Below, piece after piece: positions 1-64,000 of a DNA stretch of 64,000 nt. The notes under the pieces were generated by a model that saw nothing but the letters and a program-made list of their open reading frames with translations, did no database searches and was not told where the DNA came from. The position numbers and the translations under genes were made by a program. The stretch is from contig JAEEHV010000009.1 in the NCBI GenBank assembly GCA_016280955.1, positions 1 through 64,000 on the forward strand, given 5' to 3'. Each line of letters starts with the position of its first letter. Positions within the stretch are counted from its first letter, which is position 1. Origin of the DNA: Candidatus Gastranaerophilales bacterium (lineage in GTDB: Bacteria > Cyanobacteriota > Vampirovibrionia > Gastranaerophilales > Gastranaerophilaceae).

Positions 1-1
1 C

Positions 2-2509
2 GCTACTCTTGACCTGACTTCCATAAACGTTACTAACAACGGTACTGACTCTTCTACCGTCTACAATGACTTCGTTACCTACTTAGACGGAACCGGCGCT
101 GATGACATTACTTACCTCCTCAACGGATCAGCTACCGGTACACTTGTTACTGCATCTACCGATCACAAATACACCTTCACACCAGGTTCAAATGGTAAAC
201 TGAATGTATTAATCAGACCTTCAAATATAACCCTTAAGGAATTCATTGAAGGAGATGTAGGTGATGTTAATACATATTCTATAAACAATAATCAGATTGA
301 GTACGATGATGTAGGAACAACATACAGAGCTGCAGGACAAACTAAAGACCTGAATTTATACATTAATAATAATTCTATATTATCCGCAAGCGGGGCAAAA
401 ACGATAGAAGGAATTACTGTTGATGACGGTTATAGCTTGGCTATTGATTCTAATACTTCCGGCACGATTTCTAACTTTAAAACAGCATTAACCGTTAACG
501 AAGAAGCAGATTTATTTGTTGATAACATTACATTCACTAATAATGAAACTGATATAAACAACAACGGAAGTCTTGAACTTGGCAATACTAATGTAGAAAC
601 ATTAATTGGTACCGGAGATACAACTGTTAGCGGTAATTCTTCCGTAACATCAATTCAACAAGACACAGTAAATATAACTTCAACAGGCAGATTATCAACA
701 GATTCAATTACTACTGCTGCAAATAATGTGTCAAATGCCGGTATTTTAGAGTTAACAGGAACCACAAATAATAACATGATTTCCGGAACTGGTGAAACTA
801 TTATTGCCGGAAATATAAATAATAACAATTATATTGAAAATACAGTTAATATTAATAGCGGAAGTTCATTAACAACAATAGCAAGTGCACTACAAAATTC
901 AACAAACAATGACGGAACTCTTAACTTGTCCGGTGGAATTGCACAAAATACTATTTCGGGTTCAGGATTAACCAATATTAATAATGATATATTATTAAAT
1001 AACACCTTTACCGGTAACACATTAAGTCTTAATAACGGAATGACAACAATAAGCAGTAAAGCAGACTTGTCAGGAATAAGTTCATTAGAAATTCATGGTG
1101 GCGGTATCAATGCTATTGATAGTGCAATTAGCAACATTACTGCAAACACAATAAATCTGCATAATGACGCAACACTGAAAATTGATGTTGACCTTGCCAA
1201 TGAAATTTCTGATAACTTTATTGCAAATGTTGTCAACCAGGGTGGAATACTCAAAATTGATGATATCAACATTATCAATGCTACAAATATCTCAAAAGAT
1301 AATATTGATATAGCACTGGGACAAGTAACTAACCTCGGCGACAGCAACATCAATGTAGATGAATCTATTAGCTTACCGTCAACTATGACTTTGATTAGAA
1401 AACTTAACGGTAAAATAAGCAACGGTCATATTATATACAGTCCTGCAGGCAACTCCTATAATGATTTCAATCCTTCTGTATTTGCATCTTCTTATGCAGC
1501 TCAGGCAGGCGGATATGTTTCTATGTTAAATTCTTATGATGAAGCATTCAGAAATATGGATATGTATATGCTGATACCAAGTAAAGAGCGAATCTTTAAA
1601 AAATTCAAAAACCAATTAGCATCAGGAGCAACTCAAGGTGTAGTATTTGATCCGACAAATACCGTTTATGAAAATCAAAGTCTGTGGTTCAGACCATATA
1701 CAACATTTGAAAATATTCCGTTCCATAATGGAGCAAAAATATCAAATATCAGCTACGGCAGCTACTTTGGAGGCGAATCTGACATAATACCGCTCAAACA
1801 CGGTTGGGACGGTACATTAGGTGCATACGTAGGTTATTCAGGTTCTCATCAAACATACGACAGAAATAGCATATATCAAAATGGCGGTACTTTGGGTATA
1901 GTCGGTATGGCATATAAAGATAACTTCTTTGCAGGTTTAACAATCAATGCCGGAGCAAGCGGTGCAGAAGCTTCAACAATGTATGGAAGCGAAGAATTCG
2001 CTATGTTACTTGCAGGTGTTGCAGCAAAAGCCGGCTATAACTGGGAACTCAAAGACGGCAAGTTTATAATTCAGCCTCAAATCCTTACATCATACTCATT
2101 TATTAATACATTTGATTATAAAAATGCAGCAGGTCTGAATGTAAGTTCAAAACCGTTACATGCTATACAGGTTGAACCCGGTATCAAATTCATAGCTAAC
2201 TTAAAGAACGGTTGGCAGCCATATATTAATGCAAGTGTAGTTATGAACTTTATGGATAAAACAAATGTACAGGTTGCAGATACCGTATTACCTTCTGTAA
2301 GCATTAACCCATATGCAAAATATGGTATAGGTGTCAGAAAAACTATTGGTGACAAATTCTCAGGCTTTGTTCAGACATATATAATGAATGGCGGAAGAAA
2401 TGGTGTCGGACTTCAGTTTGGCTTGCGTTGGGCAATCGGAAAAGATGGTAAAATTGAACCGGCTAAAACACCCGCTAAAGTTACGGTAATTAAAAGACTT
2501 AACAACTAA
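2..2509 (+). CDS. Autotransporter-like surface protein, 3' part (5' end outside window)
   Basis: The frame is open from the first bases to the stop at 2507-2509, so the gene begins before the window; an in-frame TTG at 437 is not a credible start. The first ~470 visible residues are a low-complexity passenger rich in Asn, Thr, Ser, Ile and Gly, with NNN runs and short repeating strands, as in beta-helical adhesins. The last ~280 residues read as an outer-membrane barrel: alternating strands with aromatic residues, ending near GLQFGLRWAIG. Domain order fits a type V autotransporter. Oddly, the barrel is followed by about 16 polar residues ending in LNN, not a terminal aromatic residue. The ligand is not predictable. 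Confidence 0.75.
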   Translation, partial: ATLDLTSINVTNNGTDSSTVYNDFVTYLDGTGADDITYLLNGSATGTLVTASTDHKYTFTPGSNGKLNVLIRPSNITLKEFIEGDVGDVNTYSINNNQIEYDDVGTTYRAAGQTKDLNLYINNNSILSASGAKTIEGITVDDGYSLAIDSNTSGTISNFKTALTVNEEADLFVDNITFTNNETDINNNGSLELGNTNVETLIGTGDTTVSGNSSVTSIQQDTVNITSTGRLSTDSITTAANNVSNAGILELTGTTNNNMISGTGETIIAGNINNNNYIENTVNINSGSSLTTIASALQNSTNNDGTLNLSGGIAQNTISGSGLTNINNDILLNNTFTGNTLSLNNGMTTISSKADLSGISSLEIHGGGINAIDSAISNITANTINLHNDATLKIDVDLANEISDNFIANVVNQGGILKIDDINIINATNISKDNIDIALGQVTNLGDSNINVDESISLPSTMTLIRKLNGKISNGHIIYSPAGNSYNDFNPSVFASSYAAQAGGYVSMLNSYDEAFRNMDMYMLIPSKERIFKKFKNQLASGATQGVVFDPTNTVYENQSLWFRPYTTFENIPFHNGAKISNISYGSYFGGESDIIPLKHGWDGTLGAYVGYSGSHQTYDRNSIYQNGGTLGIVGMAYKDNFFAGLTINAGASGAEASTMYGSEEFAMLLAGVAAKAGYNWELKDGKFIIQPQILTSYSFINTFDYKNAAGLNVSSKPLHAIQVEPGIKFIANLKNGWQPYINASVVMNFMDKTNVQVADTVLPSVSINPYAKYGIGVRKTIGDKFSGFVQTYIMNGGRNGVGLQFGLRWAIGKDGKIEPAKTPAKVTVIKRLNN

Positions 2510-2530
2510 TATTATTTATTATTAATACAA

Positions 2531-2564
2531 AAAACATCTTCTGACAAATATCAGAAGATGTTTT
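2531..2564 (+). terminator. Rho-independent terminator, probably bidirectional
   Basis: A 14-bp perfect inverted repeat (aaaacatcttctga and its complement) with a 6-base loop at 2545-2550. It is followed by T-rich sequence on the plus strand and preceded by an A-run that gives a U-run on the minus strand. It lies between the convergent genes ending at 2509 and 2583 and can serve both. Confidence 0.9.
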
Positions 2565-2582
2565 TTATTGATAATTATTATC

Positions 2583-3044
2583 TTATGCCTCTACAAGTTC
2601 TTTTTCTTTTTTAGAAGTTTTTGTTTCTTCTTTTATATTTTTGTTAGTTTTCGGTTGTGGTTGTTGTTGAGGAACTAACATAGAAACAACCGGATAAGTT
2701 CTGGTTATAATTTCTTTACCGTCATCATAAACAACAATTGTCAAATCTTCTACACTGTAATCCATTAAAATTTTCAAATCGTTTGCATAAGCATTGTACA
2801 CAAATTTTTCGCTCGGTATATTAACATTTAACTCACCGATTGAAATTTCTTTACCATTGCTTCCTACAGCCTTTACTGTTAATTTATGATCACCAACTGT
2901 CCAATTTGGACCGCACATAATGACCATATCAAATTTAAATTCTGCCGGCATAGCAATTGTTGATAATTTGTCATAAACATTGATACAACTAAGTTTGTTG
3001 TTTTTAAATGTAATGTTTTCCGCTAAAATTAAGTATTCTGCCAT
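2583..3044 (-). CDS. Hypothetical protein, DUF6941-like
   Basis: A 153-residue soluble protein starting MAEYLILAENITFKNNKLS, with the pattern 'lila-ni-f-nnklscinvydkl' that recalls the DUF6941 family, whose function is unknown. The N-terminal ~125 residues look like a compact beta fold. The last ~28 residues are a Gln/Pro then Lys/Glu-rich tail (PQQQPQPK followed by EETKTSKKEKE). The ATG is preceded by gaggtg. It lies 9 bases downstream of the OmpH-like gene and is probably co-transcribed with it. The family assignment is from memory of the pattern. Confidence 0.6.
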   Translation of the reverse strand: MAEYLILAENITFKNNKLSCINVYDKLSTIAMPAEFKFDMVIMCGPNWTVGDHKLTVKAVGSNGKEISIGELNVNIPSEKFVYNAYANDLKILMDYSVEDLTIVVYDDGKEIITRTYPVVSMLVPQQQPQPKTNKNIKEETKTSKKEKELVEA

Positions 3045-3053
3045 AATTCACCT

Positions 3054-3500
3054 CTACTTTACTACCTTTTGTATGTCTTTTGTAATATCATCTCCGCCAT
3101 ATAATACAACTCCTTTAGCTAAAACTATGGTATAACCTTTAGCTTTTGCAATTGTAGTAATGGTTTCTGTTATACTTTTATCCACAGCTTGTAATCTGGT
3201 CTGATAATCTTTTACAATATCTTCTTTTTTCTTTGCGAAATCTGCATTGTATTTTTTGAGCAATTTTTCTTTGCCTTCATTCGTTTTTTGTTGTTCTACA
3301 TCAGCCTTAGCTACTTTTAACCATTGTTCCAAATCCTGGATTTTGGTTTGTTGTTCTTTCTTTAATGCCTGAACCTGAGCTGATTTAGCAACTACTGCCT
3401 GAACATCAACTACTGCAATTTTTTGTTCTGCAGAAACGGAGTTTATTGCACCAAATAATAGCCCTGTAACCAAAAATGCAGATAATATTATTTTTTTCAT
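3054..3500 (-). CDS. OmpH/Skp-family periplasmic chaperone
   Basis: Reading from the ATG at 3500 the protein has 148 residues. A signal peptide (MKKIILSAFLVTGLLFGAINSVSA) is followed by EQKIAVVDVQAVVAKSAQVQ, the OmpH/Skp opening, then a long Lys/Gln/Glu-rich coiled coil and a C-terminal strand region. Skp-type trimers hold unfolded outer-membrane proteins in the periplasm, which suits the barrel proteins at both ends of this window. An upstream in-frame ATG at 3515 would add five residues, but the sequence aggggatat just before 3500 is a good ribosome binding site, so 3500 is preferred. Confidence 0.85.
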   Translation of the reverse strand: MKKIILSAFLVTGLLFGAINSVSAEQKIAVVDVQAVVAKSAQVQALKKEQQTKIQDLEQWLKVAKADVEQQKTNEGKEKLLKKYNADFAKKKEDIVKDYQTRLQAVDKSITETITTIAKAKGYTIVLAKGVVLYGGDDITKDIQKVVK

Positions 3501-3971
3501 ATATCCCCTTCCCATATTCCTCTAATCAAGAGTTTTCTATTAATACTATACAATGCCGTAATATAATAATCCAGTATTAATCAAAAATTTTTACATTTTT
3601 AACATTTAAACAGGTTTTAAGACAAATAATTTAACTGTTGATAAAAAACTCTGTCCTTGACCTCAACAATAGATATTTAATGAATTAATTCCGCAAAACT
3701 GCGAAAATAAAGGCTGATAGCTTATATAATGCAAACGTGTAAAATGTTCGACTATACTTACTGAGACATTAAACAAAAAAATGGTGCAGATATTGATAAA
3801 GAGAACTTAAAAACAGAAATTGTTAAAAAATATTAAAGATTTGTAACGATATTGTTTTTTCTCAATATCTTCCTTTAATCATTAATTATTATATTTTATT
3901 CTTAAATATTGGCAAATAAATTGGCAATAAATATTTTTTCATGTTTTATTATTAAAAAGGGATATCATTGC
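3501..3971. other. Intergenic region between divergent genes
   Basis: About 470 AT-rich bases separate the OmpH-like gene (minus) and the dikinase-like gene (plus). It must hold promoters for both. I see no tRNA, strong hairpin or credible coding region. A short frame at about 3768-3834 reads like a C-terminal scrap (NGADIDKENLKTEIVKKY, then stop), but with nothing upstream it cannot be called a gene. Confidence 0.5.
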
Positions 3972-5621
3972 ATGCAAATCAACAAAATTGGAATAAATAA
4001 TACAAATTTTAAAGCCAACTATTTTACAATTGAAAAAAAAGGAAAATTTTTCTTCCCTACTGTAATTTCAACCGACAATGAAGAAAATCTCGGTAAAGAA
4101 CCTGTTCTACAATATGAACGAGAAGGGGAAAAGTATGAATTTCCTATGGTGTATGACGGAAAATATTACACAACACAATCTACCGTAAGCACGAATAAGT
4201 ATAGAATTTATTACAAAGATACCGGTAAATATGAAAGAAACGGACAAGAACAAATTATAAATCCTCTGAATCTTATAAAAACTGCAACTAAAGAAGATAG
4301 AAAATATAATAATCAACCTTTAGAACAAGCTATTGCAAAAGGAGAGGTAAACGGAAAGGTTTTTGTAAATACTTTGGATATTCCAAAAGATGTTCCTGCA
4401 ATATTAATTCTTGATGAAATAGAAAAAGAAGAATATATAATTTTGGCAGATATACCCAAAAATGTAAAAAGTATTATTGTTTCATCTGCAAAAATGAATA
4501 CGTTAGATCACATTGCTAATTTGACAAGAAATAGATATCAGGTATTTAGCATTGTTTGGGATAATGATAAATTTAATGATTTAAAAAACCAAGGTGGTAA
4601 ATGTATTTATCTTAACAATGAAAGCGGGATTCTTGATTACAAACAAATTGGGGTAAATGAACTAACAAATGATATTGCTAATTCAACATCATATCCACCT
4701 GTTACTCCTCCGAAGTTAGAAAATGTTGAAAGGCTTTTAGACTTTGATGAACTGACACCTCAAAACAGCGGTAACAAAGGATACAGGCTTGGCATTATGC
4801 AAAAGCTTCTCCGTGACGGAATTTTAAAAGATATTAATATACCTAATGGTTTTGTTATTCCGGAAGGTTATATAAAAAAATACAATGATTACATTGATGT
4901 TGAAGATAAAGAAGAATGGAGAAAACGTATTACAGAAGGAATTTATACACAAGAAACAGAAGAGAAAATAAAAGAGTTAGGATTGCCCAGACGAAATTTA
5001 ATAATCCGTTCTAATTTTAATACAGAGGATTTAGGAAGTTTTTCATCAGCAGGGATTTATGTGTCAAAATATGCCGGAACGTTCGGCAGTATTATAGACG
5101 AAGCCGTTTTTGATGTAATCGGAAATCCTTTACATTTATCAGGAATGGCAAAAAAAGTTCATAAAAAATACGGAATAGAAGAAAAAGATATTCAACCGTC
5201 AGTTATTATCCAAGACAGAATTCATTCTGATTATGAATATACTGTTTATACTGATGATGGAGATAATAATATTATCATTGATTTATCCGATATTAGATTG
5301 GGATATATGAGACCTGCAAATGCTTTGATTAAATATAATAAGAAAACCAAAGAATTGACAATGGAGAGAAAACAATCTCCGTTTGCAACGTATGTATTTG
5401 ACGAAAAAGGCAACATTGTTAATCAAAAACACCCAAAAGACAAAATTACAGGAAATTGGGATTTTTTAGCACCACTTTTAGGTATTGTTACATCAGGAGC
5501 TTTGGTATTAGAAAAATTCTTTAAACACCCTCAAGATATTGAAGGCGGCATTGGAAAAGACGGAAAAGTTTACTTTTGGCAAACAAGAGATATTGTTGCA
5601 AAAGCTGTTAAGAGAATTTAA
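3972..5621 (+). CDS. Glucan-water-dikinase-like / PPDK-type ATP-grasp phosphotransferase
   Basis: A 549-residue protein from the ATG at 3972, which follows an aaaaaggg ribosome site; a farther upstream ATG at 3909 gives an unlikely leader. Around residue 180 the stretch TLDHIANLTRN matches the phosphohistidine site of glucan, water dikinases (usual form LSHVSVRARN). The C-terminal half is a PPDK_N/ATP-grasp domain: GNKGYRLG and PNGFVIP near residue 270-295, RSNFNTEDLGSFSSAGIY near 346, and PQDIEGGIGKDGKVYFWQTRD at the end. Such enzymes move the beta-phosphate of ATP to a histidine and then to a substrate, classically starch or glycogen. The PEP-binding TIM barrel of PPDK/PpsA is absent. The true substrate is unknown. 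Confidence 0.7.
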   Translation: MQINKIGINNTNFKANYFTIEKKGKFFFPTVISTDNEENLGKEPVLQYEREGEKYEFPMVYDGKYYTTQSTVSTNKYRIYYKDTGKYERNGQEQIINPLNLIKTATKEDRKYNNQPLEQAIAKGEVNGKVFVNTLDIPKDVPAILILDEIEKEEYIILADIPKNVKSIIVSSAKMNTLDHIANLTRNRYQVFSIVWDNDKFNDLKNQGGKCIYLNNESGILDYKQIGVNELTNDIANSTSYPPVTPPKLENVERLLDFDELTPQNSGNKGYRLGIMQKLLRDGILKDINIPNGFVIPEGYIKKYNDYIDVEDKEEWRKRITEGIYTQETEEKIKELGLPRRNLIIRSNFNTEDLGSFSSAGIYVSKYAGTFGSIIDEAVFDVIGNPLHLSGMAKKVHKKYGIEEKDIQPSVIIQDRIHSDYEYTVYTDDGDNNIIIDLSDIRLGYMRPANALIKYNKKTKELTMERKQSPFATYVFDEKGNIVNQKHPKDKITGNWDFLAPLLGIVTSGALVLEKFFKHPQDIEGGIGKDGKVYFWQTRDIVAKAVKRI

Positions 5622-5679
5622 ATCATAGTCTTTGCTAAAATTATCAGCCCGCCAATTATTAATGTTTCAGACAAAAATA

Positions 5680-5716
5680 CTCCCCGCCATATTCTGCGGG
5701 GAGCATTAAATCCCTT
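5680..5716 (+). terminator. Probable rho-independent terminator after the dikinase-like gene
   Basis: An 8-bp G+C-rich stem (ctccccgc with gcggggag) and an 8-base loop at 5688-5695. A T-run follows, but about nine bases further on, so termination strength is uncertain. Confidence 0.55.
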
Positions 5717-5750
5717 TTTTATATATCACACACACAATTTATATCGGTAA

Positions 5751-6305
5751 TTATGTTTCTTCATCGTTCAGATATCTGTAATCTAAAACACTTCCTTCGT
5801 ATTTGTCTGTTTTATCGGAATAAAACATAGACATATTGTTTACTGTTCTGTTTCTGTCAGCAACTTTTTGCTTTTCAATCTGTGAATTTACACCATAAGC
5901 GCTTATTTCCTGACTTGTTACTTTTCCGTCATGATTGGCATCTATATCGTCAAAATGTGCCAATACAGTTTCCTGTAATGAATTTGTCATTCCGTTAGCT
6001 GAACCGAGAGACATTATTTGTTCTCTTGTTAAGCCCTGCGTTGCAATATTATTCATTAGTTTCTGAATTTCATCTGCAGAGATTTTTCCGTCTTTATTTG
6101 AATCTACATTATTAAAATTGCTTGTTAAATAAGATGCAAAGGTTGAACCGTAAGCAGTGTTTGTTACATTTGTGTTGGTTAATGCTTTATTCAGGTTTTC
6201 AAGAGAAACTCCGTCCTGATATTGGCTTGAAAGAAGCGAAAACGCATTCGTGAGACCGGAATTTATTCCGCTGAATAAAGAAGATCCGTCTAATCGTTTA
6301 CTCAT
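5751..6305 (-). CDS. EF-hand calcium-binding protein
   Basis: A 184-residue protein with two canonical EF-hand loops: DSNKDGKISADE at residues 68-79 and DANHDGKVTSQE at 122-133. Each has Asp at positions 1, 3 and 5 or the usual substitutes, Gly at 6, Ile/Val at 8 and Glu at 12, so both should bind calcium. There is no signal peptide or membrane segment. The N-terminal 60 residues are Ser/Asn/Leu-rich and of unknown role. The gene is monocistronic; its target cannot be told from sequence. Confidence 0.8.
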   Translation of the reverse strand: MSKRLDGSSLFSGINSGLTNAFSLLSSQYQDGVSLENLNKALTNTNVTNTAYGSTFASYLTSNFNNVDSNKDGKISADEIQKLMNNIATQGLTREQIMSLGSANGMTNSLQETVLAHFDDIDANHDGKVTSQEISAYGVNSQIEKQKVADRNRTVNNMSMFYSDKTDKYEGSVLDYRYLNDEET

Positions 6306-6466
6306 AACTAATCCTCATTATAGTATTATACTCTCAGTTTAATGATACTTTTCACAAAGTCAAACCTCTAAATGAATGATTTTTTCTTAATAATTTCATA
6401 AATTTTTAAAACAAAGTAAAATAAACACAAAGCAGCATTTTTAAACAATTTAAACCAATGCAAAAA

Positions 6467-6499
6467 AATTCAGGCCCGGATTTTTATCAGGTCTGAATT
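6467..6499 (-). terminator. Rho-independent terminator after gdhA
   Basis: On the minus strand a ~10-bp stem (7 A/T/G-C pairs, one G-T, two G-C) is followed by a run of seven T. It lies 25 bases past the gdhA stop codon. Confidence 0.75.
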
Positions 6500-6523
6500 T
6501 TTATTTTTACAATAATTATTATA

Positions 6524-7873
6524 CTAAACAACACCCTGGCATTTCATTGCTTCTGCAAGTTTTTCAAAAGCCGCAAGGTTTGCACCGGCTACGTAATTTC
6601 CTTCACAGCCATACTTAGCAGCATTTTCTTTGCAGGCATTAAAAATATTAACCATAATTCTGTCAAGCTTTTCAATAACTTCATCAAAAGTATAGTAATG
6701 TCTCATGCTGTTTTGTGACATTTCAATAGCCGAAGTAGCAACACCGCCTGCATTTGCTGCTTTAGCAGGTCCTACAAGAATACCTTTTTCAAGCAAGTAA
6801 TCTGTTGCTTCCTGTGTGCAAGGCATATTTGCACCTTCTGCAACTGCCAAAACACCATTTTCAACCAGTTTTTTAGCAGAGTTAAGTGTAACTTCATTTT
6901 GTGTTGCACAAGGAAGTGCTATATCAGTCTTAATTGTCCAAATCGGTGAATCTTCGCTTGTTCTTTCCATATATTCCGCATCGGAATGTTTTCTCAAATA
7001 GTCTTTAATTCTTCCTCTTTCAACTTCTTTAATCTGTTTGATTAAAGCCAAATCTATTCCGTTTTTGTCATATATACAACCGTTTGAATCAGACATTGCA
7101 ACAACTTTCGCACCATATTCCTGAGCCTTCTGGCAGGCATAAATTGCAACATTGCCTGAACCTGATATTGTAACGGTTTTTCCGTTAAAACTTTCACCTT
7201 TGGTTTTCAGCATTTCTCTTGTAAAGAACACCAAACCGAATCCGGTTGCTTCAGTTCTTCCCAAAGAACCGCCATAGCATATTGATTTTCCGGTTAAAAC
7301 TCCGCCCTCATAAGCATCACGGATTCTTTTATACTGACCGAATAAATATCCGATTTCTCTGCCGCCGACACCGATGTCACCGGCAGGAACGTCAACATCG
7401 TGACCGATGTGTCTGTATAATTCTGTCATAAAACTTTGGCAAAATTTCATAATTTCATTATCTGATTTTCCTTTAGGATCAAAATCAGAACCGCCTTTAC
7501 CACCCCCGATAGGAAGCCCTGTTAACGCATTTTTGAATATTTGTTCAAAACCTAAAAACTTCATTATGCTTTGGTTTACGGTAGGATGGAATCTTAATCC
7601 GCCTTTATAAGGTCCTATCAGAGAACTGTATTGTACTCTAAATCCTCTGTTTACAATAACTTCGCCTTTATCATTTACCCAAGGAACTCTGAAAGATATT
7701 ATTCTTTCCGGTTCAACCATTCTTTCAAGTATAGCCAATTTTTCATATTCGGGATGTTTTTCTACCAAATGTTCTACAGAACATAAAACTTCCTTAACAG
7801 CCTGCAGATATTCAGGCTCACATGCATTTTGTCTTTCTACATCATTTAACACTCTGGTTATGTATTCGTTCAT
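6524..7873 (-). CDS. gdhA: NADP-type glutamate dehydrogenase
   Basis: A 449-residue protein, the usual length for class I hexameric glutamate dehydrogenase. It interconverts 2-oxoglutarate plus ammonium and glutamate, the ammonium-assimilating reaction. Visible landmarks: KGGLRFHP near 90, the catalytic-lysine motif PIGGGKGGSDFDPKG at 121-135, DVPAGDIGVGGREIGY at 161-176, and the dinucleotide fold SGSGNVA at 237-243. The start follows a gagaag ribosome site. It is followed by its own terminator and is probably monocistronic. The assignment is strong; coenzyme preference is inferred from family similarity. Confidence 0.96.
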   Translation of the reverse strand: MNEYITRVLNDVERQNACEPEYLQAVKEVLCSVEHLVEKHPEYEKLAILERMVEPERIISFRVPWVNDKGEVIVNRGFRVQYSSLIGPYKGGLRFHPTVNQSIMKFLGFEQIFKNALTGLPIGGGKGGSDFDPKGKSDNEIMKFCQSFMTELYRHIGHDVDVPAGDIGVGGREIGYLFGQYKRIRDAYEGGVLTGKSICYGGSLGRTEATGFGLVFFTREMLKTKGESFNGKTVTISGSGNVAIYACQKAQEYGAKVVAMSDSNGCIYDKNGIDLALIKQIKEVERGRIKDYLRKHSDAEYMERTSEDSPIWTIKTDIALPCATQNEVTLNSAKKLVENGVLAVAEGANMPCTQEATDYLLEKGILVGPAKAANAGGVATSAIEMSQNSMRHYYTFDEVIEKLDRIMVNIFNACKENAAKYGCEGNYVAGANLAAFEKLAEAMKCQGVV

Positions 7874-8038
7874 ACTTCTCTAACCCTCTTATCTATTGAA
7901 TTACAGAGAATAAATATAATTTATTCCATTACTTTTTTGTTATACAATACAAGCTTTTTAATTTCAATAGAAATCACAAAAAATTTATAATTTTTTTATA
8001 TGGGAAAATCCGGAGATGAAAATAAACCATTAACAAAA

Positions 8039-8857
8039 TCAATGCATTTTAGCTTTTATACCCAATTTTATTAATGAATTAATTAATTTTTGCGGCAAAT
8101 TAGAAAAAATACTTGCCCAAAAAGCATCAGCACCTACAGTATAGGACAGCTTTGGATTTTTTGCCCTGTCTGCTTTTAATATTGTTTTAACGACATTCTC
8201 TGTTGAAAGCCCTTTTTCGGCATTTCTTTGGGCATTCTTAATCATAAATTTCATTTCTTTTTCATAATCAGCATAATTATCAAAATATCTGGAATTTTCA
8301 TCAATTGACTTACCCCAGAGAGGAGTCGCAATTACCCCCGGTTTTATTGATACAACTTTTATATTTTTCTTATTCTCGATAAGAAAGGAATTAAAAAACA
8401 TATCCAGACATTTTTTAGATGCACAATAAGGAGATATAAAAGGAAAAACACCAAAACTCGCCATAGAACTTATATTAATAATTTTTCCGTCCGTTAATAT
8501 CTGAGCCAATTTCTGCGTAAGTTCAATATGCCCGAATACATTAACATTAAATTGTCTTCTGATTTCATCAATACTTATATCTTCAATAGGGCCGGCAACA
8601 ACACACCCGGCTATGTTAATCAGTGTATCAATTTTGGTACATTTTGATAAAATATAATCAGACGCATAACCTATTGTTTCGGGGTTTGAATAATCAACAT
8701 AAAACGGAAAAATATTAGCTGATATTGCTTTTAAATCTGCCTCATGAATTCTGTTCCGATAACCGGCAAAAACGATATTTTCTTTTGACAATTCTTTAAT
8801 AAGTGCCTTACCGATACCTGATGATGAGCCTGTAACAACATAGGTTTTAGTCTTCAT
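8039..8857 (-). CDS. Short-chain dehydrogenase/reductase
   Basis: A 272-residue classical SDR. It has the cofactor motif TGSSSGIG at 9-16, NIAG at 81-84, catalytic serines near 130 (NISSMASFG), and YCASK with Tyr144 and Lys148. No acidic residue after the second strand clearly marks NAD; the Arg/Asn-containing stretch (AGYRNR) leans toward NADP. The substrate cannot be told. Its start overlaps the preceding small gene by 11 bases, so the two are translationally coupled. Confidence 0.9.
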   Translation of the reverse strand: MKTKTYVVTGSSSGIGKALIKELSKENIVFAGYRNRIHEADLKAISANIFPFYVDYSNPETIGYASDYILSKCTKIDTLINIAGCVVAGPIEDISIDEIRRQFNVNVFGHIELTQKLAQILTDGKIINISSMASFGVFPFISPYCASKKCLDMFFNSFLIENKKNIKVVSIKPGVIATPLWGKSIDENSRYFDNYADYEKEMKFMIKNAQRNAEKGLSTENVVKTILKADRAKNPKLSYTVGADAFWASIFSNLPQKLINSLIKLGIKAKMH

Positions 8858-9128
8858 AAGCAGGTCTCATAATAAGAATAGTTGAAATATTAACCTGTAA
8901 GAAATCATGGTATTCAATCTCTTTTTGAGGAACAAGCTTAAATTCCAAACGACTGTCCTTTACGGCAATAAATTGTTTATTGCTGTTTAAAACTTCTGTC
9001 AGCAATCTGTTGCGTTTACCTATTTTAGGCATAAATATATAACCTACAATAATAAACTCTGCCGTTTCTATATAAACTTTTTCCTTCCATACCGAATCCA
9101 TAAGATTCATTATTTCTTTAGTTTCCAT
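8847..9128 (-). CDS. Small hypothetical protein
   Basis: 93 residues from the ATG at 9128, which has aagg five bases upstream; a GTG at 9134 is the alternative. The sequence (ETKEIMNLMDSVWKEKVYIET) continues into several predicted beta strands (EFIIVGYIFMPKIGK; FIAVKDSRLEFKLV) and ends RPAYED. It lacks signal peptide and membrane segments. I do not recognise it with confidence; it recalls DUF6812-type proteins. It follows pilC by about 45 bases and overlaps the SDR gene, so it may belong to the tail of the pilus operon. Confidence 0.6.
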   Translation of the reverse strand: METKEIMNLMDSVWKEKVYIETAEFIIVGYIFMPKIGKRNRLLTEVLNSNKQFIAVKDSRLEFKLVPQKEIEYHDFLQVNISTILIMRPAYED

Positions 9129-9176
9129 ATTCACCTTTTATTATGAGCCGTTGCCCCTTTTTATTATATTTATACT

Positions 9177-10379
9177 CTACTCTGTCATATATGACTGGAA
9201 CAGCGGTAAGTATAATGCTAATGCCATTACCAATACGATAGAACCTATGACCAAAAGCATTATAGGCTCAATCATTTTAGTTACTGTTTCAATAATACTG
9301 TCAAGTGTTCTGTCTAAGAAATTTACCGCTTTTTCAAGCATCTCACCCAAACGACCTGACTGCTCACCGGTTGCAACCATGAACAAAAGCATCTTAGGCA
9401 TTACCTTTGTTGATTTTAAAGCCTGCGATACCTGCAAACCTTGTGAAACCTTAGTTATTGCACCGCTGATTTTGGTTTGTAAAACTGAATTTGTAAGAGT
9501 TACAACACCCAAATGCAAACAGTCAACAACCGGAATACCTGCATCATAAGATACACTTAATACCGACATAAAATTCGAATAATTTGAATACATTATAAGG
9601 TTATTAAACAAAGGTATTTTCAATACAGCCTTGTCCAAAACTTCTCTTGCCGGTTTCCAGTTATAAGTAAAGTAACAGAATGCAACAAAAGCAATTACAA
9701 ATATAGGTATTGTATACCAGTATTCTTTAAGAAAATCACCTGCGTTAATCATCATCTGAGTAATCCACGGCAGAGTTTTTTCCTGTTGCTCAAACATATC
9801 TTTAAATGCAGGAAATACGAACAATAACATTATCAGAATAATAACGCATGCCAAAAGTATGACAAATACCGGGTATATAAGTGTTCCGATAACTTTGCTC
9901 TTTGTGTTGTTTTGTTTTGTCAGCAAGTCCTTAATACGACCTAATGTTTTTTCTAATTCACCGGCTTCTTCACCTGCTTTTACAAGACCGATAAATATAT
10001 AACCGAACGTATTCGGATAACGGGCCAGAGTATCTGCAAATGTAGAACCTGCCATAATTTGAGTTTTTATTGTTCTTGATAAATCTCTTATCTTTCTTTT
10101 TGCAGCTTCCTGCTCCATGAACATTAATGATTCAACAGCCGGAATACCTGATGTCAACAAGATTTGCAGTGTAGAAATAAAATCTATTTTCTCTGTAAGA
10201 GAAAGCACTCCGAGCCCTGCTGTTTTTTTAGATTTTGCATCGTTTGCCTCTGAAATCTGGGTAGGTACAAGCCCCATTTTTCTTATGATTTCTCTTGCAT
10301 CTTTTAGGTTTGAAGCCGTAACTTCACCCTTTATTACTTCTTTTCCTGCTTTTAATGCTTGATAACTGTATATTGGCAT
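9177..10379 (-). CDS. pilC: Type IV pilus inner-membrane platform protein PilC
   Basis: A 400-residue GspF/PilC-family protein. It opens with MPIYSYQALKAGKEVIKGEV, typical of the family, then has two homologous T2SF domains (roughly 70-195 and 272-394). Three hydrophobic segments are visible: LIYPVFVILLACVIILIMLLFVFPAF near 165, one near 220, and VIGSIVLVMALALYLPLFQSY at the C-terminus. It anchors the pilus machinery in the inner membrane and works with PilB. It lies 16 bases downstream of pilB. Confidence 0.93.
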   Translation of the reverse strand: MPIYSYQALKAGKEVIKGEVTASNLKDAREIIRKMGLVPTQISEANDAKSKKTAGLGVLSLTEKIDFISTLQILLTSGIPAVESLMFMEQEAAKRKIRDLSRTIKTQIMAGSTFADTLARYPNTFGYIFIGLVKAGEEAGELEKTLGRIKDLLTKQNNTKSKVIGTLIYPVFVILLACVIILIMLLFVFPAFKDMFEQQEKTLPWITQMMINAGDFLKEYWYTIPIFVIAFVAFCYFTYNWKPAREVLDKAVLKIPLFNNLIMYSNYSNFMSVLSVSYDAGIPVVDCLHLGVVTLTNSVLQTKISGAITKVSQGLQVSQALKSTKVMPKMLLFMVATGEQSGRLGEMLEKAVNFLDRTLDSIIETVTKMIEPIMLLVIGSIVLVMALALYLPLFQSYMTE

Positions 10380-10395
10380 TTTATACCTCTATCCT

Positions 10396-12465
10396 TTATT
10401 CGTTTGCATAACCTAGTACTCTTATGAATTCATCAGTTGTTGTTCTTCCTTCAATAATATGGTTAAGGCAGGCTGACTTTAATGTCTTCATACCTGCTGC
10501 AACAGCAACTTCCTCAATTTCAATATCATGTGCGCCCTGCGCAATTAATTTCTTAATTTCTCTGGTTATAGGCATTACTTCATAAATACCTAAACGTCCC
10601 GTATAACCTAAGAAGCCACATTCTTTGCAACCTTTCTTTTTATACATTTTTGTTTTTAAAAGTTCTTCTTGAACTTTCGGGTTGTTAGATATATGTTTGA
10701 CTTCTTCCTCAGAAGGATAATAACTTTCTTTACAGCTGTCGCATAACCTTCTTACCAAACGTTGCGCAATAACACCCGTCAAAGTTGATGATACAAGATA
10801 ATCTTTTGCACCCATTTCAATCAAACGTGTAATTGTAGCAGCTGCAGAGTTTGTGTGTACGGTACTCAATACAAGGTGACCGGTTAATGCTGCCGAAATG
10901 GCAGTTTCCAGAGTTTCAAAGTCACGGATTTCACCAACGAGGATAATGTCCGGGTCTTGTCTTAATATTGCTCTCATACAAGATGCAAAAGTAATGTCCG
11001 CTTTAGCATTAACCTGAGACTGGTTGATACCCTCAAGCTTAATTTCTACCGGATCTTCAATTGTAGTAATATTAACATCTTCTTTGTTTAATGCTTTTAA
11101 TATCGTATATAAGGTTGTTGTTTTACCTGAACCTGTAGGTCCGGATGTCAAAATAATTCCGTTTGGTGATTGTACCATATCATGAATTTTTTGAATATCA
11201 TCATCTGCCGCACCGGCAATAATCATCTTCTCTCCGGCTGCTTTTAAACTGACTGCAGGAGCCAAAATACGAATTACAACCTTTTCTTTTCCTGATACAG
11301 GGAGTGTATTTATACGGAAGTCGTACATTCTGTCGTTGTATCTGATTGAAAAAGTACCATCCTGAGGACGTCTGTGTTCTGCAATATTCATTTTTGCAAG
11401 AACCTTAAAACGTGTAATTACAGCTTGTTCGATAGTACCCGGAATATCCAGTATTTTTTTAAGTATACCGTCCTGACGGATACGAACTACGTAATATCCG
11501 AGACGAGGTTCAATGTGAATATCAGAAGCCTTGGCATCTATTGAATCTGTTATAATTTTATGTACAAATCTTGCAACGTTACCGCTTGCATCCTGAAGTT
11601 CTTTTTCAACCTGAGCCCATAAATTATCCTCATCGACATATTGAGCCGTTTCTTCTTCAATACTGGCAATGATTCGTTCTGTTTCTTTTGCACTCTGATC
11701 AATACGTTTTTGAATTAAATATTCTTTCAGGTATGCTTCATACACATGGTAAGGCAGTGCATATACATTAGGAGAACGTCCCGTTGACAGAGAGATTTCT
11801 CTTATTGTGTACTGGTCTTTCGGGTTGATCATAGCAACACCGAGCTTATTACCTGTTTCAATTGAAAGAATTATAAGTTTTTTCTTTTCTATAAAATCAT
11901 CAGGCAAAAGTTTTAAAATACTTTTATCAACCTTGATATCCTGCTTTGATATTGGTTTAAGACCGTACTTCTTTTGGAGGTATGATGCGATTTTATCAGA
12001 TGAAAGTAATTCCTTTTCAAATAATATTGCATCTAAAGGAACATCTCGTTTAACGGCCTGCTGATTACATTCCTGTAATTGTTCTTTTGTAATCCAGCCG
12101 ATTCCGACTAACATGTCCTCCGCAGAAAGCTCCCCCTGTTGTGAGGCTCCGCTTGCAGTTTCTTTTTGTTGAACATCAACTTTCCGCTCTTCGGAATTGT
12201 TTTTAGAATTTACATTTTCAAATATTTCATCAAACTCGTTTTGTTCAAGAGGAATAAACTGCGCAGTTAGCCCGGAATATTTTTCCTTTATAATTGCAGC
12301 AATATTTTCTTTATTTTTAAGATTACTTTTGCTGATAATTACATAAAAGTTATTTTGTCTTTTATCTACAGGAACAAAACCCGATGATTTCATCAGGTCT
12401 TGTTCGAAACTTTCAACATACTCTTTTTTTATACTATTTTTTAACTTTTCAAGTTGATTAGACAT
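10396..12465 (-). CDS. pilB: Type IV pilus assembly ATPase PilB
   Basis: A 689-residue GspE/PilB ATPase that powers pilin polymerisation. The N-terminal part (about 110-250) looks like a MshEN-type domain (WITKEQL; LLSSDKIASYLQKKYGL). The C-terminal motor has SDIHIEPR near 314, Walker A GPTGSGKTT at 442-450, the Asp-box/Walker B run DPDIILVGEIRD at 504-515, and the HTNSAAATITRL region near 537. A zinc tetracysteine (Cys575, 578, 613, 616) marks PilB/GspE, not the retraction ATPase PilT. It sits between pilQ and pilC with 3- and 16-base gaps. Confidence 0.95.
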   Translation of the reverse strand: MSNQLEKLKNSIKKEYVESFEQDLMKSSGFVPVDKRQNNFYVIISKSNLKNKENIAAIIKEKYSGLTAQFIPLEQNEFDEIFENVNSKNNSEERKVDVQQKETASGASQQGELSAEDMLVGIGWITKEQLQECNQQAVKRDVPLDAILFEKELLSSDKIASYLQKKYGLKPISKQDIKVDKSILKLLPDDFIEKKKLIILSIETGNKLGVAMINPKDQYTIREISLSTGRSPNVYALPYHVYEAYLKEYLIQKRIDQSAKETERIIASIEEETAQYVDEDNLWAQVEKELQDASGNVARFVHKIITDSIDAKASDIHIEPRLGYYVVRIRQDGILKKILDIPGTIEQAVITRFKVLAKMNIAEHRRPQDGTFSIRYNDRMYDFRINTLPVSGKEKVVIRILAPAVSLKAAGEKMIIAGAADDDIQKIHDMVQSPNGIILTSGPTGSGKTTTLYTILKALNKEDVNITTIEDPVEIKLEGINQSQVNAKADITFASCMRAILRQDPDIILVGEIRDFETLETAISAALTGHLVLSTVHTNSAAATITRLIEMGAKDYLVSSTLTGVIAQRLVRRLCDSCKESYYPSEEEVKHISNNPKVQEELLKTKMYKKKGCKECGFLGYTGRLGIYEVMPITREIKKLIAQGAHDIEIEEVAVAAGMKTLKSACLNHIIEGRTTTDEFIRVLGYANE

Positions 12466-12468
12466 CTT

Positions 12469-14385
12469 CTATAAATTATCCGCAACACTGTCACCGTCTA
12501 CCAAAATCTTTGGAGTAAGCATAATAACTAACTCGCCTTTCCCTTTACTTGTTGAGCTTGAACGAAAAGCAGCACCGATAATCGGTAAGTCACCTAAGAT
12601 AGGAATTTTACCAACGGTTTTTGTTTCAACTTCCTGAATCATACCGCCGATAACGAGTGTTTCACCATCTTTTATTCTAACGTTTTTCAAATCTAAGTTA
12701 CGTCTGTTCAATAAAGTAGCACCGATTTCCTGTTCTCCCGTAACACCGGTTGAATATACCTTACCTGCTTCAGTTGCATATTCCGGTTTAATATTTAATG
12801 TTACATAACCATCCGGAGATATAAACGGAGTTAAAGTAATTTTAATACCTTTGTCTTCACCGATTGTATATGTTTTCTGTACGGTTCCCTGAGTAGAAGC
12901 TCCTGAAGATGCTGATGACAAGAACTCAGAAGTTACTTTTTCAATATAGTCTTCAGTTAAATCTATGACTGATTCCTGTCCGTTAGTAATTAATATCTTA
13001 GGAGTTGCAAGAACTCTGGCTTTTTTACTTTCAATTAAATAATTCATTTGCCATGAAATATATGTTCCGCTGCCAAACCAGCTTTTTCTTGATGCGAAAT
13101 CATCAACTACTTTTCCCTGAGTATAAATTAGCTGACCTTTATCATTATATACAGCTTCATCAACAATCTTACTCAACGGAATTATATCACCGCCGCCCGG
13201 TGTTGCAACACGACCGCCTGAAGTTGAACTACCGTTAAATTTAACACCCCAAGCTCTGGACTGAACATCCCAAACGTTCTGGAATGACTTGCTGCCATCT
13301 TCTGTTAACTCAACAATAGAAACTTCCAAAAATGCTTGCGGCTGTTTTATATCATTTGTTTTTATAAAATGTTCAATCATATTGAGCTGGGATTCAGAAC
13401 CGCCCATTACCATGATTGTACCTCTTTGCGAGAAATATGACACTGCAATGTTCTGCAAATCAAACGGAGCATTTGATGCACCTGAAGCTGACTGAGAAAC
13501 AGAACAAGCAACAACACCTTCACCAAGCTTAATACCGCTGTCACTTCCGCCGGCATCAGCTGCACCACCGGTAATAATACCTGCTGCACCGCCGGTTGCT
13601 GTTCCCGGTGATGGAGAAATACGTTCTGCCTTACCGCCACCTGAACTGCCTGAGTCACTACCGTCAGTAGAACCATGTGCCGGCAACAAGAAGTTACATA
13701 TCATATCTGCCATTTCTGCCGGAGTTGTATGATTTACGGTAAATGTTCTCTGAGATGGTTCTTTATCAAGCTGAGCAATTACTTTTCTTACAATTGCTGC
13801 ATCTGAAGGCATACCAAAAACAATAAGCTCGTTTGTTGCAGCATTAACTGTTGCTGCATCACCGCCCGAAAGCCCTGTTTTATTCATGCCGAATACATTT
13901 TTATTTAAGAAATTTGCAATTTTTGATGCACTTACATACTGAATAGGGAATGTCATCATTTCCTGCTTTGAAAAATTAGCATTATCCTCGCTGTCTTTGC
14001 TTAAAATTACAAGTGTATTGTTCTGATCGTAATAATTCAGATTAGCTATATTCAATACAAGGTTAAATGCATCATTAATCGGCATGTCAACCATATCTAA
14101 AGTAATTTTTCCCGTTACAGAGGAGTGGAACACTATGTTCTTTCCTGCTTTATCGGCAAACATTCTGAGAACTTGTTTAACATCAGAATCACGCAGACTT
14201 AATGTTATTTTACCATTTTTTTGAGTCAATTGCGGTTGTCCGCCAAGCTCTGTTGTAGTTGCCACGGAAGCATTATTGTTATACGAACTGTAACCGCCGT
14301 ATGTTGAATATGCAACACCTGATGGTGCAGTAAACGCGATTAATAATGCAGCCGATAAAAATCTTTTTATATTGCTATATCTCAT
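12469..14385 (-). CDS. pilQ: Type IV pilus secretin PilQ
   Basis: A 638-residue secretin forming the outer-membrane pore through which the pilus emerges. A signal peptide ends near residue 25. An STN/N0-like domain follows (KITLSLRDSDVKQVLRMFADKAGKNI split over about 60-130), then an N1-type domain with a Gly/Ser/Ala-rich insert (about 238-290). The C-terminal secretin gate has ARVLATPKILITNGQ near 455 and VGKIPILGDLPIIGAAFRS near 592. It overlaps the upstream PilP-like gene by 4 bases and precedes pilB by 3, so the order is PilP-like, PilQ, PilB, PilC. Confidence 0.92.
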   Translation of the reverse strand: MRYSNIKRFLSAALLIAFTAPSGVAYSTYGGYSSYNNNASVATTTELGGQPQLTQKNGKITLSLRDSDVKQVLRMFADKAGKNIVFHSSVTGKITLDMVDMPINDAFNLVLNIANLNYYDQNNTLVILSKDSEDNANFSKQEMMTFPIQYVSASKIANFLNKNVFGMNKTGLSGGDAATVNAATNELIVFGMPSDAAIVRKVIAQLDKEPSQRTFTVNHTTPAEMADMICNFLLPAHGSTDGSDSGSSGGGKAERISPSPGTATGGAAGIITGGAADAGGSDSGIKLGEGVVACSVSQSASGASNAPFDLQNIAVSYFSQRGTIMVMGGSESQLNMIEHFIKTNDIKQPQAFLEVSIVELTEDGSKSFQNVWDVQSRAWGVKFNGSSTSGGRVATPGGGDIIPLSKIVDEAVYNDKGQLIYTQGKVVDDFASRKSWFGSGTYISWQMNYLIESKKARVLATPKILITNGQESVIDLTEDYIEKVTSEFLSSASSGASTQGTVQKTYTIGEDKGIKITLTPFISPDGYVTLNIKPEYATEAGKVYSTGVTGEQEIGATLLNRRNLDLKNVRIKDGETLVIGGMIQEVETKTVGKIPILGDLPIIGAAFRSSSTSKGKGELVIMLTPKILVDGDSVADNL

Positions 14386-15053
14386 CGTTGTTCCCCTCCG
14401 AATTTTCTATTTAAGTTTGAAACGGTATTATAGTTTACCGAACCGTCGGATAATATTTCGCCGATACCGGCCTTAAATGTATTTTTTCCCAGTTGAACAG
14501 TAACACAGTCTTGTGCAATTGATAAAATCTTATAGTTGTTAACTGTATCACCTTTCTTAACCAGATAATCGTTTCCGTTAATATTCAAAATTGCTGACGG
14601 GCTGTATTTATCAAATAAAATACCCGAAACAACCGTATCCATCACCTTTGCAACATCTGAAGATTCATCCTGAAGCTCAGGAGGTGCGATTAAATCATAC
14701 TTCGGAACATCATTAACCAATTCATCCTGATTATCTCCAATATTCCTGTATGGTACAAAAGGATGTGCTTTAACAATACCGGTCGGAATTCCTATTACAT
14801 CTTTTTTTGCCGCTGCTGCTATCGGAGCAGGAACCAAAGATATCTTATTCCCGTCAGCAATATCAAGATCTGAGATATTCAGACTTTGTACAGCTGCAAA
14901 AATACCGGTACCTAAAATTACAACAAATAATGCCGCCCAGACCTTCATCGGAATATTTAATTTTCTGGCGGTCTTTTTTGACAAATTCTCTATAATCTCA
15001 TCAGCAGAGAGTTCGGAAATGTCAACGTCATTTTTCTTCATATAATCTTGCAT
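14382..15053 (-). CDS. PilP/GspC-like membrane-anchored pilus protein
   Basis: 223 residues from the ATG at 15053; a GTG two codons upstream is possible. A cytoplasmic head of ~40 residues is followed by one membrane segment (VWAALFVVILGTGIFAAVQSL), a linker, and a C-terminal beta domain with SAILNINGNDYLVKKGDTVNNY and a repeat of the 'K-G-T/I-G' type. The layout matches inner-membrane lipoprotein or clamp proteins (PilP/GspC) that link platform to secretin, and it is the first gene of the pilus operon. Family assignment rests on layout and context, not close similarity. Confidence 0.6.
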   Translation of the reverse strand: MQDYMKKNDVDISELSADEIIENLSKKTARKLNIPMKVWAALFVVILGTGIFAAVQSLNISDLDIADGNKISLVPAPIAAAAKKDVIGIPTGIVKAHPFVPYRNIGDNQDELVNDVPKYDLIAPPELQDESSDVAKVMDTVVSGILFDKYSPSAILNINGNDYLVKKGDTVNNYKILSIAQDCVTVQLGKNTFKAGIGEILSDGSVNYNTVSNLNRKFGGEQR

Positions 15054-15307
15054 ACTCACTACTTCTAACTATTATTAGTCGCCTCTCTTTAACTATATAA
15101 TAAAACCTATTATTTAGTATCGTTCGTTTATACTATTATTTTATAATATATTTTGAGAAAATAATATACTATATAACAATTATACAAACCTATTATAATC
15201 ATATCATATTTTTTTAATATGGCAACAATTAATATTTGTAAAGTAAAAGTTACAAAATTTTCATTTAATATTTAAACAAAAAACACTACGGCTATTTTTA
15301 AGAACAC

Positions 15308-15336
15308 TTCAAAACCTTGTTGATATATGTTACAAT
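15308..15336 (+). promoter_or_regulatory. Promoter of the HD-domain gene, apparently leaderless
   Basis: A -35-like ttcaaa (15308-15313), a 17-base spacer and a -10 tacaat (15331-15336). Only six bases lie between the -10 and the ATG at 15343, so transcription would begin at or next to the start codon. No ribosome binding site is present. Confidence 0.5.
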
Positions 15337-15342
15337 ACTAAT

Positions 15343-16152
15343 ATGATGAAATCTGTTAAAGAAATATCTGTAGAATCAAAAATTCTTAAACGTTTGCAGA
15401 AAAACCCTAAGTGTTTGGAACTTCTTCATTATTTAATTAATGATGCAGAACTGCAGGAAATGCAGGATTATGCAAATAATGTTTCAATAAAACGCTTGGG
15501 ATATAATGACCATGGACCGGTCCACATGCGTCAGGTTACGGCAAATGCAATTAAAATGCTTAATATATTGCATGAATCAGGTATCAAAACTTCTTTAGAA
15601 GCTGAAGAAATCGGATGTTTCGAAGACAGTATGTGTGCTGTCATTATGGCAGGCTTAATGCATGACCTTGGAATGATGATAGGCAGACAAGGGCATGAAG
15701 ATATGTCCGTTACTCTTGCAAAACCGATTATTGAAAGAGCCGTTATGCATGTTTTTCCGGACAATCTGCACCGCAGAACAATTATAAAATCGGTAGCGAT
15801 TGAGGCAATTATCGGACACATGGCATCCAGACGGATACATTCAATTGAAGCAGGAATTATTCTTATAGCAGACGGCTGTGATATGACAAAGGGCAGAGCA
15901 AGGATTCCGCTTGCACTTAATACAACACCAAAAGTTGGTGATATTCATAAATATTCTGCCAGTGCTATTGAAAGAATAAGTATTCATAAAGGTGAAAGAA
16001 ATCCTATAAGAATAGATATAGAAATGTCCGGTGAAGTAGGATTCTTCCAGATAGAAGAAGTTCTTATCACAAAAATTAATATGAGTCCGGCAAAACAGTT
16101 CGTAGAACTTCACGCAGGTGTAACCGGACAGGAATCCAAATGTTATCTGTAG
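15343..16152 (+). CDS. HD-domain phosphohydrolase
   Basis: A 269-residue protein with HD-superfamily metal ligands: NDHGPVHMRQV (His57, His61), MAGLMHDLGM (His107, Asp108), His118, and a later Asp in LIADGCDMTKGR near 177. HD proteins hydrolyse phosphate esters, often of nucleotides or cyclic nucleotides. The C-terminal ~70 residues form a separate alpha/beta region of unknown role. There is no signal or membrane segment. Two adjacent ATG codons are possible starts. The substrate is unknown. Confidence 0.8.
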   Translation: MMKSVKEISVESKILKRLQKNPKCLELLHYLINDAELQEMQDYANNVSIKRLGYNDHGPVHMRQVTANAIKMLNILHESGIKTSLEAEEIGCFEDSMCAVIMAGLMHDLGMMIGRQGHEDMSVTLAKPIIERAVMHVFPDNLHRRTIIKSVAIEAIIGHMASRRIHSIEAGIILIADGCDMTKGRARIPLALNTTPKVGDIHKYSASAIERISIHKGERNPIRIDIEMSGEVGFFQIEEVLITKINMSPAKQFVELHAGVTGQESKCYL

Positions 16153-16153
16153 A

Positions 16154-16411
16154 TTATAATATCTTTAAGCCTTCAGGCTGATTCTTTATGTGAGTTCTCC
16201 AATCTACACCAAATTTATTTAAAAATTGTACCAATTCTTCTTTTATGTTTTCCGGCGCAGGTATAAGTGCCTTTTCTCCGGTATAACCTACCATTGTTTC
16301 CAGGTTTAATCCGTAAAAATCAATTATTGCTTTAGGCAAGGGGGGTTCGGGCTTAACTGATTTATATGTAATTTTATTATTTTGGTAACTTTGTATATTG
16401 TATATTTTCAT
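16154..16411 (-). CDS. Small hypothetical protein with ITYKS leader motif
   Basis: An 85-residue protein: MKIYNIQSYQNNKITYKSV, a Pro-rich stretch (KPEPPLPKA), then a helical region (ENIKEELVQFLNKFGVDW). It is convergent with the HD gene, with one base between the stops. I do not recognise the family. Its N-terminus shares a short aromatic-basic-small motif with other proteins in this window (see findings). Confidence 0.55.
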   Translation of the reverse strand: MKIYNIQSYQNNKITYKSVKPEPPLPKAIIDFYGLNLETMVGYTGEKALIPAPENIKEELVQFLNKFGVDWRTHIKNQPEGLKIL

Positions 16412-16730
16412 TTATGCCTCTTATAAAACTATGTACTTTCGCTATCTTTCATTTTTATAACAATCGCATCACAAATCCGGTTCCGGTAAATTATGAGTTA
16501 TAAAAATGTTGCTGTTGACAGATGTCCTTCCCAAAATTGTAAACCAGCGGTCTTTACGAGGTAAAAAACCTTTACAGTAATATAATATAACAAATAATAT
16601 TCTTGGCAAGAGGTTTTATACGGATGATACTGATAAATCGGCAAAAATTTTTATATTGTTAAGAAGTGTTTCAAAAAAAGCAATTTTTCATGAAAAATAA
16701 ACTTTTATTATATAAGGACAGGGGATATTT
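16412..16730. other. Intergenic region
   Basis: About 320 AT-rich bases between divergent genes. It must contain the promoter of the barrel-like gene, whose ATG is preceded by aggacagggg. A 23-codon frame at 16493-16564 begins MSYKNVAVDRCPSQN; I cannot support it as a gene. No tRNA or strong terminator is seen. Confidence 0.5.
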
Positions 16731-18362
16731 ATGGATAAAATTAAAATTACATCATTCAGAGATGAGATAGCGAGTGCAATTCTTAATTCACAAGACAAAT
16801 TAAACTTTCATAAAAATGAAAAAGGTGAATTTGATGCATATATAGATGAAGAAGAACTTCCTGCAGTATTAAATTTCTTTGGCGAGAAAGATGTATCAAA
16901 ACTGTTAAAAACATCTGACAGCCCTTCTGTTTTTGGGAACGGGCAATCTGATTCAGGCACGGATTCGGAATCATCTTCCATTGGTGACACGGTAGAACTT
17001 CAACAGCAAGGTGCAGCGGAAGATGATGCTATCAGCACTTATGGTACAGCAGCTTTTGAACTTAATACAAAAGTAAAAACTGACTTATCAATTAGCGCAT
17101 CTGACAACCCCTATGCACAGCAAGTCGATTACTTACAAAAGGAACAAGCATCAAAAGAGAAAAAAGATGAAGGTGCTTTGGATATTGTTTACAAAATTGA
17201 AGCTTTAGAAAATATGGTGGGTGATTATTACAGAGAGCATCCCGATGCAGAAAAAGAACATCTCACTATAGAGAAAATATCCTATGGTAAAAATGGTGAA
17301 AAGAAAGCATCGCTTAGTCAAACTTTTGGACTTAACGGAAATAATGCTTTTAACGGAAATAGTGCTACAACCGCAAGCAGCAGCACAGAAAAGAAAGACG
17401 GTGAAGGACAGGAAGGTGAAGGAAGCGACACCAATACAGACAACTCCGGCAGCAGCTCAGCCAGTGCAACAGTTTCTTATAACATAGATTTCAGAACACT
17501 AAATGACAAATACAAAGGTAATTGGCACATCAAAGGAACCGTTAATGCCGGTTCTGATAACAGCGACCTTCATGGTGCAGTTCAATATACAAAAGCTTAC
17601 AAAAACAATAAAGCACTGAACTTTACCGGAAATATAAGGGAAACAATAGAAAATAAAAATAACGTCGGAAGTTATGGTGCTTCTGTAGATTACAGAGCAA
17701 ATAAATTATCAACCGGCGGATACGGAATATACTATCATAAAGAAGATGATGGTGTAAAAGAAAAAGAATACTATTTGGAAGCATACGGAAAATACGGTAA
17801 TACATTTATCGGTTCAGCAGGTTTGAAACACTACAATGACCTCGACTATAAATACGTTAAAGGATTAATCCAGGGTAAAAAAGAATTTTCGGACATCGGA
17901 TTAACACTGAAAGGCGGGGTAGGTGCCGAATATGGGACTTATGATAACAACACGGAAGGTATGAGTCAAACTGAATATAAAATTAAAGCAAAAGGAGAAG
18001 TTGCATTTAAATCAAAAGACCTTAATGCTGCTGTTGCAGTCAACGCAACAACCGGAAAACAAAGTACACACTTTATGGATTTCACTCCTACAACAAAGAG
18101 AACAACAACGATTGGTGTAATGGGAAGAGTTGAAACAAAGAATTTTGATATAAAGACTGCATTTTCTGCGTTAAGTGTAAATGAAAGCGGACTTCCCGAG
18201 GAAACCTCAATTGATGATAGCCCAACATCTGTAACGGTAGATGTTGCCGTCGGGGTAAAAAAAGTTTTTGGCGACAAATTTATGCCAATATTTAAATTTA
18301 GCACAGGTAACTATGATGGTGCAGCTCAAAACCTGGGTGTCGGAATAAAGGTTACTATGTAA
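16731..18362 (+). CDS. Beta-barrel-like protein without signal peptide
   Basis: A 543-residue protein. The N-terminal ~60 residues are a small mixed domain (KITSFRDEIASAIL; EELPAVLNFFGEKDV). Acidic and Ser-rich linkers follow, including an Asn/Ser/Gly-rich tract around 205-245. Residues ~245-543 are a regular series of amphipathic strands with Tyr/Phe girdles and Gly turns (GYGIYYHKEDDG; YLEAYGKYGNTFIGSAGLKHY), ending NLGVGIKVTM, as in outer-membrane barrels. There is no signal sequence, and an in-frame TAA at 16713-16715 just before the ribosome site rules out a longer start. I do not recognise a family; location and role are unknown. Confidence 0.75.
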   Translation: MDKIKITSFRDEIASAILNSQDKLNFHKNEKGEFDAYIDEEELPAVLNFFGEKDVSKLLKTSDSPSVFGNGQSDSGTDSESSSIGDTVELQQQGAAEDDAISTYGTAAFELNTKVKTDLSISASDNPYAQQVDYLQKEQASKEKKDEGALDIVYKIEALENMVGDYYREHPDAEKEHLTIEKISYGKNGEKKASLSQTFGLNGNNAFNGNSATTASSSTEKKDGEGQEGEGSDTNTDNSGSSSASATVSYNIDFRTLNDKYKGNWHIKGTVNAGSDNSDLHGAVQYTKAYKNNKALNFTGNIRETIENKNNVGSYGASVDYRANKLSTGGYGIYYHKEDDGVKEKEYYLEAYGKYGNTFIGSAGLKHYNDLDYKYVKGLIQGKKEFSDIGLTLKGGVGAEYGTYDNNTEGMSQTEYKIKAKGEVAFKSKDLNAAVAVNATTGKQSTHFMDFTPTTKRTTTIGVMGRVETKNFDIKTAFSALSVNESGLPEETSIDDSPTSVTVDVAVGVKKVFGDKFMPIFKFSTGNYDGAAQNLGVGIKVTM

Positions 18363-18454
18363 GCTGACAGCTGAATTAAAAAAAGAAACAATTGAGGTTG
18401 TTTATATACTCCATTTGCTTTTGCTAAAGAAAATGAATTATTTTATAATTTCAC

Positions 18455-18483
18455 GCAAAACGTGACATTTAGTCACCTTTTGC
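18455..18483. other. Short hairpin of unknown role
   Basis: gcaaaa-c-gtgac, loop attta, gtcac-c-ttttgc: 11 pairs around one C-C mismatch. It lies 93 bases past the barrel-like gene. No T-run follows directly, so it is not a classic terminator. Confidence 0.35.
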
Positions 18484-18539
18484 TGTTCGCAAACGGAGTC
18501 CTTCCCCAAGCTAATAACATTCATTGCGGTTTTACATAT

Positions 18540-18572
18540 AAAAAAAGAACACCTTATTGGTGTTCTTTTTTT
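18540..18572 (-). terminator. Terminator downstream of tRNA-Glu
   Basis: gaacacc and ggtgttc form a 7-bp stem extended by flanking A and T runs. It starts a few bases after the CCA end of tRNA-Glu on the minus strand; the symmetric flanks make it usable on both strands. Confidence 0.85.
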
Positions 18573-18575
18573 ATA

Positions 18576-18651
18576 TGGTACCCCCAAGCGAATTCGAATC
18601 GCTGTCTACACCGTGAAAGGGTGTTGTCCTAGGCCTCTAGACGATGGGGGC
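18576..18651 (-). tRNA. tRNA-Glu (anticodon TTC)
   Basis: On the minus strand the cloverleaf reads: acceptor GCCCCCA pairing with TGGGGGT, a D arm GTCTAGAGGCCTAGGAC, anticodon stem ACACC/GGTGT with loop CTTTCAC, T arm AGCGATTCGAATTCGCT, discriminator A, and an encoded CCA at 18576-18578. The anticodon TTC reads glutamate codons. Confidence 0.97.
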
Positions 18652-18708
18652 TTATCAGACAATATCTATACTACCAAATCAATTTTCATTGTCAAGCAAT
18701 ATACTTAA

Positions 18709-19281
18709 TTATCTCTTTAATAATGGATACAATTTTATAATATCAATATATTTTTTTATCAAATCTTTCGGCATAAACATAGGAACCGTTCCTATATCTA
18801 ATGTTTCCGGATTAGGGCTTTTCTTTAGCAAACGTTCGATTATAACATTGACATTAAATGTACCATACATCTTTTTTAAATTAATTTTTTCCCAGGCATC
18901 TGCTATATAATCAAAACGTTTTCCTCTCTTATAGTGAAAAACAAGCGAAGCAGGTGTTGCATCCGATAAAACCTCAAAGTCTTTAAGTCCTCTGTTCAGA
19001 CAATGTTCCACTTCAATTTGATCAGCAATTTTACCAAATCCGCTGTATCTCTCAGGAGCATAATTCTTTATATAATCTACCCAAACACCATTTTTCTTAT
19101 CAATTAACGATACATATCCTACAGGATTTACTCCGCAATAAACCCCGTATTTAGTAAAGGAGTGACGGGCATCTTTTTCCAAAACAACTACGTCAGGATT
19201 TACTTCCAACCGTTTTATACCCCTTTGCGTCTGCCGTTTTATCGTAATATATGGTGCTTCTATAATTTTTTCCACTTCCAT
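18709..19281 (-). CDS. Hypothetical protein, weakly acetyltransferase-like
   Basis: A 190-residue soluble protein. Residues ~40-130 (GVYCGVNPVGYVSLIDKKNG; LKDFEVLSDATPASLVFHYKRG) have the strand-helix pattern and 'S-x-x-F-H-x-K-x-G' ending seen in GNAT acetyltransferases, but the P-loop-like acetyl-CoA site is not clear. No Shine-Dalgarno sequence is obvious before the ATG at 19281. It is divergent from map. The GNAT reading is a weak inference; the gene itself looks real. Confidence 0.6.
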   Translation of the reverse strand: MEVEKIIEAPYITIKRQTQRGIKRLEVNPDVVVLEKDARHSFTKYGVYCGVNPVGYVSLIDKKNGVWVDYIKNYAPERYSGFGKIADQIEVEHCLNRGLKDFEVLSDATPASLVFHYKRGKRFDYIADAWEKINLKKMYGTFNVNVIIERLLKKSPNPETLDIGTVPMFMPKDLIKKYIDIIKLYPLLKR

Positions 19282-19384
19282 ATTAATTTATAAATACAAA
19301 CATAAAAATTTTTGCCTGTAATTAACATTTGAAATGATAATTTATTAGTTTTACAATATTCATATTAAAGTAAGGAAAAAGATT

Positions 19385-20137
19385 ATGATTAACAAAAAAT
19401 CCAGAGATGAAATAAAAAAAATGCGTCACGCGGGGCATATTGTTGCATTAGTCCACAAAAAAATGAGAGAAGTTGTTGAACCCGGAATCTCAACTCTTGA
19501 ATTAGACAATATTGCTATGCATGTTATAAAAGAAAATAAAGCAATCCCGACATTCCTGGGCTATAACGGTTTTCCTGCAAGCATTTGTACTTCAATTAAT
19601 GAAAAAGTTGTCCACGGAATCCCAAACGAAAAAGAAATTCTTAAAGAGGGTGATATAATCGCTATTGATGTTGGCGCAACCTATGCAGGCATGGTAGGTG
19701 ACAGCGCATGGTCTTATGCTGTCGGAAAAATTTCCGAAGAAAAACAAAAACTAATGAAAGCAACTGAAGAAGCACTTTTTGCAGGAATATCAAAAATGCG
19801 TGCCGGAAATGTTCTTGATGACATATCAGGTGCAATAGAAGATGTCGCTCAATCGTACAAATTAGGTATTGTACGTCAGTATGGCGGGCACGGTGTCGGA
19901 CACCAAATGCACGAAGATCCGTTTTTGTTTAATTACAGAACCGGAGATAATACCCTGATTAAACAAGGTTATGTTATTGCAATCGAGCCAATGTTAAATC
20001 TGGGCTGTGATGATGTGTTTGTCGAAGATGATAAGTGGGGTGTTGTTACAAAAGATTTTCAACCGTCTGCCCACTTTGAACACACTGTTCTTGCCACAGA
20101 AGATGAGCCGGTCCTAATGACAACACTGATGGAATAG
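19385..20137 (+). CDS. map: Methionine aminopeptidase, type I
   Basis: A 250-residue pita-bread metallopeptidase that removes the initiator methionine from nascent proteins. All metal ligands and the substrate histidine are visible: His77 (VVHGIP), Asp95 (AIDVGA), Asp106 (VGDSAW), His169 (GGHGVG), Glu201 (IEPML) and Glu232 (FEHTV). The length is that of type Ia enzymes without the zinc-finger extension. The ATG is preceded by aaggaaa. It is followed by a strong terminator and stands alone. Confidence 0.97.
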   Translation: MINKKSRDEIKKMRHAGHIVALVHKKMREVVEPGISTLELDNIAMHVIKENKAIPTFLGYNGFPASICTSINEKVVHGIPNEKEILKEGDIIAIDVGATYAGMVGDSAWSYAVGKISEEKQKLMKATEEALFAGISKMRAGNVLDDISGAIEDVAQSYKLGIVRQYGGHGVGHQMHEDPFLFNYRTGDNTLIKQGYVIAIEPMLNLGCDDVFVEDDKWGVVTKDFQPSAHFEHTVLATEDEPVLMTTLME

Positions 20138-20200
20138 AGATATTTTAGCAAAAGATATTGTCGGATTGGTAAATCCGACCTACATAATATAACAAATATA

Positions 20201-20246
20201 AAATTGGCGGCGGTGCAAATACACCGCCGCCAATTTCCTTTTTTCT
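20201..20246 (+). terminator. Strong rho-independent terminator, map/rpsA
   Basis: A 15-bp perfect stem (aaattggcggcggtg at 20201-20215 and its complement at 20222-20236) with loop caaata, followed by cctttttt. It lies between convergent map and rpsA; the A/T flanks allow use from both sides. A smaller hairpin (gtcggatt/aatccgac, 20160-20179) precedes it. Confidence 0.93.
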
Positions 20247-20274
20247 CCTCAAAAACTGAGTCAACAGTTTTTCA

Positions 20275-21321
20275 TTACTTGTTTATATCCTTAACAGACA
20301 AAGCAATTCTGTGTTCTTTCGGAGTGAATTTCTTGATAAGAACATCTACTTCGTCACCAACCTTGAACAGATTGAACGGATTAACATTTTCGTCAGACAT
20401 TTCTGCTACGGGAAGAAGAGCTTCAACACCCGGGAATATGTTAATAAATGCACCGAATGTAGTAACTTTATTAACAGTTCCTTTTACAATTTGTCCTTCT
20501 TCAAATTGTCCTTCAATTTGCTGCCATGGATTTTCACCCATTCTCTTTAATGATAAAGAAATTCTCTTAAGTTCGTTATCAATCTTGATAATTTTAACTT
20601 CGATTGTATCACCCAAAGTCAAAACATCCGACGGATGTTTAATTCTCTGCCAAGAAATTTCAGAGATTGGTAACAAACCGTCAATACCGTTAATATCAAC
20701 AAAAGCACCAAAATCAGTGATTCTTACAACGTTACCTGAAACAATCTGACCTTCTTCAAGGGTTGCAAGAACGTTATCAACAACCTGATCTCTTTGTTCT
20801 GCTACAGCTTGTCTTTGAGAAAGGATAAGTTTATTTTTCTTAGGATCTGCTTCAAGAACTTTAACTTCGATTTTTGTATCAACAAGACCTTCAAAAGGTG
20901 TTCCGGTTCTTAATTGAGAAGACGGAATAAATCCTTTAAGGTCAGCAATGTCAACAAGGACTCCGCCTTTAACGGTTGAAACAACCTTAGCAAGAATTGT
21001 ATCACCCTGAATTTTTGCATCATTCAACTGAGCCCATGCCTGAGCATAAGCAATTCTCTTGAGTGAAAGCTGCATGCAATCTTCATTGTTTTCTTCTTTC
21101 AAAACATAAAATTCTCTTATATCGCCGATTTCTAAATCTTCGCCTTCAGGAATTTCTTTGTTTGATAAAGATGCTTCCATTTTTGCACCTTTTACACTTA
21201 CCAAATAACCTTCTGTTTCTTTTTTGATTATCGTACCTTCTACGATATCAGCTACAGTGTTAGTTTTAGCAAAACTTTCTTCTAACAACTGTTCAAATTC
21301 ATCTAATGTTGCTGTTGCCAT
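20275..21321 (-). CDS. rpsA: 30S ribosomal protein S1
   Basis: 348 residues with four S1 RNA-binding repeats (about 25-89, 105-170, 190-259 and 275-345). The third and fourth have the best matches (ITDFGAFVDINGIDGLLPISEISW; VTTFGAFINIFPGVEALLPVAEM). Six-repeat proteobacterial S1 is longer; this length resembles cyanobacterial forms. S1 helps the 30S subunit bind mRNA. It starts 2 bases after ispH, and its ribosome site aaaggagg lies inside the last ispH codons, so the two are coupled. Confidence 0.9.
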   Translation of the reverse strand: MATATLDEFEQLLEESFAKTNTVADIVEGTIIKKETEGYLVSVKGAKMEASLSNKEIPEGEDLEIGDIREFYVLKEENNEDCMQLSLKRIAYAQAWAQLNDAKIQGDTILAKVVSTVKGGVLVDIADLKGFIPSSQLRTGTPFEGLVDTKIEVKVLEADPKKNKLILSQRQAVAEQRDQVVDNVLATLEEGQIVSGNVVRITDFGAFVDINGIDGLLPISEISWQRIKHPSDVLTLGDTIEVKIIKIDNELKRISLSLKRMGENPWQQIEGQFEEGQIVKGTVNKVTTFGAFINIFPGVEALLPVAEMSDENVNPFNLFKVGDEVDVLIKKFTPKEHRIALSVKDINK

Positions 21322-21323
21322 AA

Positions 21324-22190
21324 TTATATTCCTCCTTTTATTTTGTTTATGACTTTATCTATTACAACCTGAGGAGTCGATGCCCCTGCGGTTATTCCTA
21401 TATTTTTTATATTTTCAAATAAATCTTTATTTAATTCACTGTCATTTTCAATATGAATTGTTCTTGTGCAATTTTTAAGTATTTCTGCAAGATGTGTTGT
21501 ATTTGCACTCTTTTTTGAACCGACAACAACCATCAAATCACTTTCGGAAGCAAGCTCGCGAGCTTCCTTTTGCCTCATTGCAGTTGACTGACAAATGGTA
21601 TTGTGTATTAAAACCTCTTTGGCGATTGTGTTCAGATAGCTGACAACAAGATTCAGAGAAGAAACCATTTGAGTAGTTTGAACTACAACACCGACTTTTT
21701 TGTGTGATTTAATTCTGTCGGCAAACGGTTCAAGTTCTTCTATGGTTGTCCCGACAACAACATTTGCTGAATACAGGTCTGCATTTGCTTTAATTGCCAT
21801 AACTTCCGGATGATTAGGTTTGCCGACAATCACAACAAAATAATCATTTTGAGCAAGTTCTATTGCCTTTTGCTGAACTTTTTTAACATCGGGGCAAGTA
21901 AGGTCAACAAGCTCAAAACCTGCATTCTTAATTTTTTCAAACACTTCGGGAGCTTCGCCATGAGAGCGAACTATGCAGATGCCTTCGCCTTTTTCGGGTA
22001 CCTCATGTATTGTTTTAATACCCAAAGATTCAAGCTCATTTATAACATCTGTGTTATGAATGAGTTCGCCTAAAATATATATATTCTTGTCAGGGTTTTC
22101 CTGCTTTAATTTTTTCGCTGTTTCAACGGCTCTTTTCACTCCGTAACAGAACCCTGCAAATTTTGCCAGTTTAATATTTTGATTACTCAA
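21324..22190 (-). CDS. ispH: 4-hydroxy-3-methylbut-2-enyl diphosphate reductase
   Basis: A 288-residue iron-sulfur enzyme, the last step of the MEP pathway, producing isopentenyl and dimethylallyl diphosphate. Three cluster cysteines are seen: Cys15 (FAGFCYGVKRA), Cys99 (LVDLTCPDVKKV) and Cys200 (HNTICQSTAMRQ). His45 and His77 fit the diphosphate-binding histidines. Length is normal. It is followed directly by rpsA; in clostridia these two genes are often fused, so the adjacency is a known association. Confidence 0.96.
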   Translation of the reverse strand: MSNQNIKLAKFAGFCYGVKRAVETAKKLKQENPDKNIYILGELIHNTDVINELESLGIKTIHEVPEKGEGICIVRSHGEAPEVFEKIKNAGFELVDLTCPDVKKVQQKAIELAQNDYFVVIVGKPNHPEVMAIKANADLYSANVVVGTTIEELEPFADRIKSHKKVGVVVQTTQMVSSLNLVVSYLNTIAKEVLIHNTICQSTAMRQKEARELASESDLMVVVGSKKSANTTHLAEILKNCTRTIHIENDSELNKDLFENIKNIGITAGASTPQVVIDKVINKIKGGI

Positions 22191-22340
22191 ATATTTATAT
22201 TTCGCTTTCTGAATGAACTAGGGAGTAACCTGTTGAATACTGACTCCCAGTAAGAACATTTAACAATAAAAGTTTTTATTTGTAAAGTATAATTATATTT
22301 TGGGGTAAATTTTGGGGGTAATTTTTCAACAGATTATACA

Positions 22341-23624
22341 CTACTTTTCATCATTATCGTCTTCGGAGTCATACTCATCCTCGTACTCTTCAGAGTATTC
22401 TGCGTCGTCTTCATAATCATCTTCGTCCTCATCAGATTCGTACGATTCATCAGAATTATCATATTCTTCGTATTCGTTTTCCTCATCATATTCCTCGTCC
22501 TCATATTCATTATAATCTTCTTCGTCAGAATCTTCAGAATATTCATCATATTCTGATTCTTCATCTTCTTCAAACGTATCGTCCTGATTTTCTTCCGGCA
22601 AAGAACCACCTTCAGCATCATCCGACAGGTAATTTTCTTCATTTTGTTCGTTTTCCGAATGATATTCTTCCACCATTTTTTCCGGTTGTATTTCTTCGTT
22701 CCTGCCAATCATTTCACCGACAGACTTAAACTCCTGTTTCAGCCCTTTTTTGGAATAAGAAAGTGTATATGGGTTCCGAAGGGCAAGCTTTAAATTATCA
22801 TAATACGCATCCAAATCACCGATAAACTTGTAAACCCGAGCCAAACAATAATACAAATCACCATTTTCTTCTTTCTGCAAAGCGGTATGCAGCAACTCCA
22901 TAACTTCTTCTGTCTGACTGTTTTTTAAACATATTTTGGTTAAAAGTTTGTATGCTTCTATGTCAACAGGATTATATTGAATAGTTTTCTTGAGATACTC
23001 GATTGCTTCCTCATCATTTCCGTTTTTGAATGCAATTGAGCCGAGATTAAAATAAGCCCAACTATAATCGGGAGATATGTCTAAAACTTTTTTATAACTT
23101 TCTATTGCAAAATTGGAAAGTCCGTCATTTTGATAAATATATCCGAGGTAAAAATATGCATATACGTCTCTGGGATTTATTGCAACTGCTTTCTGAAAAC
23201 AGTCCAGTGCTTTATTTTTTTCATCAATATTAAAATAACAAAGCCCGAGATTAAAATAACTGTTTCCGTCTTTTTTATCATATTCAAGCACTTTTTTAAA
23301 ACAAGCCTCTGCTTCCGTCCAATTTTCCAAATCTACATATACCTCACCGAGATTGTAATAAAAATCCTCCTGCGGAGAGAGAGCTATTGCTTTTTGATAT
23401 ACATCTCTTGCCTGTTCAAATTTTTTCAGTTTTTCATATACAATTCCAAGATTATATAAAAGCTCGGCATCTTCTTTAAAATATTTACAAAGAAACTCCA
23501 GGTTTGCTTCCGCTTCTACATTAAACCCTTCGTTTACAAGCATAATTGAAAGTTCTCTTCTTGCCTGAAAATTTGAAGGATCGTTCTGTAATACTTTTTG
23601 CAGTGATTCAATATCATTTGGCAT
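22341..23624 (-). CDS. TPR protein with long acidic C-terminal tail
   Basis: A 427-residue protein. Residues ~20-290 are tandem tetratricopeptide repeats (about seven; e.g. ELLYNLGIVYEKLKKFEQA and SYFNLGLCYFNIDEKNKAL), which make protein-binding solenoids. Residues ~309-427 are an unusually acidic tail made almost only of Glu, Asp, Tyr, Ser and Asn. No signal or membrane segment. It lies upstream of ispH on the same strand with a 150-base gap, and 26 bases past tcdA. Partners are unknown. Confidence 0.85.
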   Translation of the reverse strand: MPNDIESLQKVLQNDPSNFQARRELSIMLVNEGFNVEAEANLEFLCKYFKEDAELLYNLGIVYEKLKKFEQARDVYQKAIALSPQEDFYYNLGEVYVDLENWTEAEACFKKVLEYDKKDGNSYFNLGLCYFNIDEKNKALDCFQKAVAINPRDVYAYFYLGYIYQNDGLSNFAIESYKKVLDISPDYSWAYFNLGSIAFKNGNDEEAIEYLKKTIQYNPVDIEAYKLLTKICLKNSQTEEVMELLHTALQKEENGDLYYCLARVYKFIGDLDAYYDNLKLALRNPYTLSYSKKGLKQEFKSVGEMIGRNEEIQPEKMVEEYHSENEQNEENYLSDDAEGGSLPEENQDDTFEEDEESEYDEYSEDSDEEDYNEYEDEEYDEENEYEEYDNSDESYESDEDEDDYEDDAEYSEEYEDEYDSEDDNDEK

Positions 23625-23650
23625 ATCAGGATTATACCATATTTTTAAAC

Positions 23651-24370
23651 TCAGGGTAAAGAGGGATTGGTTAAATCTCTTATAACTTCTCCGGCAATAA
23701 TCAAACCGGCAACCGCAGGAACAAACGCATTACTCCCCGGTATTTGACGTTTTTGAGTTTCTTCATTTATCCGTATAACAGGTTTTATAGGAATCTCTTT
23801 TGAAAAAACTACCTTAACCTTTTTTATACCTCGTTTTTTTAATTCCTGTCTTATTACTTTCGCAAGCGGACATACTGATGTTTTGGAAATATCCGCAACT
23901 TCAAACATTTCAGGGTGCATTTTATTTCCGGCACCCATAGAGGAGATTACTGGAACACCTGCTTTTTTTGAACGTTCAATTATTTCAAGTTTTCCTGATA
24001 CTGTATCAATTGCATCGACAACATAATCATAATTTGAAAAAACAAAATCTTCAGCCGTTTGCGGTGTAAAAAATGTTTTGTATGTATTAACTTTTACATT
24101 CGGATTAATTTCTAAAATTCTTTCTTTTGCAGCATCAACCTTGTACTTATCTATCGTTTTATGTGTTGCAATAATTTGACGGTTGAGATTGGTTAAACAG
24201 ACTTTGTCATTATCAATCAAATCAATTTCCCCGATTCCAGAACGTACAAGAGCTTCAACAACGTAGCCCCCGACACCGCCAATTCCGAATACAGCTACTC
24301 TTGAAGATGCAAGTTTTTCCATGCCGGATTTTCCTATTAATAACTCTGTGCGTGAAAATTGATTTATCAT
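23651..24370 (-). CDS. tcdA: tRNA threonylcarbamoyladenosine dehydratase (TcdA/CsdL)
   Basis: 239 residues from the ATG at 24370. It is a ThiF/E1-like enzyme with GIGGVGG nucleotide loop, DNDKVCLTNLNRQ (adenylation site), DAIDTVSGK and a C-terminal NAFVPAVAGLIIAGEV. TcdA adenylates and cyclises t6A37 in tRNA. Close relatives (MoeB, ThiF) partner with ThiS/MoaD proteins not seen here. An upstream in-frame TTG at 24385 would overlap the promoter; the -10 tataat ends six bases before the ATG, so the mRNA looks leaderless. Confidence 0.85.
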   Translation of the reverse strand: MINQFSRTELLIGKSGMEKLASSRVAVFGIGGVGGYVVEALVRSGIGEIDLIDNDKVCLTNLNRQIIATHKTIDKYKVDAAKERILEINPNVKVNTYKTFFTPQTAEDFVFSNYDYVVDAIDTVSGKLEIIERSKKAGVPVISSMGAGNKMHPEMFEVADISKTSVCPLAKVIRQELKKRGIKKVKVVFSKEIPIKPVIRINEETQKRQIPGSNAFVPAVAGLIIAGEVIRDLTNPSLP

Positions 24371-24376
24371 AAGAAA

Positions 24377-24414
24377 ATTATACAATAAATCTAAGAGATA
24401 TTTTCTGATATAAT
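24377..24414. promoter_or_regulatory. Divergent tcdA/priA promoters, both apparently leaderless
   Basis: For priA: extended -10 tgatataat (hexamer 24409-24414) ends six bases before the ATG at 24421. For tcdA on the minus strand: tataat (24382-24377) ends six bases before the ATG at 24370. No Shine-Dalgarno sequence lies between either -10 and its start codon. Confidence 0.6.
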
Positions 24415-24420
24415 ATTTTT

Positions 24421-26625
24421 ATGAAATATGCAATGGTTCTTGTAAATATTAAGGGGTTGGGAGTTAAGACTTTCAGTTATCTGATACCTGAAGAAATGAA
24501 GGATATTATTCAAATCGGTCAGGCCGTTTTGGTTCCTTTCGGCAGACAGGGGCTTATTAATGCTTTTATTGTAGGATTTTCTGATTATATTCCCGGTGAT
24601 TTCAGAGTAAAAAAAATTAATAAAATCCTCGATACAACTCCGCTGTTTTCACTAAAATATTTAAAACTTTTGGAATGGGTAGCTAATTACTACTGCACCG
24701 ATTTTGTTACCGTACTGAATGCTGCACTGCCAATGAAGCTTATTGAAAAAAATGCAAAAGTTGAACTTGCGGTTTCACTGATAAAAGAAGACGGAGAAGG
24801 ATTGACCAAGAGGCAGAAAGAAGTTTTGTTACTGCTTAAAGAACTGGGAAAATCTTCGCTTATAGAATTTGAAGAAAGAGCCAAAACAACCCGTACAACA
24901 ATGAAAAAACTTGCCGAAGCCGGGTTTGTAAAAATAGAAGAAGAATATATTTACAGAAATCCGCTTTCTATTTTTAAAGATATTGAAATTGAACCGCTAA
25001 GTGAGCTTCAGGGCGAACAAATTACAGCCTATGAAGGCATCAGGGCAAAGTTCAAATCACCAAATCCGATTTTACTTTATGGTGTTACGGCATCTGGAAA
25101 AACAGAAGTCTATTTTAAGCTGATAAAAGATGTTCTTGATGAAGGCAAAAATGTACTTTTCCTTGCTCCGGAAATTGCCCTGGCCTCGCAATTAACAAAA
25201 CGTCTTGCAAAAAAATTCGGCATAAAAGATGTTGCCATCTGGCACAGCTCTATTGGTGAGGGTGAAAAGTATGATGTATGGCAAAGGCTTTATAAAAATG
25301 AGGTAAGAATCCTTGCGGGAGCAAGGTCTGCAGTTTTTGCACCATTGCAAAACATAGGTTTGATTATTATTGATGAGGAACATGAAGGAGCATATAAACA
25401 AACAACACCGGCTCCAAGGTATGATGCAAGAGTTGTTGCAAAAAGGCTTGCACAGTTTTATCAGGCACCGCTTGTCTTAGGTTCTGCAACACCTGATGTT
25501 TCAACTTATTATTATGCTTCAAACAACAATAACCTGTTTGAAATGAAAAAAAGATATAACGATTCACCGCTGGCAAAACCTGAAGTAATAAACATGCAGG
25601 AACACGGAAAAGCTGCATATCGCGGAGTTATTTCCAAGCCGCTGCAGACAGAAATTACAGAAACACTTGAAAGAGGACAGCAGGTAATACTGTTAATGAA
25701 CCGCAGAGGTTATGCAACTTACACCCAGTGTAAAGCCTGCGGAACTGTTATAGAATGTCCTGATTGCTCAATCCCGATGATTTGGCACTCGGGAATTAAA
25801 CAATTTAAGTGCCATTATTGTAACAAGGAAATGAGTTTTCCTGATTATTGCCCGGCATGCGGATGTGATGCTCTGGCAACTTCAGGTGTCGGCACACAAA
25901 AGATTGAGGTTTTGATTAAAGAACTTTACCCGGATGCAAGAGTAGAAAGAATCGACAGTGACATTTTAACAAGGAAAAACGCACATATTGAACTTTTGAA
26001 TAAATTTCAGAAAGGTGACATCGATATCTTGGTAGGAACTCAAATGATAGCAAAGGGACTTGATAATCCAAACGTTACTCTTGTAGGTGTTATTAGTGCC
26101 GATTCCGGTTTTAATGTTCCGGATTATCGGGCATCAGAGAGGGGGTTTCAGCTTCTTACACAGGTCGCAGGACGTGCCGGAAGGGGCGAATACAAGGGAA
26201 AAGTTTTATTTCAAACCTACAACCCAGATTACTATGCTTTCCAAAGTGCAAAATCGCAGAATTATGAAAAGTTTTTTGAAACAGAAATCAAATCAAGACA
26301 AGAATTTGATTATCCGCCATTCAGCCAGTTTATAAGACTTATTATATCTTCTGAAAACAATTTCCGTGCCGAAAAATCCTCGATGGAAATCGCACTCAGA
26401 CTGAATACAATGATAGAAAAATTCGGATTTGGAGAACATGTTGAGGTTTTGGGACCAAGCCCATGTATAATCGAAAAAATAAGCGGTTTTTACAGATTCC
26501 AGATTCTTATTAAAAATAAACTCGCACAAAAAGGACATGATTTTGTATCAAAATTCCTGAGCAAAATAGCCATGCCAAAAGATATCCGACTGGCTATCGA
26601 CGTTGATCCGCTTGATATTTTATAA
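24421..26625 (+). CDS. priA: Primosomal replication-restart helicase PriA
   Basis: A 734-residue PriA. The N-terminal 3'-DNA-binding domain (1-105) is followed by a winged-helix stretch, then the DEAH-type helicase with Walker A GVTASGKTE near 221 and IIDEEHEGAYKQ near 318. A zinc-binding insert has eight cysteines (CKACGTVIECPDC, CHYCNKEMSFPDYCPAC, ~438-481). The helicase C-core includes GTQMIAKGLDNPNVTLVGV and QVAGRAGRGEYKG. PriA reloads replisomes at collapsed forks. The gene is monocistronic and divergent from tcdA. Confidence 0.96.
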   Translation: MKYAMVLVNIKGLGVKTFSYLIPEEMKDIIQIGQAVLVPFGRQGLINAFIVGFSDYIPGDFRVKKINKILDTTPLFSLKYLKLLEWVANYYCTDFVTVLNAALPMKLIEKNAKVELAVSLIKEDGEGLTKRQKEVLLLLKELGKSSLIEFEERAKTTRTTMKKLAEAGFVKIEEEYIYRNPLSIFKDIEIEPLSELQGEQITAYEGIRAKFKSPNPILLYGVTASGKTEVYFKLIKDVLDEGKNVLFLAPEIALASQLTKRLAKKFGIKDVAIWHSSIGEGEKYDVWQRLYKNEVRILAGARSAVFAPLQNIGLIIIDEEHEGAYKQTTPAPRYDARVVAKRLAQFYQAPLVLGSATPDVSTYYYASNNNNLFEMKKRYNDSPLAKPEVINMQEHGKAAYRGVISKPLQTEITETLERGQQVILLMNRRGYATYTQCKACGTVIECPDCSIPMIWHSGIKQFKCHYCNKEMSFPDYCPACGCDALATSGVGTQKIEVLIKELYPDARVERIDSDILTRKNAHIELLNKFQKGDIDILVGTQMIAKGLDNPNVTLVGVISADSGFNVPDYRASERGFQLLTQVAGRAGRGEYKGKVLFQTYNPDYYAFQSAKSQNYEKFFETEIKSRQEFDYPPFSQFIRLIISSENNFRAEKSSMEIALRLNTMIEKFGFGEHVEVLGPSPCIIEKISGFYRFQILIKNKLAQKGHDFVSKFLSKIAMPKDIRLAIDVDPLDIL

Positions 26626-26674
26626 GAATAATCTATTTGTAATCTGTAATATCGGTCAAAAATATTTACTCCAC

Positions 26675-28009
26675 TTATTTGTCACGGGACTTGCCCATAA
26701 TAGCAAGACAGATAAACCTGAAGAAAATTGCAATTTCCCAGAGTAAATTTTGGTGTTTAATATAGTATAAATCGTACCCGACTCTCTGCTCCGCCGTCGG
26801 TTCATCTATATTAATCTGCTGCCATCCGCACCAGCCCGGACGAACCCAATTTCTGCATTCCCAGAAAGGTATATTTTCTTTATTTTCGTAATAAACTTCT
26901 TCTCTTACGGGACGGGGGCCGACAATGCTCATATCGCCTTTCAGAACATTTATCATTTGAGGAATTATATCAATATGAAATTTTCTCAGGATTTTACAAA
27001 ACGGCATAATTCTTTTATCATCAGAAAGAACTTCCGTAACATCATCGTCAAAATCATCTTTAACTTCATCCTGATACATTGATCTGAACTTTATCATTTT
27101 AAACGGTTTACCGAATTTACCCATTCTCATCTGGGTAAAGAATACCGGCCCTAAATCACTGAATTTAATACCAAGTGCAGCAATTATTGTAATAGGAAGG
27201 GTTAAAATTATTATCATTATTGAAGCAACAACATCACAAAAACGTTTAAGTGATGCGTATATCAGTGCTTTTCTTCTGACACAGTCATAGAACAGCCAGT
27301 TAACCGACATTTTAGAAACAAGATATTTATGAGTAATTTTTTCATAAAATCTGTACATTCTCCAAACCTTTACACCGAGAGGAATCCCTTTAACCAAATC
27401 GGTTAAAATGTCAGAATCCATACGTGATTTAACCGCTACAATAACAATTTTTACGTTATTATCTTTAATAACGGCTTCTGAATCACAGGTTAATCCGAGA
27501 ATTTTTATTGAGGAATCTTCATCTTCTATGTTGTTCATATTATCATCCAAAAAACCGACAACATTGAGTTTTAATTCAGGTCTTTGCTGAATTTCTTCCG
27601 CAATAAGTTTACCGTCCTGTCCGGCACCGACAATTAAAACATTTTTCGGTCTTATGTATAAAGCTTTTATAATTGCACCAGATATTCTGAGAAAAGCCGA
27701 AAAGAAAAACAAACCAAATGCATACAATGTTATCAGCATGAAGAAATAAACACTGCTCGGAATAAACATTGCTGTGATTACGGAAATACCTGTAATTATT
27801 ATTACACTTTCAAAAAACTTGCCATAATCTTTTAATTTAAATTCTTTTACGGAATATACACCCTTTACGGCAAATACCATTAAAGACAGTATTAAAATAC
27901 TTACAACAGTGGATATCAATGTTGGAAAATCAAATATTATTTTTGAAAACAAAAAGTACAAAATACCGCCTGCTAATATAGTATCCAAAATAAAATACAG
28001 ATAATTCAT
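26675..28009 (-). CDS. Polyprenyl-phosphate sugar phosphotransferase (WbaP/WcaJ type)
   Basis: A 444-residue membrane enzyme. Four or so N-terminal membrane segments (residues 1-110) precede a Rossmann-like domain (VLIVGAGQDGKLIAEEI near 124). Then come a further membrane segment and the catalytic bacterial sugar-transferase domain: KRFCDVVASIMIIILTLPI, GPVFFTQMRMGKFGKPFKMIKF, GDMSIVGPRPVREE and RPGWCGWQQIN. Such enzymes transfer a sugar-1-phosphate from a UDP-sugar to undecaprenyl phosphate, the first step of O-antigen or exopolysaccharide assembly. It could start the glycan completed by the 43-59 kb locus, but it lies 15 kb away. Confidence 0.9.
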   Translation of the reverse strand: MNYLYFILDTILAGGILYFLFSKIIFDFPTLISTVVSILILSLMVFAVKGVYSVKEFKLKDYGKFFESVIIITGISVITAMFIPSSVYFFMLITLYAFGLFFFSAFLRISGAIIKALYIRPKNVLIVGAGQDGKLIAEEIQQRPELKLNVVGFLDDNMNNIEDEDSSIKILGLTCDSEAVIKDNNVKIVIVAVKSRMDSDILTDLVKGIPLGVKVWRMYRFYEKITHKYLVSKMSVNWLFYDCVRRKALIYASLKRFCDVVASIMIIILTLPITIIAALGIKFSDLGPVFFTQMRMGKFGKPFKMIKFRSMYQDEVKDDFDDDVTEVLSDDKRIMPFCKILRKFHIDIIPQMINVLKGDMSIVGPRPVREEVYYENKENIPFWECRNWVRPGWCGWQQINIDEPTAEQRVGYDLYYIKHQNLLWEIAIFFRFICLAIMGKSRDK

Positions 28010-28110
28010 AATTAATAAAGCTCCTAAACTAACCCTTTATACTAAGATTAATTATACCATAAATTTCTAACAAATATAAGAGGGGAACAGTTAAATATTC
28101 TTTACAAAGT

Positions 28111-28788
28111 TTAGCACATGACTATCCAAAGCAGTTTTCTGAGTTGTTTGCCGATAATTATTGCTATAATTGTAAAGAAAATATCATAAAGCATTTGTAC
28201 TCCGCTCTGTGAAGATATCCAGCTTGTAACAAGTTCAATCGGCGCATGACGCAATGTTGAAACGAATAACATATACAAAATACCGAGAATATGAATTGTT
28301 AATACTCCGAATAAAGATATTACCGGAATTCTGAGATAGTCTGTTTTTCCCTTTAAAAGAGTTCCGGCAAAAAAGACAGCCGGCAAAAATGCCAAAATAT
28401 AACCGAAACCGTATTCAAACAGATAGCTCAATCCGCCTCCCAACGCAAAAATCGGGAAAAACAAACCCAATATTATATATATCATAATTGACAATATACA
28501 AAATTTTCTTCCCATAAGTGCAAGTATAAAAAATATAATCGGAATTTGCGGAATATACTCATAAGTTTTTATAAAATGCTTTAGAACCTGAATATCTGTC
28601 AAATCCTGAGAAAAATAAACAAAAGAATCTAAAGGCAAGTACGGGTGTTTTATTGTTAACTGAGTAAACGTTGCAATAATTATTAAGAGTACTGAAAGCC
28701 CTGTCATAACAAGAGTTCCGAGAGTAATTTTTATCGGCTCACCCTTATACTTAAAACTGTTTAATTCTCTTTCAATTCTTTTACTCAT
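28111..28788 (-). CDS. BioY-like biotin transporter substrate-binding protein
   Basis: A 225-residue membrane protein with about six hydrophobic segments. The region LMGRKFCILSIMIYIILGL followed by FFPIFALGGGLSYLFEYGFGY matches the BioY pattern (G-x-x-x-G-x-x-S-x-x-x-Y...G-x-P-V-F-A-G-G). BioY is the S-component of ECF-type biotin uptake. No bioM/bioN is adjacent, so it may work alone or with shared energising subunits elsewhere. The N-terminal segment before the first helix is longer than usual. Confidence 0.65.
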   Translation of the reverse strand: MSKRIERELNSFKYKGEPIKITLGTLVMTGLSVLLIIIATFTQLTIKHPYLPLDSFVYFSQDLTDIQVLKHFIKTYEYIPQIPIIFFILALMGRKFCILSIMIYIILGLFFPIFALGGGLSYLFEYGFGYILAFLPAVFFAGTLLKGKTDYLRIPVISLFGVLTIHILGILYMLFVSTLRHAPIELVTSWISSQSGVQMLYDIFFTIIAIIIGKQLRKLLWIVMC

Positions 28789-28809
28789 TGTATATAAAAT
28801 TACCCTGTT

Positions 28810-29346
28810 TTATGTTGTTTTAATCAAATTTTTGATATTTTCGCAATTTTTTTCATAAATAGCTTTAAATTTATCGTAAAAAATATTTTCTGTCCACATA
28901 ATAAGAGCATCTTCATTATTGTCCTGATAATATCCTTTGCGTGTACCGAGAGATTTAAAACCGTATTTTTCATACAGTTTTATTGCAGGAATATTTGAAA
29001 CCCGTACTTCAAGTGTCAGGTATTTAATATTTTCCTTGTAACAATCATCTATAATTCGTTGAATTATAGCTTCACCGATGTGATTTCTCAGATACTCTTT
29101 TTTTACGGCAATTGTTGTAATATGTCCTTCATCAATAATATGCCAGGTACCGGCATAACCGACAAGCTCTCCCGAAGCATTTTTAGCCACATAGTATTTT
29201 GCAAGATTATTGGAAAGTTCATCATAAAATGACGATTTTGCCCAATGGTGTTTGCCGTATGCTTCGGATTCTATCTGCACTATGCCTTCTATATCGTCTT
29301 GCGTCATAGGCGATATGCTTATTTCTGATAAATTAATTACGGACAT
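28810..29346 (-). CDS. RimI-like N-alpha-acetyltransferase
   Basis: 178 residues from the ATG at 29346, which has gggagag just upstream; a TTG at 29358 is less likely. The GNAT fold is clear: ISPMTQDDIEGIVQIESEAYG at the start, ITTIAVKKEYLRNHIGEAIIQ (acetyl-CoA loop with a degenerate R-N-x-I-G for the usual Q-x-x-G-x-G/A), and LEVRVSNIPAIKLYEKYGFKSLGTRKGYY, diagnostic of RimI. RimI acetylates ribosomal protein S18 and other N-termini. Its start lies within the end of the upstream HicB-like gene, so they are coupled. Confidence 0.85.
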   Translation of the reverse strand: MSVINLSEISISPMTQDDIEGIVQIESEAYGKHHWAKSSFYDELSNNLAKYYVAKNASGELVGYAGTWHIIDEGHITTIAVKKEYLRNHIGEAIIQRIIDDCYKENIKYLTLEVRVSNIPAIKLYEKYGFKSLGTRKGYYQDNNEDALIMWTENIFYDKFKAIYEKNCENIKNLIKTT

Positions 29347-29606
29347 ATACTCTCCCAATCAATATCATCTTCTGTTTCTTCTCCCGGCTCAACTATGTGG
29401 TCGCCGTCCTCAAGCATTAACATAAGAGAAAGCCTCAGTTGTTTTTTGTAGTTTTCAAGAGCTTTTTCTCTTGTTTTTGCACAAAAAGCAAAACTGGGAA
29501 TTTCTTTTATTTCTATGTAGAAATACGGATTCCCGTTAAAATCCAAATCCGTTCCTTCAATAAGAGTCCATGGCAAATTTAAATAGTAATCCAAATCTTT
29601 AGTCAT
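29337..29606 (-). CDS. HicB-like protein without a partner toxin
   Basis: An 89-residue protein whose centre (PYFYIEIKEIPSFAFCAKTREKALENYKKQL) matches the degenerate RNase-H-like fold of HicB antitoxins (Y-x-v-x-i-x-e-l-P-g...G-x-T-x-e-E-A-l-x-n). The tail is very acidic. No HicA toxin gene is next to it; neighbours are a GerMN protein and RimI. It overlaps both. It may be a solitary regulator; function is not established. Confidence 0.6.
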   Translation of the reverse strand: MTKDLDYYLNLPWTLIEGTDLDFNGNPYFYIEIKEIPSFAFCAKTREKALENYKKQLRLSLMLMLEDGDHIVEPGEETEDDIDWESICP

Positions 29607-30201
29607 CCAGTGATTTCTCCGATAAAGGTTGTTTTATCATTATACCTTCTCCGCCTATAACATCAGCCTGTTTGCCGTTTATGTACAAATAAACCGGCTG
29701 TTTTGTATTAGCGAGAGCTGTTTTGATTAATTGATGTATTCTTATATATGTACTTTCTGCACCGCCGCCGCTTTCAAATGCAGGAGAAAGGTCTATAAGG
29801 ATATTGTTAGCACCTTCTCTGACAGACAAAATTTTTGTTCCTGCAGGAATCTCAGAAGATAATCCCTTACTTTTTTCCCAATCGCTCGGTGCCGCAATTA
29901 GTTCTTTTATTGCAAATGCAAAACATGATTTTTCTGCGGCTGTATCACATTTTCTGTTTACGGAACGCATATTTCCTTTAGTATCCGTCACAAAAATTTT
30001 TACGGTTTTGATTTCATGTTTTTCCTTTTTATCAGGTTCATCCATGCCGGAATTATTTCCGGTATTTATATCTGTTTCAGTTTGATATTTTTGTCCGGAA
30101 CGATTTATCTTAAAACCGTCTTTTCCGAAAAACGAAAAATATACATAAACTACCGTTATAACTATTAAACAAAAAATTCCGAGTTTTTGAGAAAAATTCA
30201 T
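29599..30201 (-). CDS. GerMN-domain envelope protein
   Basis: A 200-residue protein with an N-terminal membrane anchor (LGIFCLIVITVVYVYFSFF) and a low-complexity linker. A GerMN domain follows from about residue 70: KIFVTDTKGNMRSVNRK, FAIKELIAAPSDWEKSKGL, GTKILSVREGANNILIDLSPAF, and ESTYIRIHQLIKTALA. GerMN domains occur in spore germination protein GerM and in many envelope proteins, mostly of unknown ligand. It overlaps the HicB-like gene by 8 bases. Confidence 0.8.
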   Translation of the reverse strand: MNFSQKLGIFCLIVITVVYVYFSFFGKDGFKINRSGQKYQTETDINTGNNSGMDEPDKKEKHEIKTVKIFVTDTKGNMRSVNRKCDTAAEKSCFAFAIKELIAAPSDWEKSKGLSSEIPAGTKILSVREGANNILIDLSPAFESGGGAESTYIRIHQLIKTALANTKQPVYLYINGKQADVIGGEGIMIKQPLSEKSLDD

Positions 30202-30277
30202 TTATATTCTCCCTGAATTAAATTGATTTTCGGACATCTAAACCGGTCGGTAAAGCTTATTTTGTCCGAATTTTTGT

Positions 30278-31099
30278 TTATCTTTCGCCTTTTATATATA
30301 TTTTACCACCAATTTTAACCTTATTGTCAACAATGTTTACATTCTCAATAATTGCTTTATGCCCTGCTTTTTCCAATTCATCGATTGTAAACTCGATCGG
30401 GTTCAGATAGTTAATCAGATTAGCTACTTTATTTAAACCAAGATTTCCGTATGCTGTATCTATGCTTACATTCTTTGCTTTGATAACACCCTTTACTACT
30501 TCAAAATCGGATTGTGCAACAAAAGAACGGTCTTTTGCAATAGCTATCGGGAAATTGTAATCTGTTATTATATAGAATTTATTATTAACTATTTTTGTCC
30601 TTACACCTGTTATAACAAAGAAAGGTTTTGCAATGTTATTAACCTTGTCAAGAACTTTTTTGTAATCGGAATCTTTAAGTGCAGTATTTATTGATTCATC
30701 ACTCAGCATAATCTCATACGAATATGTCATGTCCGACTTAAAAGCTATAGGATTTTTTGTATAGTCAATATAATTATAATCCGTAATTGATTTCAGATTT
30801 GCATAAGGTATGGTAATATCTTCCAATACTGCGTTTTCACCGGTAATTTCTATGTATTTGAAAATTCCTTTTTTAATACTCGTAAGAGTATAGCCTTCAA
30901 ACTTAACATCAAAATTTGCTCCGGTCTGTTTTTTCAAAACTTTTTTTATTTCTTTCTTAACCGCTCTTTCGGCAATGTATCTTGTTAATGAAAAGTGCGT
31001 TTTACCCTTTAAATATTCTTCGGAACATTTATCCGTACAGGCATAGACACAATTCACAATTAAAAATATAAATATGATAAATGCTAAAATCTTTTTCAT
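30278..31099 (-). CDS. DUF2993 (LmeA-like) exported protein
   Basis: A 273-residue protein with a signal peptide (MKKILAFIIFIFLIVNCVYA). The body has FDVKFEGYTLTSIKKGIFKYIEIT, NLKSITDYNYIDY, and a C-terminal LVF-like strand repeat (VNIVDNKVKIGGKIYIKG), as in DUF2993/LmeA proteins of cyanobacteria and actinobacteria. These are periplasmic and lipid-binding in the studied cases. The gene downstream of the 206-residue protein shares this layout and may be related. Family call is moderate. Confidence 0.65.
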   Translation of the reverse strand: MKKILAFIIFIFLIVNCVYACTDKCSEEYLKGKTHFSLTRYIAERAVKKEIKKVLKKQTGANFDVKFEGYTLTSIKKGIFKYIEITGENAVLEDITIPYANLKSITDYNYIDYTKNPIAFKSDMTYSYEIMLSDESINTALKDSDYKKVLDKVNNIAKPFFVITGVRTKIVNNKFYIITDYNFPIAIAKDRSFVAQSDFEVVKGVIKAKNVSIDTAYGNLGLNKVANLINYLNPIEFTIDELEKAGHKAIIENVNIVDNKVKIGGKIYIKGER

Positions 31100-31124
31100 A
31101 TATTATTCCCCGTATTTTTTATTA

Positions 31125-31745
31125 TCAGTGTTTTTCTTCATTTTCTTTTACACCCTTATAAAATTCATTTGCAATAAGCTGCGAATACCTCTTTTTTTCG
31201 CTTAATGAAAGGGCAAGTTTTTCCGAACCGTCAGAAGTTTTTACTGTTGCAATAATTCCGGTAATATCAGACACCGGCAGCTTTGTAACATGGGCATTAA
31301 ATTTTGCATAAGGAACCGTTTTGCTATACATTTCAATAGTTCCGCGATCTGTAATTGATATGTCTTCAACTTTTATACCACGATATTTAATTTTTTCCGA
31401 AAGTTCAAGTAATTTTTTATCAATATTCTGACTTTTTATATCATCCTGAGTAAGTAAAGTCTTTTTACCCGAATCCAGAATAACCATTTTTTGTCCTGAT
31501 GCTTTATGTTCCGCTATTACAGCTTTATATCCTGCAAGCGACATTGTATTATCAATAATAAATTCTTCATTCATACCTGAAAAATCGCCAATTTGCTTTA
31601 TACTCTCAGATTGGTGTGATGCAATAAAATTACAAATACCGTCTTTTATTGCCTCAACATATTTCTGACCTCCAATAGCATTAAAACCGATAAATGCGAG
31701 GACAATTATGATTGCATGAAACACTATTTTTATGGTTCTTAACAT
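31125..31745 (-). CDS. Membrane-anchored hypothetical protein
   Basis: A 206-residue protein with one N-terminal membrane segment (IKIVFHAIIIVLAFIGFNAIGG) and an extracytoplasmic region with KYRGIKVEDISITDRGTIEMYSKTVPYAKFNAHVTKL. That stretch resembles the strand pattern of the DUF2993 protein 26 bases downstream (VTI-PYANL). The C-terminal 30 residues are helical and charged. I cannot assign a family. Probably co-transcribed and co-functional with the DUF2993 gene. Confidence 0.65.
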   Translation of the reverse strand: MLRTIKIVFHAIIIVLAFIGFNAIGGQKYVEAIKDGICNFIASHQSESIKQIGDFSGMNEEFIIDNTMSLAGYKAVIAEHKASGQKMVILDSGKKTLLTQDDIKSQNIDKKLLELSEKIKYRGIKVEDISITDRGTIEMYSKTVPYAKFNAHVTKLPVSDITGIIATVKTSDGSEKLALSLSEKKRYSQLIANEFYKGVKENEEKH

Positions 31746-31796
31746 AATAATGCTAACCTCTTAAAAGTTTCTTCTAATATATTCTACCATGAAAAA

Positions 31797-32819
31797 TTAT
31801 ACCGTTTTCTTATTTAATCTGTAAATTAAACATGCGGCTCCTATTGTTATACCGACTATAGCAGGAACATACACATAACGATGATATAAATTCTTCCCGA
31901 ATATATATTTTTTGAAAACATCTCCCATGCCGGCTTTAAATTCTTTTGAGTTTTTTGCATGCCGCTTTATAACTGCCCTGATTGTTTTACTCCACTCTCC
32001 TCTTTCCATTTCAACAATTTTTCCGACAGACGAAAATGCTTCAAAAATTGGTTTTAAATCGGATTTACCGGAATTTTTTGCAATAATACAGTATAGCGGC
32101 AACTCTTTGAGTTCTTTAATCAGCCCGTTTGCTTCAAATTCTCTGCGTAATCTGTTTATATATTCAGAACTCACACCATCCAATACAGCTTTGATATCTT
32201 CAAGTTTTTTATGTGTTTTTGCTCTGAAAAATTCTTTGTTTTCTGATTTTTCTTCATATTTTTTCAAATCTACATAATTCAGCGGATTTAACATATCAAA
32301 ATCGTTTGAACCATTTCCGGCAACAATAACGATATCTTTATTTTTTATTGCATCTTTAATACTTTTTTTGACATCAAAAAGTTTGTTTAACCCGTACTTC
32401 ATATTAAGATTTTTACATTCTAAACTTCTTTCCTCTTTTGTTTTAAAAGTTTTTGTTTCACTGAACGGGAAAATGTCTTTTTCGTAAAAATCCTTGTCAC
32501 TGCCGGTTTTGATAAACTCATCACTTCCGTTTTCGGTAATAAGAGAGTCAGGCAAAGGTAAATGAATATTTTTTTGTTTTAAAAATTCCATCATTTTAAA
32601 AAACGAATCAAAATTGCGGCCTGTGCTTATATGAAAATCAAGATTTCCTTTGGTTTTTTCAAGCAATTCTGAATTTTCCCTGCAATAAACATCAAGATTT
32701 ATATTGGTTTTTTGTTTTAATTCTTCTTTAGCAACAGGCAGATATGTTCCGTCAAAGTCAGAATACAAATGCACTTTGCCGGCACGAAAACAAATGCAGT
32801 CAGTTACGGGTATTCTCAT
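31797..32819 (-). CDS. HAD-superfamily phosphatase, sucrose-phosphatase-like, with C-terminal membrane segment
   Basis: 340 residues from the ATG at 32819, with aaggtg upstream; a GTG at 32828 is the alternative. HAD motif I is LYSDFDGTYLP, motif II DFHISTGR, and motif IV GNGSNDFDML. This is the order of Cof/sucrose-phosphatase-like HAD enzymes, which dephosphorylate sugar phosphates. The ~160 residues after motif IV are unusual for the family and end in a hydrophobic segment (VYVPAIVGITIGAACLIYRL) with a basic tail, consistent with membrane attachment. The N-terminus has CFRAG (see findings). Confidence 0.7.
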   Translation of the reverse strand: MRIPVTDCICFRAGKVHLYSDFDGTYLPVAKEELKQKTNINLDVYCRENSELLEKTKGNLDFHISTGRNFDSFFKMMEFLKQKNIHLPLPDSLITENGSDEFIKTGSDKDFYEKDIFPFSETKTFKTKEERSLECKNLNMKYGLNKLFDVKKSIKDAIKNKDIVIVAGNGSNDFDMLNPLNYVDLKKYEEKSENKEFFRAKTHKKLEDIKAVLDGVSSEYINRLRREFEANGLIKELKELPLYCIIAKNSGKSDLKPIFEAFSSVGKIVEMERGEWSKTIRAVIKRHAKNSKEFKAGMGDVFKKYIFGKNLYHRYVYVPAIVGITIGAACLIYRLNKKTV

Positions 32820-32899
32820 ATTATACACACACCTTAGCTGCTATTATACAATAAAATCAAGGGGGGTTCAAGCTTATAATACTACAGGACAGCAGTAAT

Positions 32900-34237
32900 T
32901 TATGCTGTCTTTTGCTCTCCGACAGCAGCTTCTCCCAGTTTTAAAATTTTTTCAATGGTTTCATCATACTCTATTTTTTCATTAGTTGACTGAATAAGAA
33001 ATGAATTTATATCATCCATCATTGATATTGCTTTGTCACACACAGGATCGGAACCTTTTACATAAGCTCCTATATTTATCAAATCCTCATTTTTTCTGTG
33101 TACCGCAAGTAAATTTCTTAATATACCGGCTGCATCACGATGTTCTTTTGTCGTTACGTCGCCCATTACACGGCTTAATGACTGAAGTACATCTACTGCC
33201 GGATAGTGGTTTTTGTGAGCCAAATCTCTTGATAATACAATGTGACCATCTAAAATACTTCTTGCAGTATCTGAAATTGGTTCGTTAAAATCGTCACCCT
33301 CTACCAATACGGTATATAATCCCGTAATTGTACCGTTCTCATTTGTACCTGCCCTTTCCATAAGCTTTGGCATTATTGCATAAACCGAAGGAGTATAACC
33401 TCTTGTTGCCGGCGGCTCACCTATTGCCAATCCGACTTCTCTCTGAGCCATTGCAATACGGGTAACCGAGTCCAGCATAAATAATACATCCATTCCCAAA
33501 TCCCTGAAATATTCAGCAATCGTTGTAGCGACAAAAGCTGCCTTAATTTTTACAAGAGAGGGCTGTTCGGAAGTTGCCGCAATTACAATTGAACGTTTCA
33601 TACCTTCTTCACCAAGAATTTCCTCAATAAATTCTTTAACCTCACGGCCACGCTCACCGATTAGTGCTATTACGTTAAGCTGAGCAGATGTATTTTTTGC
33701 CATCATACCGATTGTTGTACTTTTTCCTACACCGGAACCGGCAAAAATACCCATTCTCTGTCCCTTACCTACCGTAATAAATCCGTCAATCGCTCTAATT
33801 CCCAATGACAATGGCTCTGATATACGTTTTCTTTTCAAAGGATTTATTGCATCAGCTCTGGTTGAGCGAAAATTTGAAAATGTAAGCTCACCGTTACTGT
33901 CTATTGGACGTCCTAACCCGTCCAATACCCTGCCGATAAGCTGATTACCAACACCTATTTTCATTGCACCGCCGGAATTAATAACGGAAGCGCCGGGCCT
34001 TATACCATCCGGCGAAGCCAAAGGCATTAAAAGTATTTTATCACGTTTAAAACCGACAACTTCAGCCATTGTCGGCTGTTCTTTAAAATCATTATATATG
34101 TAACACAAATCACCTATTGATGATGCAGGACCGTCAGATTCAATTGTTAACCCTATGATTTCGGTAATTCTGCCGATTTCCCTCAATGTTCTTGCGTTGT
34201 TTATTATTTCAAGATACTTGTTCTTATCCCATGCCAT
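32900..34237 (-). CDS. fliI: Flagellum-specific ATPase FliI
   Basis: 445 residues from the ATG at 34237; a GTG three codons upstream (34246) is possible. It is a type III export ATPase: a short beta-barrel N-domain, Walker A AGSGVGKST near residue 166-174, VIALIGERGREVKEF, and LDSVTRIAMAQREVGLAIGEPPATRGYTPSVYA. It energises export of flagellar subunits. It overlaps fliH. No fliJ follows; the next downstream gene is the HAD phosphatase. Confidence 0.93.
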   Translation of the reverse strand: MAWDKNKYLEIINNARTLREIGRITEIIGLTIESDGPASSIGDLCYIYNDFKEQPTMAEVVGFKRDKILLMPLASPDGIRPGASVINSGGAMKIGVGNQLIGRVLDGLGRPIDSNGELTFSNFRSTRADAINPLKRKRISEPLSLGIRAIDGFITVGKGQRMGIFAGSGVGKSTTIGMMAKNTSAQLNVIALIGERGREVKEFIEEILGEEGMKRSIVIAATSEQPSLVKIKAAFVATTIAEYFRDLGMDVLFMLDSVTRIAMAQREVGLAIGEPPATRGYTPSVYAIMPKLMERAGTNENGTITGLYTVLVEGDDFNEPISDTARSILDGHIVLSRDLAHKNHYPAVDVLQSLSRVMGDVTTKEHRDAAGILRNLLAVHRKNEDLINIGAYVKGSDPVCDKAISMMDDINSFLIQSTNEKIEYDETIEKILKLGEAAVGEQKTA

Positions 34238-34997
34238 TGCTTTCACCGTTTGTTAACTTCTTAGCAAGTTCTTCCAGCTGTGATGAAATTCTTGCATCCA
34301 GTCTGGTTTTAGGAGTTTCTACAATTACACCGTCCGGGGAAAGTGAAAAATCTTCTTTAATTTTTAATGATTGAAGCCCCTGAATACTGCTCCTGATGTT
34401 CGGTATCATACTCCTTATGTATTCAACAAGTTTTGGGCTGACTATAATTGTAATGCTCTCTTTTTCATCAAGCATTTTTATTGCTTCATGTGTCATTTGA
34501 TAAAGCATTTGAGGATTTAATTGGTTACAGCAGACTTTTTTTGCAATTGCTACAACAAGCTCAATTATATCCCGCTCGGCAGAATCAATTATTTGTTTTT
34601 TTATTTCAAAAGTGCTGCTTGCAAGTGTTTCCAAAGCCTCTAAACCTGCCTGAGCATCTTCTGTAAATTTCTGCAATCCATCCTCACGCCCCTTGGCAAA
34701 ACCATCGTCATAAGCCTGCTGCTTTACAACTTCATATTCATTTTGTCCTTTTTTTCTGGCTTCATCAATTATTCTTGAGGCTTCTGTGTTGGCTGTTTGT
34801 ACAATTATCTGGGATTTATTTTCTGCATTGCCTACAATAGTATTTGCTTTATTTTCCGTTTCTTCAAGCATTTTCTTAACTTTTGCCTGAGATTGGGTAA
34901 CTTTGGACTGCTCAATAGGTAAAACATAACTTTCACCAAATTGAACACCCTTTCCGACTATTCGGTTTTTAGAATTATCACTATTGCTGCTACTCAA
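34224..34997 (-). CDS. fliH: Flagellar export regulator FliH
   Basis: A 257-residue protein with an N-terminal ~40-residue disordered stretch and a long coiled coil rich in Lys, Glu, Gln and Ala (KVKKMLEETENKANTIVGNAE; AYDDGFAKGREDGLQ). The C-terminal domain (ERDIIELVVAIAKKVCCNQL; SITIIVSPKLVEYIR; GVIVETPKTRLDARI) matches FliH/YscL/V-ATPase subunit E. It holds FliI at the export gate. It overlaps fliG by 8 bases and fliI by about 14. Confidence 0.9.
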   Translation of the reverse strand: MSSSNSDNSKNRIVGKGVQFGESYVLPIEQSKVTQSQAKVKKMLEETENKANTIVGNAENKSQIIVQTANTEASRIIDEARKKGQNEYEVVKQQAYDDGFAKGREDGLQKFTEDAQAGLEALETLASSTFEIKKQIIDSAERDIIELVVAIAKKVCCNQLNPQMLYQMTHEAIKMLDEKESITIIVSPKLVEYIRSMIPNIRSSIQGLQSLKIKEDFSLSPDGVIVETPKTRLDARISSQLEELAKKLTNGESNGMG

Positions 34998-36039
34998 CTA
35001 ATTCATCCTCAACACTGGCACGTGTAATTGTAATCTCACCGGTTGCTTCAAGGCTTCTGACAGCACTAACAACACTTGTTTGAGCTTCCTGAACCTCTTT
35101 AACACGAACAGGACCAATATATTCCATATCATCTTTGAGCATCTGTCTGGCTCTTTCTGACATGTTCTTAAATACTTTTTCTTTAATTTCGTCTTTGGTA
35201 CCCTTAAGTGCCGTTGCAAGTTCTTTACTGTCAACTTCTCTAAGCAGCCTTTGAATAGCACGGTCGTCGAGAATCATAATATCTTCGAATACAAACATCA
35301 AATCTCTTACTTCCTGTGCCATTGCCTGGTTTTCTATTTCCAGCCATTCCATAATATTTTTTTCGGTGCCTCGGTCGCAACAGTTCAAAATGTTTGCCAG
35401 TGATTCTACACCGCCTGCATTTGAAAAGTCCTGAACCAAAAGGGCAGAGAATTTTCTTTCTACAATATCTTCAATTGTAGATAAAATTTCCGGATTTGTA
35501 GGAGTCATGTCTGCAATTTTCATTGATACAACAGCCTGAATATCCGGAGGTAAAAACGACAATACCTGAGCTGCAAGTTCAGGTCTTATATAAGCCAAAA
35601 TCAGAGCCAAAAGCTGAGGATTTTCTGATGCAAATGTGTTCGCAAGCTGTGAAGGATCTGCTTCATTGAGAAAATAGAACGGGTTAGTGTTAACCATTGA
35701 GTTAACTCTTTCAAGCATTTTTGCCGCTTCTGAATCACCATACGCCTGAGCCAGAAGTTGTTTTGCATAGTTAACACCACCGGATGCAACAAAGTTCTTT
35801 GCCTGAAATACAGCTTTAAATTCGTTTAAAACATCATTTAAGTCCTCATCTGCAACTTTACCTAAGTTTGCAATGTCAAGAGTAAGCTGCTCAAGAAGGT
35901 CATCATCCTTAATATTTTTAAGAATTTCCGAAGCTGTAGATGGTCCGAGCGCAATAAGAAGTGCCGCAACCTTTTGGCTTGGACGCGTTAAGTTTTTTTT
36001 TGCCTCTTCTTTTGCCTTTTTAATTTCTTCTATACCCAT
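34990..36039 (-). CDS. fliG: Flagellar motor switch protein FliG
   Basis: A 349-residue FliG. The N-domain binds FliF, the middle domain has ANTFASENPQLLALILAYIRPELAAQVLSFLP split over residues ~127-162 (EHPQ-like signature as ENPQ), and the C-domain carries the torque helix (VDSKELATALKGTKDEIKEKVFKNMSERA split). FliG couples ion flow through the stator to rotation. It is 89 bases after fliF, the largest gap in the fliFGHI cluster. Confidence 0.95.
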   Translation of the reverse strand: MGIEEIKKAKEEAKKNLTRPSQKVAALLIALGPSTASEILKNIKDDDLLEQLTLDIANLGKVADEDLNDVLNEFKAVFQAKNFVASGGVNYAKQLLAQAYGDSEAAKMLERVNSMVNTNPFYFLNEADPSQLANTFASENPQLLALILAYIRPELAAQVLSFLPPDIQAVVSMKIADMTPTNPEILSTIEDIVERKFSALLVQDFSNAGGVESLANILNCCDRGTEKNIMEWLEIENQAMAQEVRDLMFVFEDIMILDDRAIQRLLREVDSKELATALKGTKDEIKEKVFKNMSERARQMLKDDMEYIGPVRVKEVQEAQTSVVSAVRSLEATGEITITRASVEDELVE

Positions 36040-36128
36040 TTTGAAAAGTGAATAAGTGAATAAGCGATTTTTAAGATAGTTTTATTTACTTATCAAAAAC
36101 TTATAAACTCAGATCACTACCCTCCTCT

Positions 36129-37682
36129 CTAATTCTTAATATAAGAAACTAATATCTTAGCAGCTTCTTCCGGAGCGGACATAACCGCTTCATTTAACTC
36201 ATTTATGCTTTGGTCTTTTTGCGACCTGATTTCTTTCAAATTTACCTCGGGAACGTCAATGGATTCTTCTTCTTCAGGTAACGACTCCTGAGGCTCTTCT
36301 ATTTTTCGTTCTACACGTTTCGGAGCATCCGGTATCTTCATAACAAAGTTCTTTAAAATTAAAAGTGCAAATCCGCCGATAAACAATATTACAATAAGCG
36401 GAAATACAGAAGATGCCAGGAAGTAGAATATTTGTTCCTGCTGATAATGTTTTGCAAAATTTTCCTGCTGCTTAGTATCAAATGTTGCACCCTCAAATTG
36501 TAAACCAGATACAGTAATTACATCACCTCTTGAATAATCGATACCTGATGCAGAAAGTACAAGATTTTTAATTTCTTCTTTTTCCTGTTCTGTCAGAACT
36601 TTATTTACAGCAACAGCGACAGAAAGTCTTTTAACTGTGCCGGGAGCATATACAACCTGTTTAACTTCCTTTGATACATTATAATTTATCGCCGTTTTTT
36701 GTTTTGTATAATTAAGATTTCTGTTTACAGTAACGGGCGGAGTCAGGTTCTGCGGATTCTGTATGTTATTTGGATTCTCATAAGTTTCAACTTCTGTCTG
36801 AGAACTTGTAACAACACCCACACCTTTTTCATCATTAATCGGCATATAACTTTCTATAGTTGCTTTTGCCGAATTAAAATCTATGTCGGCACTAACCTGT
36901 ACTGATACGTTAGATTTTCCGACAATTTTACCGAGTACATCACTGATTTTCTTTGCAGTATCTTTTTCAAGATTTGTTTTAAAACTCTCCATATCGGTTG
37001 AATTTTTTGAGGTTTCATCCGAAAGAGTGTTACCGTTTTGGTCAGTAATAAATACCTGTTCCGGTGTCATTCTCGGAACGGAATAAGCAACCAAATTCTT
37101 AACCGCTTTTACTTGTGATGACTTTATATGATAACCGGGCTCTAATACCAAAATAACAGATGCCGTAGGTTTTTCATCATTGTCTTCAAAGATGGAACGT
37201 TCCGGTTCTGCAAGCTGAACTCTTGCATATCTGATTCCTTCTATTTTTTCAATAGAACGGGTTAACTCGCCCTGAAAAATTCTCTGCTTTGTTAATTTAT
37301 TTTTAAAATCGGTCGAACCCAACTGCATGTTATCCAAAAGCTCAAATCCTAAATTCTGATTTTTAATAAGGTCATTTTCTGCAACAAATACACGCATTTC
37401 ATCCCTTACATTTGACGGAACAAGGACAGATTTATGGTCTTCAGATACTTTATATCTGTAACCGTTCTTTTTCATACTTTCTACAATACTAATCGTATCA
37501 ACTTCATTTAAATCAGAGTATAAAACAACCCAGTCCGGCTCCATTGCTTTAGACAAGAAGAATGTTGCAACTACGATTGTGACAACAATCAGAGCGAGCA
37601 TGCCGATTTTTTGTGCCCCGTCAAGCCCGTTCCACAATTTCTTCATATCATTAGCCAAGAGTGCAAAATAATTGTTTTCCAT
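36129..37682 (-). CDS. fliF: Flagellar MS-ring protein FliF
   Basis: 517 residues from the ATG at 37682, which is preceded by ggggag; an in-frame ATG at 37697 lacks a good site. Two membrane segments flank a large periplasmic region: IGMLALIVVTIVVATFFL near 25 and LASSVFPLIVILFIGGFALLIL near 420. Ring-building motifs include YARVQLAEPERSIFEDNDEKPTASVIL (split; around 150-177). The C-terminal acidic tail, where FliG binds, ends SAPEEAAKILVSYIKN. It is the first gene of fliFGHI. Confidence 0.95.
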   Translation of the reverse strand: MENNYFALLANDMKKLWNGLDGAQKIGMLALIVVTIVVATFFLSKAMEPDWVVLYSDLNEVDTISIVESMKKNGYRYKVSEDHKSVLVPSNVRDEMRVFVAENDLIKNQNLGFELLDNMQLGSTDFKNKLTKQRIFQGELTRSIEKIEGIRYARVQLAEPERSIFEDNDEKPTASVILVLEPGYHIKSSQVKAVKNLVAYSVPRMTPEQVFITDQNGNTLSDETSKNSTDMESFKTNLEKDTAKKISDVLGKIVGKSNVSVQVSADIDFNSAKATIESYMPINDEKGVGVVTSSQTEVETYENPNNIQNPQNLTPPVTVNRNLNYTKQKTAINYNVSKEVKQVVYAPGTVKRLSVAVAVNKVLTEQEKEEIKNLVLSASGIDYSRGDVITVSGLQFEGATFDTKQQENFAKHYQQEQIFYFLASSVFPLIVILFIGGFALLILKNFVMKIPDAPKRVERKIEEPQESLPEEEESIDVPEVNLKEIRSQKDQSINELNEAVMSAPEEAAKILVSYIKN

Positions 37683-37876
37683 TATCTCCCCACGCACTAT
37701 TTCTCACCACTATCATAACCTAAGCTTATAAACTTTTCAAATGATTAAGAATCGTTAAGTTTTCATCCGGTAAGAGATATGAAAATATACATTATTGTTT
37801 GATAATTTCATGTAAATAATTGTAAAAAATACGACTGTTAAAAGCAAAAAAATCTTTTCATTTGTTTTAATTTGTG

Positions 37877-37882
37877 TATAAT
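37877..37882 (+). promoter_or_regulatory. -10 box upstream of the uridine-kinase-like gene
   Basis: A perfect tataat 24 bases before the ATG at 37907. No good -35 hexamer is seen at the expected distance. Confidence 0.4.
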
Positions 37883-37906
37883 AGAACAAAGAAAGAATAG
37901 TTAATT

Positions 37907-38767
37907 ATGTTACAGAATATATCCAACACAAAATCAAAAAGTCCGTTAAAATCAAAAAATATTACCCGACCAATTTCAGTAAATGAAGAGATAGAAAGAT
38001 ATCTTTCAAATATTTTTGAGAAAGAGATGGCTGAAAAAGACGGAATATTAGTTAGCTATAACCCCTTTGTTATAAAGAAAATTGCAGGTTATTTATCAGG
38101 AAAAATTAAAATGCCGGCTTCGATTGGAATTGCAGGGGAAACGGCAAGCGGCAAATCAACAATTACAATGGATTTGATTGACACAATCGAATCTTTTGCT
38201 ACGGAATTTAATATTGAAGATGCAATAACACGTGTTAATACGGACGATTATTACTATGACCGTTCCGATATGGTTAAAGCAGCAGGAAGCTTTGCGGAAT
38301 TTGCAAAGAATTATGACCTTGATGTTCCTCAGGCATTGGAATTAGAACTCATGAGCAAACATATTAAGGAACTGTTGTCAGGAAAATCTACATATCTTCC
38401 GAAATATGACATGAGCGGCACTGCTATCCGCCATGATAACCATACACTTGCAAAGCCTTCCAAAATAATTATTTCGGAAGGTTTATTTACACTTACCGAA
38501 AAAGTAAGAGATGCTTTTGATTTTAAGATTTACGTCGATATTGCAGAAGATATTAAGAAAGAACGATTTTTTATAAGAGCAAAAGAACGTGGTCTTGGTG
38601 ATTCTGCCGAACATATTTATGCAAATGCCAATGAAAAAGCAGAAGTATATATAAGACCTTGCCAAACAAAAGCAGACATTGTTTTATCCGGTGCTGCAGA
38701 CAGAATTAAGTATAAAAACTTTTTGAATAAAATTATAGGAATTATTCAGGAATTATATCTATCTTAA
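37907..38767 (+). CDS. Uridine-kinase/phosphoribulokinase-family kinase
   Basis: A 286-residue P-loop kinase. Walker A is GETASGKS at 77-84, and RVNTDDYYYDRSDM follows near 105, the Asp-Asp-x-Tyr pattern of uridine kinases. STYLPKYDMSGTAIRHDN matches the nucleoside-binding 'P-x-Y-D' segment, and ISEGLF matches 'E-G'. The N-terminal ~65 residues are an extra, mostly polar extension. Uridine kinases make UMP from uridine; other family members act on ribulose 5-phosphate or pantothenate, so the substrate is not certain. Confidence 0.75.
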   Translation: MLQNISNTKSKSPLKSKNITRPISVNEEIERYLSNIFEKEMAEKDGILVSYNPFVIKKIAGYLSGKIKMPASIGIAGETASGKSTITMDLIDTIESFATEFNIEDAITRVNTDDYYYDRSDMVKAAGSFAEFAKNYDLDVPQALELELMSKHIKELLSGKSTYLPKYDMSGTAIRHDNHTLAKPSKIIISEGLFTLTEKVRDAFDFKIYVDIAEDIKKERFFIRAKERGLGDSAEHIYANANEKAEVYIRPCQTKADIVLSGAADRIKYKNFLNKIIGIIQELYLS

Positions 38768-38777
38768 GGAATAGTGT

Positions 38778-38963
38778 ATGAATGTACCAAAAGTTGATAT
38801 AAACGCAGGGCACAGAAAATGGTGCCGAAATTTTATGACCGAACAGGCAAAATCTTCAAATTTGGTAAGAGATTTCCTTAAACGTTCAAGAATGTATAAT
38901 CCATTCAGCTCAAACAAAAAAATTGATAATATTCTGAAACGTTACGGAAAAAGTTTTTGGTGA
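38778..38963 (+). CDS. Small basic hypothetical protein
   Basis: A 61-residue, Lys/Arg-rich protein (MNVPKVDINAGHRKWCRNFM, ending RYGKSFW) 10 bases after the kinase gene, with agga upstream of the ATG. No recognised family. The short gap suggests co-transcription with the kinase. Confidence 0.5.
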   Translation: MNVPKVDINAGHRKWCRNFMTEQAKSSNLVRDFLKRSRMYNPFSSNKKIDNILKRYGKSFW

Positions 38964-38971
38964 TATAATAA

Positions 38972-39153
38972 AATTAATCGGGACACTCTGCCGAACGTGA
39001 GTGAGCGGAGTGCGAAGCCTTAAAGGCTTGAAAGGATTAATTTATTCAAGACTTTAAGCGAAGACACGTTCAACGCGAACGAGCAAGACATCAATGGGTA
39101 GCAGCTTGGAAAGCAAGCCATAGAGTGTTAACAATTGAATAATTAATCGGGAC
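38972..39153. repeat. 13-base direct repeat flanking the structured element
   Basis: aattaatcgggac occurs at 38972-38984 and again at 39141-39153, 169 bases apart. The second copy includes the first six bases of tRNA-Pro. This could be a target-site duplication around an inserted element, or a remnant of a partial tandem duplication at the tRNA. Confidence 0.65.
38983..39128. ncRNA. Candidate structured RNA element upstream of tRNA-Pro
   Basis: About 146 bases with nested complementary segments: acactct (38983-38989) with agagtgt (39122-39128); gaacgtg (38993-38999) with cacgttc (39065-39071); a long hairpin of cttaaag-g-cttgaa (39019-39032) with ttcaag-a-ctttaag (39045-39058), 13 pairs around one mismatch; and gcttg/caagc (39104-39118) with a gaaag loop. 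No long reading frame crosses it. I do not recognise it as 4.5S, 6S, tmRNA or RNase P. Strand is not determined. It sits between 13-base direct repeats (separate entry). Confidence 0.5.
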
Positions 39154-39221
39154 GTAGCGCAGCTTGGTAGCGTACCACCTTGGGGTGGTGGGGGTCGCAG
39201 GTTCAAATCCTGTCGTTCCGA
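39148..39221 (+). tRNA. tRNA-Pro (anticodon GGG)
   Basis: Acceptor CGGGACG pairs with CGTTCCG; D arm GCGCAGCTTGGTAGCGT; anticodon stem CCACC/GGTGG with loop TTGGGGT, giving anticodon GGG; T arm GCAGGTTCAAATCCTGT; discriminator A. CCA is not encoded, unlike the tRNA-Glu in this window. A run of seven T follows directly. Confidence 0.95.
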
Positions 39222-39363
39222 TTTTTTTGTTACTTTTTTATTCTTGACGGACAGGTTTTTAACCTCTGTATCTGTGTATTTAATTGTTTAGGTTGCAAAT
39301 TGCAGATAGTTTGCTATTTTACGATTAGATAGTTGTTATCAAAAATTTAGTTTAACTTATTTA

Positions 39364-40371
39364 CTATGTTTTATTATATATACTGTCGGCTATTAAAAAA
39401 TTCATTCTTTTTATATCATAATTTTCTTCAAATTTGTTGCCGTTTTGATAAAATTTATTTAGTTCTTTATCATAATAATCTCCTGCTTTAAAAGTTTTAG
39501 CATCTATTTTGGGAATAGATGTGTACTTTTTAGGAAATTGTCTGTCCTCCATCATTTCTATATACAATCTGTCAGAGAAATCCCATCGGTTCGGTCTTGC
39601 CCAATATTCTGCATGAGGACAATCATCAAATATAAAGTTTTCATTTTTAAAACCATCGCATTGCGTAATTGGACAAAATTTTACTTTTTTACCTTCGTAA
39701 ATGTTTATTTCAGATAATGCAAGAAATTTTCGGAAATTTCGCAAGCTGTATCCTTCAAAGTTGTAGTCTGTTATAATAATTGGCTTTTTCGTAGTTCTTG
39801 CCAACTCATTGGTTAAACCAATTGTATCAAGGTATTTTTTATAAGCATTAACCAAATCCTGTGAAAAATTTTCAATATCCTTTGTATGCATGTGCGACAG
39901 AGGACAATACTTAACTTCTTCCCCTTGAAATTCCAAGTATTTTCCAAGGAATGCGGGAGAACGACCTAATGATACAAATATAAAACCATTCGGGAATTTT
40001 TTATGCATTTGCTCCGAAAAATATTTTCCGAAATTGAGAATAAAATTGATAGTTTTATTATCAGAATCCAATAAATATTTACCAATATCCCTCATCGTTG
40101 TTAATTCTTTTGGTAATAATTTTTTGTACTCTTTGAGCCCAAAAACAGAACTGCGATCTAATATTTTTTGTACATCCCATACAAGTTGTATATCCGGCAA
40201 CGAAGATTTAAATGATATATTTTCCCCATATTTATTAGGGTTTATGTTTATATTTGCACAATATGGATTATTTATAGCAGAAACTTTAGCTTTACTTTCA
40301 GATTTTTGACGGCTGAAGTATGTTCCTGCATATTTATTAGGCAATATATTATAATTACATGTAATATTCAC
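39364..40371 (-). CDS. Hypothetical protein with FKS leader and phosphoribosyltransferase-like segment
   Basis: A 335-residue protein with a GTG start at 40371 (aagaaag upstream). The N-terminal ~55 residues are Asn/Tyr-rich and end in GENISFKSSLPD. Residues ~130-150 (KFPNGFIFVSLGRSPAFLGKYL) and ~215-225 (KPIIITDYNFEGYSLRNF) sit in the places and have the strand-loop character of phosphoribosyltransferases, where the second would be the PRPP loop, but the acidic pair is not standard. I do not recognise a family. It is divergent from the RYAGPP-repeat gene, 125 bases away. Confidence 0.6.
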   Translation of the reverse strand: MNITCNYNILPNKYAGTYFSRQKSESKAKVSAINNPYCANININPNKYGENISFKSSLPDIQLVWDVQKILDRSSVFGLKEYKKLLPKELTTMRDIGKYLLDSDNKTINFILNFGKYFSEQMHKKFPNGFIFVSLGRSPAFLGKYLEFQGEEVKYCPLSHMHTKDIENFSQDLVNAYKKYLDTIGLTNELARTTKKPIIITDYNFEGYSLRNFRKFLALSEINIYEGKKVKFCPITQCDGFKNENFIFDDCPHAEYWARPNRWDFSDRLYIEMMEDRQFPKKYTSIPKIDAKTFKAGDYYDKELNKFYQNGNKFEENYDIKRMNFLIADSIYNKT

Positions 40372-40442
40372 AATATTAAAACTTTCTTATAATGCAAAAA
40401 CCTGTAATAAATATTTTTGCTACATACCAGCAGTTATACTTG

Positions 40443-40471
40443 CTTGTGTTTTTTCTAATCCATGATATAAT
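40443..40471 (+). promoter_or_regulatory. Promoter of the RYAGPP-repeat gene
   Basis: An extended -10 (tg-a-tataat, hexamer 40466-40471) with a TTGTGT at 40444-40449 as a partial -35 (16-base spacer). The leader then carries aaaagga before the ATG at 40497. Confidence 0.55.
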
Positions 40472-40496
40472 AACATATATAAAAGGAATATATATC

Positions 40497-40979
40497 ATGG
40501 CAAAAAATTCAGAAAATTTTAATAAGCAAATAACTGCTTATGTTGTTTTGTCGGCATCATTGGTTATGCCTGCTGTTATTGGAGAACCGGCTGCTGTAAG
40601 TGCAGATCCGATGATTGTAAATCCTGTTAATATACAAGCTCCAATGTTGAGGTATGCCGGGCCGCCAAATCCTGCAGTTGATATTACGCCTGTTGCTCCG
40701 GTAGTAAGGTATGCCGGGCCGCCGAATCCTGCTATTATTGATGCTGTACCTGTAAATATTAAGACTCCGGATACCGGTCTTGTTCCGGTAATGAGATATG
40801 CCGGACCGCCAAACCCTGCAATGTATTCGGAAGCGACTAAAAATGCTGTTCCTGCTTCACTTTCTACACAGGCATCACAGATGAATGTACAGATAAATAG
40901 TAATCTTGGTCCAATAAATAATAATGTAAATAACTTTGGCGGCATTCAGATTGCTCCCGACCATTTTATATTTAAGTAG
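40497..40979 (+). CDS. Secreted-type repeat protein, putative precursor for radical SAM modification
   Basis: 160 residues from the ATG at 40497 (aaaagga upstream); an in-frame ATG at 40392 lies before the promoter and is rejected. The N-terminus has charged residues then a hydrophobic stretch (ITAYVVLSASLVMPAVIG) ending near AAVSA, as in a Sec signal peptide. Three copies of RYAGPPNPA begin at residues 52, 71 and 100, each preceded by Met/Val/Leu and a 'P-V/M' pair and separated by Pro/Val/Ile-rich spacers. The C-terminal 45 residues are Asn/Gln-rich with NNFGGIQIAPDHF. The radical SAM gene follows after 8 bases. Precursor role is inference from repeats, signal and partner. Confidence 0.75.
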   Translation: MAKNSENFNKQITAYVVLSASLVMPAVIGEPAAVSADPMIVNPVNIQAPMLRYAGPPNPAVDITPVAPVVRYAGPPNPAIIDAVPVNIKTPDTGLVPVMRYAGPPNPAMYSEATKNAVPASLSTQASQMNVQINSNLGPINNNVNNFGGIQIAPDHFIFK

Positions 40980-40987
40980 GATTTAAA

Positions 40988-42019
40988 ATGTATAAATTAA
41001 ACACAGTGGTTTGGGAAATAACTTTAAAGTGCAATATTCATTGCCTTCATTGTGGTTCTTCTGCTGATTACAATGCCAGAAACAATGAACTATCTACATC
41101 AGAAGCTTTGGATTTGATTGAACAATTGTCAGATTTGGGGTGCCGTAGAGTTGTGTTATCAGGAGGCGAACCATTTTTAAGGCAAGACTGGGCCGTTTTA
41201 TCTTTAAGAATAAGAGACCTCGGTATGCATGTGTCATATATCTCTAACGGTTATGTTATAAATGATGATATTATTGATTTATTAAAAATAATTCAGCCGA
41301 TTGGTATAAGTTTTAGTTTAGACGGTTCTAATGCTGATACCCATGATTATATAAGAGGGAAAAAAGGTGTATTTGAACGTTGCATCAAGGCTCTGCATGA
41401 CACAACAAAAGCTGGTTTGTATTCTTCTGCCGTAACTTCTGTTCATAAAAAGAATATTAATGAATTAGAAGACATTTTAGCTATACTGCTTGATAACGGT
41501 GTACATGCATGGCAAGTTCAAACAGCAACTCCACAGGGAAGAATGCCTAAAGAATTAGCACTGAATGATGAAGAATATTACAGACTTGCGGAATTTATAT
41601 CTGACAAAAGAAAAAAATATAATAATCTTATAAATATATACGAAGCTGATTGTGTAGGTTATTATTCATCAATCTTGGACGGCTTGTATTGTAAAAGCTG
41701 GGTAGGCTGTCAGGCAGGTTTACAGGTTCTTGGCATTGAAAGTGACGGAGCAATTAAAGGTTGTCTTTCCCTGCACGGAGAGCCGTTTATTGAAGGTAAC
41801 GTAAGGGAGAAACCTTTGCGTGAAATCTGGGAATCTAAAGACGGATTTAAGTTCAACAGACGTTTTTCTCCCGATTTATTGCAGGGAATATGCAAAAATT
41901 GTAAATGGGGTGCAATCTGCAGGGGTGGTTGTACCGAGAAAGCGATAACCTGTACGGGCAGTCCTTATGAAAGTCCTTACTGTCTTTATAACTATGAAAA
42001 GACTCATAATAATTCCTGA
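40988..42019 (+). CDS. Radical SAM/SPASM peptide-modifying enzyme
   Basis: 343 residues. The radical SAM cluster is Cys15-x3-Cys19-x2-Cys22 (CNIHCLHC), with GGEPF at 59-63. The C-terminal SPASM domain has Cys235, Cys241 and Cys259, then Cys302-x2-Cys305-x5-Cys311-x3-Cys315 and Cys322/Cys332, enough for two auxiliary 4Fe-4S clusters. SPASM enzymes mostly modify ribosomal peptides (C-C, thioether or ether crosslinks, epimerisation). It follows the RYAGPP-repeat gene by 8 bases in an evident operon. No leader-binding RRE domain is visible in the N-terminus. The chemistry cannot be told from sequence. Confidence 0.9.
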   Translation: MYKLNTVVWEITLKCNIHCLHCGSSADYNARNNELSTSEALDLIEQLSDLGCRRVVLSGGEPFLRQDWAVLSLRIRDLGMHVSYISNGYVINDDIIDLLKIIQPIGISFSLDGSNADTHDYIRGKKGVFERCIKALHDTTKAGLYSSAVTSVHKKNINELEDILAILLDNGVHAWQVQTATPQGRMPKELALNDEEYYRLAEFISDKRKKYNNLINIYEADCVGYYSSILDGLYCKSWVGCQAGLQVLGIESDGAIKGCLSLHGEPFIEGNVREKPLREIWESKDGFKFNRRFSPDLLQGICKNCKWGAICRGGCTEKAITCTGSPYESPYCLYNYEKTHNNS

Positions 42020-42558
42020 AGTAAATTGTTTGCCTGTGTAAACTGAGGATTTAATTCAAGAGATTTTTTGACATTTATGATTGCATTGTCTTTGTCTTTT
42101 AAACCCCAGTATGCCAATCCGATATCATAGTAATTCTTAAAATATTTTTCATCCAGTAAAATAGATTTTTTAAAATAATTTATTGCCAATTTATAATCAT
42201 TATTCAAAATCCATAAATTCCCATATAAATTGTATGCTTCAGCATCCTGCGGTGCATATTTGATAGCTTGTTCAAGATATGTTTTTGCAATATCAAAATC
42301 TTTAATAACATCAATATAAATTCTTGCAAGATTATTTAATGAGCGAACATTGCCGGAATCCAAAGCAATCGACTTTTTGTAATATGCTACGGACATTTCG
42401 TATTCTCCCAGTACATCATATACAAGTCCTATGCTGTAATAACTTACCGAATTATCCAAATTTTCCGATAAAATTTTGTAGTATAGTTTCAGCGATTCTT
42501 TATATTGACCGCTATAGTACAGGTTGTATGCATCAGTAAGAGTTTTTTTAATATCCAT
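42004..42558 (-). CDS. TPR-repeat protein
   Basis: A 184-residue protein made of about five tetratricopeptide repeats (ESLKLYYKILSENLDNSVSYYSIGL split; EAYNLYGNLWILNNDYKLAINYF; KNYYDIGLAYWGLKDKDNAI). No signal or membrane segment. It is convergent with the radical SAM gene and overlaps its last 16 bases, so its role in that system is not implied. A gagaag site precedes the ATG. Confidence 0.85.
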   Translation of the reverse strand: MDIKKTLTDAYNLYYSGQYKESLKLYYKILSENLDNSVSYYSIGLVYDVLGEYEMSVAYYKKSIALDSGNVRSLNNLARIYIDVIKDFDIAKTYLEQAIKYAPQDAEAYNLYGNLWILNNDYKLAINYFKKSILLDEKYFKNYYDIGLAYWGLKDKDNAIINVKKSLELNPQFTQANNLLQELL

Positions 42559-42642
42559 AAATCTTCTCGCTTAATTTTCTTAATATAATTGATTATATTA
42601 AAAAATATCCAAACATACAAACTTTTGTGTTATTACTTTTTT

Positions 42643-43107
42643 ATGGAAAAATCTTATTACAAATCACCGATTGGAATTCTAGAAATTGTATGTGAAGACA
42701 ATAAACTTATTACACTAAAAATCAGCAAAAACAAACAAGCGGAAAACAACGATTCCGATTTAATAAAAAAAATAAAATCTCAGTTAGATGAATATTTTTT
42801 CGGAAAACGGAAAAATTTTGATATCAGAATAAACCCTCAAGGAACAGTTTTTCAACAAAAAGTATGGTGTGAATTACAAAAAATTCCTTACGGTCAGACA
42901 ATGAGTTATTCTGATATTGCAATAAAAACAGGAAATATTAATGCCCAAAGAGCCGTTGGTTCTGCCTGCAACAAAAATCCCATAATGATAATTATCCCGT
43001 GTCACAGAGTTATTTCAAAAAACGGAACTATCGGCGGTTTTGCTTATGGTGATTTCGTAAAGCACAAATTACTAAAAATAGAAAATATTGTTACAGATAA
43101 AACCTGA
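42643..43107 (+). CDS. ogt: Methylated-DNA--[protein]-cysteine S-methyltransferase
   Basis: 154 residues from the ATG at 42643; a farther upstream ATG at 42589 overlaps the -10 tataat (42584-42589) and is rejected. The DNA-binding helix-turn-helix GTVFQQKVWCELQKIPYGQTMSY leads to the active-site IPCHRV (Cys acceptor) and GGFAYGDFVKHKLL. It removes methyl groups from O6-alkylguanine by a suicide reaction. No Ada-type regulatory domain. Single gene just before the glycan locus. Confidence 0.93.
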   Translation: MEKSYYKSPIGILEIVCEDNKLITLKISKNKQAENNDSDLIKKIKSQLDEYFFGKRKNFDIRINPQGTVFQQKVWCELQKIPYGQTMSYSDIAIKTGNINAQRAVGSACNKNPIMIIIPCHRVISKNGTIGGFAYGDFVKHKLLKIENIVTDKT

Positions 43108-43184
43108 CATTTATTAAATCGAAAAATTATGCTATTATGTAGAATATATTGCAAGCTAAAAAACTTGTTTATAAGAGGGGGTAT

Positions 43185-43586
43185 ATGAACTATAAGTTAA
43201 TTGATATGAATCTTTTTGGGGATGAAAACGGAAGGTTAATATCAATCCAGCAAAATAGTAATTGTGACTTTGATATAAAGAGAGTTTTTTACATTTTTGA
43301 TACCAAACCGGGGATTGTAAGAGGAGCACATGCTAACAGAAATTCTGAATTTTTGCTGATAGCAATTAACGGCAGCTGTAAAGTTAAAATTGATGACGGT
43401 AAAAATGTTGAAATAGTAGAACTCAACTCTCCCCATATAGCTTTGTATTTAGACAAAATGTTATGGAAAGAGATGTACGATTTTTCTTATAATGCAATTT
43501 TGCTTGTATGTACTAATACCGAATATGATGAAAAAGAATATATAAGGAATTATCAATCATATCTGGAGGCGGTTGGTAATGCTTGA
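43185..43586 (+). CDS. FdtA/QdtA-type sugar 3,4-ketoisomerase (cupin)
   Basis: 133 residues from the ATG at 43185 (gaggggg upstream). The cupin core RGAHANRNSEFLLIAINGSCKV and LDKMLWKEMYDFS match dTDP-4-keto-6-deoxyglucose 3,4-ketoisomerases (R-G-x-H-A-H...). The product is a 3-keto sugar that a PLP aminotransferase turns into a 3-amino-3,6-dideoxyhexose; that partner (DegT family) lies at 52.99 kb. It is the first gene of the glycan locus, overlapping the FkbH-like gene by 8 bases. Final sugar (Fuc3N versus Qui3N) cannot be told. Confidence 0.8.
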   Translation: MNYKLIDMNLFGDENGRLISIQQNSNCDFDIKRVFYIFDTKPGIVRGAHANRNSEFLLIAINGSCKVKIDDGKNVEIVELNSPHIALYLDKMLWKEMYDFSYNAILLVCTNTEYDEKEYIRNYQSYLEAVGNA

Positions 43587-45156
43587 ATCTCAAAATTTGA
43601 TTTTTGAACAAAATTTATCAAGAATAGAACTTTTAAACTACAAGCCAAAATCAGATAATATAAAAAAAATTTCCGTGTACAGAAATCACTCTTTTGAACT
43701 TGTAGAAAATACTATCCCTTTATACCTTGATTATGCCGGAATAAAAGCAATATTTAGCTATAGTGATTATGATGACTCAATGAGCTTTTTGGATATTGAT
43801 TTAACCTCCGATATGCTGATTCTGTGGATAGATTTAACCCGTTATAAAGAAGGTTCGGAAGATTTTATAAAAGAAAGAATTAATTATCTTTCCGAAATTT
43901 ATTCCGGACAAATTTTATTCGTTCCGTTTGGGGGAAATATAACTCTGAATCTACCAAATATTACCGTATTTGATTTATCGGAAATTGAAAAATTTTTAGG
44001 CGAAAAATATACCGATTTAAGAATGGAAACATTTTCCGGCACAAAACTGAGTTCGAAAGCATTATTAATGATATCAAAAGAGCTTGGTTTAAAATATATT
44101 CCTGCCTGTCTTTTAACCCCGATAAAAGCAGTCATCGTTGATTTGGATAATACTTTGTATAAAGGTGTTCTCGGTGAAGACGGTTATAAAAATATTGAAT
44201 TGACGGAAGGACATAAAAAGCTGCAGCAAAAACTTGCAGAATTGGAGTCAAAAGGATTTTTTATCTGTGTTGCGTCAAAAAATGAACCTGAAGACGTTAA
44301 AGAGCTGTTCAAAATGAGGGACGATTTTCCGCTAAAACCGGATAAAATCACAAAATTCTGTGTTTCCTGGAATCCTAAACCAGAAGCAATAAGAGAATTA
44401 AAGAGTTTTTTGAATATAAATGAAAAAGATATGCTGTTTATTGATGATAACATTGGTGAAATTGTTTCCGTCAAAGAGCAGTTTCCTGATATAAATATTA
44501 TTCTTGCACAGGATAATGCCCAAAAAACATTGGAAATATTGTCAAATTATCCCCGTATGACAAAATTTAATATTAATTATGAAGACTTAATCCGTAAACA
44601 AGACACTCAGCTCAATGAACGCAGAAAAATGTTACAGGAAACATTGTCCGGCGAAGAATTTTTAAAAACTTTGGAAATGGAACTGACATACTATTTTAAC
44701 AACAAATCTCAGATAAAAAGATTTTCTGAACTTGCAAACAAGACTAATCAGTTCATCTTTTCATATAAAAGATATTCCGAAAAAGAAACTGAAAATTTAA
44801 TGAATGATAAAAATTCGCTCATCATAACCGTATCGCTCAAAGATAAGCTTTCAGACAGTGGTATTATCGGAGGGCTTGTTTTCAGAAACTGTTTTGATTA
44901 TATAAATATTGAAGAAGTTTTTGTAAGCTGCAGAGCTTTAGGGCGGGGAATTGATAAAAATATTGTTATTTATCCGATAAAACTGGCAACGGAATATTTT
45001 AATAATAACAAAGTTTGCCTGAATTTTACCAAAGGTGAAAGGAATAAACCGGCAGAAAATTTTATAAACGAGTATCTGAAAAATTTAATAAACAAAGCCG
45101 GAGTATTCGATAACAAAATCAATAATGATTATTTAACCGTAAAAATTGAGGGGTAA
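43579..45156 (+). CDS. FkbH-like HAD protein
   Basis: 525 residues from the ATG at 43579 (ggagg 10 bases upstream). Residues 1-180 are an N-terminal SGNH-like/unknown domain. The HAD core begins VIVDLDNTLYKGVLGEDG near 188, with FICVASKNE, SWNPKPEAI and MLFIDDN. The C-terminal third (KRFSELANKTNQFIFSYKRY; IINIEEVFVSCRALGRGI-like) is GNAT-like. FkbH proteins load a glyceryl group from 1,3-bisphosphoglycerate onto an acyl carrier protein; the ACP gene is next. In glycan loci they are thought to supply glyceryl-type decorations. Substrate here is inference. Confidence 0.8.
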   Translation: MLESQNLIFEQNLSRIELLNYKPKSDNIKKISVYRNHSFELVENTIPLYLDYAGIKAIFSYSDYDDSMSFLDIDLTSDMLILWIDLTRYKEGSEDFIKERINYLSEIYSGQILFVPFGGNITLNLPNITVFDLSEIEKFLGEKYTDLRMETFSGTKLSSKALLMISKELGLKYIPACLLTPIKAVIVDLDNTLYKGVLGEDGYKNIELTEGHKKLQQKLAELESKGFFICVASKNEPEDVKELFKMRDDFPLKPDKITKFCVSWNPKPEAIRELKSFLNINEKDMLFIDDNIGEIVSVKEQFPDINIILAQDNAQKTLEILSNYPRMTKFNINYEDLIRKQDTQLNERRKMLQETLSGEEFLKTLEMELTYYFNNKSQIKRFSELANKTNQFIFSYKRYSEKETENLMNDKNSLIITVSLKDKLSDSGIIGGLVFRNCFDYINIEEVFVSCRALGRGIDKNIVIYPIKLATEYFNNNKVCLNFTKGERNKPAENFINEYLKNLINKAGVFDNKINNDYLTVKIEG

Positions 45157-45198
45157 ACATTTAGGGGTAAATATTTAGGGGGTAAATTTTAAGGGGTA
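45150..45198 (+). repeat. Short tandem repeats of ggggtaaa-attta before the ACP gene
   Basis: Three to four copies of a 14-16-base unit (ggggtaaacattta, ggggtaaatattta, ggggtaaatttta, ggggta). The first covers the FkbH stop codon, and the last serves as the ribosome site of the ACP gene. Confidence 0.7.
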
Positions 45199-45204
45199 GT
45201 AAAA

Positions 45205-45423
45205 ATGGAAAATAAAATTATAAACATTATTTCTTCCGTTACATCAATACCGGAGGATGAATTAAAGAAAAATACAGACGATGAAAACTTATGGGATTCA
45301 ATCCAAAAAGTTGAAATAGTTTTGGGGATAGAAGAAGAATTTGATATAATGTTTGAACAGGAAGAAATTGCAAATATGACAAATATTGCAAATATCTGTA
45401 AAATTACCGGGGAGAAGCTATAA
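45205..45423 (+). CDS. Acyl carrier protein
   Basis: A 72-residue acyl-carrier-protein domain with the phosphopantetheine serine in LWDSIQKVEIV (Ser32) and the usual four-helix pattern. It differs from fatty-acid ACP (which has DSLD) and is adjacent to an FkbH-like gene, so it is probably a dedicated carrier for that pathway. aaggggt lies eight bases before the ATG. Confidence 0.9.
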   Translation: MENKIINIISSVTSIPEDELKKNTDDENLWDSIQKVEIVLGIEEEFDIMFEQEEIANMTNIANICKITGEKL

Positions 45424-46404
45424 TTGCGGCACAATATAAAAATGTTCGGATACAGCTATAAATTACGTCCGATAGAATTAAGCGATGCTCAGTTCATTTT
45501 GGACGTAAGGCTTGAGGATGAAAAGAAAAGTAAATATATTCATAAAATCGAAAACAATATAAAATTACAGGAAAAATGGCTTAACGAATATTTTGAGCGG
45601 GAAAACGATTATTATTTTGTAATTGAGAATCTATTTTCCAAAGAAAAAGAAGGATTAATCGGCATTTATAATATTGACGGAAAATCTGCGGAGTGGGGAA
45701 GATGGATTCTGAAAGGCGGTTCCCTTGCTTCTTTTGAAAGTGTAATGCTTATATATAATGTCGGTTTTGAAAAACTTGGATTAGAAGAAATGTACACAAA
45801 AACAATCTCCGAAAATAAGCAGGTTGTAAATTTTCACACAGAACTTGGAGCAAAAAACAGACAGATAATAACAAATGGTGTTGAACTTGAAAATATAACC
45901 TATGATGTAACGGAACAATGTGTTACAAAAGAAATATATAATACCGAAATTAAGAATAAGCTAAAAGAAAGATGCAAAAAATTATTTGAACGAAATGTCA
46001 AAATTTATAACGGCAAGTTTAAATTCCATCACTACGGTATTGCATCAAAAAATATTCAGACCGGTTTTGAAAAATACAAAACGGACTACGTTCAGTCTGA
46101 CGGCTTTGAAGATGAACTTCAGGGAGTAAAAGGTTTATTTATTGAATCAGATACAAAACCAAGACTGGAGCTTTTGGAAAATCTCCCAAATTCGCATACG
46201 TTAGACTATTTCATAAATAACAATATTGAATGTTACCATGCCGGATATTTGGTTGATGATTATACAAAAATCTATAACTTTTTTATAAATAATCTGGGTG
46301 CAAAAATCATATCAGATACAAAAATATCAAAATACTTTAAAGGCAGAATATGCTTTTTAATGCTAAAAAACAAAGAAATTACAGAATTAATTGAGGCGGT
46401 ATAA
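45424..46404 (+). CDS. GNAT acetyltransferase fused to a VOC/glyoxalase-like domain
   Basis: 326 residues with a TTG start at 45424, correctly spaced from gggga in the preceding gene; an ATG at 45442 is possible. Residues ~8-175 are a GNAT domain of the sugar N-acetyltransferase kind (YKLRPIELSDAQFILDVRL; EWGRWILKGGSLAS; NKQVVNFHTELGAK). Residues ~200-326 have the beta-alpha-beta-beta-beta pattern of glyoxalase/VOC domains (FKFHHYGIASKNIQTGFEKY; YHAGYLVDDYTKIYNFF), usually metal-binding isomerases or dioxygenases. Placement after FkbH and ACP suggests acting on the carrier-bound product. The specific reaction is unknown. Confidence 0.7.
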   Translation: MRHNIKMFGYSYKLRPIELSDAQFILDVRLEDEKKSKYIHKIENNIKLQEKWLNEYFERENDYYFVIENLFSKEKEGLIGIYNIDGKSAEWGRWILKGGSLASFESVMLIYNVGFEKLGLEEMYTKTISENKQVVNFHTELGAKNRQIITNGVELENITYDVTEQCVTKEIYNTEIKNKLKERCKKLFERNVKIYNGKFKFHHYGIASKNIQTGFEKYKTDYVQSDGFEDELQGVKGLFIESDTKPRLELLENLPNSHTLDYFINNNIECYHAGYLVDDYTKIYNFFINNLGAKIISDTKISKYFKGRICFLMLKNKEITELIEAV

Positions 46405-46405
46405 A

Positions 46406-47734
46406 ATGAAAAATATTTGTATATTTTTTCCGGACAAAAGAATCGGCGGAGGTCCTTACTGGCTGACAGCATTAGCCAGGGAACTTGCAAAAGATAATAA
46501 CTATAAAATATACTACATTGATTATAAACAAGGCTTTGCCAGAACCTTAATAAAACCGGAAGATAATGTAACATTTATAGATTATGATGCAAAACAAAGA
46601 TATTGCCTTTTTGAAGAAGAATGTACGTTGTTTATGCCTATTTATGACCTGCACAGACTTCCTATTATAAATACAAAATCCAAGATTCTGTTTTTTAACT
46701 GGCATAATTTTTGCTTGCCTGCTTTAAAAAACAGTTCTAAATTTTTAAGATACGATATGAATTATTTTCTGACAGAAGTATTCAGCCATAATGCTCAAGT
46801 TTTTCTGGACGGTGCTCATCGTAACAAATGCAACGATATAAGCGGTATAAATTTTAAACCTGATTATATTCCGCTTATTATGGATATGAAAAATGTTGAA
46901 CCTGTAAAAGGTTTAATAAATGATAATGAAATAAACATTGCAATACTCGGAAGAATTGTCCGGGATAAAATTCATTCCATAAACAATGTTATAAATCAGG
47001 CAATAAAATATAAGACAGATAAAAAAATAATAATACATATTATTGGTGACGGGGACAGGAAAAAAGATGTAAAAACTTCTGTTCCCGGCAATATTGAGAT
47101 TCGTTTCTGCGGTGTAATAAAAGATAAAGAATTGGATGAATACTTATTGAAAAATGTTGATATACTGTTTGCAATGGGTAATTCAGTGCTGAATGGTGCA
47201 TCAGTCGGTATTCCATCCTATATTATTCCGAGTGCGGAATATGAATTTAATTGTGATAAATTTGTATTTCTGCCCGAAACAACAGATTATATAGCAGGAT
47301 TTTACTATAACCAAATTAAAGAACTTAATTTGAATGTGGTAGATTTTGAAACGGCAATAAATAATGTATATGCAAATAACAATAAATATGAACTGGGCAA
47401 AAAATGCTATGATTATATAAACCAGAATTTTAATGCAGCAAAGGTTTGTGAAAAATTTAAAGAAGCTCTTGATAATACTACGTTATATTACACAACAATC
47501 GGGTTAATAAAAAGTGTACAAGATGTCAAAAAGATTACTAAAAGAAAACTTTCGTTCAAATATAAAATTCTTGATAAAATATGGCGCTATCATAAAAAAA
47601 GAATAGGTAATTTTAAAAATATAGAATCGGAAAGACCATTATTATACTCTATTCTAAACAAAATAGAAAATTATTTACTTGAAAAGAATGTTATTATGGA
47701 AGATTTGGTAGATGGTTTTAAAGACACAAAATAA
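46406..47734 (+). CDS. Glycosyltransferase, GT4-like
   Basis: 442 residues from the ATG at 46406 (gaggcgg upstream; a TTG at 46391 is rejected). It begins MKNICIFFPDKRIGGGPYW, with 'G-G-G' at the acceptor side as in GT4, and a C-terminal donor domain (NIAILGRIVRDKIHSINNVI; IEIRFCGVIKDKELDEYLLKN; VDILFAMGNSVLNGASVGIPS). It is a close tandem paralogue of residues 1-~435 of the next gene. Donor and acceptor are unknown. Confidence 0.8.
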   Translation: MKNICIFFPDKRIGGGPYWLTALARELAKDNNYKIYYIDYKQGFARTLIKPEDNVTFIDYDAKQRYCLFEEECTLFMPIYDLHRLPIINTKSKILFFNWHNFCLPALKNSSKFLRYDMNYFLTEVFSHNAQVFLDGAHRNKCNDISGINFKPDYIPLIMDMKNVEPVKGLINDNEINIAILGRIVRDKIHSINNVINQAIKYKTDKKIIIHIIGDGDRKKDVKTSVPGNIEIRFCGVIKDKELDEYLLKNVDILFAMGNSVLNGASVGIPSYIIPSAEYEFNCDKFVFLPETTDYIAGFYYNQIKELNLNVVDFETAINNVYANNNKYELGKKCYDYINQNFNAAKVCEKFKEALDNTTLYYTTIGLIKSVQDVKKITKRKLSFKYKILDKIWRYHKKRIGNFKNIESERPLLYSILNKIENYLLEKNVIMEDLVDGFKDTK

Positions 47735-47764
47735 AAAGTTCAACAATACCGGAGGAGTATAAAA

Positions 47765-50626
47765 ATGAAAAATATATGTATATTTTTCCCCGAAAAAAAA
47801 ATTGGCGGAGGAATATATTGGCTGGTTCGTTTAGCTAAAGAATTAGCAAAGGATAACAGTTATTCGGTCTATTATATAGATTATAAAGAAGGTTTTGCCA
47901 GAACTCTTATTGATGAAGAAAAAGATAACGTAAAATTTATAGATTATGATGCAAAACAAAGGTATTGTCTTTTTGATGAAGAGTGTACTTTAGTATTACC
48001 AATACATAATTTGTATCGCCTTCCAATCGTCAATCCAAAATCAAAGGTTCTTTTTATAAACTGGAATAATGTCTGTCTGCCATTATTGAAAAGACATTGC
48101 AAATTCTTGAGATATGACATGAATTATTTTCTTATGGAAATATTTAGTCATAATGCTCAAGTGTTTGTAGATGGTACTCACAGAGATAAATGCAATCAAA
48201 TCTGCGAAATTAATTTTAAACCAAACTATATTCCCTTAATGATGGAGCATAAAGAGCCTCTTTTTGTAAAAAATATTATTAATGAAGATGAAATAAATAT
48301 TGCAATACTCGGAAGAATTGTGCCTGACAAAGTTCATGCTATAAATAATGTCATTAATCAGGCAAATAATTATAAAACAGATAAGAAAATAATATTTCAT
48401 ATTATTGGTGACGGAGTTGCAAAAGATAAAATTAAAACAAGACATTCCAAAAAATTTGAGGTACGTTTATGCGGAGTTATAAAGGAAGACGAACTGGATA
48501 ATTATTTATTGAAAAATATTGATGTTTTGTTCGCAATGGGTACTTCCGTCTTAAACGGAGCATCGGTTGGAATCCCGTCATATATTATTCCGACGGAAAA
48601 CAAGCCCTTTAATTTTAATGAATTTGTATTTTTACCTTATACAACAGATTTAATAACAGGATTTTATCCTAACCAAAAAGACAGGTTTAGGTTAAAAACA
48701 ATAAAATTTGAGGATGTAATTGAAAAAATATATATTAATAACCAAAAATATGAGCTTGGGCAACAGTGCTATGAATATGTAAATAAAAATTTTACTGCCT
48801 CTTTTGGGTGCGAACAATTTAAAAAAGCCTTAAACGATACGACTTTAAGCTACACTACAGTTGCACAAATAAAAAATATACAGGAAGTTAAAGCAAATGC
48901 GGAACGCAAACTTCCGCTAAAATACAAAATTCTTGATAAAATTTGGCGTCACAATAAAAGAAAAACTGGTGATTTTAAAAAGCTAAAATTTATAGAACCT
49001 GTAAGGTATTTTATTTTAAATAAAATAGAAACACACCTGTTGAATAAGGGTGTAATAATGGAAGATTTATTGAGCGGCTTTAAAGAAGTCAGTTTGCCGT
49101 TAAGCAAATCATCAACTTTGGTGTTAAAAGAATTTAACAGAGTGTATTTATTTAACAAACTTCATTTATTTAACATATTAATTAATAATGACACAATACA
49201 AATTGAATTCAAAAAAGAAGAAAAAGATTTTGAGTTTACATTCTTGGATGCGGTATTGCTTGAATTTATCATTAAGTTTACAAGGGTAAAAAATAAATAT
49301 GATAATTTGTATTTATATTTATTCGGTTTTATACCATTTCTAAAAATAGAAACCCGCACGGTTCCGTATGAAAAAATGAATCCGGAGCCGGCAGATTTTT
49401 CATCTCACAAAAATGTATTAAAAAATCTGAGAAAAAAATACAAAAGTGAAGAAAAAATAAATGTACTGTTCTTTGTTTCAAGAATAAGCTGTTTTATATG
49501 GGAAAGGTTATATAACTTATTTAAAAATGATTCCAAGTTTAATGTGACAATCTGTGTTATTCCGTTTATTTTAGACGGGCAGACAGAAATGGAAAAGCAA
49601 TTAAATTTAACGTACAACAAATTAAAAGAAGAAGGTTATAATGTTATAAAAGTTTATGACGAAAAAAATGATACCTATTTTGATGTTGCAAATGAATTGA
49701 AACCTGACATAATATTTCATAATAAAGGCTGGTACAGATTTTTACCACGAGGTTACCATGTTTTTAATTATCCGCAATGCCTGAATTATATTGTTGAATA
49801 CGGATTTTCCGGAGCAAAAAACCCTGACGGACATTTCAATTTAGATGCACATTGGCTTGCTGATAAATACTTTTTACCGTCAAAAGAGCATTTGAACATG
49901 GCAAAAGAACTTTCAAAAATTAAAGGTAAAAACTGTATGTTTTTAGGGTATCCTAAGTTTGATAATTTTTTTGATAAAAATTATATTCCCAAAGATGTTT
50001 GGAAACCTCAGGAGAAAAAGAAAAAAAGAATAATCTGGGCCCCGCATTGGTTGTTTGACGGCGGAGATATGTATAAAACCGCTACTTTTCATGAAATATA
50101 TGACTTTATGCTCCGGCTTGCAGAAAAATATTCAGACTGCGTTCAATTTGCATTCAAACCGCACCCGATGCTTTATAAACGTTGTTTAAATAAAACAATT
50201 GATGATAAAGTATGGACGGAAGAAGTTATTGATAAATATTACAAGGAATGGGAAACAAAGCCTAATTGTCAGCTGGAGCAGGGAGCATTTGATGATTTAT
50301 TTTTAACTTCTGACGGGATGATTTTTGACAGTATTTCTTTTATGGCAGAATATATGGTCAGCGGAAAACCTTCATTGTTTACAGTATGCGAAAATTCAAA
50401 ACTTAACTTTGACAGCATGGGAGAAAAAGTATATTCTAAACTATATCATACAAAAAATCTGAAAGAAGATATTGAAAATTTTATTAACGAAGTCATAATT
50501 CAGGAAAATGATTATATGAAGGCAGAACGTGACAAGTTTGTAAAACAATATCTAATACCGCCTGAAGGCGGCAGTGCTGCTAAAAATATATACAATTACA
50601 TAAAAGGGGAGTTAAATGGAAAATAG
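47765..50626 (+). CDS. Two-domain transferase: GT4-like domain fused to CDP-glycerol glycerophosphotransferase-like domain
   Basis: 953 residues. Residues 1-~435 repeat the preceding glycosyltransferase (MKNICIFFPEKKIGGGIYW; NIAILGRIVPDKVHAINNV). A ~130-residue linker region follows, then from about 560 a domain resembling CDP-glycerol:polyglycerophosphate glycerophosphotransferase (TagF/TagB type): IIWAPHWLFDGGDMYKT, FAFKPHPMLYKR, and LFLTSDGMIFDSISFMAEYMVSGKPS (the 'S-D-x-S...E' block). The gene for the CDP-glycerol-making enzyme lies at 51.7 kb in the same operon. The likely role is adding phosphoglycerol to a glycan. Confidence 0.8.
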   Translation: MKNICIFFPEKKIGGGIYWLVRLAKELAKDNSYSVYYIDYKEGFARTLIDEEKDNVKFIDYDAKQRYCLFDEECTLVLPIHNLYRLPIVNPKSKVLFINWNNVCLPLLKRHCKFLRYDMNYFLMEIFSHNAQVFVDGTHRDKCNQICEINFKPNYIPLMMEHKEPLFVKNIINEDEINIAILGRIVPDKVHAINNVINQANNYKTDKKIIFHIIGDGVAKDKIKTRHSKKFEVRLCGVIKEDELDNYLLKNIDVLFAMGTSVLNGASVGIPSYIIPTENKPFNFNEFVFLPYTTDLITGFYPNQKDRFRLKTIKFEDVIEKIYINNQKYELGQQCYEYVNKNFTASFGCEQFKKALNDTTLSYTTVAQIKNIQEVKANAERKLPLKYKILDKIWRHNKRKTGDFKKLKFIEPVRYFILNKIETHLLNKGVIMEDLLSGFKEVSLPLSKSSTLVLKEFNRVYLFNKLHLFNILINNDTIQIEFKKEEKDFEFTFLDAVLLEFIIKFTRVKNKYDNLYLYLFGFIPFLKIETRTVPYEKMNPEPADFSSHKNVLKNLRKKYKSEEKINVLFFVSRISCFIWERLYNLFKNDSKFNVTICVIPFILDGQTEMEKQLNLTYNKLKEEGYNVIKVYDEKNDTYFDVANELKPDIIFHNKGWYRFLPRGYHVFNYPQCLNYIVEYGFSGAKNPDGHFNLDAHWLADKYFLPSKEHLNMAKELSKIKGKNCMFLGYPKFDNFFDKNYIPKDVWKPQEKKKKRIIWAPHWLFDGGDMYKTATFHEIYDFMLRLAEKYSDCVQFAFKPHPMLYKRCLNKTIDDKVWTEEVIDKYYKEWETKPNCQLEQGAFDDLFLTSDGMIFDSISFMAEYMVSGKPSLFTVCENSKLNFDSMGEKVYSKLYHTKNLKEDIENFINEVIIQENDYMKAERDKFVKQYLIPPEGGSAAKNIYNYIKGELNGK

Positions 50627-51686
50627 AATAATTGATAAAAATTACTGTATGAGCCACTATATGGCATTCAGATTTATTAAAGATGAAAATATAAACTTTT
50701 ATGACGGATTAAGCCATACTGTATTCAAACCAAGAGATGAAAAAGAGATAACACCTGTTTATACAACTGATGATATCGACAGAATTATCAGAGAAAAAAT
50801 CAAAGAATTTTATATACCGAATAAAACAGCAATTCTTTTGTCCGGCGGAATGGATAGTGCCGTTTTGGCATCATACCTTCCAAAAGGCACAAAAGCATAT
50901 ACATTCCATTGTATAGCAGAAGGTGCTATAGATGAAAGAGAACAAGCTAAAAAATATTGTGATGCCTACGGTTTAAACCAAGAAATTATTGAGATGAATT
51001 GGTCTGATTTTGAAGAACTTACCCCTGAGATATTAAAAGCAGACGGAGTACCATTTCATTCAATAGAAGTTCAGCTGCTTAAAGCAGCAAAATATGCAAA
51101 ATCTCAAGGTATAGAACGGTTTATAATAGGAGAAAGTTCAGATTTAATTTATGGCGGAATGGATAAATTAATCAGCAAAGACTGGAATTTTGATGAATTT
51201 TATAACAGATACAATTTTGTAGAGCCGTCGATTGCATTGAAAAATCCAATTGGTGTAAAAGATATTTATGAGAAATATAGACTTCCAAATAATAAAATTG
51301 ATTTTATGAAATTTATGGATGAAGTATTTTCAATCGAATCTTCAACATCATATATGCACGCATTTAAAATTGCAGGAATAGATTATTTGGATCCTTATAC
51401 ATATACCAAAATGGCATTGCCGTTGGACTTAAACAGAGTCAGAAACGGAGAACCTAAGTATATGATTAGGGAATTGTTTGCAAAAAGGTATCCGAATATT
51501 CCTGTTCCGAATAAAATTCCTATGCCGAGAGCAACAACACAGTGGTTAAAAGATTATAAAGTTTCAAGGTCTGAATTTATACCAAACTGTACTGAAAATA
51601 TGACAGGTGACCAAAAATGGTTGTGCTGGTGCCTAGAACAATTTCTTAATATATATGAGCCTGTAAAGGAGATTCAATATGTCTAA
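50616..51686 (+). CDS. Asparagine-synthase-like amidotransferase without glutaminase domain
   Basis: 356 residues, overlapping the previous gene by 11 bases. The PP-loop SGGMDS (76-81) in ILLSGGMDSAVLASYLP marks an ATP-pyrophosphatase of the asparagine synthase family, with GESSDLIYGGMDKL as the second ATP contact. The N-terminal class II glutaminase, with its Cys2, is absent: Met-Glu-Asn begins the protein, so ammonia must come from another source or another nucleophile is used. Similar proteins amidate carboxylates in sugar and peptide pathways. The substrate is unknown. Confidence 0.8.
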   Translation: MENRIIDKNYCMSHYMAFRFIKDENINFYDGLSHTVFKPRDEKEITPVYTTDDIDRIIREKIKEFYIPNKTAILLSGGMDSAVLASYLPKGTKAYTFHCIAEGAIDEREQAKKYCDAYGLNQEIIEMNWSDFEELTPEILKADGVPFHSIEVQLLKAAKYAKSQGIERFIIGESSDLIYGGMDKLISKDWNFDEFYNRYNFVEPSIALKNPIGVKDIYEKYRLPNNKIDFMKFMDEVFSIESSTSYMHAFKIAGIDYLDPYTYTKMALPLDLNRVRNGEPKYMIRELFAKRYPNIPVPNKIPMPRATTQWLKDYKVSRSEFIPNCTENMTGDQKWLCWCLEQFLNIYEPVKEIQYV

Positions 51687-52104
51687 AAAAATACTGGGTT
51701 ATACAAGCGGCGTATATGATTTGTTTCATATCGGGCACTTAAACTTATTAAAAAATGCAAAAGGTTTATGTGACAAGTTAATCGTCGGAGTTTCAACAGA
51801 TAAATTAGTTGAATATAAGCATAAGCATCCTGTTATCCCTTTTGAAGAGAGAATTGAAATAGTAAGATGCTGCAAATTTGTCGATGCTGCAATTCCTCAG
51901 GAAGATTTGGATAAATACAAAATGTGGGAAAAATTACACTTTGATGTTCTGTTTGTCGGTGATGACTGGTATAATTCACCGAGTTGGAAAGAAATGGAAG
52001 AAAAATTCAAAAAAGTCGGAGTGAGAGTTGTATATTTCCCTTATACAAAAAACACAAGTTCAACTTTAATTAATGAAGTATTGATTAAATTAAGGAATCA
52101 ATAA
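51679..52104 (+). CDS. Glycerol-3-phosphate cytidylyltransferase-like protein (TagD family)
   Basis: 141 residues of a nucleotidyltransferase: GYTSGVYDLFHIGHLNLL with HIGH at 17-20, SWKEMEEKFKKVGVRVVYFPYTKNTSSTLI with the 'T-x-x-S-S-T' ISSTK-like motif, and GDDWYNSPSW. It matches TagD, which makes CDP-glycerol from CTP and glycerol-3-phosphate. Choline-phosphate and ethanolamine-phosphate cytidylyltransferases are close relatives and cannot be excluded. The genes around it include a CDP-glycerol transferase domain. It overlaps its neighbours by 8 and 1 bases. Confidence 0.85.
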   Translation: MSKKILGYTSGVYDLFHIGHLNLLKNAKGLCDKLIVGVSTDKLVEYKHKHPVIPFEERIEIVRCCKFVDAAIPQEDLDKYKMWEKLHFDVLFVGDDWYNSPSWKEMEEKFKKVGVRVVYFPYTKNTSSTLINEVLIKLRNQ

Positions 52105-52979
52105 TGAATATAATAAAAAAAATAAAAAAATATTTTTACGACTTTGACTATGAATTACCAAATTTAGTAGTAATAACAGGACAAAAATGTACTTTGAAAT
52201 GTAAAAATTGTGCAAACTTTTCTCCTTATCATTCAAAAGAGTTGGATTTTTATGATATATCTAAAATAATAAGTGATTTAAAAAATATAACTAAAAGACT
52301 TAAGTATATTCAACACATGCAAGTTCAGGGAGGAGATATTTTTTTACACAAAGATGTAATAAGACTTTTAAATTATATAAAAAATGATGAAAAAATTAGA
52401 GAATGTGTTGTTGCAACAAATAGTATCATCATCCCTAAAAAAGAAATTCTTGAAATATTAAGCGATAAAAAATTTGTAGTTCGTTTTTCGTCATACGGAG
52501 TTGCCAACGAATTGAATGAGAAAAAATTAGAGAAAATCTGCAATGAATTTAACATAAATCATTATGTTTATCTTTTTGCAAACGGTAATTCTTCTTGGGC
52601 TGACTGTGGCGGAATTGATATGAAAAAACACTCATTGTCATTAACTAAAGAAAATTATAAAAAATGTTTATTTAAAGTTTGTTTAACACTTGAAAACGGA
52701 ATTTTGTCCAGATGCTCAAGATCTACCGTAGCCCATAAAGTTCAACACTTCAGAATTAAAAAGCAGGATTTTGTAAATGTAAGAAGCCCTCTTTTTAATA
52801 TCCATAAATTAAAACAATTTGTTGTCGAAAATGAAAATTCAGAAAAGGGAATAGTACAAGCTTGTTTTTATTGTAACGGAACCGGCGGGAAAATGATTGT
52901 TGCAGGTGAGCAAATATCAAAAGAAGAATCTGAATTATTAATTAATAAAAATAATTTAATACAAAGTTTCAAAAAATAA
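52104..52979 (+). CDS. Radical SAM protein of the glycan locus
   Basis: 291 residues. Cluster motif CTLKCKNC gives Cys29, Cys33 and Cys36, followed by QVQGGDIFLHKDV in the place of GGE. Four further cysteines (CGG near 172; CLFKVCL near 192-197; CSRS near 208; CFYCNG near 257-260) suggest an auxiliary cluster, though no full SPASM motif is visible. Radical SAM enzymes of this layout are found in glycan and natural-product loci. The substrate, possibly a carrier-bound or nucleotide-linked intermediate, is unknown. Confidence 0.8.
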   Translation: MNIIKKIKKYFYDFDYELPNLVVITGQKCTLKCKNCANFSPYHSKELDFYDISKIISDLKNITKRLKYIQHMQVQGGDIFLHKDVIRLLNYIKNDEKIRECVVATNSIIIPKKEILEILSDKKFVVRFSSYGVANELNEKKLEKICNEFNINHYVYLFANGNSSWADCGGIDMKKHSLSLTKENYKKCLFKVCLTLENGILSRCSRSTVAHKVQHFRIKKQDFVNVRSPLFNIHKLKQFVVENENSEKGIVQACFYCNGTGGKMIVAGEQISKEESELLINKNNLIQSFKK

Positions 52980-52988
52980 GGATATATT

Positions 52989-54089
52989 ATGATTAATTTT
53001 TTAAATTTATATAAGATAAATGAATGTTACAGGAAAGAAATAGACAATAAAATTAAGAACATTCTTGACAGCGGTTGGTACCTTTTAGGAAAAGAATGTG
53101 AAAACTTTGAAAATAATTATGCAAAATATATAGGAACAAAACATTGTATAGGATGTGCAAACGGACTTGATGCACTAAGGCTGATAATAAACGGATACGG
53201 CTTTAAAGAAGGGGATGAAATAATAGTTCCTTCAAATACTTATATTGCATCAATTCTTGCAATATCTCAAAACGGCTGTACTCCTGTTCTTGTTGAACCT
53301 GATATTAAAACATACAATATAAATCCTGAGCTGATTGAAGAAAAAATTACACCAAAAACAAAAGCAATAATGGTCGTTCATCTTTACGGTCAGGCAGTAC
53401 AAATGGAGAAAGTTTGGGAGCTTGCAAAAAAATATAATCTCAAAATTATAGAAGATTCCGCTCAGGCTCACGGTGCAGGATTAAATATCAACGGAATTTT
53501 TAAAAAGACCGGTAACCTCAGTGACGCAAGCGGTTTTTCTTTTTATCCGGGCAAAAATCTGGGGTGTCTTGGTGACGGCGGTTGCATAACAACAAACGAT
53601 GACGAGCTTGCACAAAAGCTCAGAGCATTAAGAAATTACGGAAGCGAAAAAAAATACCATAACCTATACAAAGGTTTTAATTCAAGATTAGACGAAATTC
53701 AGGCAGGTATTCTTGATATAAAATTAAAGCATCTTGATGAAGATAACGAAAAAAGACGTAAAATTGCCAAATTTTACAGAGAAAATATTAAAAACAAAAA
53801 TATAATTCTGCCTGAAACTTATGATGAAAAATCGCATGTTTGGCATATTTTCGGCATCAGAACAGAGAGAAGAAGTGAATTGCAGGAATATTTAAGTAAG
53901 AACGGGATTCAGACACTTATTCACTACCCTATTCCGCCGCATAAGCAGCCTGCATACAGAGAATGGAATGATTTATCATATCCTGTAAGTGAAAAAATTC
54001 ATAATGAGATTTTGTCAATTCCAATAAGCCCGGTTCTAACTGTGGATGAAGCTGAAAAAGTAACTGAGGTACTAAATGAGTGGCACTAA
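52989..54089 (+). CDS. DegT/DnrJ/EryC1-family sugar aminotransferase
   Basis: 366 residues of a PLP-dependent sugar aminotransferase. The PLP lysine is in FYPGKNLG (Lys189), with EDSAQAHGA (Asp156) before it and [25 protein letters not shown] after it. Closest in pattern to FdtB/QdtB, which aminate C3 of the 3-keto sugar made by the FdtA-type isomerase at the head of this locus. It ends inside the start of the next glycosyltransferase. The dTDP-glucose steps (RmlA, RmlB) are not in the window. Confidence 0.93.
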
Positions 54090-56001
54090 ATACAGCAAAT
54101 ATTTTCCAAAAGTCGAAGCTAACAGGAAAAATTTTGAATATTTAATTGACTGTATAAAAAAATCTTCTGATTATGATGATAAAATCAGACTGGCAAACTA
54201 CGCATTAAGGTACGCAACATACCATAATACAGGATATTTTATATCTTCATTTCTTGAAAATTTTTATACCGGCTTTGCTCAAAAACTCGATTTGAACAGC
54301 TATGATATTAAATACATTCCAAACTCATTTCTTCATGTAATGACACGGGGATACAAGCGGGGCGGTCATACAAGAGTTGTCGAAAGATGGATTGATAATG
54401 CTCCGAAAAACCAAATTCACAGTGTAATATTTACAACACCGAATAATGAAGATATGAGTCCGCTGGAAAACCTTACCGGAGAGAAAAACGGAAAATGTAT
54501 ATATATGAATACTTCATGGAGATTAAATGAACGGGCATTAAAACTCCGTCAAATTGGAATGGAATATGAATATATCGTTTTGCATACGCATATGGAAGAT
54601 CCTATTGCTACCATAGCTTTCGGAACTGAAAAATTTACCCGTCCCGTAATTTTTTATAATCATGCTTCACACATGTTTTGGCTGGGAAAAAATATTTCAG
54701 ATATCGTTTTGGATATTATAAAAGATGATGATATAACCAAACGTTTAAAAGGGATTCAGAGTACTTTCCCAACGGGGATTCCAAGTTCAGATATAACAAT
54801 CTCAAATTGTGATAAGGCAGAAGCAAGAAAAAAATTGGGATTACCGCAAAACAAAAAAATAATCGTATCATCCGGTAACAAATATAAATATACTCCGATT
54901 TGTAACGATAATTTTTATGATATTTTTTCTAAAATAATTGATGAAGATACATTTTGCTATATTATAGGTCTAGATAAAAACGAATGCGAATATATTTACG
55001 AAAAAAGTAACAAACATATAATTCCGCTTGGTTATATAAATTTTAATGACGGATATTCAGACTATCTGAAAGCCGCTGATTTATATCTGGATTCATATCC
55101 CCTTTGCAGTGCTACAGCTGCAATTGATGCCATATCTGCAGGCACTCCGGTATTAACATTAAAATCTGTTTATCCTCCTTTGGATTATTTAACAGGAACA
55201 TCATCATATTGCCTTAATGAAGAAGATTTTATATCAAAAGCAAAAAATATATTGAGTGACAAGTATTTTGCAGCCGCTCAACTCAAAGAACTGCAGGAAT
55301 CGCTTATTCGGTATCAATCAAAAAAAGCATGGAATGAAAATGTAAAAGAAATGCTGAAACATGTTCCTTCAAAACATCATGTAAAACTATCGGATGAAAA
55401 TAATCAAATAAATGAAATAAATGACCTGGCAGTATTTATAAATGCCGGTCAAGACAATAGTTTTCTAAACGATTGTCCTGTTGAAATGTTTAATGAAGAA
55501 ACTATAAAAAAGATACTGATTGCCCCCCCTGCTGCCGTAAAATTAAGCATTCTGGCATACTTTTATAATTCAGAGAACTGCGTTAAAGAATGTATTGAAA
55601 ACATGTTAAATCAAACATTAGAGGGTATTGAAATAATTGCTGCAGATGATTGTTCTGCGGATAAAACTCTGCAAATACTGGAAAAATATGCCTCAGAAAA
55701 CAACAACATTAAACTGATAAAACAAAACAAACATATGGGTAAGACTGCATTAATGAATACTGCTTTGGATTTTGTCAGAGGACAATATGTAATATTCTGT
55801 GATACAAAAAACCCTTTTAAAACAGATACCTGTAAAACAGCTTATAATCAAATACACGGAACTGACAATAATTATTTTAATTTTAAAAATAATAAAAAAG
55901 AAACAGGTAATACAATAAATGAAAATTACATATACAAACGGGAATTTTTAAATATAAACAACATCAGATATTCAGATAATTTTTATACAAGGAGAAAATA
56001 A
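54076..56001 (+). CDS. Large glycosyltransferase with a degenerate C-terminal GT2 domain
   Basis: 641 residues. The N-terminal ~450 residues form a GT-B enzyme: [17 protein letters not shown] near the acceptor site, [20 protein letters not shown], and [27 protein letters not shown] in the donor site. Residues ~495-600 start a GT2 fold ([42 protein letters not shown] split), but the catalytic DxD is replaced by IFCDTKNPF and the fold is cut short. The next gene carries an intact GT2, suggesting duplication and decay. It overlaps the aminotransferase gene by 14 bases. Confidence 0.78.
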
Positions 56002-56003
56002 AT

Positions 56004-57080
56004 TTGCCAAAGGTAAGCATTATAATACCTGTTTATAACGGAGAAAAATATTTAAAACAATGTTTGGACAGCCTGCTGAATCAAACTTTATCTGATATTG
56101 AAATAATTTGTATAAATGATAATTCCAAAGACGGAAGTTTGGATATTCTGAAATCGTATGCAGACATTGATAAACGTCTCAGGATTATTAATTCAGAGAT
56201 TAATCAGGGACAGAGTGTTTCAAGAAATATTGGTATAGAAAATGCTAAAAGTGATTATATCATGTTCATAGATCAGGATGACTGGTATGATATTACTGCT
56301 TGTCAAAAAGCTTTTGAGCAGATATCCCAAAATCATAATGATTTTGTAATTTTTAATTTGTGGCATCACTGGGAAGAAGAAAACAGGCATTATATTGACG
56401 AAAAAAGGCTTAAACCGTTTGCAGAAGTAATAAATAATCCGGAAATTAAACCCTATGAAGTTAACACAAATATTTTTGTAAGTGCATATATCTGGTGCGA
56501 GATTTTCAGCAAAGAATTTTTAACCAAGAATAACATCAGATTTTTTACAGAAAAGCAAGCCGATGATGTACCGTTTTTTATACATGCTATGGTATCGGCT
56601 GAATCCGTATCTGTGATTAACGAACCTTTATACCACTATCGCAGATACAAAGAATCAACAACATCTATACGAACCGATTTATGGGAATCACTGTTTACCG
56701 CAAGAAATAAGGCATATAACTTTGTTATGCAGTCACCACACAAAGAAAGTTTTATTAATCCGTTTATAGTTTACTACATTACTACAATGCTGCATTGGTA
56801 CAAAAGTTTTACGGATGCCGATAAAACGATAAAAAAAGATTTCTATAACAAATTACGCAGTAAATTTCTTTTTATAAATAAAATTTATTCCAAAAATATT
56901 AAACTAATCAGAAAACAAATAAATTATAGTCTGTACAGACGAATAATTAACGAAAACTGGACTCTGTACTGCATTACCGAATTTATGCATAAAATGCTGT
57001 CCTTTAGAGAATCCGGCGATAAAACATGCTATTGCTTAATGCTTTTAGGAAGAAAAATAATATTCAGAAAAAAATATTAA
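56004..57080 (+). CDS. GT2 family glycosyltransferase
   Basis: 358 residues with a TTG start at 56004, eight bases after aaggag. The GT-A fold is typical: VSIIIPVYNGEKYLKQCLDSLLNQTLSDIEIICINDNSKDGS split over residues 4-45, and the metal site FIDQDDW at 89-94. The C-terminal third is helical and basic, without membrane segments. It ends 4 bases into the convergent FkbH-like gene. Donor and acceptor cannot be told. Confidence 0.92.
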   Translation: MPKVSIIIPVYNGEKYLKQCLDSLLNQTLSDIEIICINDNSKDGSLDILKSYADIDKRLRIINSEINQGQSVSRNIGIENAKSDYIMFIDQDDWYDITACQKAFEQISQNHNDFVIFNLWHHWEEENRHYIDEKRLKPFAEVINNPEIKPYEVNTNIFVSAYIWCEIFSKEFLTKNNIRFFTEKQADDVPFFIHAMVSAESVSVINEPLYHYRRYKESTTSIRTDLWESLFTARNKAYNFVMQSPHKESFINPFIVYYITTMLHWYKSFTDADKTIKKDFYNKLRSKFLFINKIYSKNIKLIRKQINYSLYRRIINENWTLYCITEFMHKMLSFRESGDKTCYCLMLLGRKIIFRKKY

Positions 57081-58858
57081 TCATCGCCTTTTTTCAATAT
57101 TAATCTTTCCTCGCCCAATGCCGAATTAACAAGGTTTATAATTTTTTCTGCAAGGTTGATATAAATACGTCTTGAAAAATGATTTATACAGTTTGAATAA
57201 TCACTGTCATCCTGTATCAAGTCAGTAAGTTCGATTATATCAATGTTATCATATTTTTTAGCAAATTCTCTGACGTATGGATTAACAATAATATGTTTTT
57301 TAACCATACCCTCATACCCTTCAAGGCATTTTTGTGTATCAATCTCACTGCCCAAAATTAAAATTAAACGGGTTTCGGGCTTAAGAGTTTCTCTAATATA
57401 TTTTAAATTCTGCAACAGCAAATCTACTGGAGGATCTCCGGCAAAATTATATTTCTGGCTGAATTGTTCCAAAATTTTTCTGCTTGCTTCTTTTTGTTCT
57501 TCAGGAATGGAAGATAATGCCCTGTCCCAATTATCTTTGTTTGTAACATCACAGTTTGCATATCCATATTCCATATAATGACCGTTGTTTTTATCAATAT
57601 ACATTCCGAGATATGTTGCCTGTAAAATACTCAAAATAATAACATCATACTTTGGATTAAAAAATTCAGTCTTAAATTCATCCGGATGCGGATAAGGGAA
57701 CTCTTTTGATAATGTTAACAGTTCTTCCATAGGCAAACGGTTTGTCTGTTCTATAAATGCCGGATGTGCATGTGATGAAATATAAACCAAATCCTTGTTC
57801 CAATACGGAAATTCCGTATCTATATTACAATCTCCGTTAATATAACAAATAGTAGAATATAAATCACACATTCCTTTGAACAAAATGTTCAGATTACTTG
57901 TTTTTTGTTCTTCTTTCTTATCTTCCGAACATATATTGTCAATAACTTCAATCCAATCGCAGACAAGGTTAAGGCTTGATGATACAGGGAAAACAATATC
58001 TATTTTCGGATGATTTAATTTTTCATATAAAAACTGTTCTACACCCATATTCATTATTCTGCATGAAAACAGGAAATGCTCTAATTCATTAGTTTGTTTA
58101 TTTAAAACATAAAAACCGCTTATTCCGTAATTTCCGTATTTATCACAAACAATTATATATGCACTTTCATATACGTCCTGTTTACTAAAAATATTTTCTA
58201 ATTCTGTTTTATCAATTCGTTTTTTGGTAAAGTTTAACTGGTTTGTTCTTCTTATTAGTTCTTCTATTCTGTCAATATTTTCCTGACAATCGTGTTTAAT
58301 ACATATTTTTATTTCACTTTTTCTTAAAAATTCTTCATTGGAACAATTTACAGCCAGTTTTTCTTTTTGTTTTCTCTCCAGAATTTTATATGACTTGAGC
58401 CGTGTATGCTCAAAATCATAAGAATTAACCAAATATAATTCTTTTGCTATTGTATTAATTTGCTCCGGATATGCAGACATAATTTTCGGACAATAAAATT
58501 TAATTTCATTTATATTTGATACATTATCATCAATAATAATAACGTTTTCTTCTCTGAGCTGCATTGCCTCAATAAGATTTTTTACCCTTTGCCCCTTTGG
58601 AGTCCAGTCAATTGAAGGAAATACAAATTTTTGCCACTGCTCATAATAACCGTTAGTAACAAATTCGGTTTTTACATTCGTATAGTCATTTTTGGAACAA
58701 ATAGAGTTCATTATTCCTCTTGTTGTAAGCTCCTGAACTAACTGTAAATTTTCCGGAATAAAAGTTACATTACCTTCTGACAAAGTTCCATGCCAGAAAG
58801 TACCGTCTAAATCCCATATAACAAGTTTTGTTTTTGTTATATCAAAATCTTTAATCAT
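57077..58858 (-). CDS. FkbH-like HAD protein with SGNH-like C-terminal domain
   Basis: 593 residues on the opposite strand to the rest of the locus. The HAD core is at the N-terminus: KLVIWDLDGTFWHGTLSEG (Asp16, Asp18), SICSKND, and VIIIDDN. A GNAT-like middle (IRRTNQLNFTKKRIDK; FLFSCRIMNMGVEQFL) follows. From ~330 an SGNH-hydrolase-like part begins FKGMCDLYSTICYI and ends NCINHFSRRIYINLA, where Ser/Asp-His of that fold would lie but the nucleophile is not standard. No ACP gene lies beside it; it may share the one at 45.2 kb. agaggg precedes the ATG. Confidence 0.75.
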   Translation of the reverse strand: MIKDFDITKTKLVIWDLDGTFWHGTLSEGNVTFIPENLQLVQELTTRGIMNSICSKNDYTNVKTEFVTNGYYEQWQKFVFPSIDWTPKGQRVKNLIEAMQLREENVIIIDDNVSNINEIKFYCPKIMSAYPEQINTIAKELYLVNSYDFEHTRLKSYKILERKQKEKLAVNCSNEEFLRKSEIKICIKHDCQENIDRIEELIRRTNQLNFTKKRIDKTELENIFSKQDVYESAYIIVCDKYGNYGISGFYVLNKQTNELEHFLFSCRIMNMGVEQFLYEKLNHPKIDIVFPVSSSLNLVCDWIEVIDNICSEDKKEEQKTSNLNILFKGMCDLYSTICYINGDCNIDTEFPYWNKDLVYISSHAHPAFIEQTNRLPMEELLTLSKEFPYPHPDEFKTEFFNPKYDVIILSILQATYLGMYIDKNNGHYMEYGYANCDVTNKDNWDRALSSIPEEQKEASRKILEQFSQKYNFAGDPPVDLLLQNLKYIRETLKPETRLILILGSEIDTQKCLEGYEGMVKKHIIVNPYVREFAKKYDNIDIIELTDLIQDDSDYSNCINHFSRRIYINLAEKIINLVNSALGEERLILKKGDD

Positions 58859-58968
58859 ATAAAATCCCTCTTAAATCACCCAAAAAGCTTTCTTATGATT
58901 ACAGAATATCATAAAAGCCAATGTTTATAAATACACTGAAAAACCGATGTTTTATAATTGTATAAATT

Positions 58969-58998
58969 AAAAAACGCCCTTAAATTAAGGGCGTTTTT
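58969..58998 (-). terminator. Rho-independent terminator after the haemagglutinin-type gene
   Basis: cgccctta (58975-58982) and taagggcg (58986-58993) with an A-run and T-run on either side. It lies 19 bases past the stop of the minus-strand gene. Confidence 0.92.
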
Positions 58999-59016
58999 CT
59001 TATTATCTCAAGAAAA

Positions 59017-61140
59017 TTAATTATTCATCGGATAAGCTCTGACAACCGTTACAGAACCGTCAACATTCTTACGGATAGGACCTTCAATGTCATCATCGTC
59101 AAGGTCTGCCGCAAATGCAACAGGTGTATTAACTAACGGTTTCATTGGATCTTCAGGAACCCAGTTCTTAACCCTAACGTTATCGTCGTCAGTCGGTTTG
59201 ATTGGCTGATCCGGAGTCGGATCAGGTGGTGTCGGAGGATCCGGAGTTGGTGTTGGCGGTGGAACAGGTCCAGGAGTTTTGTCCGGTCCGTATAAGTATG
59301 TTGTTTTTTCTCCCGGTTGAAGAGTTGGCTGGTTGTATCCGCCGTCAGCGAGTTCATAAGTAATCTCTTCATCAGGTTTAATTGTAACAACTTTGTCATC
59401 TCTTATGCTGGTAAAGTTTGTAGTAAACTTTCTGTTCGGATAATCAAGTTTGAGGTAGTCTGTTTCAGGTCCGACATTAATGTTGTTTGCCTGAACATCA
59501 CCGGTTATTGTGATTTTCTTGCCCGGAGCTACAAGGTTAATATCACTTGCGTTAGCACCGTTTACAAGTAAATCGTTCTTTGATTTTATATAAACCTGAA
59601 CATTATTACCGCCGGGTGAAAGTTTTGGAGTTTCCAGTTTGGTAATTGTTCCGCCGTCAATTGTCAAATAATCATGATTTGAAGGAATATCAGCCGGAAT
59701 ATGTGTATAATTTTCCATTATATCAATAACAGTATTATCTGTTGTATTTGTTGTTCCTTTTATACCGCCGATATAACCTGCTGATTTGAATTGGTATGTA
59801 TCAGCCTTTATAACAGCTTTGCCGTCAGAAAGAATATTTCCGCCGTAAGAACGGGTGCTGTCAACACCTTTTCTTGCTTCGTAATTAATATTTTTAGCTT
59901 CTGTATCAATAGTAGTCATAATATGACCTGCTGTTGTTTTAGCATTAATGTCACCGCCAACAGTCAGTTTACCGCTAAGTAAATATCCCTGATATGGTGC
60001 TGCATTGTTTGTAATTTTATAGTTACCGATGTGAATATTCTGTGATGCATCAATATCCAAATTGCCACCGATATTTGTATCACCTATTACATGAACATAA
60101 TGGTTAAATTTGTTTGAATAAATCGGTTCAATTCCTGTAGTAGTTAATTTAGCATCTCCGTCAACAGTAACATTGCCGATATCTACAAAACCGCCATCAT
60201 TTGACATATTTGCGTTTCCGGTAACATAAGAATGTCTTACCATAAGTTGTTCGCCATGTCCTTTGGTGTCCATATCACCGTCAACAGTAAATGTTTTGCC
60301 ATTTGATGTTTCATTGATTCTAACCCATCCGCCGGTTTCAGAGGTTAAATTACCTTTGATTGAACCTCCGTCTTCAACAGCGAAAGCACCAACATCATTT
60401 GTAATAACTACATCGCCGTTTATATCCATTGCTGTTAAACGTGTAACTGCTTTATTTGCAACCGGGGATGCAAGACCTGCTGCTATATAATCTGCACCGT
60501 TTGCAGTAACAAGTTTTAATGTATTTGCTTTAACTGCAGAATTTACACCTGTAATTTTCGGAGCAAATATATTAAAATCGCCGCCTACAGAGAAATTTGA
60601 ATCTTTTATTTGTACCTGAATCAAATCAGGAGTGCCGTTTGTTCCCCAGTCATCACTTTTTAATTTTGTATAAGTACCGTCAGTAATATTGTTTACATTA
60701 ACATTTGACATGTCTTTTGTTGTAATCATGGTATCACCGGCAGTTGTAAATTTAGCACCGTCAAATAATACACCGTTCGGGTTAGATATAATTAATTTGC
60801 CAATGCCGCTATCTGCGTTTACCCTACCATAAATTCTGGACATATTATTGTTTACGGTATTCAAAATTGTTAAATTGTTTGCAGTACCTACAGTATTAAA
60901 ATTCATTGTTTCGTTACTGTTAAGGTTTAATGAATCCCATTTTACATGCGTATTTGCATTAAAGTTTAAGTCAACCTGGTTTGTGCCGGGGACAACGTTT
61001 TGCAGACCGCCTGAATGTGAATCAATGACTGCACCGCCTAATCCGCCACCTAATCCGGTGTCTATTGATGCGACGGAAATTTGCATTGTTGCGAATAATG
61101 TACTTAAAGCTATTGCTGATAATTTCTTGAGATTTTTCAT
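59017..61140 (-). CDS. Filamentous-haemagglutinin-type exoprotein
   Basis: 707 residues from the ATG at 61140 (gaagg upstream; an ATG at 61194 is rejected). A signal peptide (MKNLKKLSAIALSTLFATMQISVA) precedes a TPS/haemagg_act domain: NVVPGTNQVDLNFNANTHVKW, SRIYGRVNADSGIGKLIISNPNGVLFDGAKFTTAG. The remainder is repeating beta-helix (GDVNITNDVG-like strands). A Pro/Thr/Asp linker lies near 615-645 and the protein ends VTVVRAYPMNN. TPS exoproteins are exported by a TpsB partner; none is in the window. No C-terminal barrel is visible. Likely an adhesin or surface fibre. Confidence 0.85.
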   Translation of the reverse strand: MKNLKKLSAIALSTLFATMQISVASIDTGLGGGLGGAVIDSHSGGLQNVVPGTNQVDLNFNANTHVKWDSLNLNSNETMNFNTVGTANNLTILNTVNNNMSRIYGRVNADSGIGKLIISNPNGVLFDGAKFTTAGDTMITTKDMSNVNVNNITDGTYTKLKSDDWGTNGTPDLIQVQIKDSNFSVGGDFNIFAPKITGVNSAVKANTLKLVTANGADYIAAGLASPVANKAVTRLTAMDINGDVVITNDVGAFAVEDGGSIKGNLTSETGGWVRINETSNGKTFTVDGDMDTKGHGEQLMVRHSYVTGNANMSNDGGFVDIGNVTVDGDAKLTTTGIEPIYSNKFNHYVHVIGDTNIGGNLDIDASQNIHIGNYKITNNAAPYQGYLLSGKLTVGGDINAKTTAGHIMTTIDTEAKNINYEARKGVDSTRSYGGNILSDGKAVIKADTYQFKSAGYIGGIKGTTNTTDNTVIDIMENYTHIPADIPSNHDYLTIDGGTITKLETPKLSPGGNNVQVYIKSKNDLLVNGANASDINLVAPGKKITITGDVQANNINVGPETDYLKLDYPNRKFTTNFTSIRDDKVVTIKPDEEITYELADGGYNQPTLQPGEKTTYLYGPDKTPGPVPPPTPTPDPPTPPDPTPDQPIKPTDDDNVRVKNWVPEDPMKPLVNTPVAFAADLDDDDIEGPIRKNVDGSVTVVRAYPMNN

Positions 61141-61303
61141 ACACAACTTCCTTCTATTTTGACTATTGTCACATTTATATTCTACTATTAACAAAAATCA
61201 AAAATAAAATATTTGTGTATTTCTTTTGAAATTTCCTTCAAATTGTTACAAAAATTAATAAATTATTTGTTTCATAACAAAAAATTTTAAATAAATTAAC
61301 TTT

Positions 61304-61323
61304 TATAGACCAGATGGTCTATA
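61304..61323. promoter_or_regulatory. Perfect 9-bp palindrome, candidate operator
   Basis: tatagacca and its complement with a 2-base centre, in the divergent region between the haemagglutinin-type gene and the lytic transglycosylase gene. It is 164 bases from the former start and 112 from the latter. Its size fits a dimeric repressor site; no T-run follows, so it is not a terminator. Confidence 0.5.
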
Positions 61324-61434
61324 TACATAAAAAAATTCCAATCCAATGATTGATGAATATTGACATAATAAGGTTTATAGTACATGTGGGGAGAGGTAGA
61401 ATCAAATCTGCTCTCATAAAAATGGTAAGTAAAA

Positions 61435-61986
61435 ATGAACATGTCAAGCTTGGATATAACATTACACAGAATCCAGTCGATTGAAAACCAATTTCAGTCA
61501 CTTCTATCTTATGGTGTCCAAAAACCTGCAGAGGATTTCCAAAAGATACTGGATTCTTCAATTGAAAATAAAAAGAATCCAAACCCGACATCAAGAAGCG
61601 AAATTAACGATTTAATCGACAAATATTCCGCAGAAGCAGGACTTGATGTTGATTTTGTAAAAGCAGTAATTAATCAGGAATCCGGTTTTAATCCGAATGC
61701 AACTTCCAAATGCGGTGCAATGGGATTAATGCAGCTCATGCCGGGAACTGCTCAGGGCTTGGGAGTTACAAATGCTTATGATCCCGAGCAAAATATTCAG
61801 GGCGGAACAAAATATCTGAAAGGCCTGCTTGACAGATTTGACAATAACAAATCTCTTGCCCTTGCCGCATACAATGCAGGCCCGAATGCAGTTAAAAAAT
61901 ACGGCGGAATTCCTCCTTATCAGGAAACACAAAATTATGTAAAAAGTGTTTTGTCAAAATATGACAGAATGAAAGGAGAAGGATAA
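61435..61986 (+). CDS. SLT-family lytic transglycosylase
   Basis: 183 residues. The N-terminal ~55 residues are helical ([13 protein letters not shown]). The C-terminal SLT domain has [21 protein letters not shown] (catalytic Glu in NQES), [18 protein letters not shown], and [21 protein letters not shown]. It cuts peptidoglycan with formation of anhydromuramic acid. No signal peptide is obvious, as with flagellum-associated FlgJ-like transglycosylases, and the next gene is a flagellar rod or hook protein. Local wall opening for the flagellum is the probable role. Confidence 0.88.
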
Positions 61987-62042
61987 GGGCAAATGCATTA
62001 CAATTTAAGTACGACTCATACAAAATATAAGGGGGAAAACAA

Positions 62043-62867
62043 GTGATTTTACGAGGATTAGAATCTTGTGCAAATGGCATGCTTGCCCTTATGGACATGA
62101 ACGATAATACTGCAAATAACCTGGCTAACGTTAATACCGTAGGTTATAAAAAAGGTTCAATAAAATTTAAAGATATATTGGAATCCGCTGTTTATACACA
62201 ATCCGAATCAATATTAAGAAACGATTCTACAAGATATCTGGGTAATTTAAGTGTCGGAAGTACCGCACTGCAGTACACTCACGATTTTTCTCAGGGTGCA
62301 TTAAACCAGACCGACAACCCTTACGATTTGGCAATAGAAGGTGACGGTTTCTTTAAAATACAAGATGTTGACGGAAAAATATTCTATACAAGAAATGGCT
62401 CATTCACCAAAAACGACCAGGATTATTTGGTAACAAAACAGGGTGAATATGTTTTGGATATAAATAACCGAAGGATAAGAATGATTCCGGAGGATTTAGA
62501 CCCCGATTTAATCAGAGATAAAGTTCAGATTATTATCGGAGAGCAAGGTACAATCGAGATGAACGCAGGACTTCAGAAAGTACCTATGCAGACAATCGGT
62601 GTATGGGATTTTTCCAATAAGGATGATTTGTTTGAAATAAGTGATACCAGATTCATACCGCAAACACCGGAAGAAAATCCCGAACTTCGTTCCGAAAAAT
62701 TTGTAATTCAGCAGGGCATGCTCGAACTTTCAAACTCTAATGTTATCAGAGAAATGATTAATACAATAAGCACTCAGAGAAACTACGAAAGTCTTGCAAA
62801 AATTGTCAGAACTAATAATGAAACCCTTGATACTGCCGTTGCTCTGGGCAGAATAAGACAAAGCTAG
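62043..62867 (+). CDS. Flagellar basal-body rod/hook-type protein (FlgF/FlgG family)
   Basis: 274 residues with a GTG start at 62043 (ggggga upstream). The N-terminal NNLANVNTVGYKKG is the flg_bb_rod motif; PYDLAIEGDGFFKIQDVDG is the FlgE/F/G core; and the C-terminus MLELSNSNVIREMINTISTQRNYES matches the distal-rod ending. It could be FlgF or FlgG; the length (274) fits either. It is exported by the machinery of fliFGHI at 33-37 kb. Confidence 0.88.
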   Translation: MILRGLESCANGMLALMDMNDNTANNLANVNTVGYKKGSIKFKDILESAVYTQSESILRNDSTRYLGNLSVGSTALQYTHDFSQGALNQTDNPYDLAIEGDGFFKIQDVDGKIFYTRNGSFTKNDQDYLVTKQGEYVLDINNRRIRMIPEDLDPDLIRDKVQIIIGEQGTIEMNAGLQKVPMQTIGVWDFSNKDDLFEISDTRFIPQTPEENPELRSEKFVIQQGMLELSNSNVIREMINTISTQRNYESLAKIVRTNNETLDTAVALGRIRQS

Positions 62868-63003
62868 TAATGCTTCTTAAAGGTTTATATTTTATTTACC
62901 CCATCCTGAAATATTAATTTTTTGTTTATTTTTTAAGGTTTCCTTGAAAACAATGCTTTAATGATAATGTAAGAAAAGTGAATAAAAATAAGGAGACATA
63001 AAA

Positions 63004-64000
63004 ATGGCAAAAACAATAGGTATTGACTTAGGTACAACAAACTCAGTCGTAGCAGTTATGGAAGGCGGCAAACCAACCGTTATAGCAAACGCAGAAGGTA
63101 TGAGAACAACTCCTTCTATCGTTGGTTTTTCAAAAACAGGTGAAAGATTAGTCGGTCAGTTAGCAAAAAGACAGGCAATTCTTAACCCTGATAAAACAAT
63201 CGCATCTATCAAACGTCACATGGGCGAAGATTATAAGAAAAATATTGACGGAAAAGATTACACTCCGCAAGAAATTTCAGCAATGATTTTGAGAAAATTA
63301 GCTGATGATGCATCTAATTATTTAGGTGAAAAAGTTACATCTGCAGTTATCACAGTTCCAGCTTACTTTAACGATGCACAAAGACAAGCAACAAAAGATG
63401 CAGGTAAGATTGCAGGCTTAGATGTTCTTCGTATCGTTAACGAACCTACAGCAGCAGCTCTTGCTTACGGCTTGGAAAAAGATAAATCGGAAAAAGTTCT
63501 TGTATTCGACTTAGGCGGCGGTACTTTCGATGTATCTATTCTTGAAATCGGCGACGGTGTACACGAAGTTCTTTCAACATCAGGTGATACTCACTTAGGC
63601 GGTGATGACTTCGACCAAAAAATCATTAACTGGATTTGCGAAGAATTCAAAAAACAGGAAGGCATGGACTTAACAGGTGACAAACAGGCTATGCAGCGTA
63701 TTAAAGAAGCTGCTGAAAAAGCTAAATGCGAACTTTCTTCAGTTGTTGAAACAACTATCAGCTTACCTTATATCACAGCTGATGCTAACGGTCCTAAGCA
63801 CCTTGAATTAACTCTTTCAAGAGCAAAATTTGAAGACCTTTCAAGAGATTTGTTAGACAGATGTAAAAAACCTGTTGAACAGGCATTATCAGATGCAGGT
63901 TTGACAAAGAACGATATTAACGAAGTTGTTTTAGTCGGCGGTTCTACCCGTATTCCTGCTGTTCAACAATTAGTAAAAGAATACACAGGTAAAGAACCTA
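63004..64000 (+). CDS. dnaK: Chaperone DnaK, 5' part
   Basis: The first 332 codons of Hsp70, cut by the window end. ATG at 63004 follows aaggag. It begins [22 protein letters not shown], the ATPase signature. Other landmarks: [21 protein letters not shown] near 120, [30 protein letters not shown], and [16 protein letters not shown] near 308-323. DnaK folds and holds client proteins with DnaJ and GrpE. No CIRCE inverted repeat is seen upstream; the region 62868-63003 shows only A/T-rich sequence. Confidence 0.97.

Follow-up and report, generated by a model that had tools for sequence, protein, structure and literature searches.

A repeat precursor and radical SAM/SPASM enzyme pair in a Gastranaerophilales genome, possibly a divergent splicease-like system

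We analyzed a 64,000-nucleotide stretch of DNA from "Candidatus Gastranaerophilales bacterium" (here, the window) and found a RiPP-type pair, in which a gene for a probably exported protein with three exact RYAGPPNPA copies is followed by a radical SAM/SPASM maturase gene. The genome, which is small, low in GC, and flagellated, is in keeping with this order of non-photosynthetic cyanobacteria. From sequence comparison, the reading that we favor, at slightly better than even chances, is that of a divergent splicease-like system in which tyramine would be excised, with ca. 135 Da lost per repeat, and the exported protein would come to carry alpha-ketoamides of Arg (or Lys). The pairing of such a precursor with a maturase had been predicted originally, and its conserved linkage in relatives agrees with that proposal. 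The features concerned are as follows (positions are those of the window).

40463..40471, forward strand: extended -10 element TGATATAAT; similar elements lie upstream of the precursors in loci L050 and L051 (second copy)
40497..40979, forward strand: precursor, a repeat protein of 160 aa, probably exported; related proteins are encoded in L050, L051 (as two tandem copies), and L052
40497..40604, forward strand: leader, predicted Sec signal peptide, residues 1 to 36, VSA/DP; read by eye, with the N termini in L050, L051, and L052 alike
40650..40676, forward strand: repeat 1, RYAGPPNPA, residue 52
40707..40733, forward strand: repeat 2, RYAGPPNPA, residue 71
40794..40820, forward strand: repeat 3, RYAGPPNPA, residue 100
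40932..40976, forward strand: C-terminal tail NFGGIQIAPDHFIFK; in the alignment of the closest precursors, it is conserved and has the consensus ...P-HYIFK
40988..42019, forward strand: radical SAM/SPASM maturase, 343 aa, predicted to be without an N-terminal RRE domain (Pfam, AF2 model, and fold matches)
42004..42558, reverse strand: TPR protein, 184 aa, convergent on the enzyme (Pfam TPR)

The start of the precursor at 40497 is preceded by AAAAGGA, and an alternative in-frame ATG at 40392 would give a 195-aa protein. The region originally singled out begins at 40443 and takes in the proposed promoter at 40463 to 40471. The extended -10 element itself was recovered, with its counterparts in L050 and L051, but no strong -35 was found near it, and a consensus promoter scan gave sites no more numerous than in shuffles. 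As had been claimed, the N terminus resembles a Sec signal sequence when judged by eye, with a basic start and then a hydrophobic stretch leading to VSA/DP. The DNA of the three RYAGPPNPA copies differs at synonymous third codon positions only. Since any 5-mer was present three times in just 3 of 20,000 shuffles of the precursor protein, the triplicated 9-mer is not attributable to chance. Along with the tail, the leader is conserved in the alignment of the closest precursors. The protein is Pro-rich, not Gly-rich, gave no NCBIfam or Pfam nif11 match, and found no relatives when used as a query on the genome contigs.

The enzyme ATG at 40988 follows the precursor stop at 40979 after a gap of 8 bases, just as originally described. 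Its predicted product matches the Pfam models Radical_SAM (7.3e-23) and SPASM (2.3e-8) and carries a full SPASM domain, the cysteines being C15xxxC19xxC22 and C302x2C305x5C311x3C315, together with C241, C259, and C332. The AlphaFold (AF2) model (mean pLDDT of 93.9) has the fold of RiPP SPASM maturases, with SkfB (Z of 29.5), SuiB (Z of 29.0), anSME, CteB, and PqqE as the closest folds. In SkfB and SuiB, the N-terminal part is a leader-binding RRE domain. Residue 1 of the model aligns at approximately residue 100 of both proteins; therefore, this domain appears to be missing from the window enzyme. The dN and dS values were ca. 0.10 and ca. 2.3, respectively, a comparison restricted to L050, because most enzyme pairs have reached saturation in dS. 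A reading of the enzyme as a phage feature was tried and rejected, viral contigs having given just distant radical-SAM matches (26 to 43% over parts).

Among the NCBIfam models, TIGR04103 scored highest (236 bits, versus a cut-off of 725), followed by TIGR03913 (212 bits, versus 591.75) and then by TIGR04133 (178) and heme/cofactor families; among relatives of the window enzyme, TIGR03913 sometimes ranks first.

The TPR gene and the enzyme gene overlap by 16 bases at their 3' ends. A close homologue of the TPR protein was present in the same 4 of the 65 genus genomes as the RYAGP-type enzyme and absent from the other 61 at an E value of 1e-15, although these absences are slightly uncertain, given that TPR candidates are numerous and, in most genomes, were scored only in part. 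Precursor, enzyme, and TPR gene all occur in these same 4 of 65 genomes, and TPR homologues also lie near the enzymes in L130 to L132, L053, L054, L134, and L135. By this distribution, the TPR gene is a clade-specific companion, and its product may present the substrate to the enzyme. Neither a PlpY-like ORF nor an RRE gene adjoins the window enzyme, and the best genome-wide match to PqqD (19 bits) fell below the cut-off. As to the surrounding genes, the divergent upstream gene (39364 to 40371, reverse strand) encodes 335 aa without a Pfam match, and single NKYAGTY and NKYGEN segments at the N terminus of its product are perhaps due to chance. On the other side, the genes from 43149 to 50626 (forward strand) resemble, partly by eye, a surface-sugar cluster, with an FdtA-type isomerase (PF05523), a HAD-type/FkbH-like protein, an acyl carrier-like protein, an acetyltransferase, and glycosyltransferase-like proteins.

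Precursor and enzyme stand side by side in genus genomes G000, G031, G029 (here with two precursors in tandem), and G013, with enzyme identities of 79 to 86%. Three congeners have the pair, as do two further genomes (enzyme identity of 69 to 73%), with three RYAGP repeats in L130 and eleven [KR]YAGP repeats in L131. A fifth genus member, G015, has just a remote enzyme paralogue at 39%. A search for co-occurrence, proposed together with the original prediction, thus found repeat and enzyme together in relatives, with the motif fixed and 3 to 11 copies of [RK]Y[AG]GP each; L050 has RYGG once, plus QYAVP. This linkage bears on the idea that the repeats stay unmodified, acting as a structural or binding motif of the exported protein, while the enzyme serves another substrate. 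Such an arrangement would suit those related enzyme loci at which no repeat gene was seen nearby. However, the two genes form one transcription unit, their linkage is kept over divergent genomes, and the motif changes with the enzyme clade, so that we find this idea very improbable.

Within the order, the enzyme was found in 53 of 383 genomes. Most repeat proteins in the neighborhoods of 60 related enzymes have X-Tyr-[Gly/Ala]-...-Pro with a variable X (QPLYGVISPP, MLYGVDINPWP, LLYGIIEPPP, MYGVP/LLYGVP, KYAPPP, VYAYIPP, KYGANIGC, and RY[AG]GP). Both versions can occur in a single protein, as with KYGIPNPEP alongside RYAVPKPEP; L060, where the contig end truncates the enzyme gene, has such a mix of YG and YA. 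At distances of up to 700 bp from the enzyme, repeat ORFs with xY[GA]..P were enriched (26/187 versus 22/647; odds ratio, 4.6; p, 8e-7). We counted residues around Tyr in 102 motifs, using a pattern that requires Tyr with G, A, or M next to it (a separate clade is Tyr-less). The preceding residue was K in 31, R in 24, L in 20, M in 13, and V in 12, while the following one was A in 61, G in 38, and M in 3, that is, Ala or Gly in 99 of the 102.

These counts do not support the Arg-Tyr or Gly-Pro-Pro crosslinks, with losses of 2 Da, that had been originally proposed, as the residue before Tyr varies while Tyr plus Ala/Gly persists. Within the window group, the abundance of Arg directly before Tyr (23 of 30 motifs) would fit an Arg-Tyr macrocycle as in ryptides, and a three-residue cyclophane linking the Tyr ring to C-beta at i+2 would likewise cost 2 Da per repeat. 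Both have precedents, in the radical-SAM Arg-Tyr crosslinks of the RRR family (PMC13361665) and in Tyr cyclophanes (PMC11002830). However, the residue at Tyr+2 is Gly, without C-beta, in 28 of the 30 window-group motifs, which precludes a Tyr(i)-Cβ(i+2) cyclophane; the triceptide option was rejected on these grounds. Against the macrocycle, K, Q, L, M, or V precedes Tyr in relatives, including the QYAVP of L050, and a ryptide-type Arg-Tyr linkage, even if it were present in the window, would not explain the family. Taken together, we consider crosslinks of these two kinds improbable.

In the enzyme tree, a supported clade (98) joins the window enzyme to the RYAGP set and to L132, whose enzyme is 61% identical to that of the window and whose motifs are plain MYGVP/LLYGVP/PLYGVP. 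The precursors of the window and L132 were not significantly similar by BLASTP (E value of 1.7), and the similarity of their leaders is only suggestive. Members with Tyr-Ala motifs occur alongside Tyr-Gly members in at least two separate clades. The tree places the window enzyme apart from TIGR04103, in a branch of its own order; as the outgroups are distant, the kinship of the window clade to TIGR04103 rests mainly on HMM scores.

Several other repeat proteins adjoin enzymes of the family. A monophyletic Tyr-less set (100) of 16 enzymes (L058, L136 to L139, L141, L143, L144, L149, L151, L154, L159, L161, and L163 to L165) lies next to repeats of the type P[LIVM][AGS]G[LVNK][IV]xPP, inspected in most of them, with Ala, Gly, or Ser at the Tyr position. 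These enzymes have A243C, G249S, G23I, S261N, and V8T in common and possibly perform a different backbone reaction. L133 (1212 to 2822) and L054 (10901 to 12598) encode, near the enzyme, RTX calcium-binding proteins (PF00353) with embedded MYAVPP, KYAPP, and KYAIPP/KYALPP motifs. In L153, L160, and L162, the repeat proteins beside the enzyme have N-terminal LysM domains (PF01476), with the motifs xYAYIPP, MYAAP, and LYGIQTP. Upstream of a distant enzyme, L069 (3802 to 4170, reverse strand) has three IYY[IV]APIDR-type repeats, in which Ile or Val follows Tyr.

The PlpX "splicease" excises tyramine at XYG (PMC11002830, PMC10533398), and the products are alpha-keto-beta-amino acids (PMC11002830, PMC10533398, PMC10373908). 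According to a review, splicing of this kind occurs widely among bacteria, and the beta-residues give protease inhibition. Nif11-type precursors whose cores contain Tyr-Gly, usually as LYG or MYG, were found at 70 of 79 named cyanobacterial TIGR04103 loci, and 188 of 191 cores of the PlpX type have Tyr-Gly. The 79 loci leave out PlpX of Pleurocapsa PCC 7319, which is tied to TIGR04103 via the common motif and IPR026482, the latter presumably equivalent to TIGR04103. The small conserved ORF adjoining TIGR04103 genes would be PlpY. Spliceotides and the PlpX-PlpY splicease are reportedly the subject of work by Morinaka in 2018 and Scott in 2022, the latter said to be the primary survey.

We favor a splicease-like reading because the nearest families are TIGR04103 and TIGR03913, TIGR04103 loci having the XYG of tyramine-excising spliceases, and because the L132 enzyme adjoins plain MYG/LYG motifs. 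Against splicing stand the Tyr-Ala motif, the score of 236 rather than 725 bits, the lack of an adjacent PlpY-like or RRE gene, and the nearly equal score of TIGR03913. Since the enzyme family includes a Tyr-less clade, its chemistry may vary. Some other radical reaction at Tyr or its neighbors (desaturation, an ether, or a Tyr-Pro or Tyr-Ala crosslink) would yield an exported modified repeat polymer with an intact backbone. The closeness of the TIGR03913 score, the dependence of the splicing reading on motif and family, and the hint of divergent chemistry in Tyr-less and Tyr-Met motifs all speak for this option, but XYG is common to TIGR04103/spliceotide precursors and an enzyme as close as 61% is paired with canonical MYG/LYG; we regard it as rather unlikely.

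In the splicease-like system, the precursor would be made in the cytosol with its Sec-type leader, and the SPASM enzyme would act at the Tyr of every RY[AG]GP motif, the TPR protein perhaps taking the place of an RRE in presenting the substrate. Radical-SAM chemistry in the cytosol would then excise tyramine at each RY/AGP, giving Arg alpha-ketoamides, and the modified protein would leave via Sec. More speculatively, with at least three Arg/Lys ketoamides it could act as a polyvalent inhibitor toward trypsin-like proteases, or else as a reactive protein at the surface; Arg ketoamides are protease inhibitors, as in cyclotheonamide, and the guess at an inhibitor function is based on this. We propose, as a tentative extension that may well not hold, a distinct branch of tyramine-excising enzymes in gut-type cyanobacteria that would accept Tyr-Ala, use TPR rather than RRE proteins, and make Arg/Lys alpha-ketoamide arrays in surface-type proteins that are exported, in Sec-type, lipobox, LysM, and RTX contexts, with the Tyr-less sister branch performing a related backbone reaction. 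If the splicease-like reading is right, Tyr backbone splicing would be independent of Gly, nif11 leaders, and RRE, and it would take place on exported proteins of gut-type bacteria, whose Arg/Lys ketoamides could act against trypsin-like proteases of the host or of microbes. The series of YG, YA, YM, and Tyr-less motifs found in nature would be a set with which to dissect how spliceases work, and it would also supply short tags with which to label proteins.

In ryptides (RRR RaS-RiPPs) and in triceptides, with GrrM, radical-SAM enzymes likewise modify Arg-Tyr or the aromatics of short motifs. Unlike in ryptides, Arg is not conserved across the window relatives, and unlike in triceptides, there is no C-beta at Tyr+2 in window-group motifs. 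The suggested kinship to GrrA-type cyclophane systems found no support either, as TIGR04103 and TIGR03913 were nearest and GrrM was absent from the 25 top-scoring ones among 90 NCBIfam matches; GrrA-type precursors are Gly-rich, and the window precursor is Pro-rich. TIGR03913, the GDL motif peptide-associated maturase, is the second-best family, below its cut-off, and no GDL peptide was seen at the window locus. TIGR04103 (nif11-class peptide radical SAM maturase 3) is the best-scoring curated family, aligned over enzyme residues 3 to 334, but the window enzyme is shorter (343 versus ca. 412 aa) and falls far below the cut-off. Judged on sequence features, the window system is not filed as a TIGR04103 member; despite a spliceotide-like layout and motif, it lacks Tyr-Gly, a nif11 leader, an RRE partner, and a score above the TIGR04103 cut-off, which sets it apart from the characterized spliceotides. 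Where PlpX systems have Tyr-Gly with Leu or Met as X, the window motif is Tyr-Ala(-Gly-Pro), three times RYAG, X in the window group being basic (Arg, Lys); its leader is Sec-type instead of nif11/NHLP, and its companion is a TPR protein instead of an adjacent PlpY/RRE gene. Like PlpX systems, it has a SPASM radical-SAM enzyme adjoining a precursor with several X-Tyr-small motifs of variable X, and relatives of its enzyme use plain XYG.
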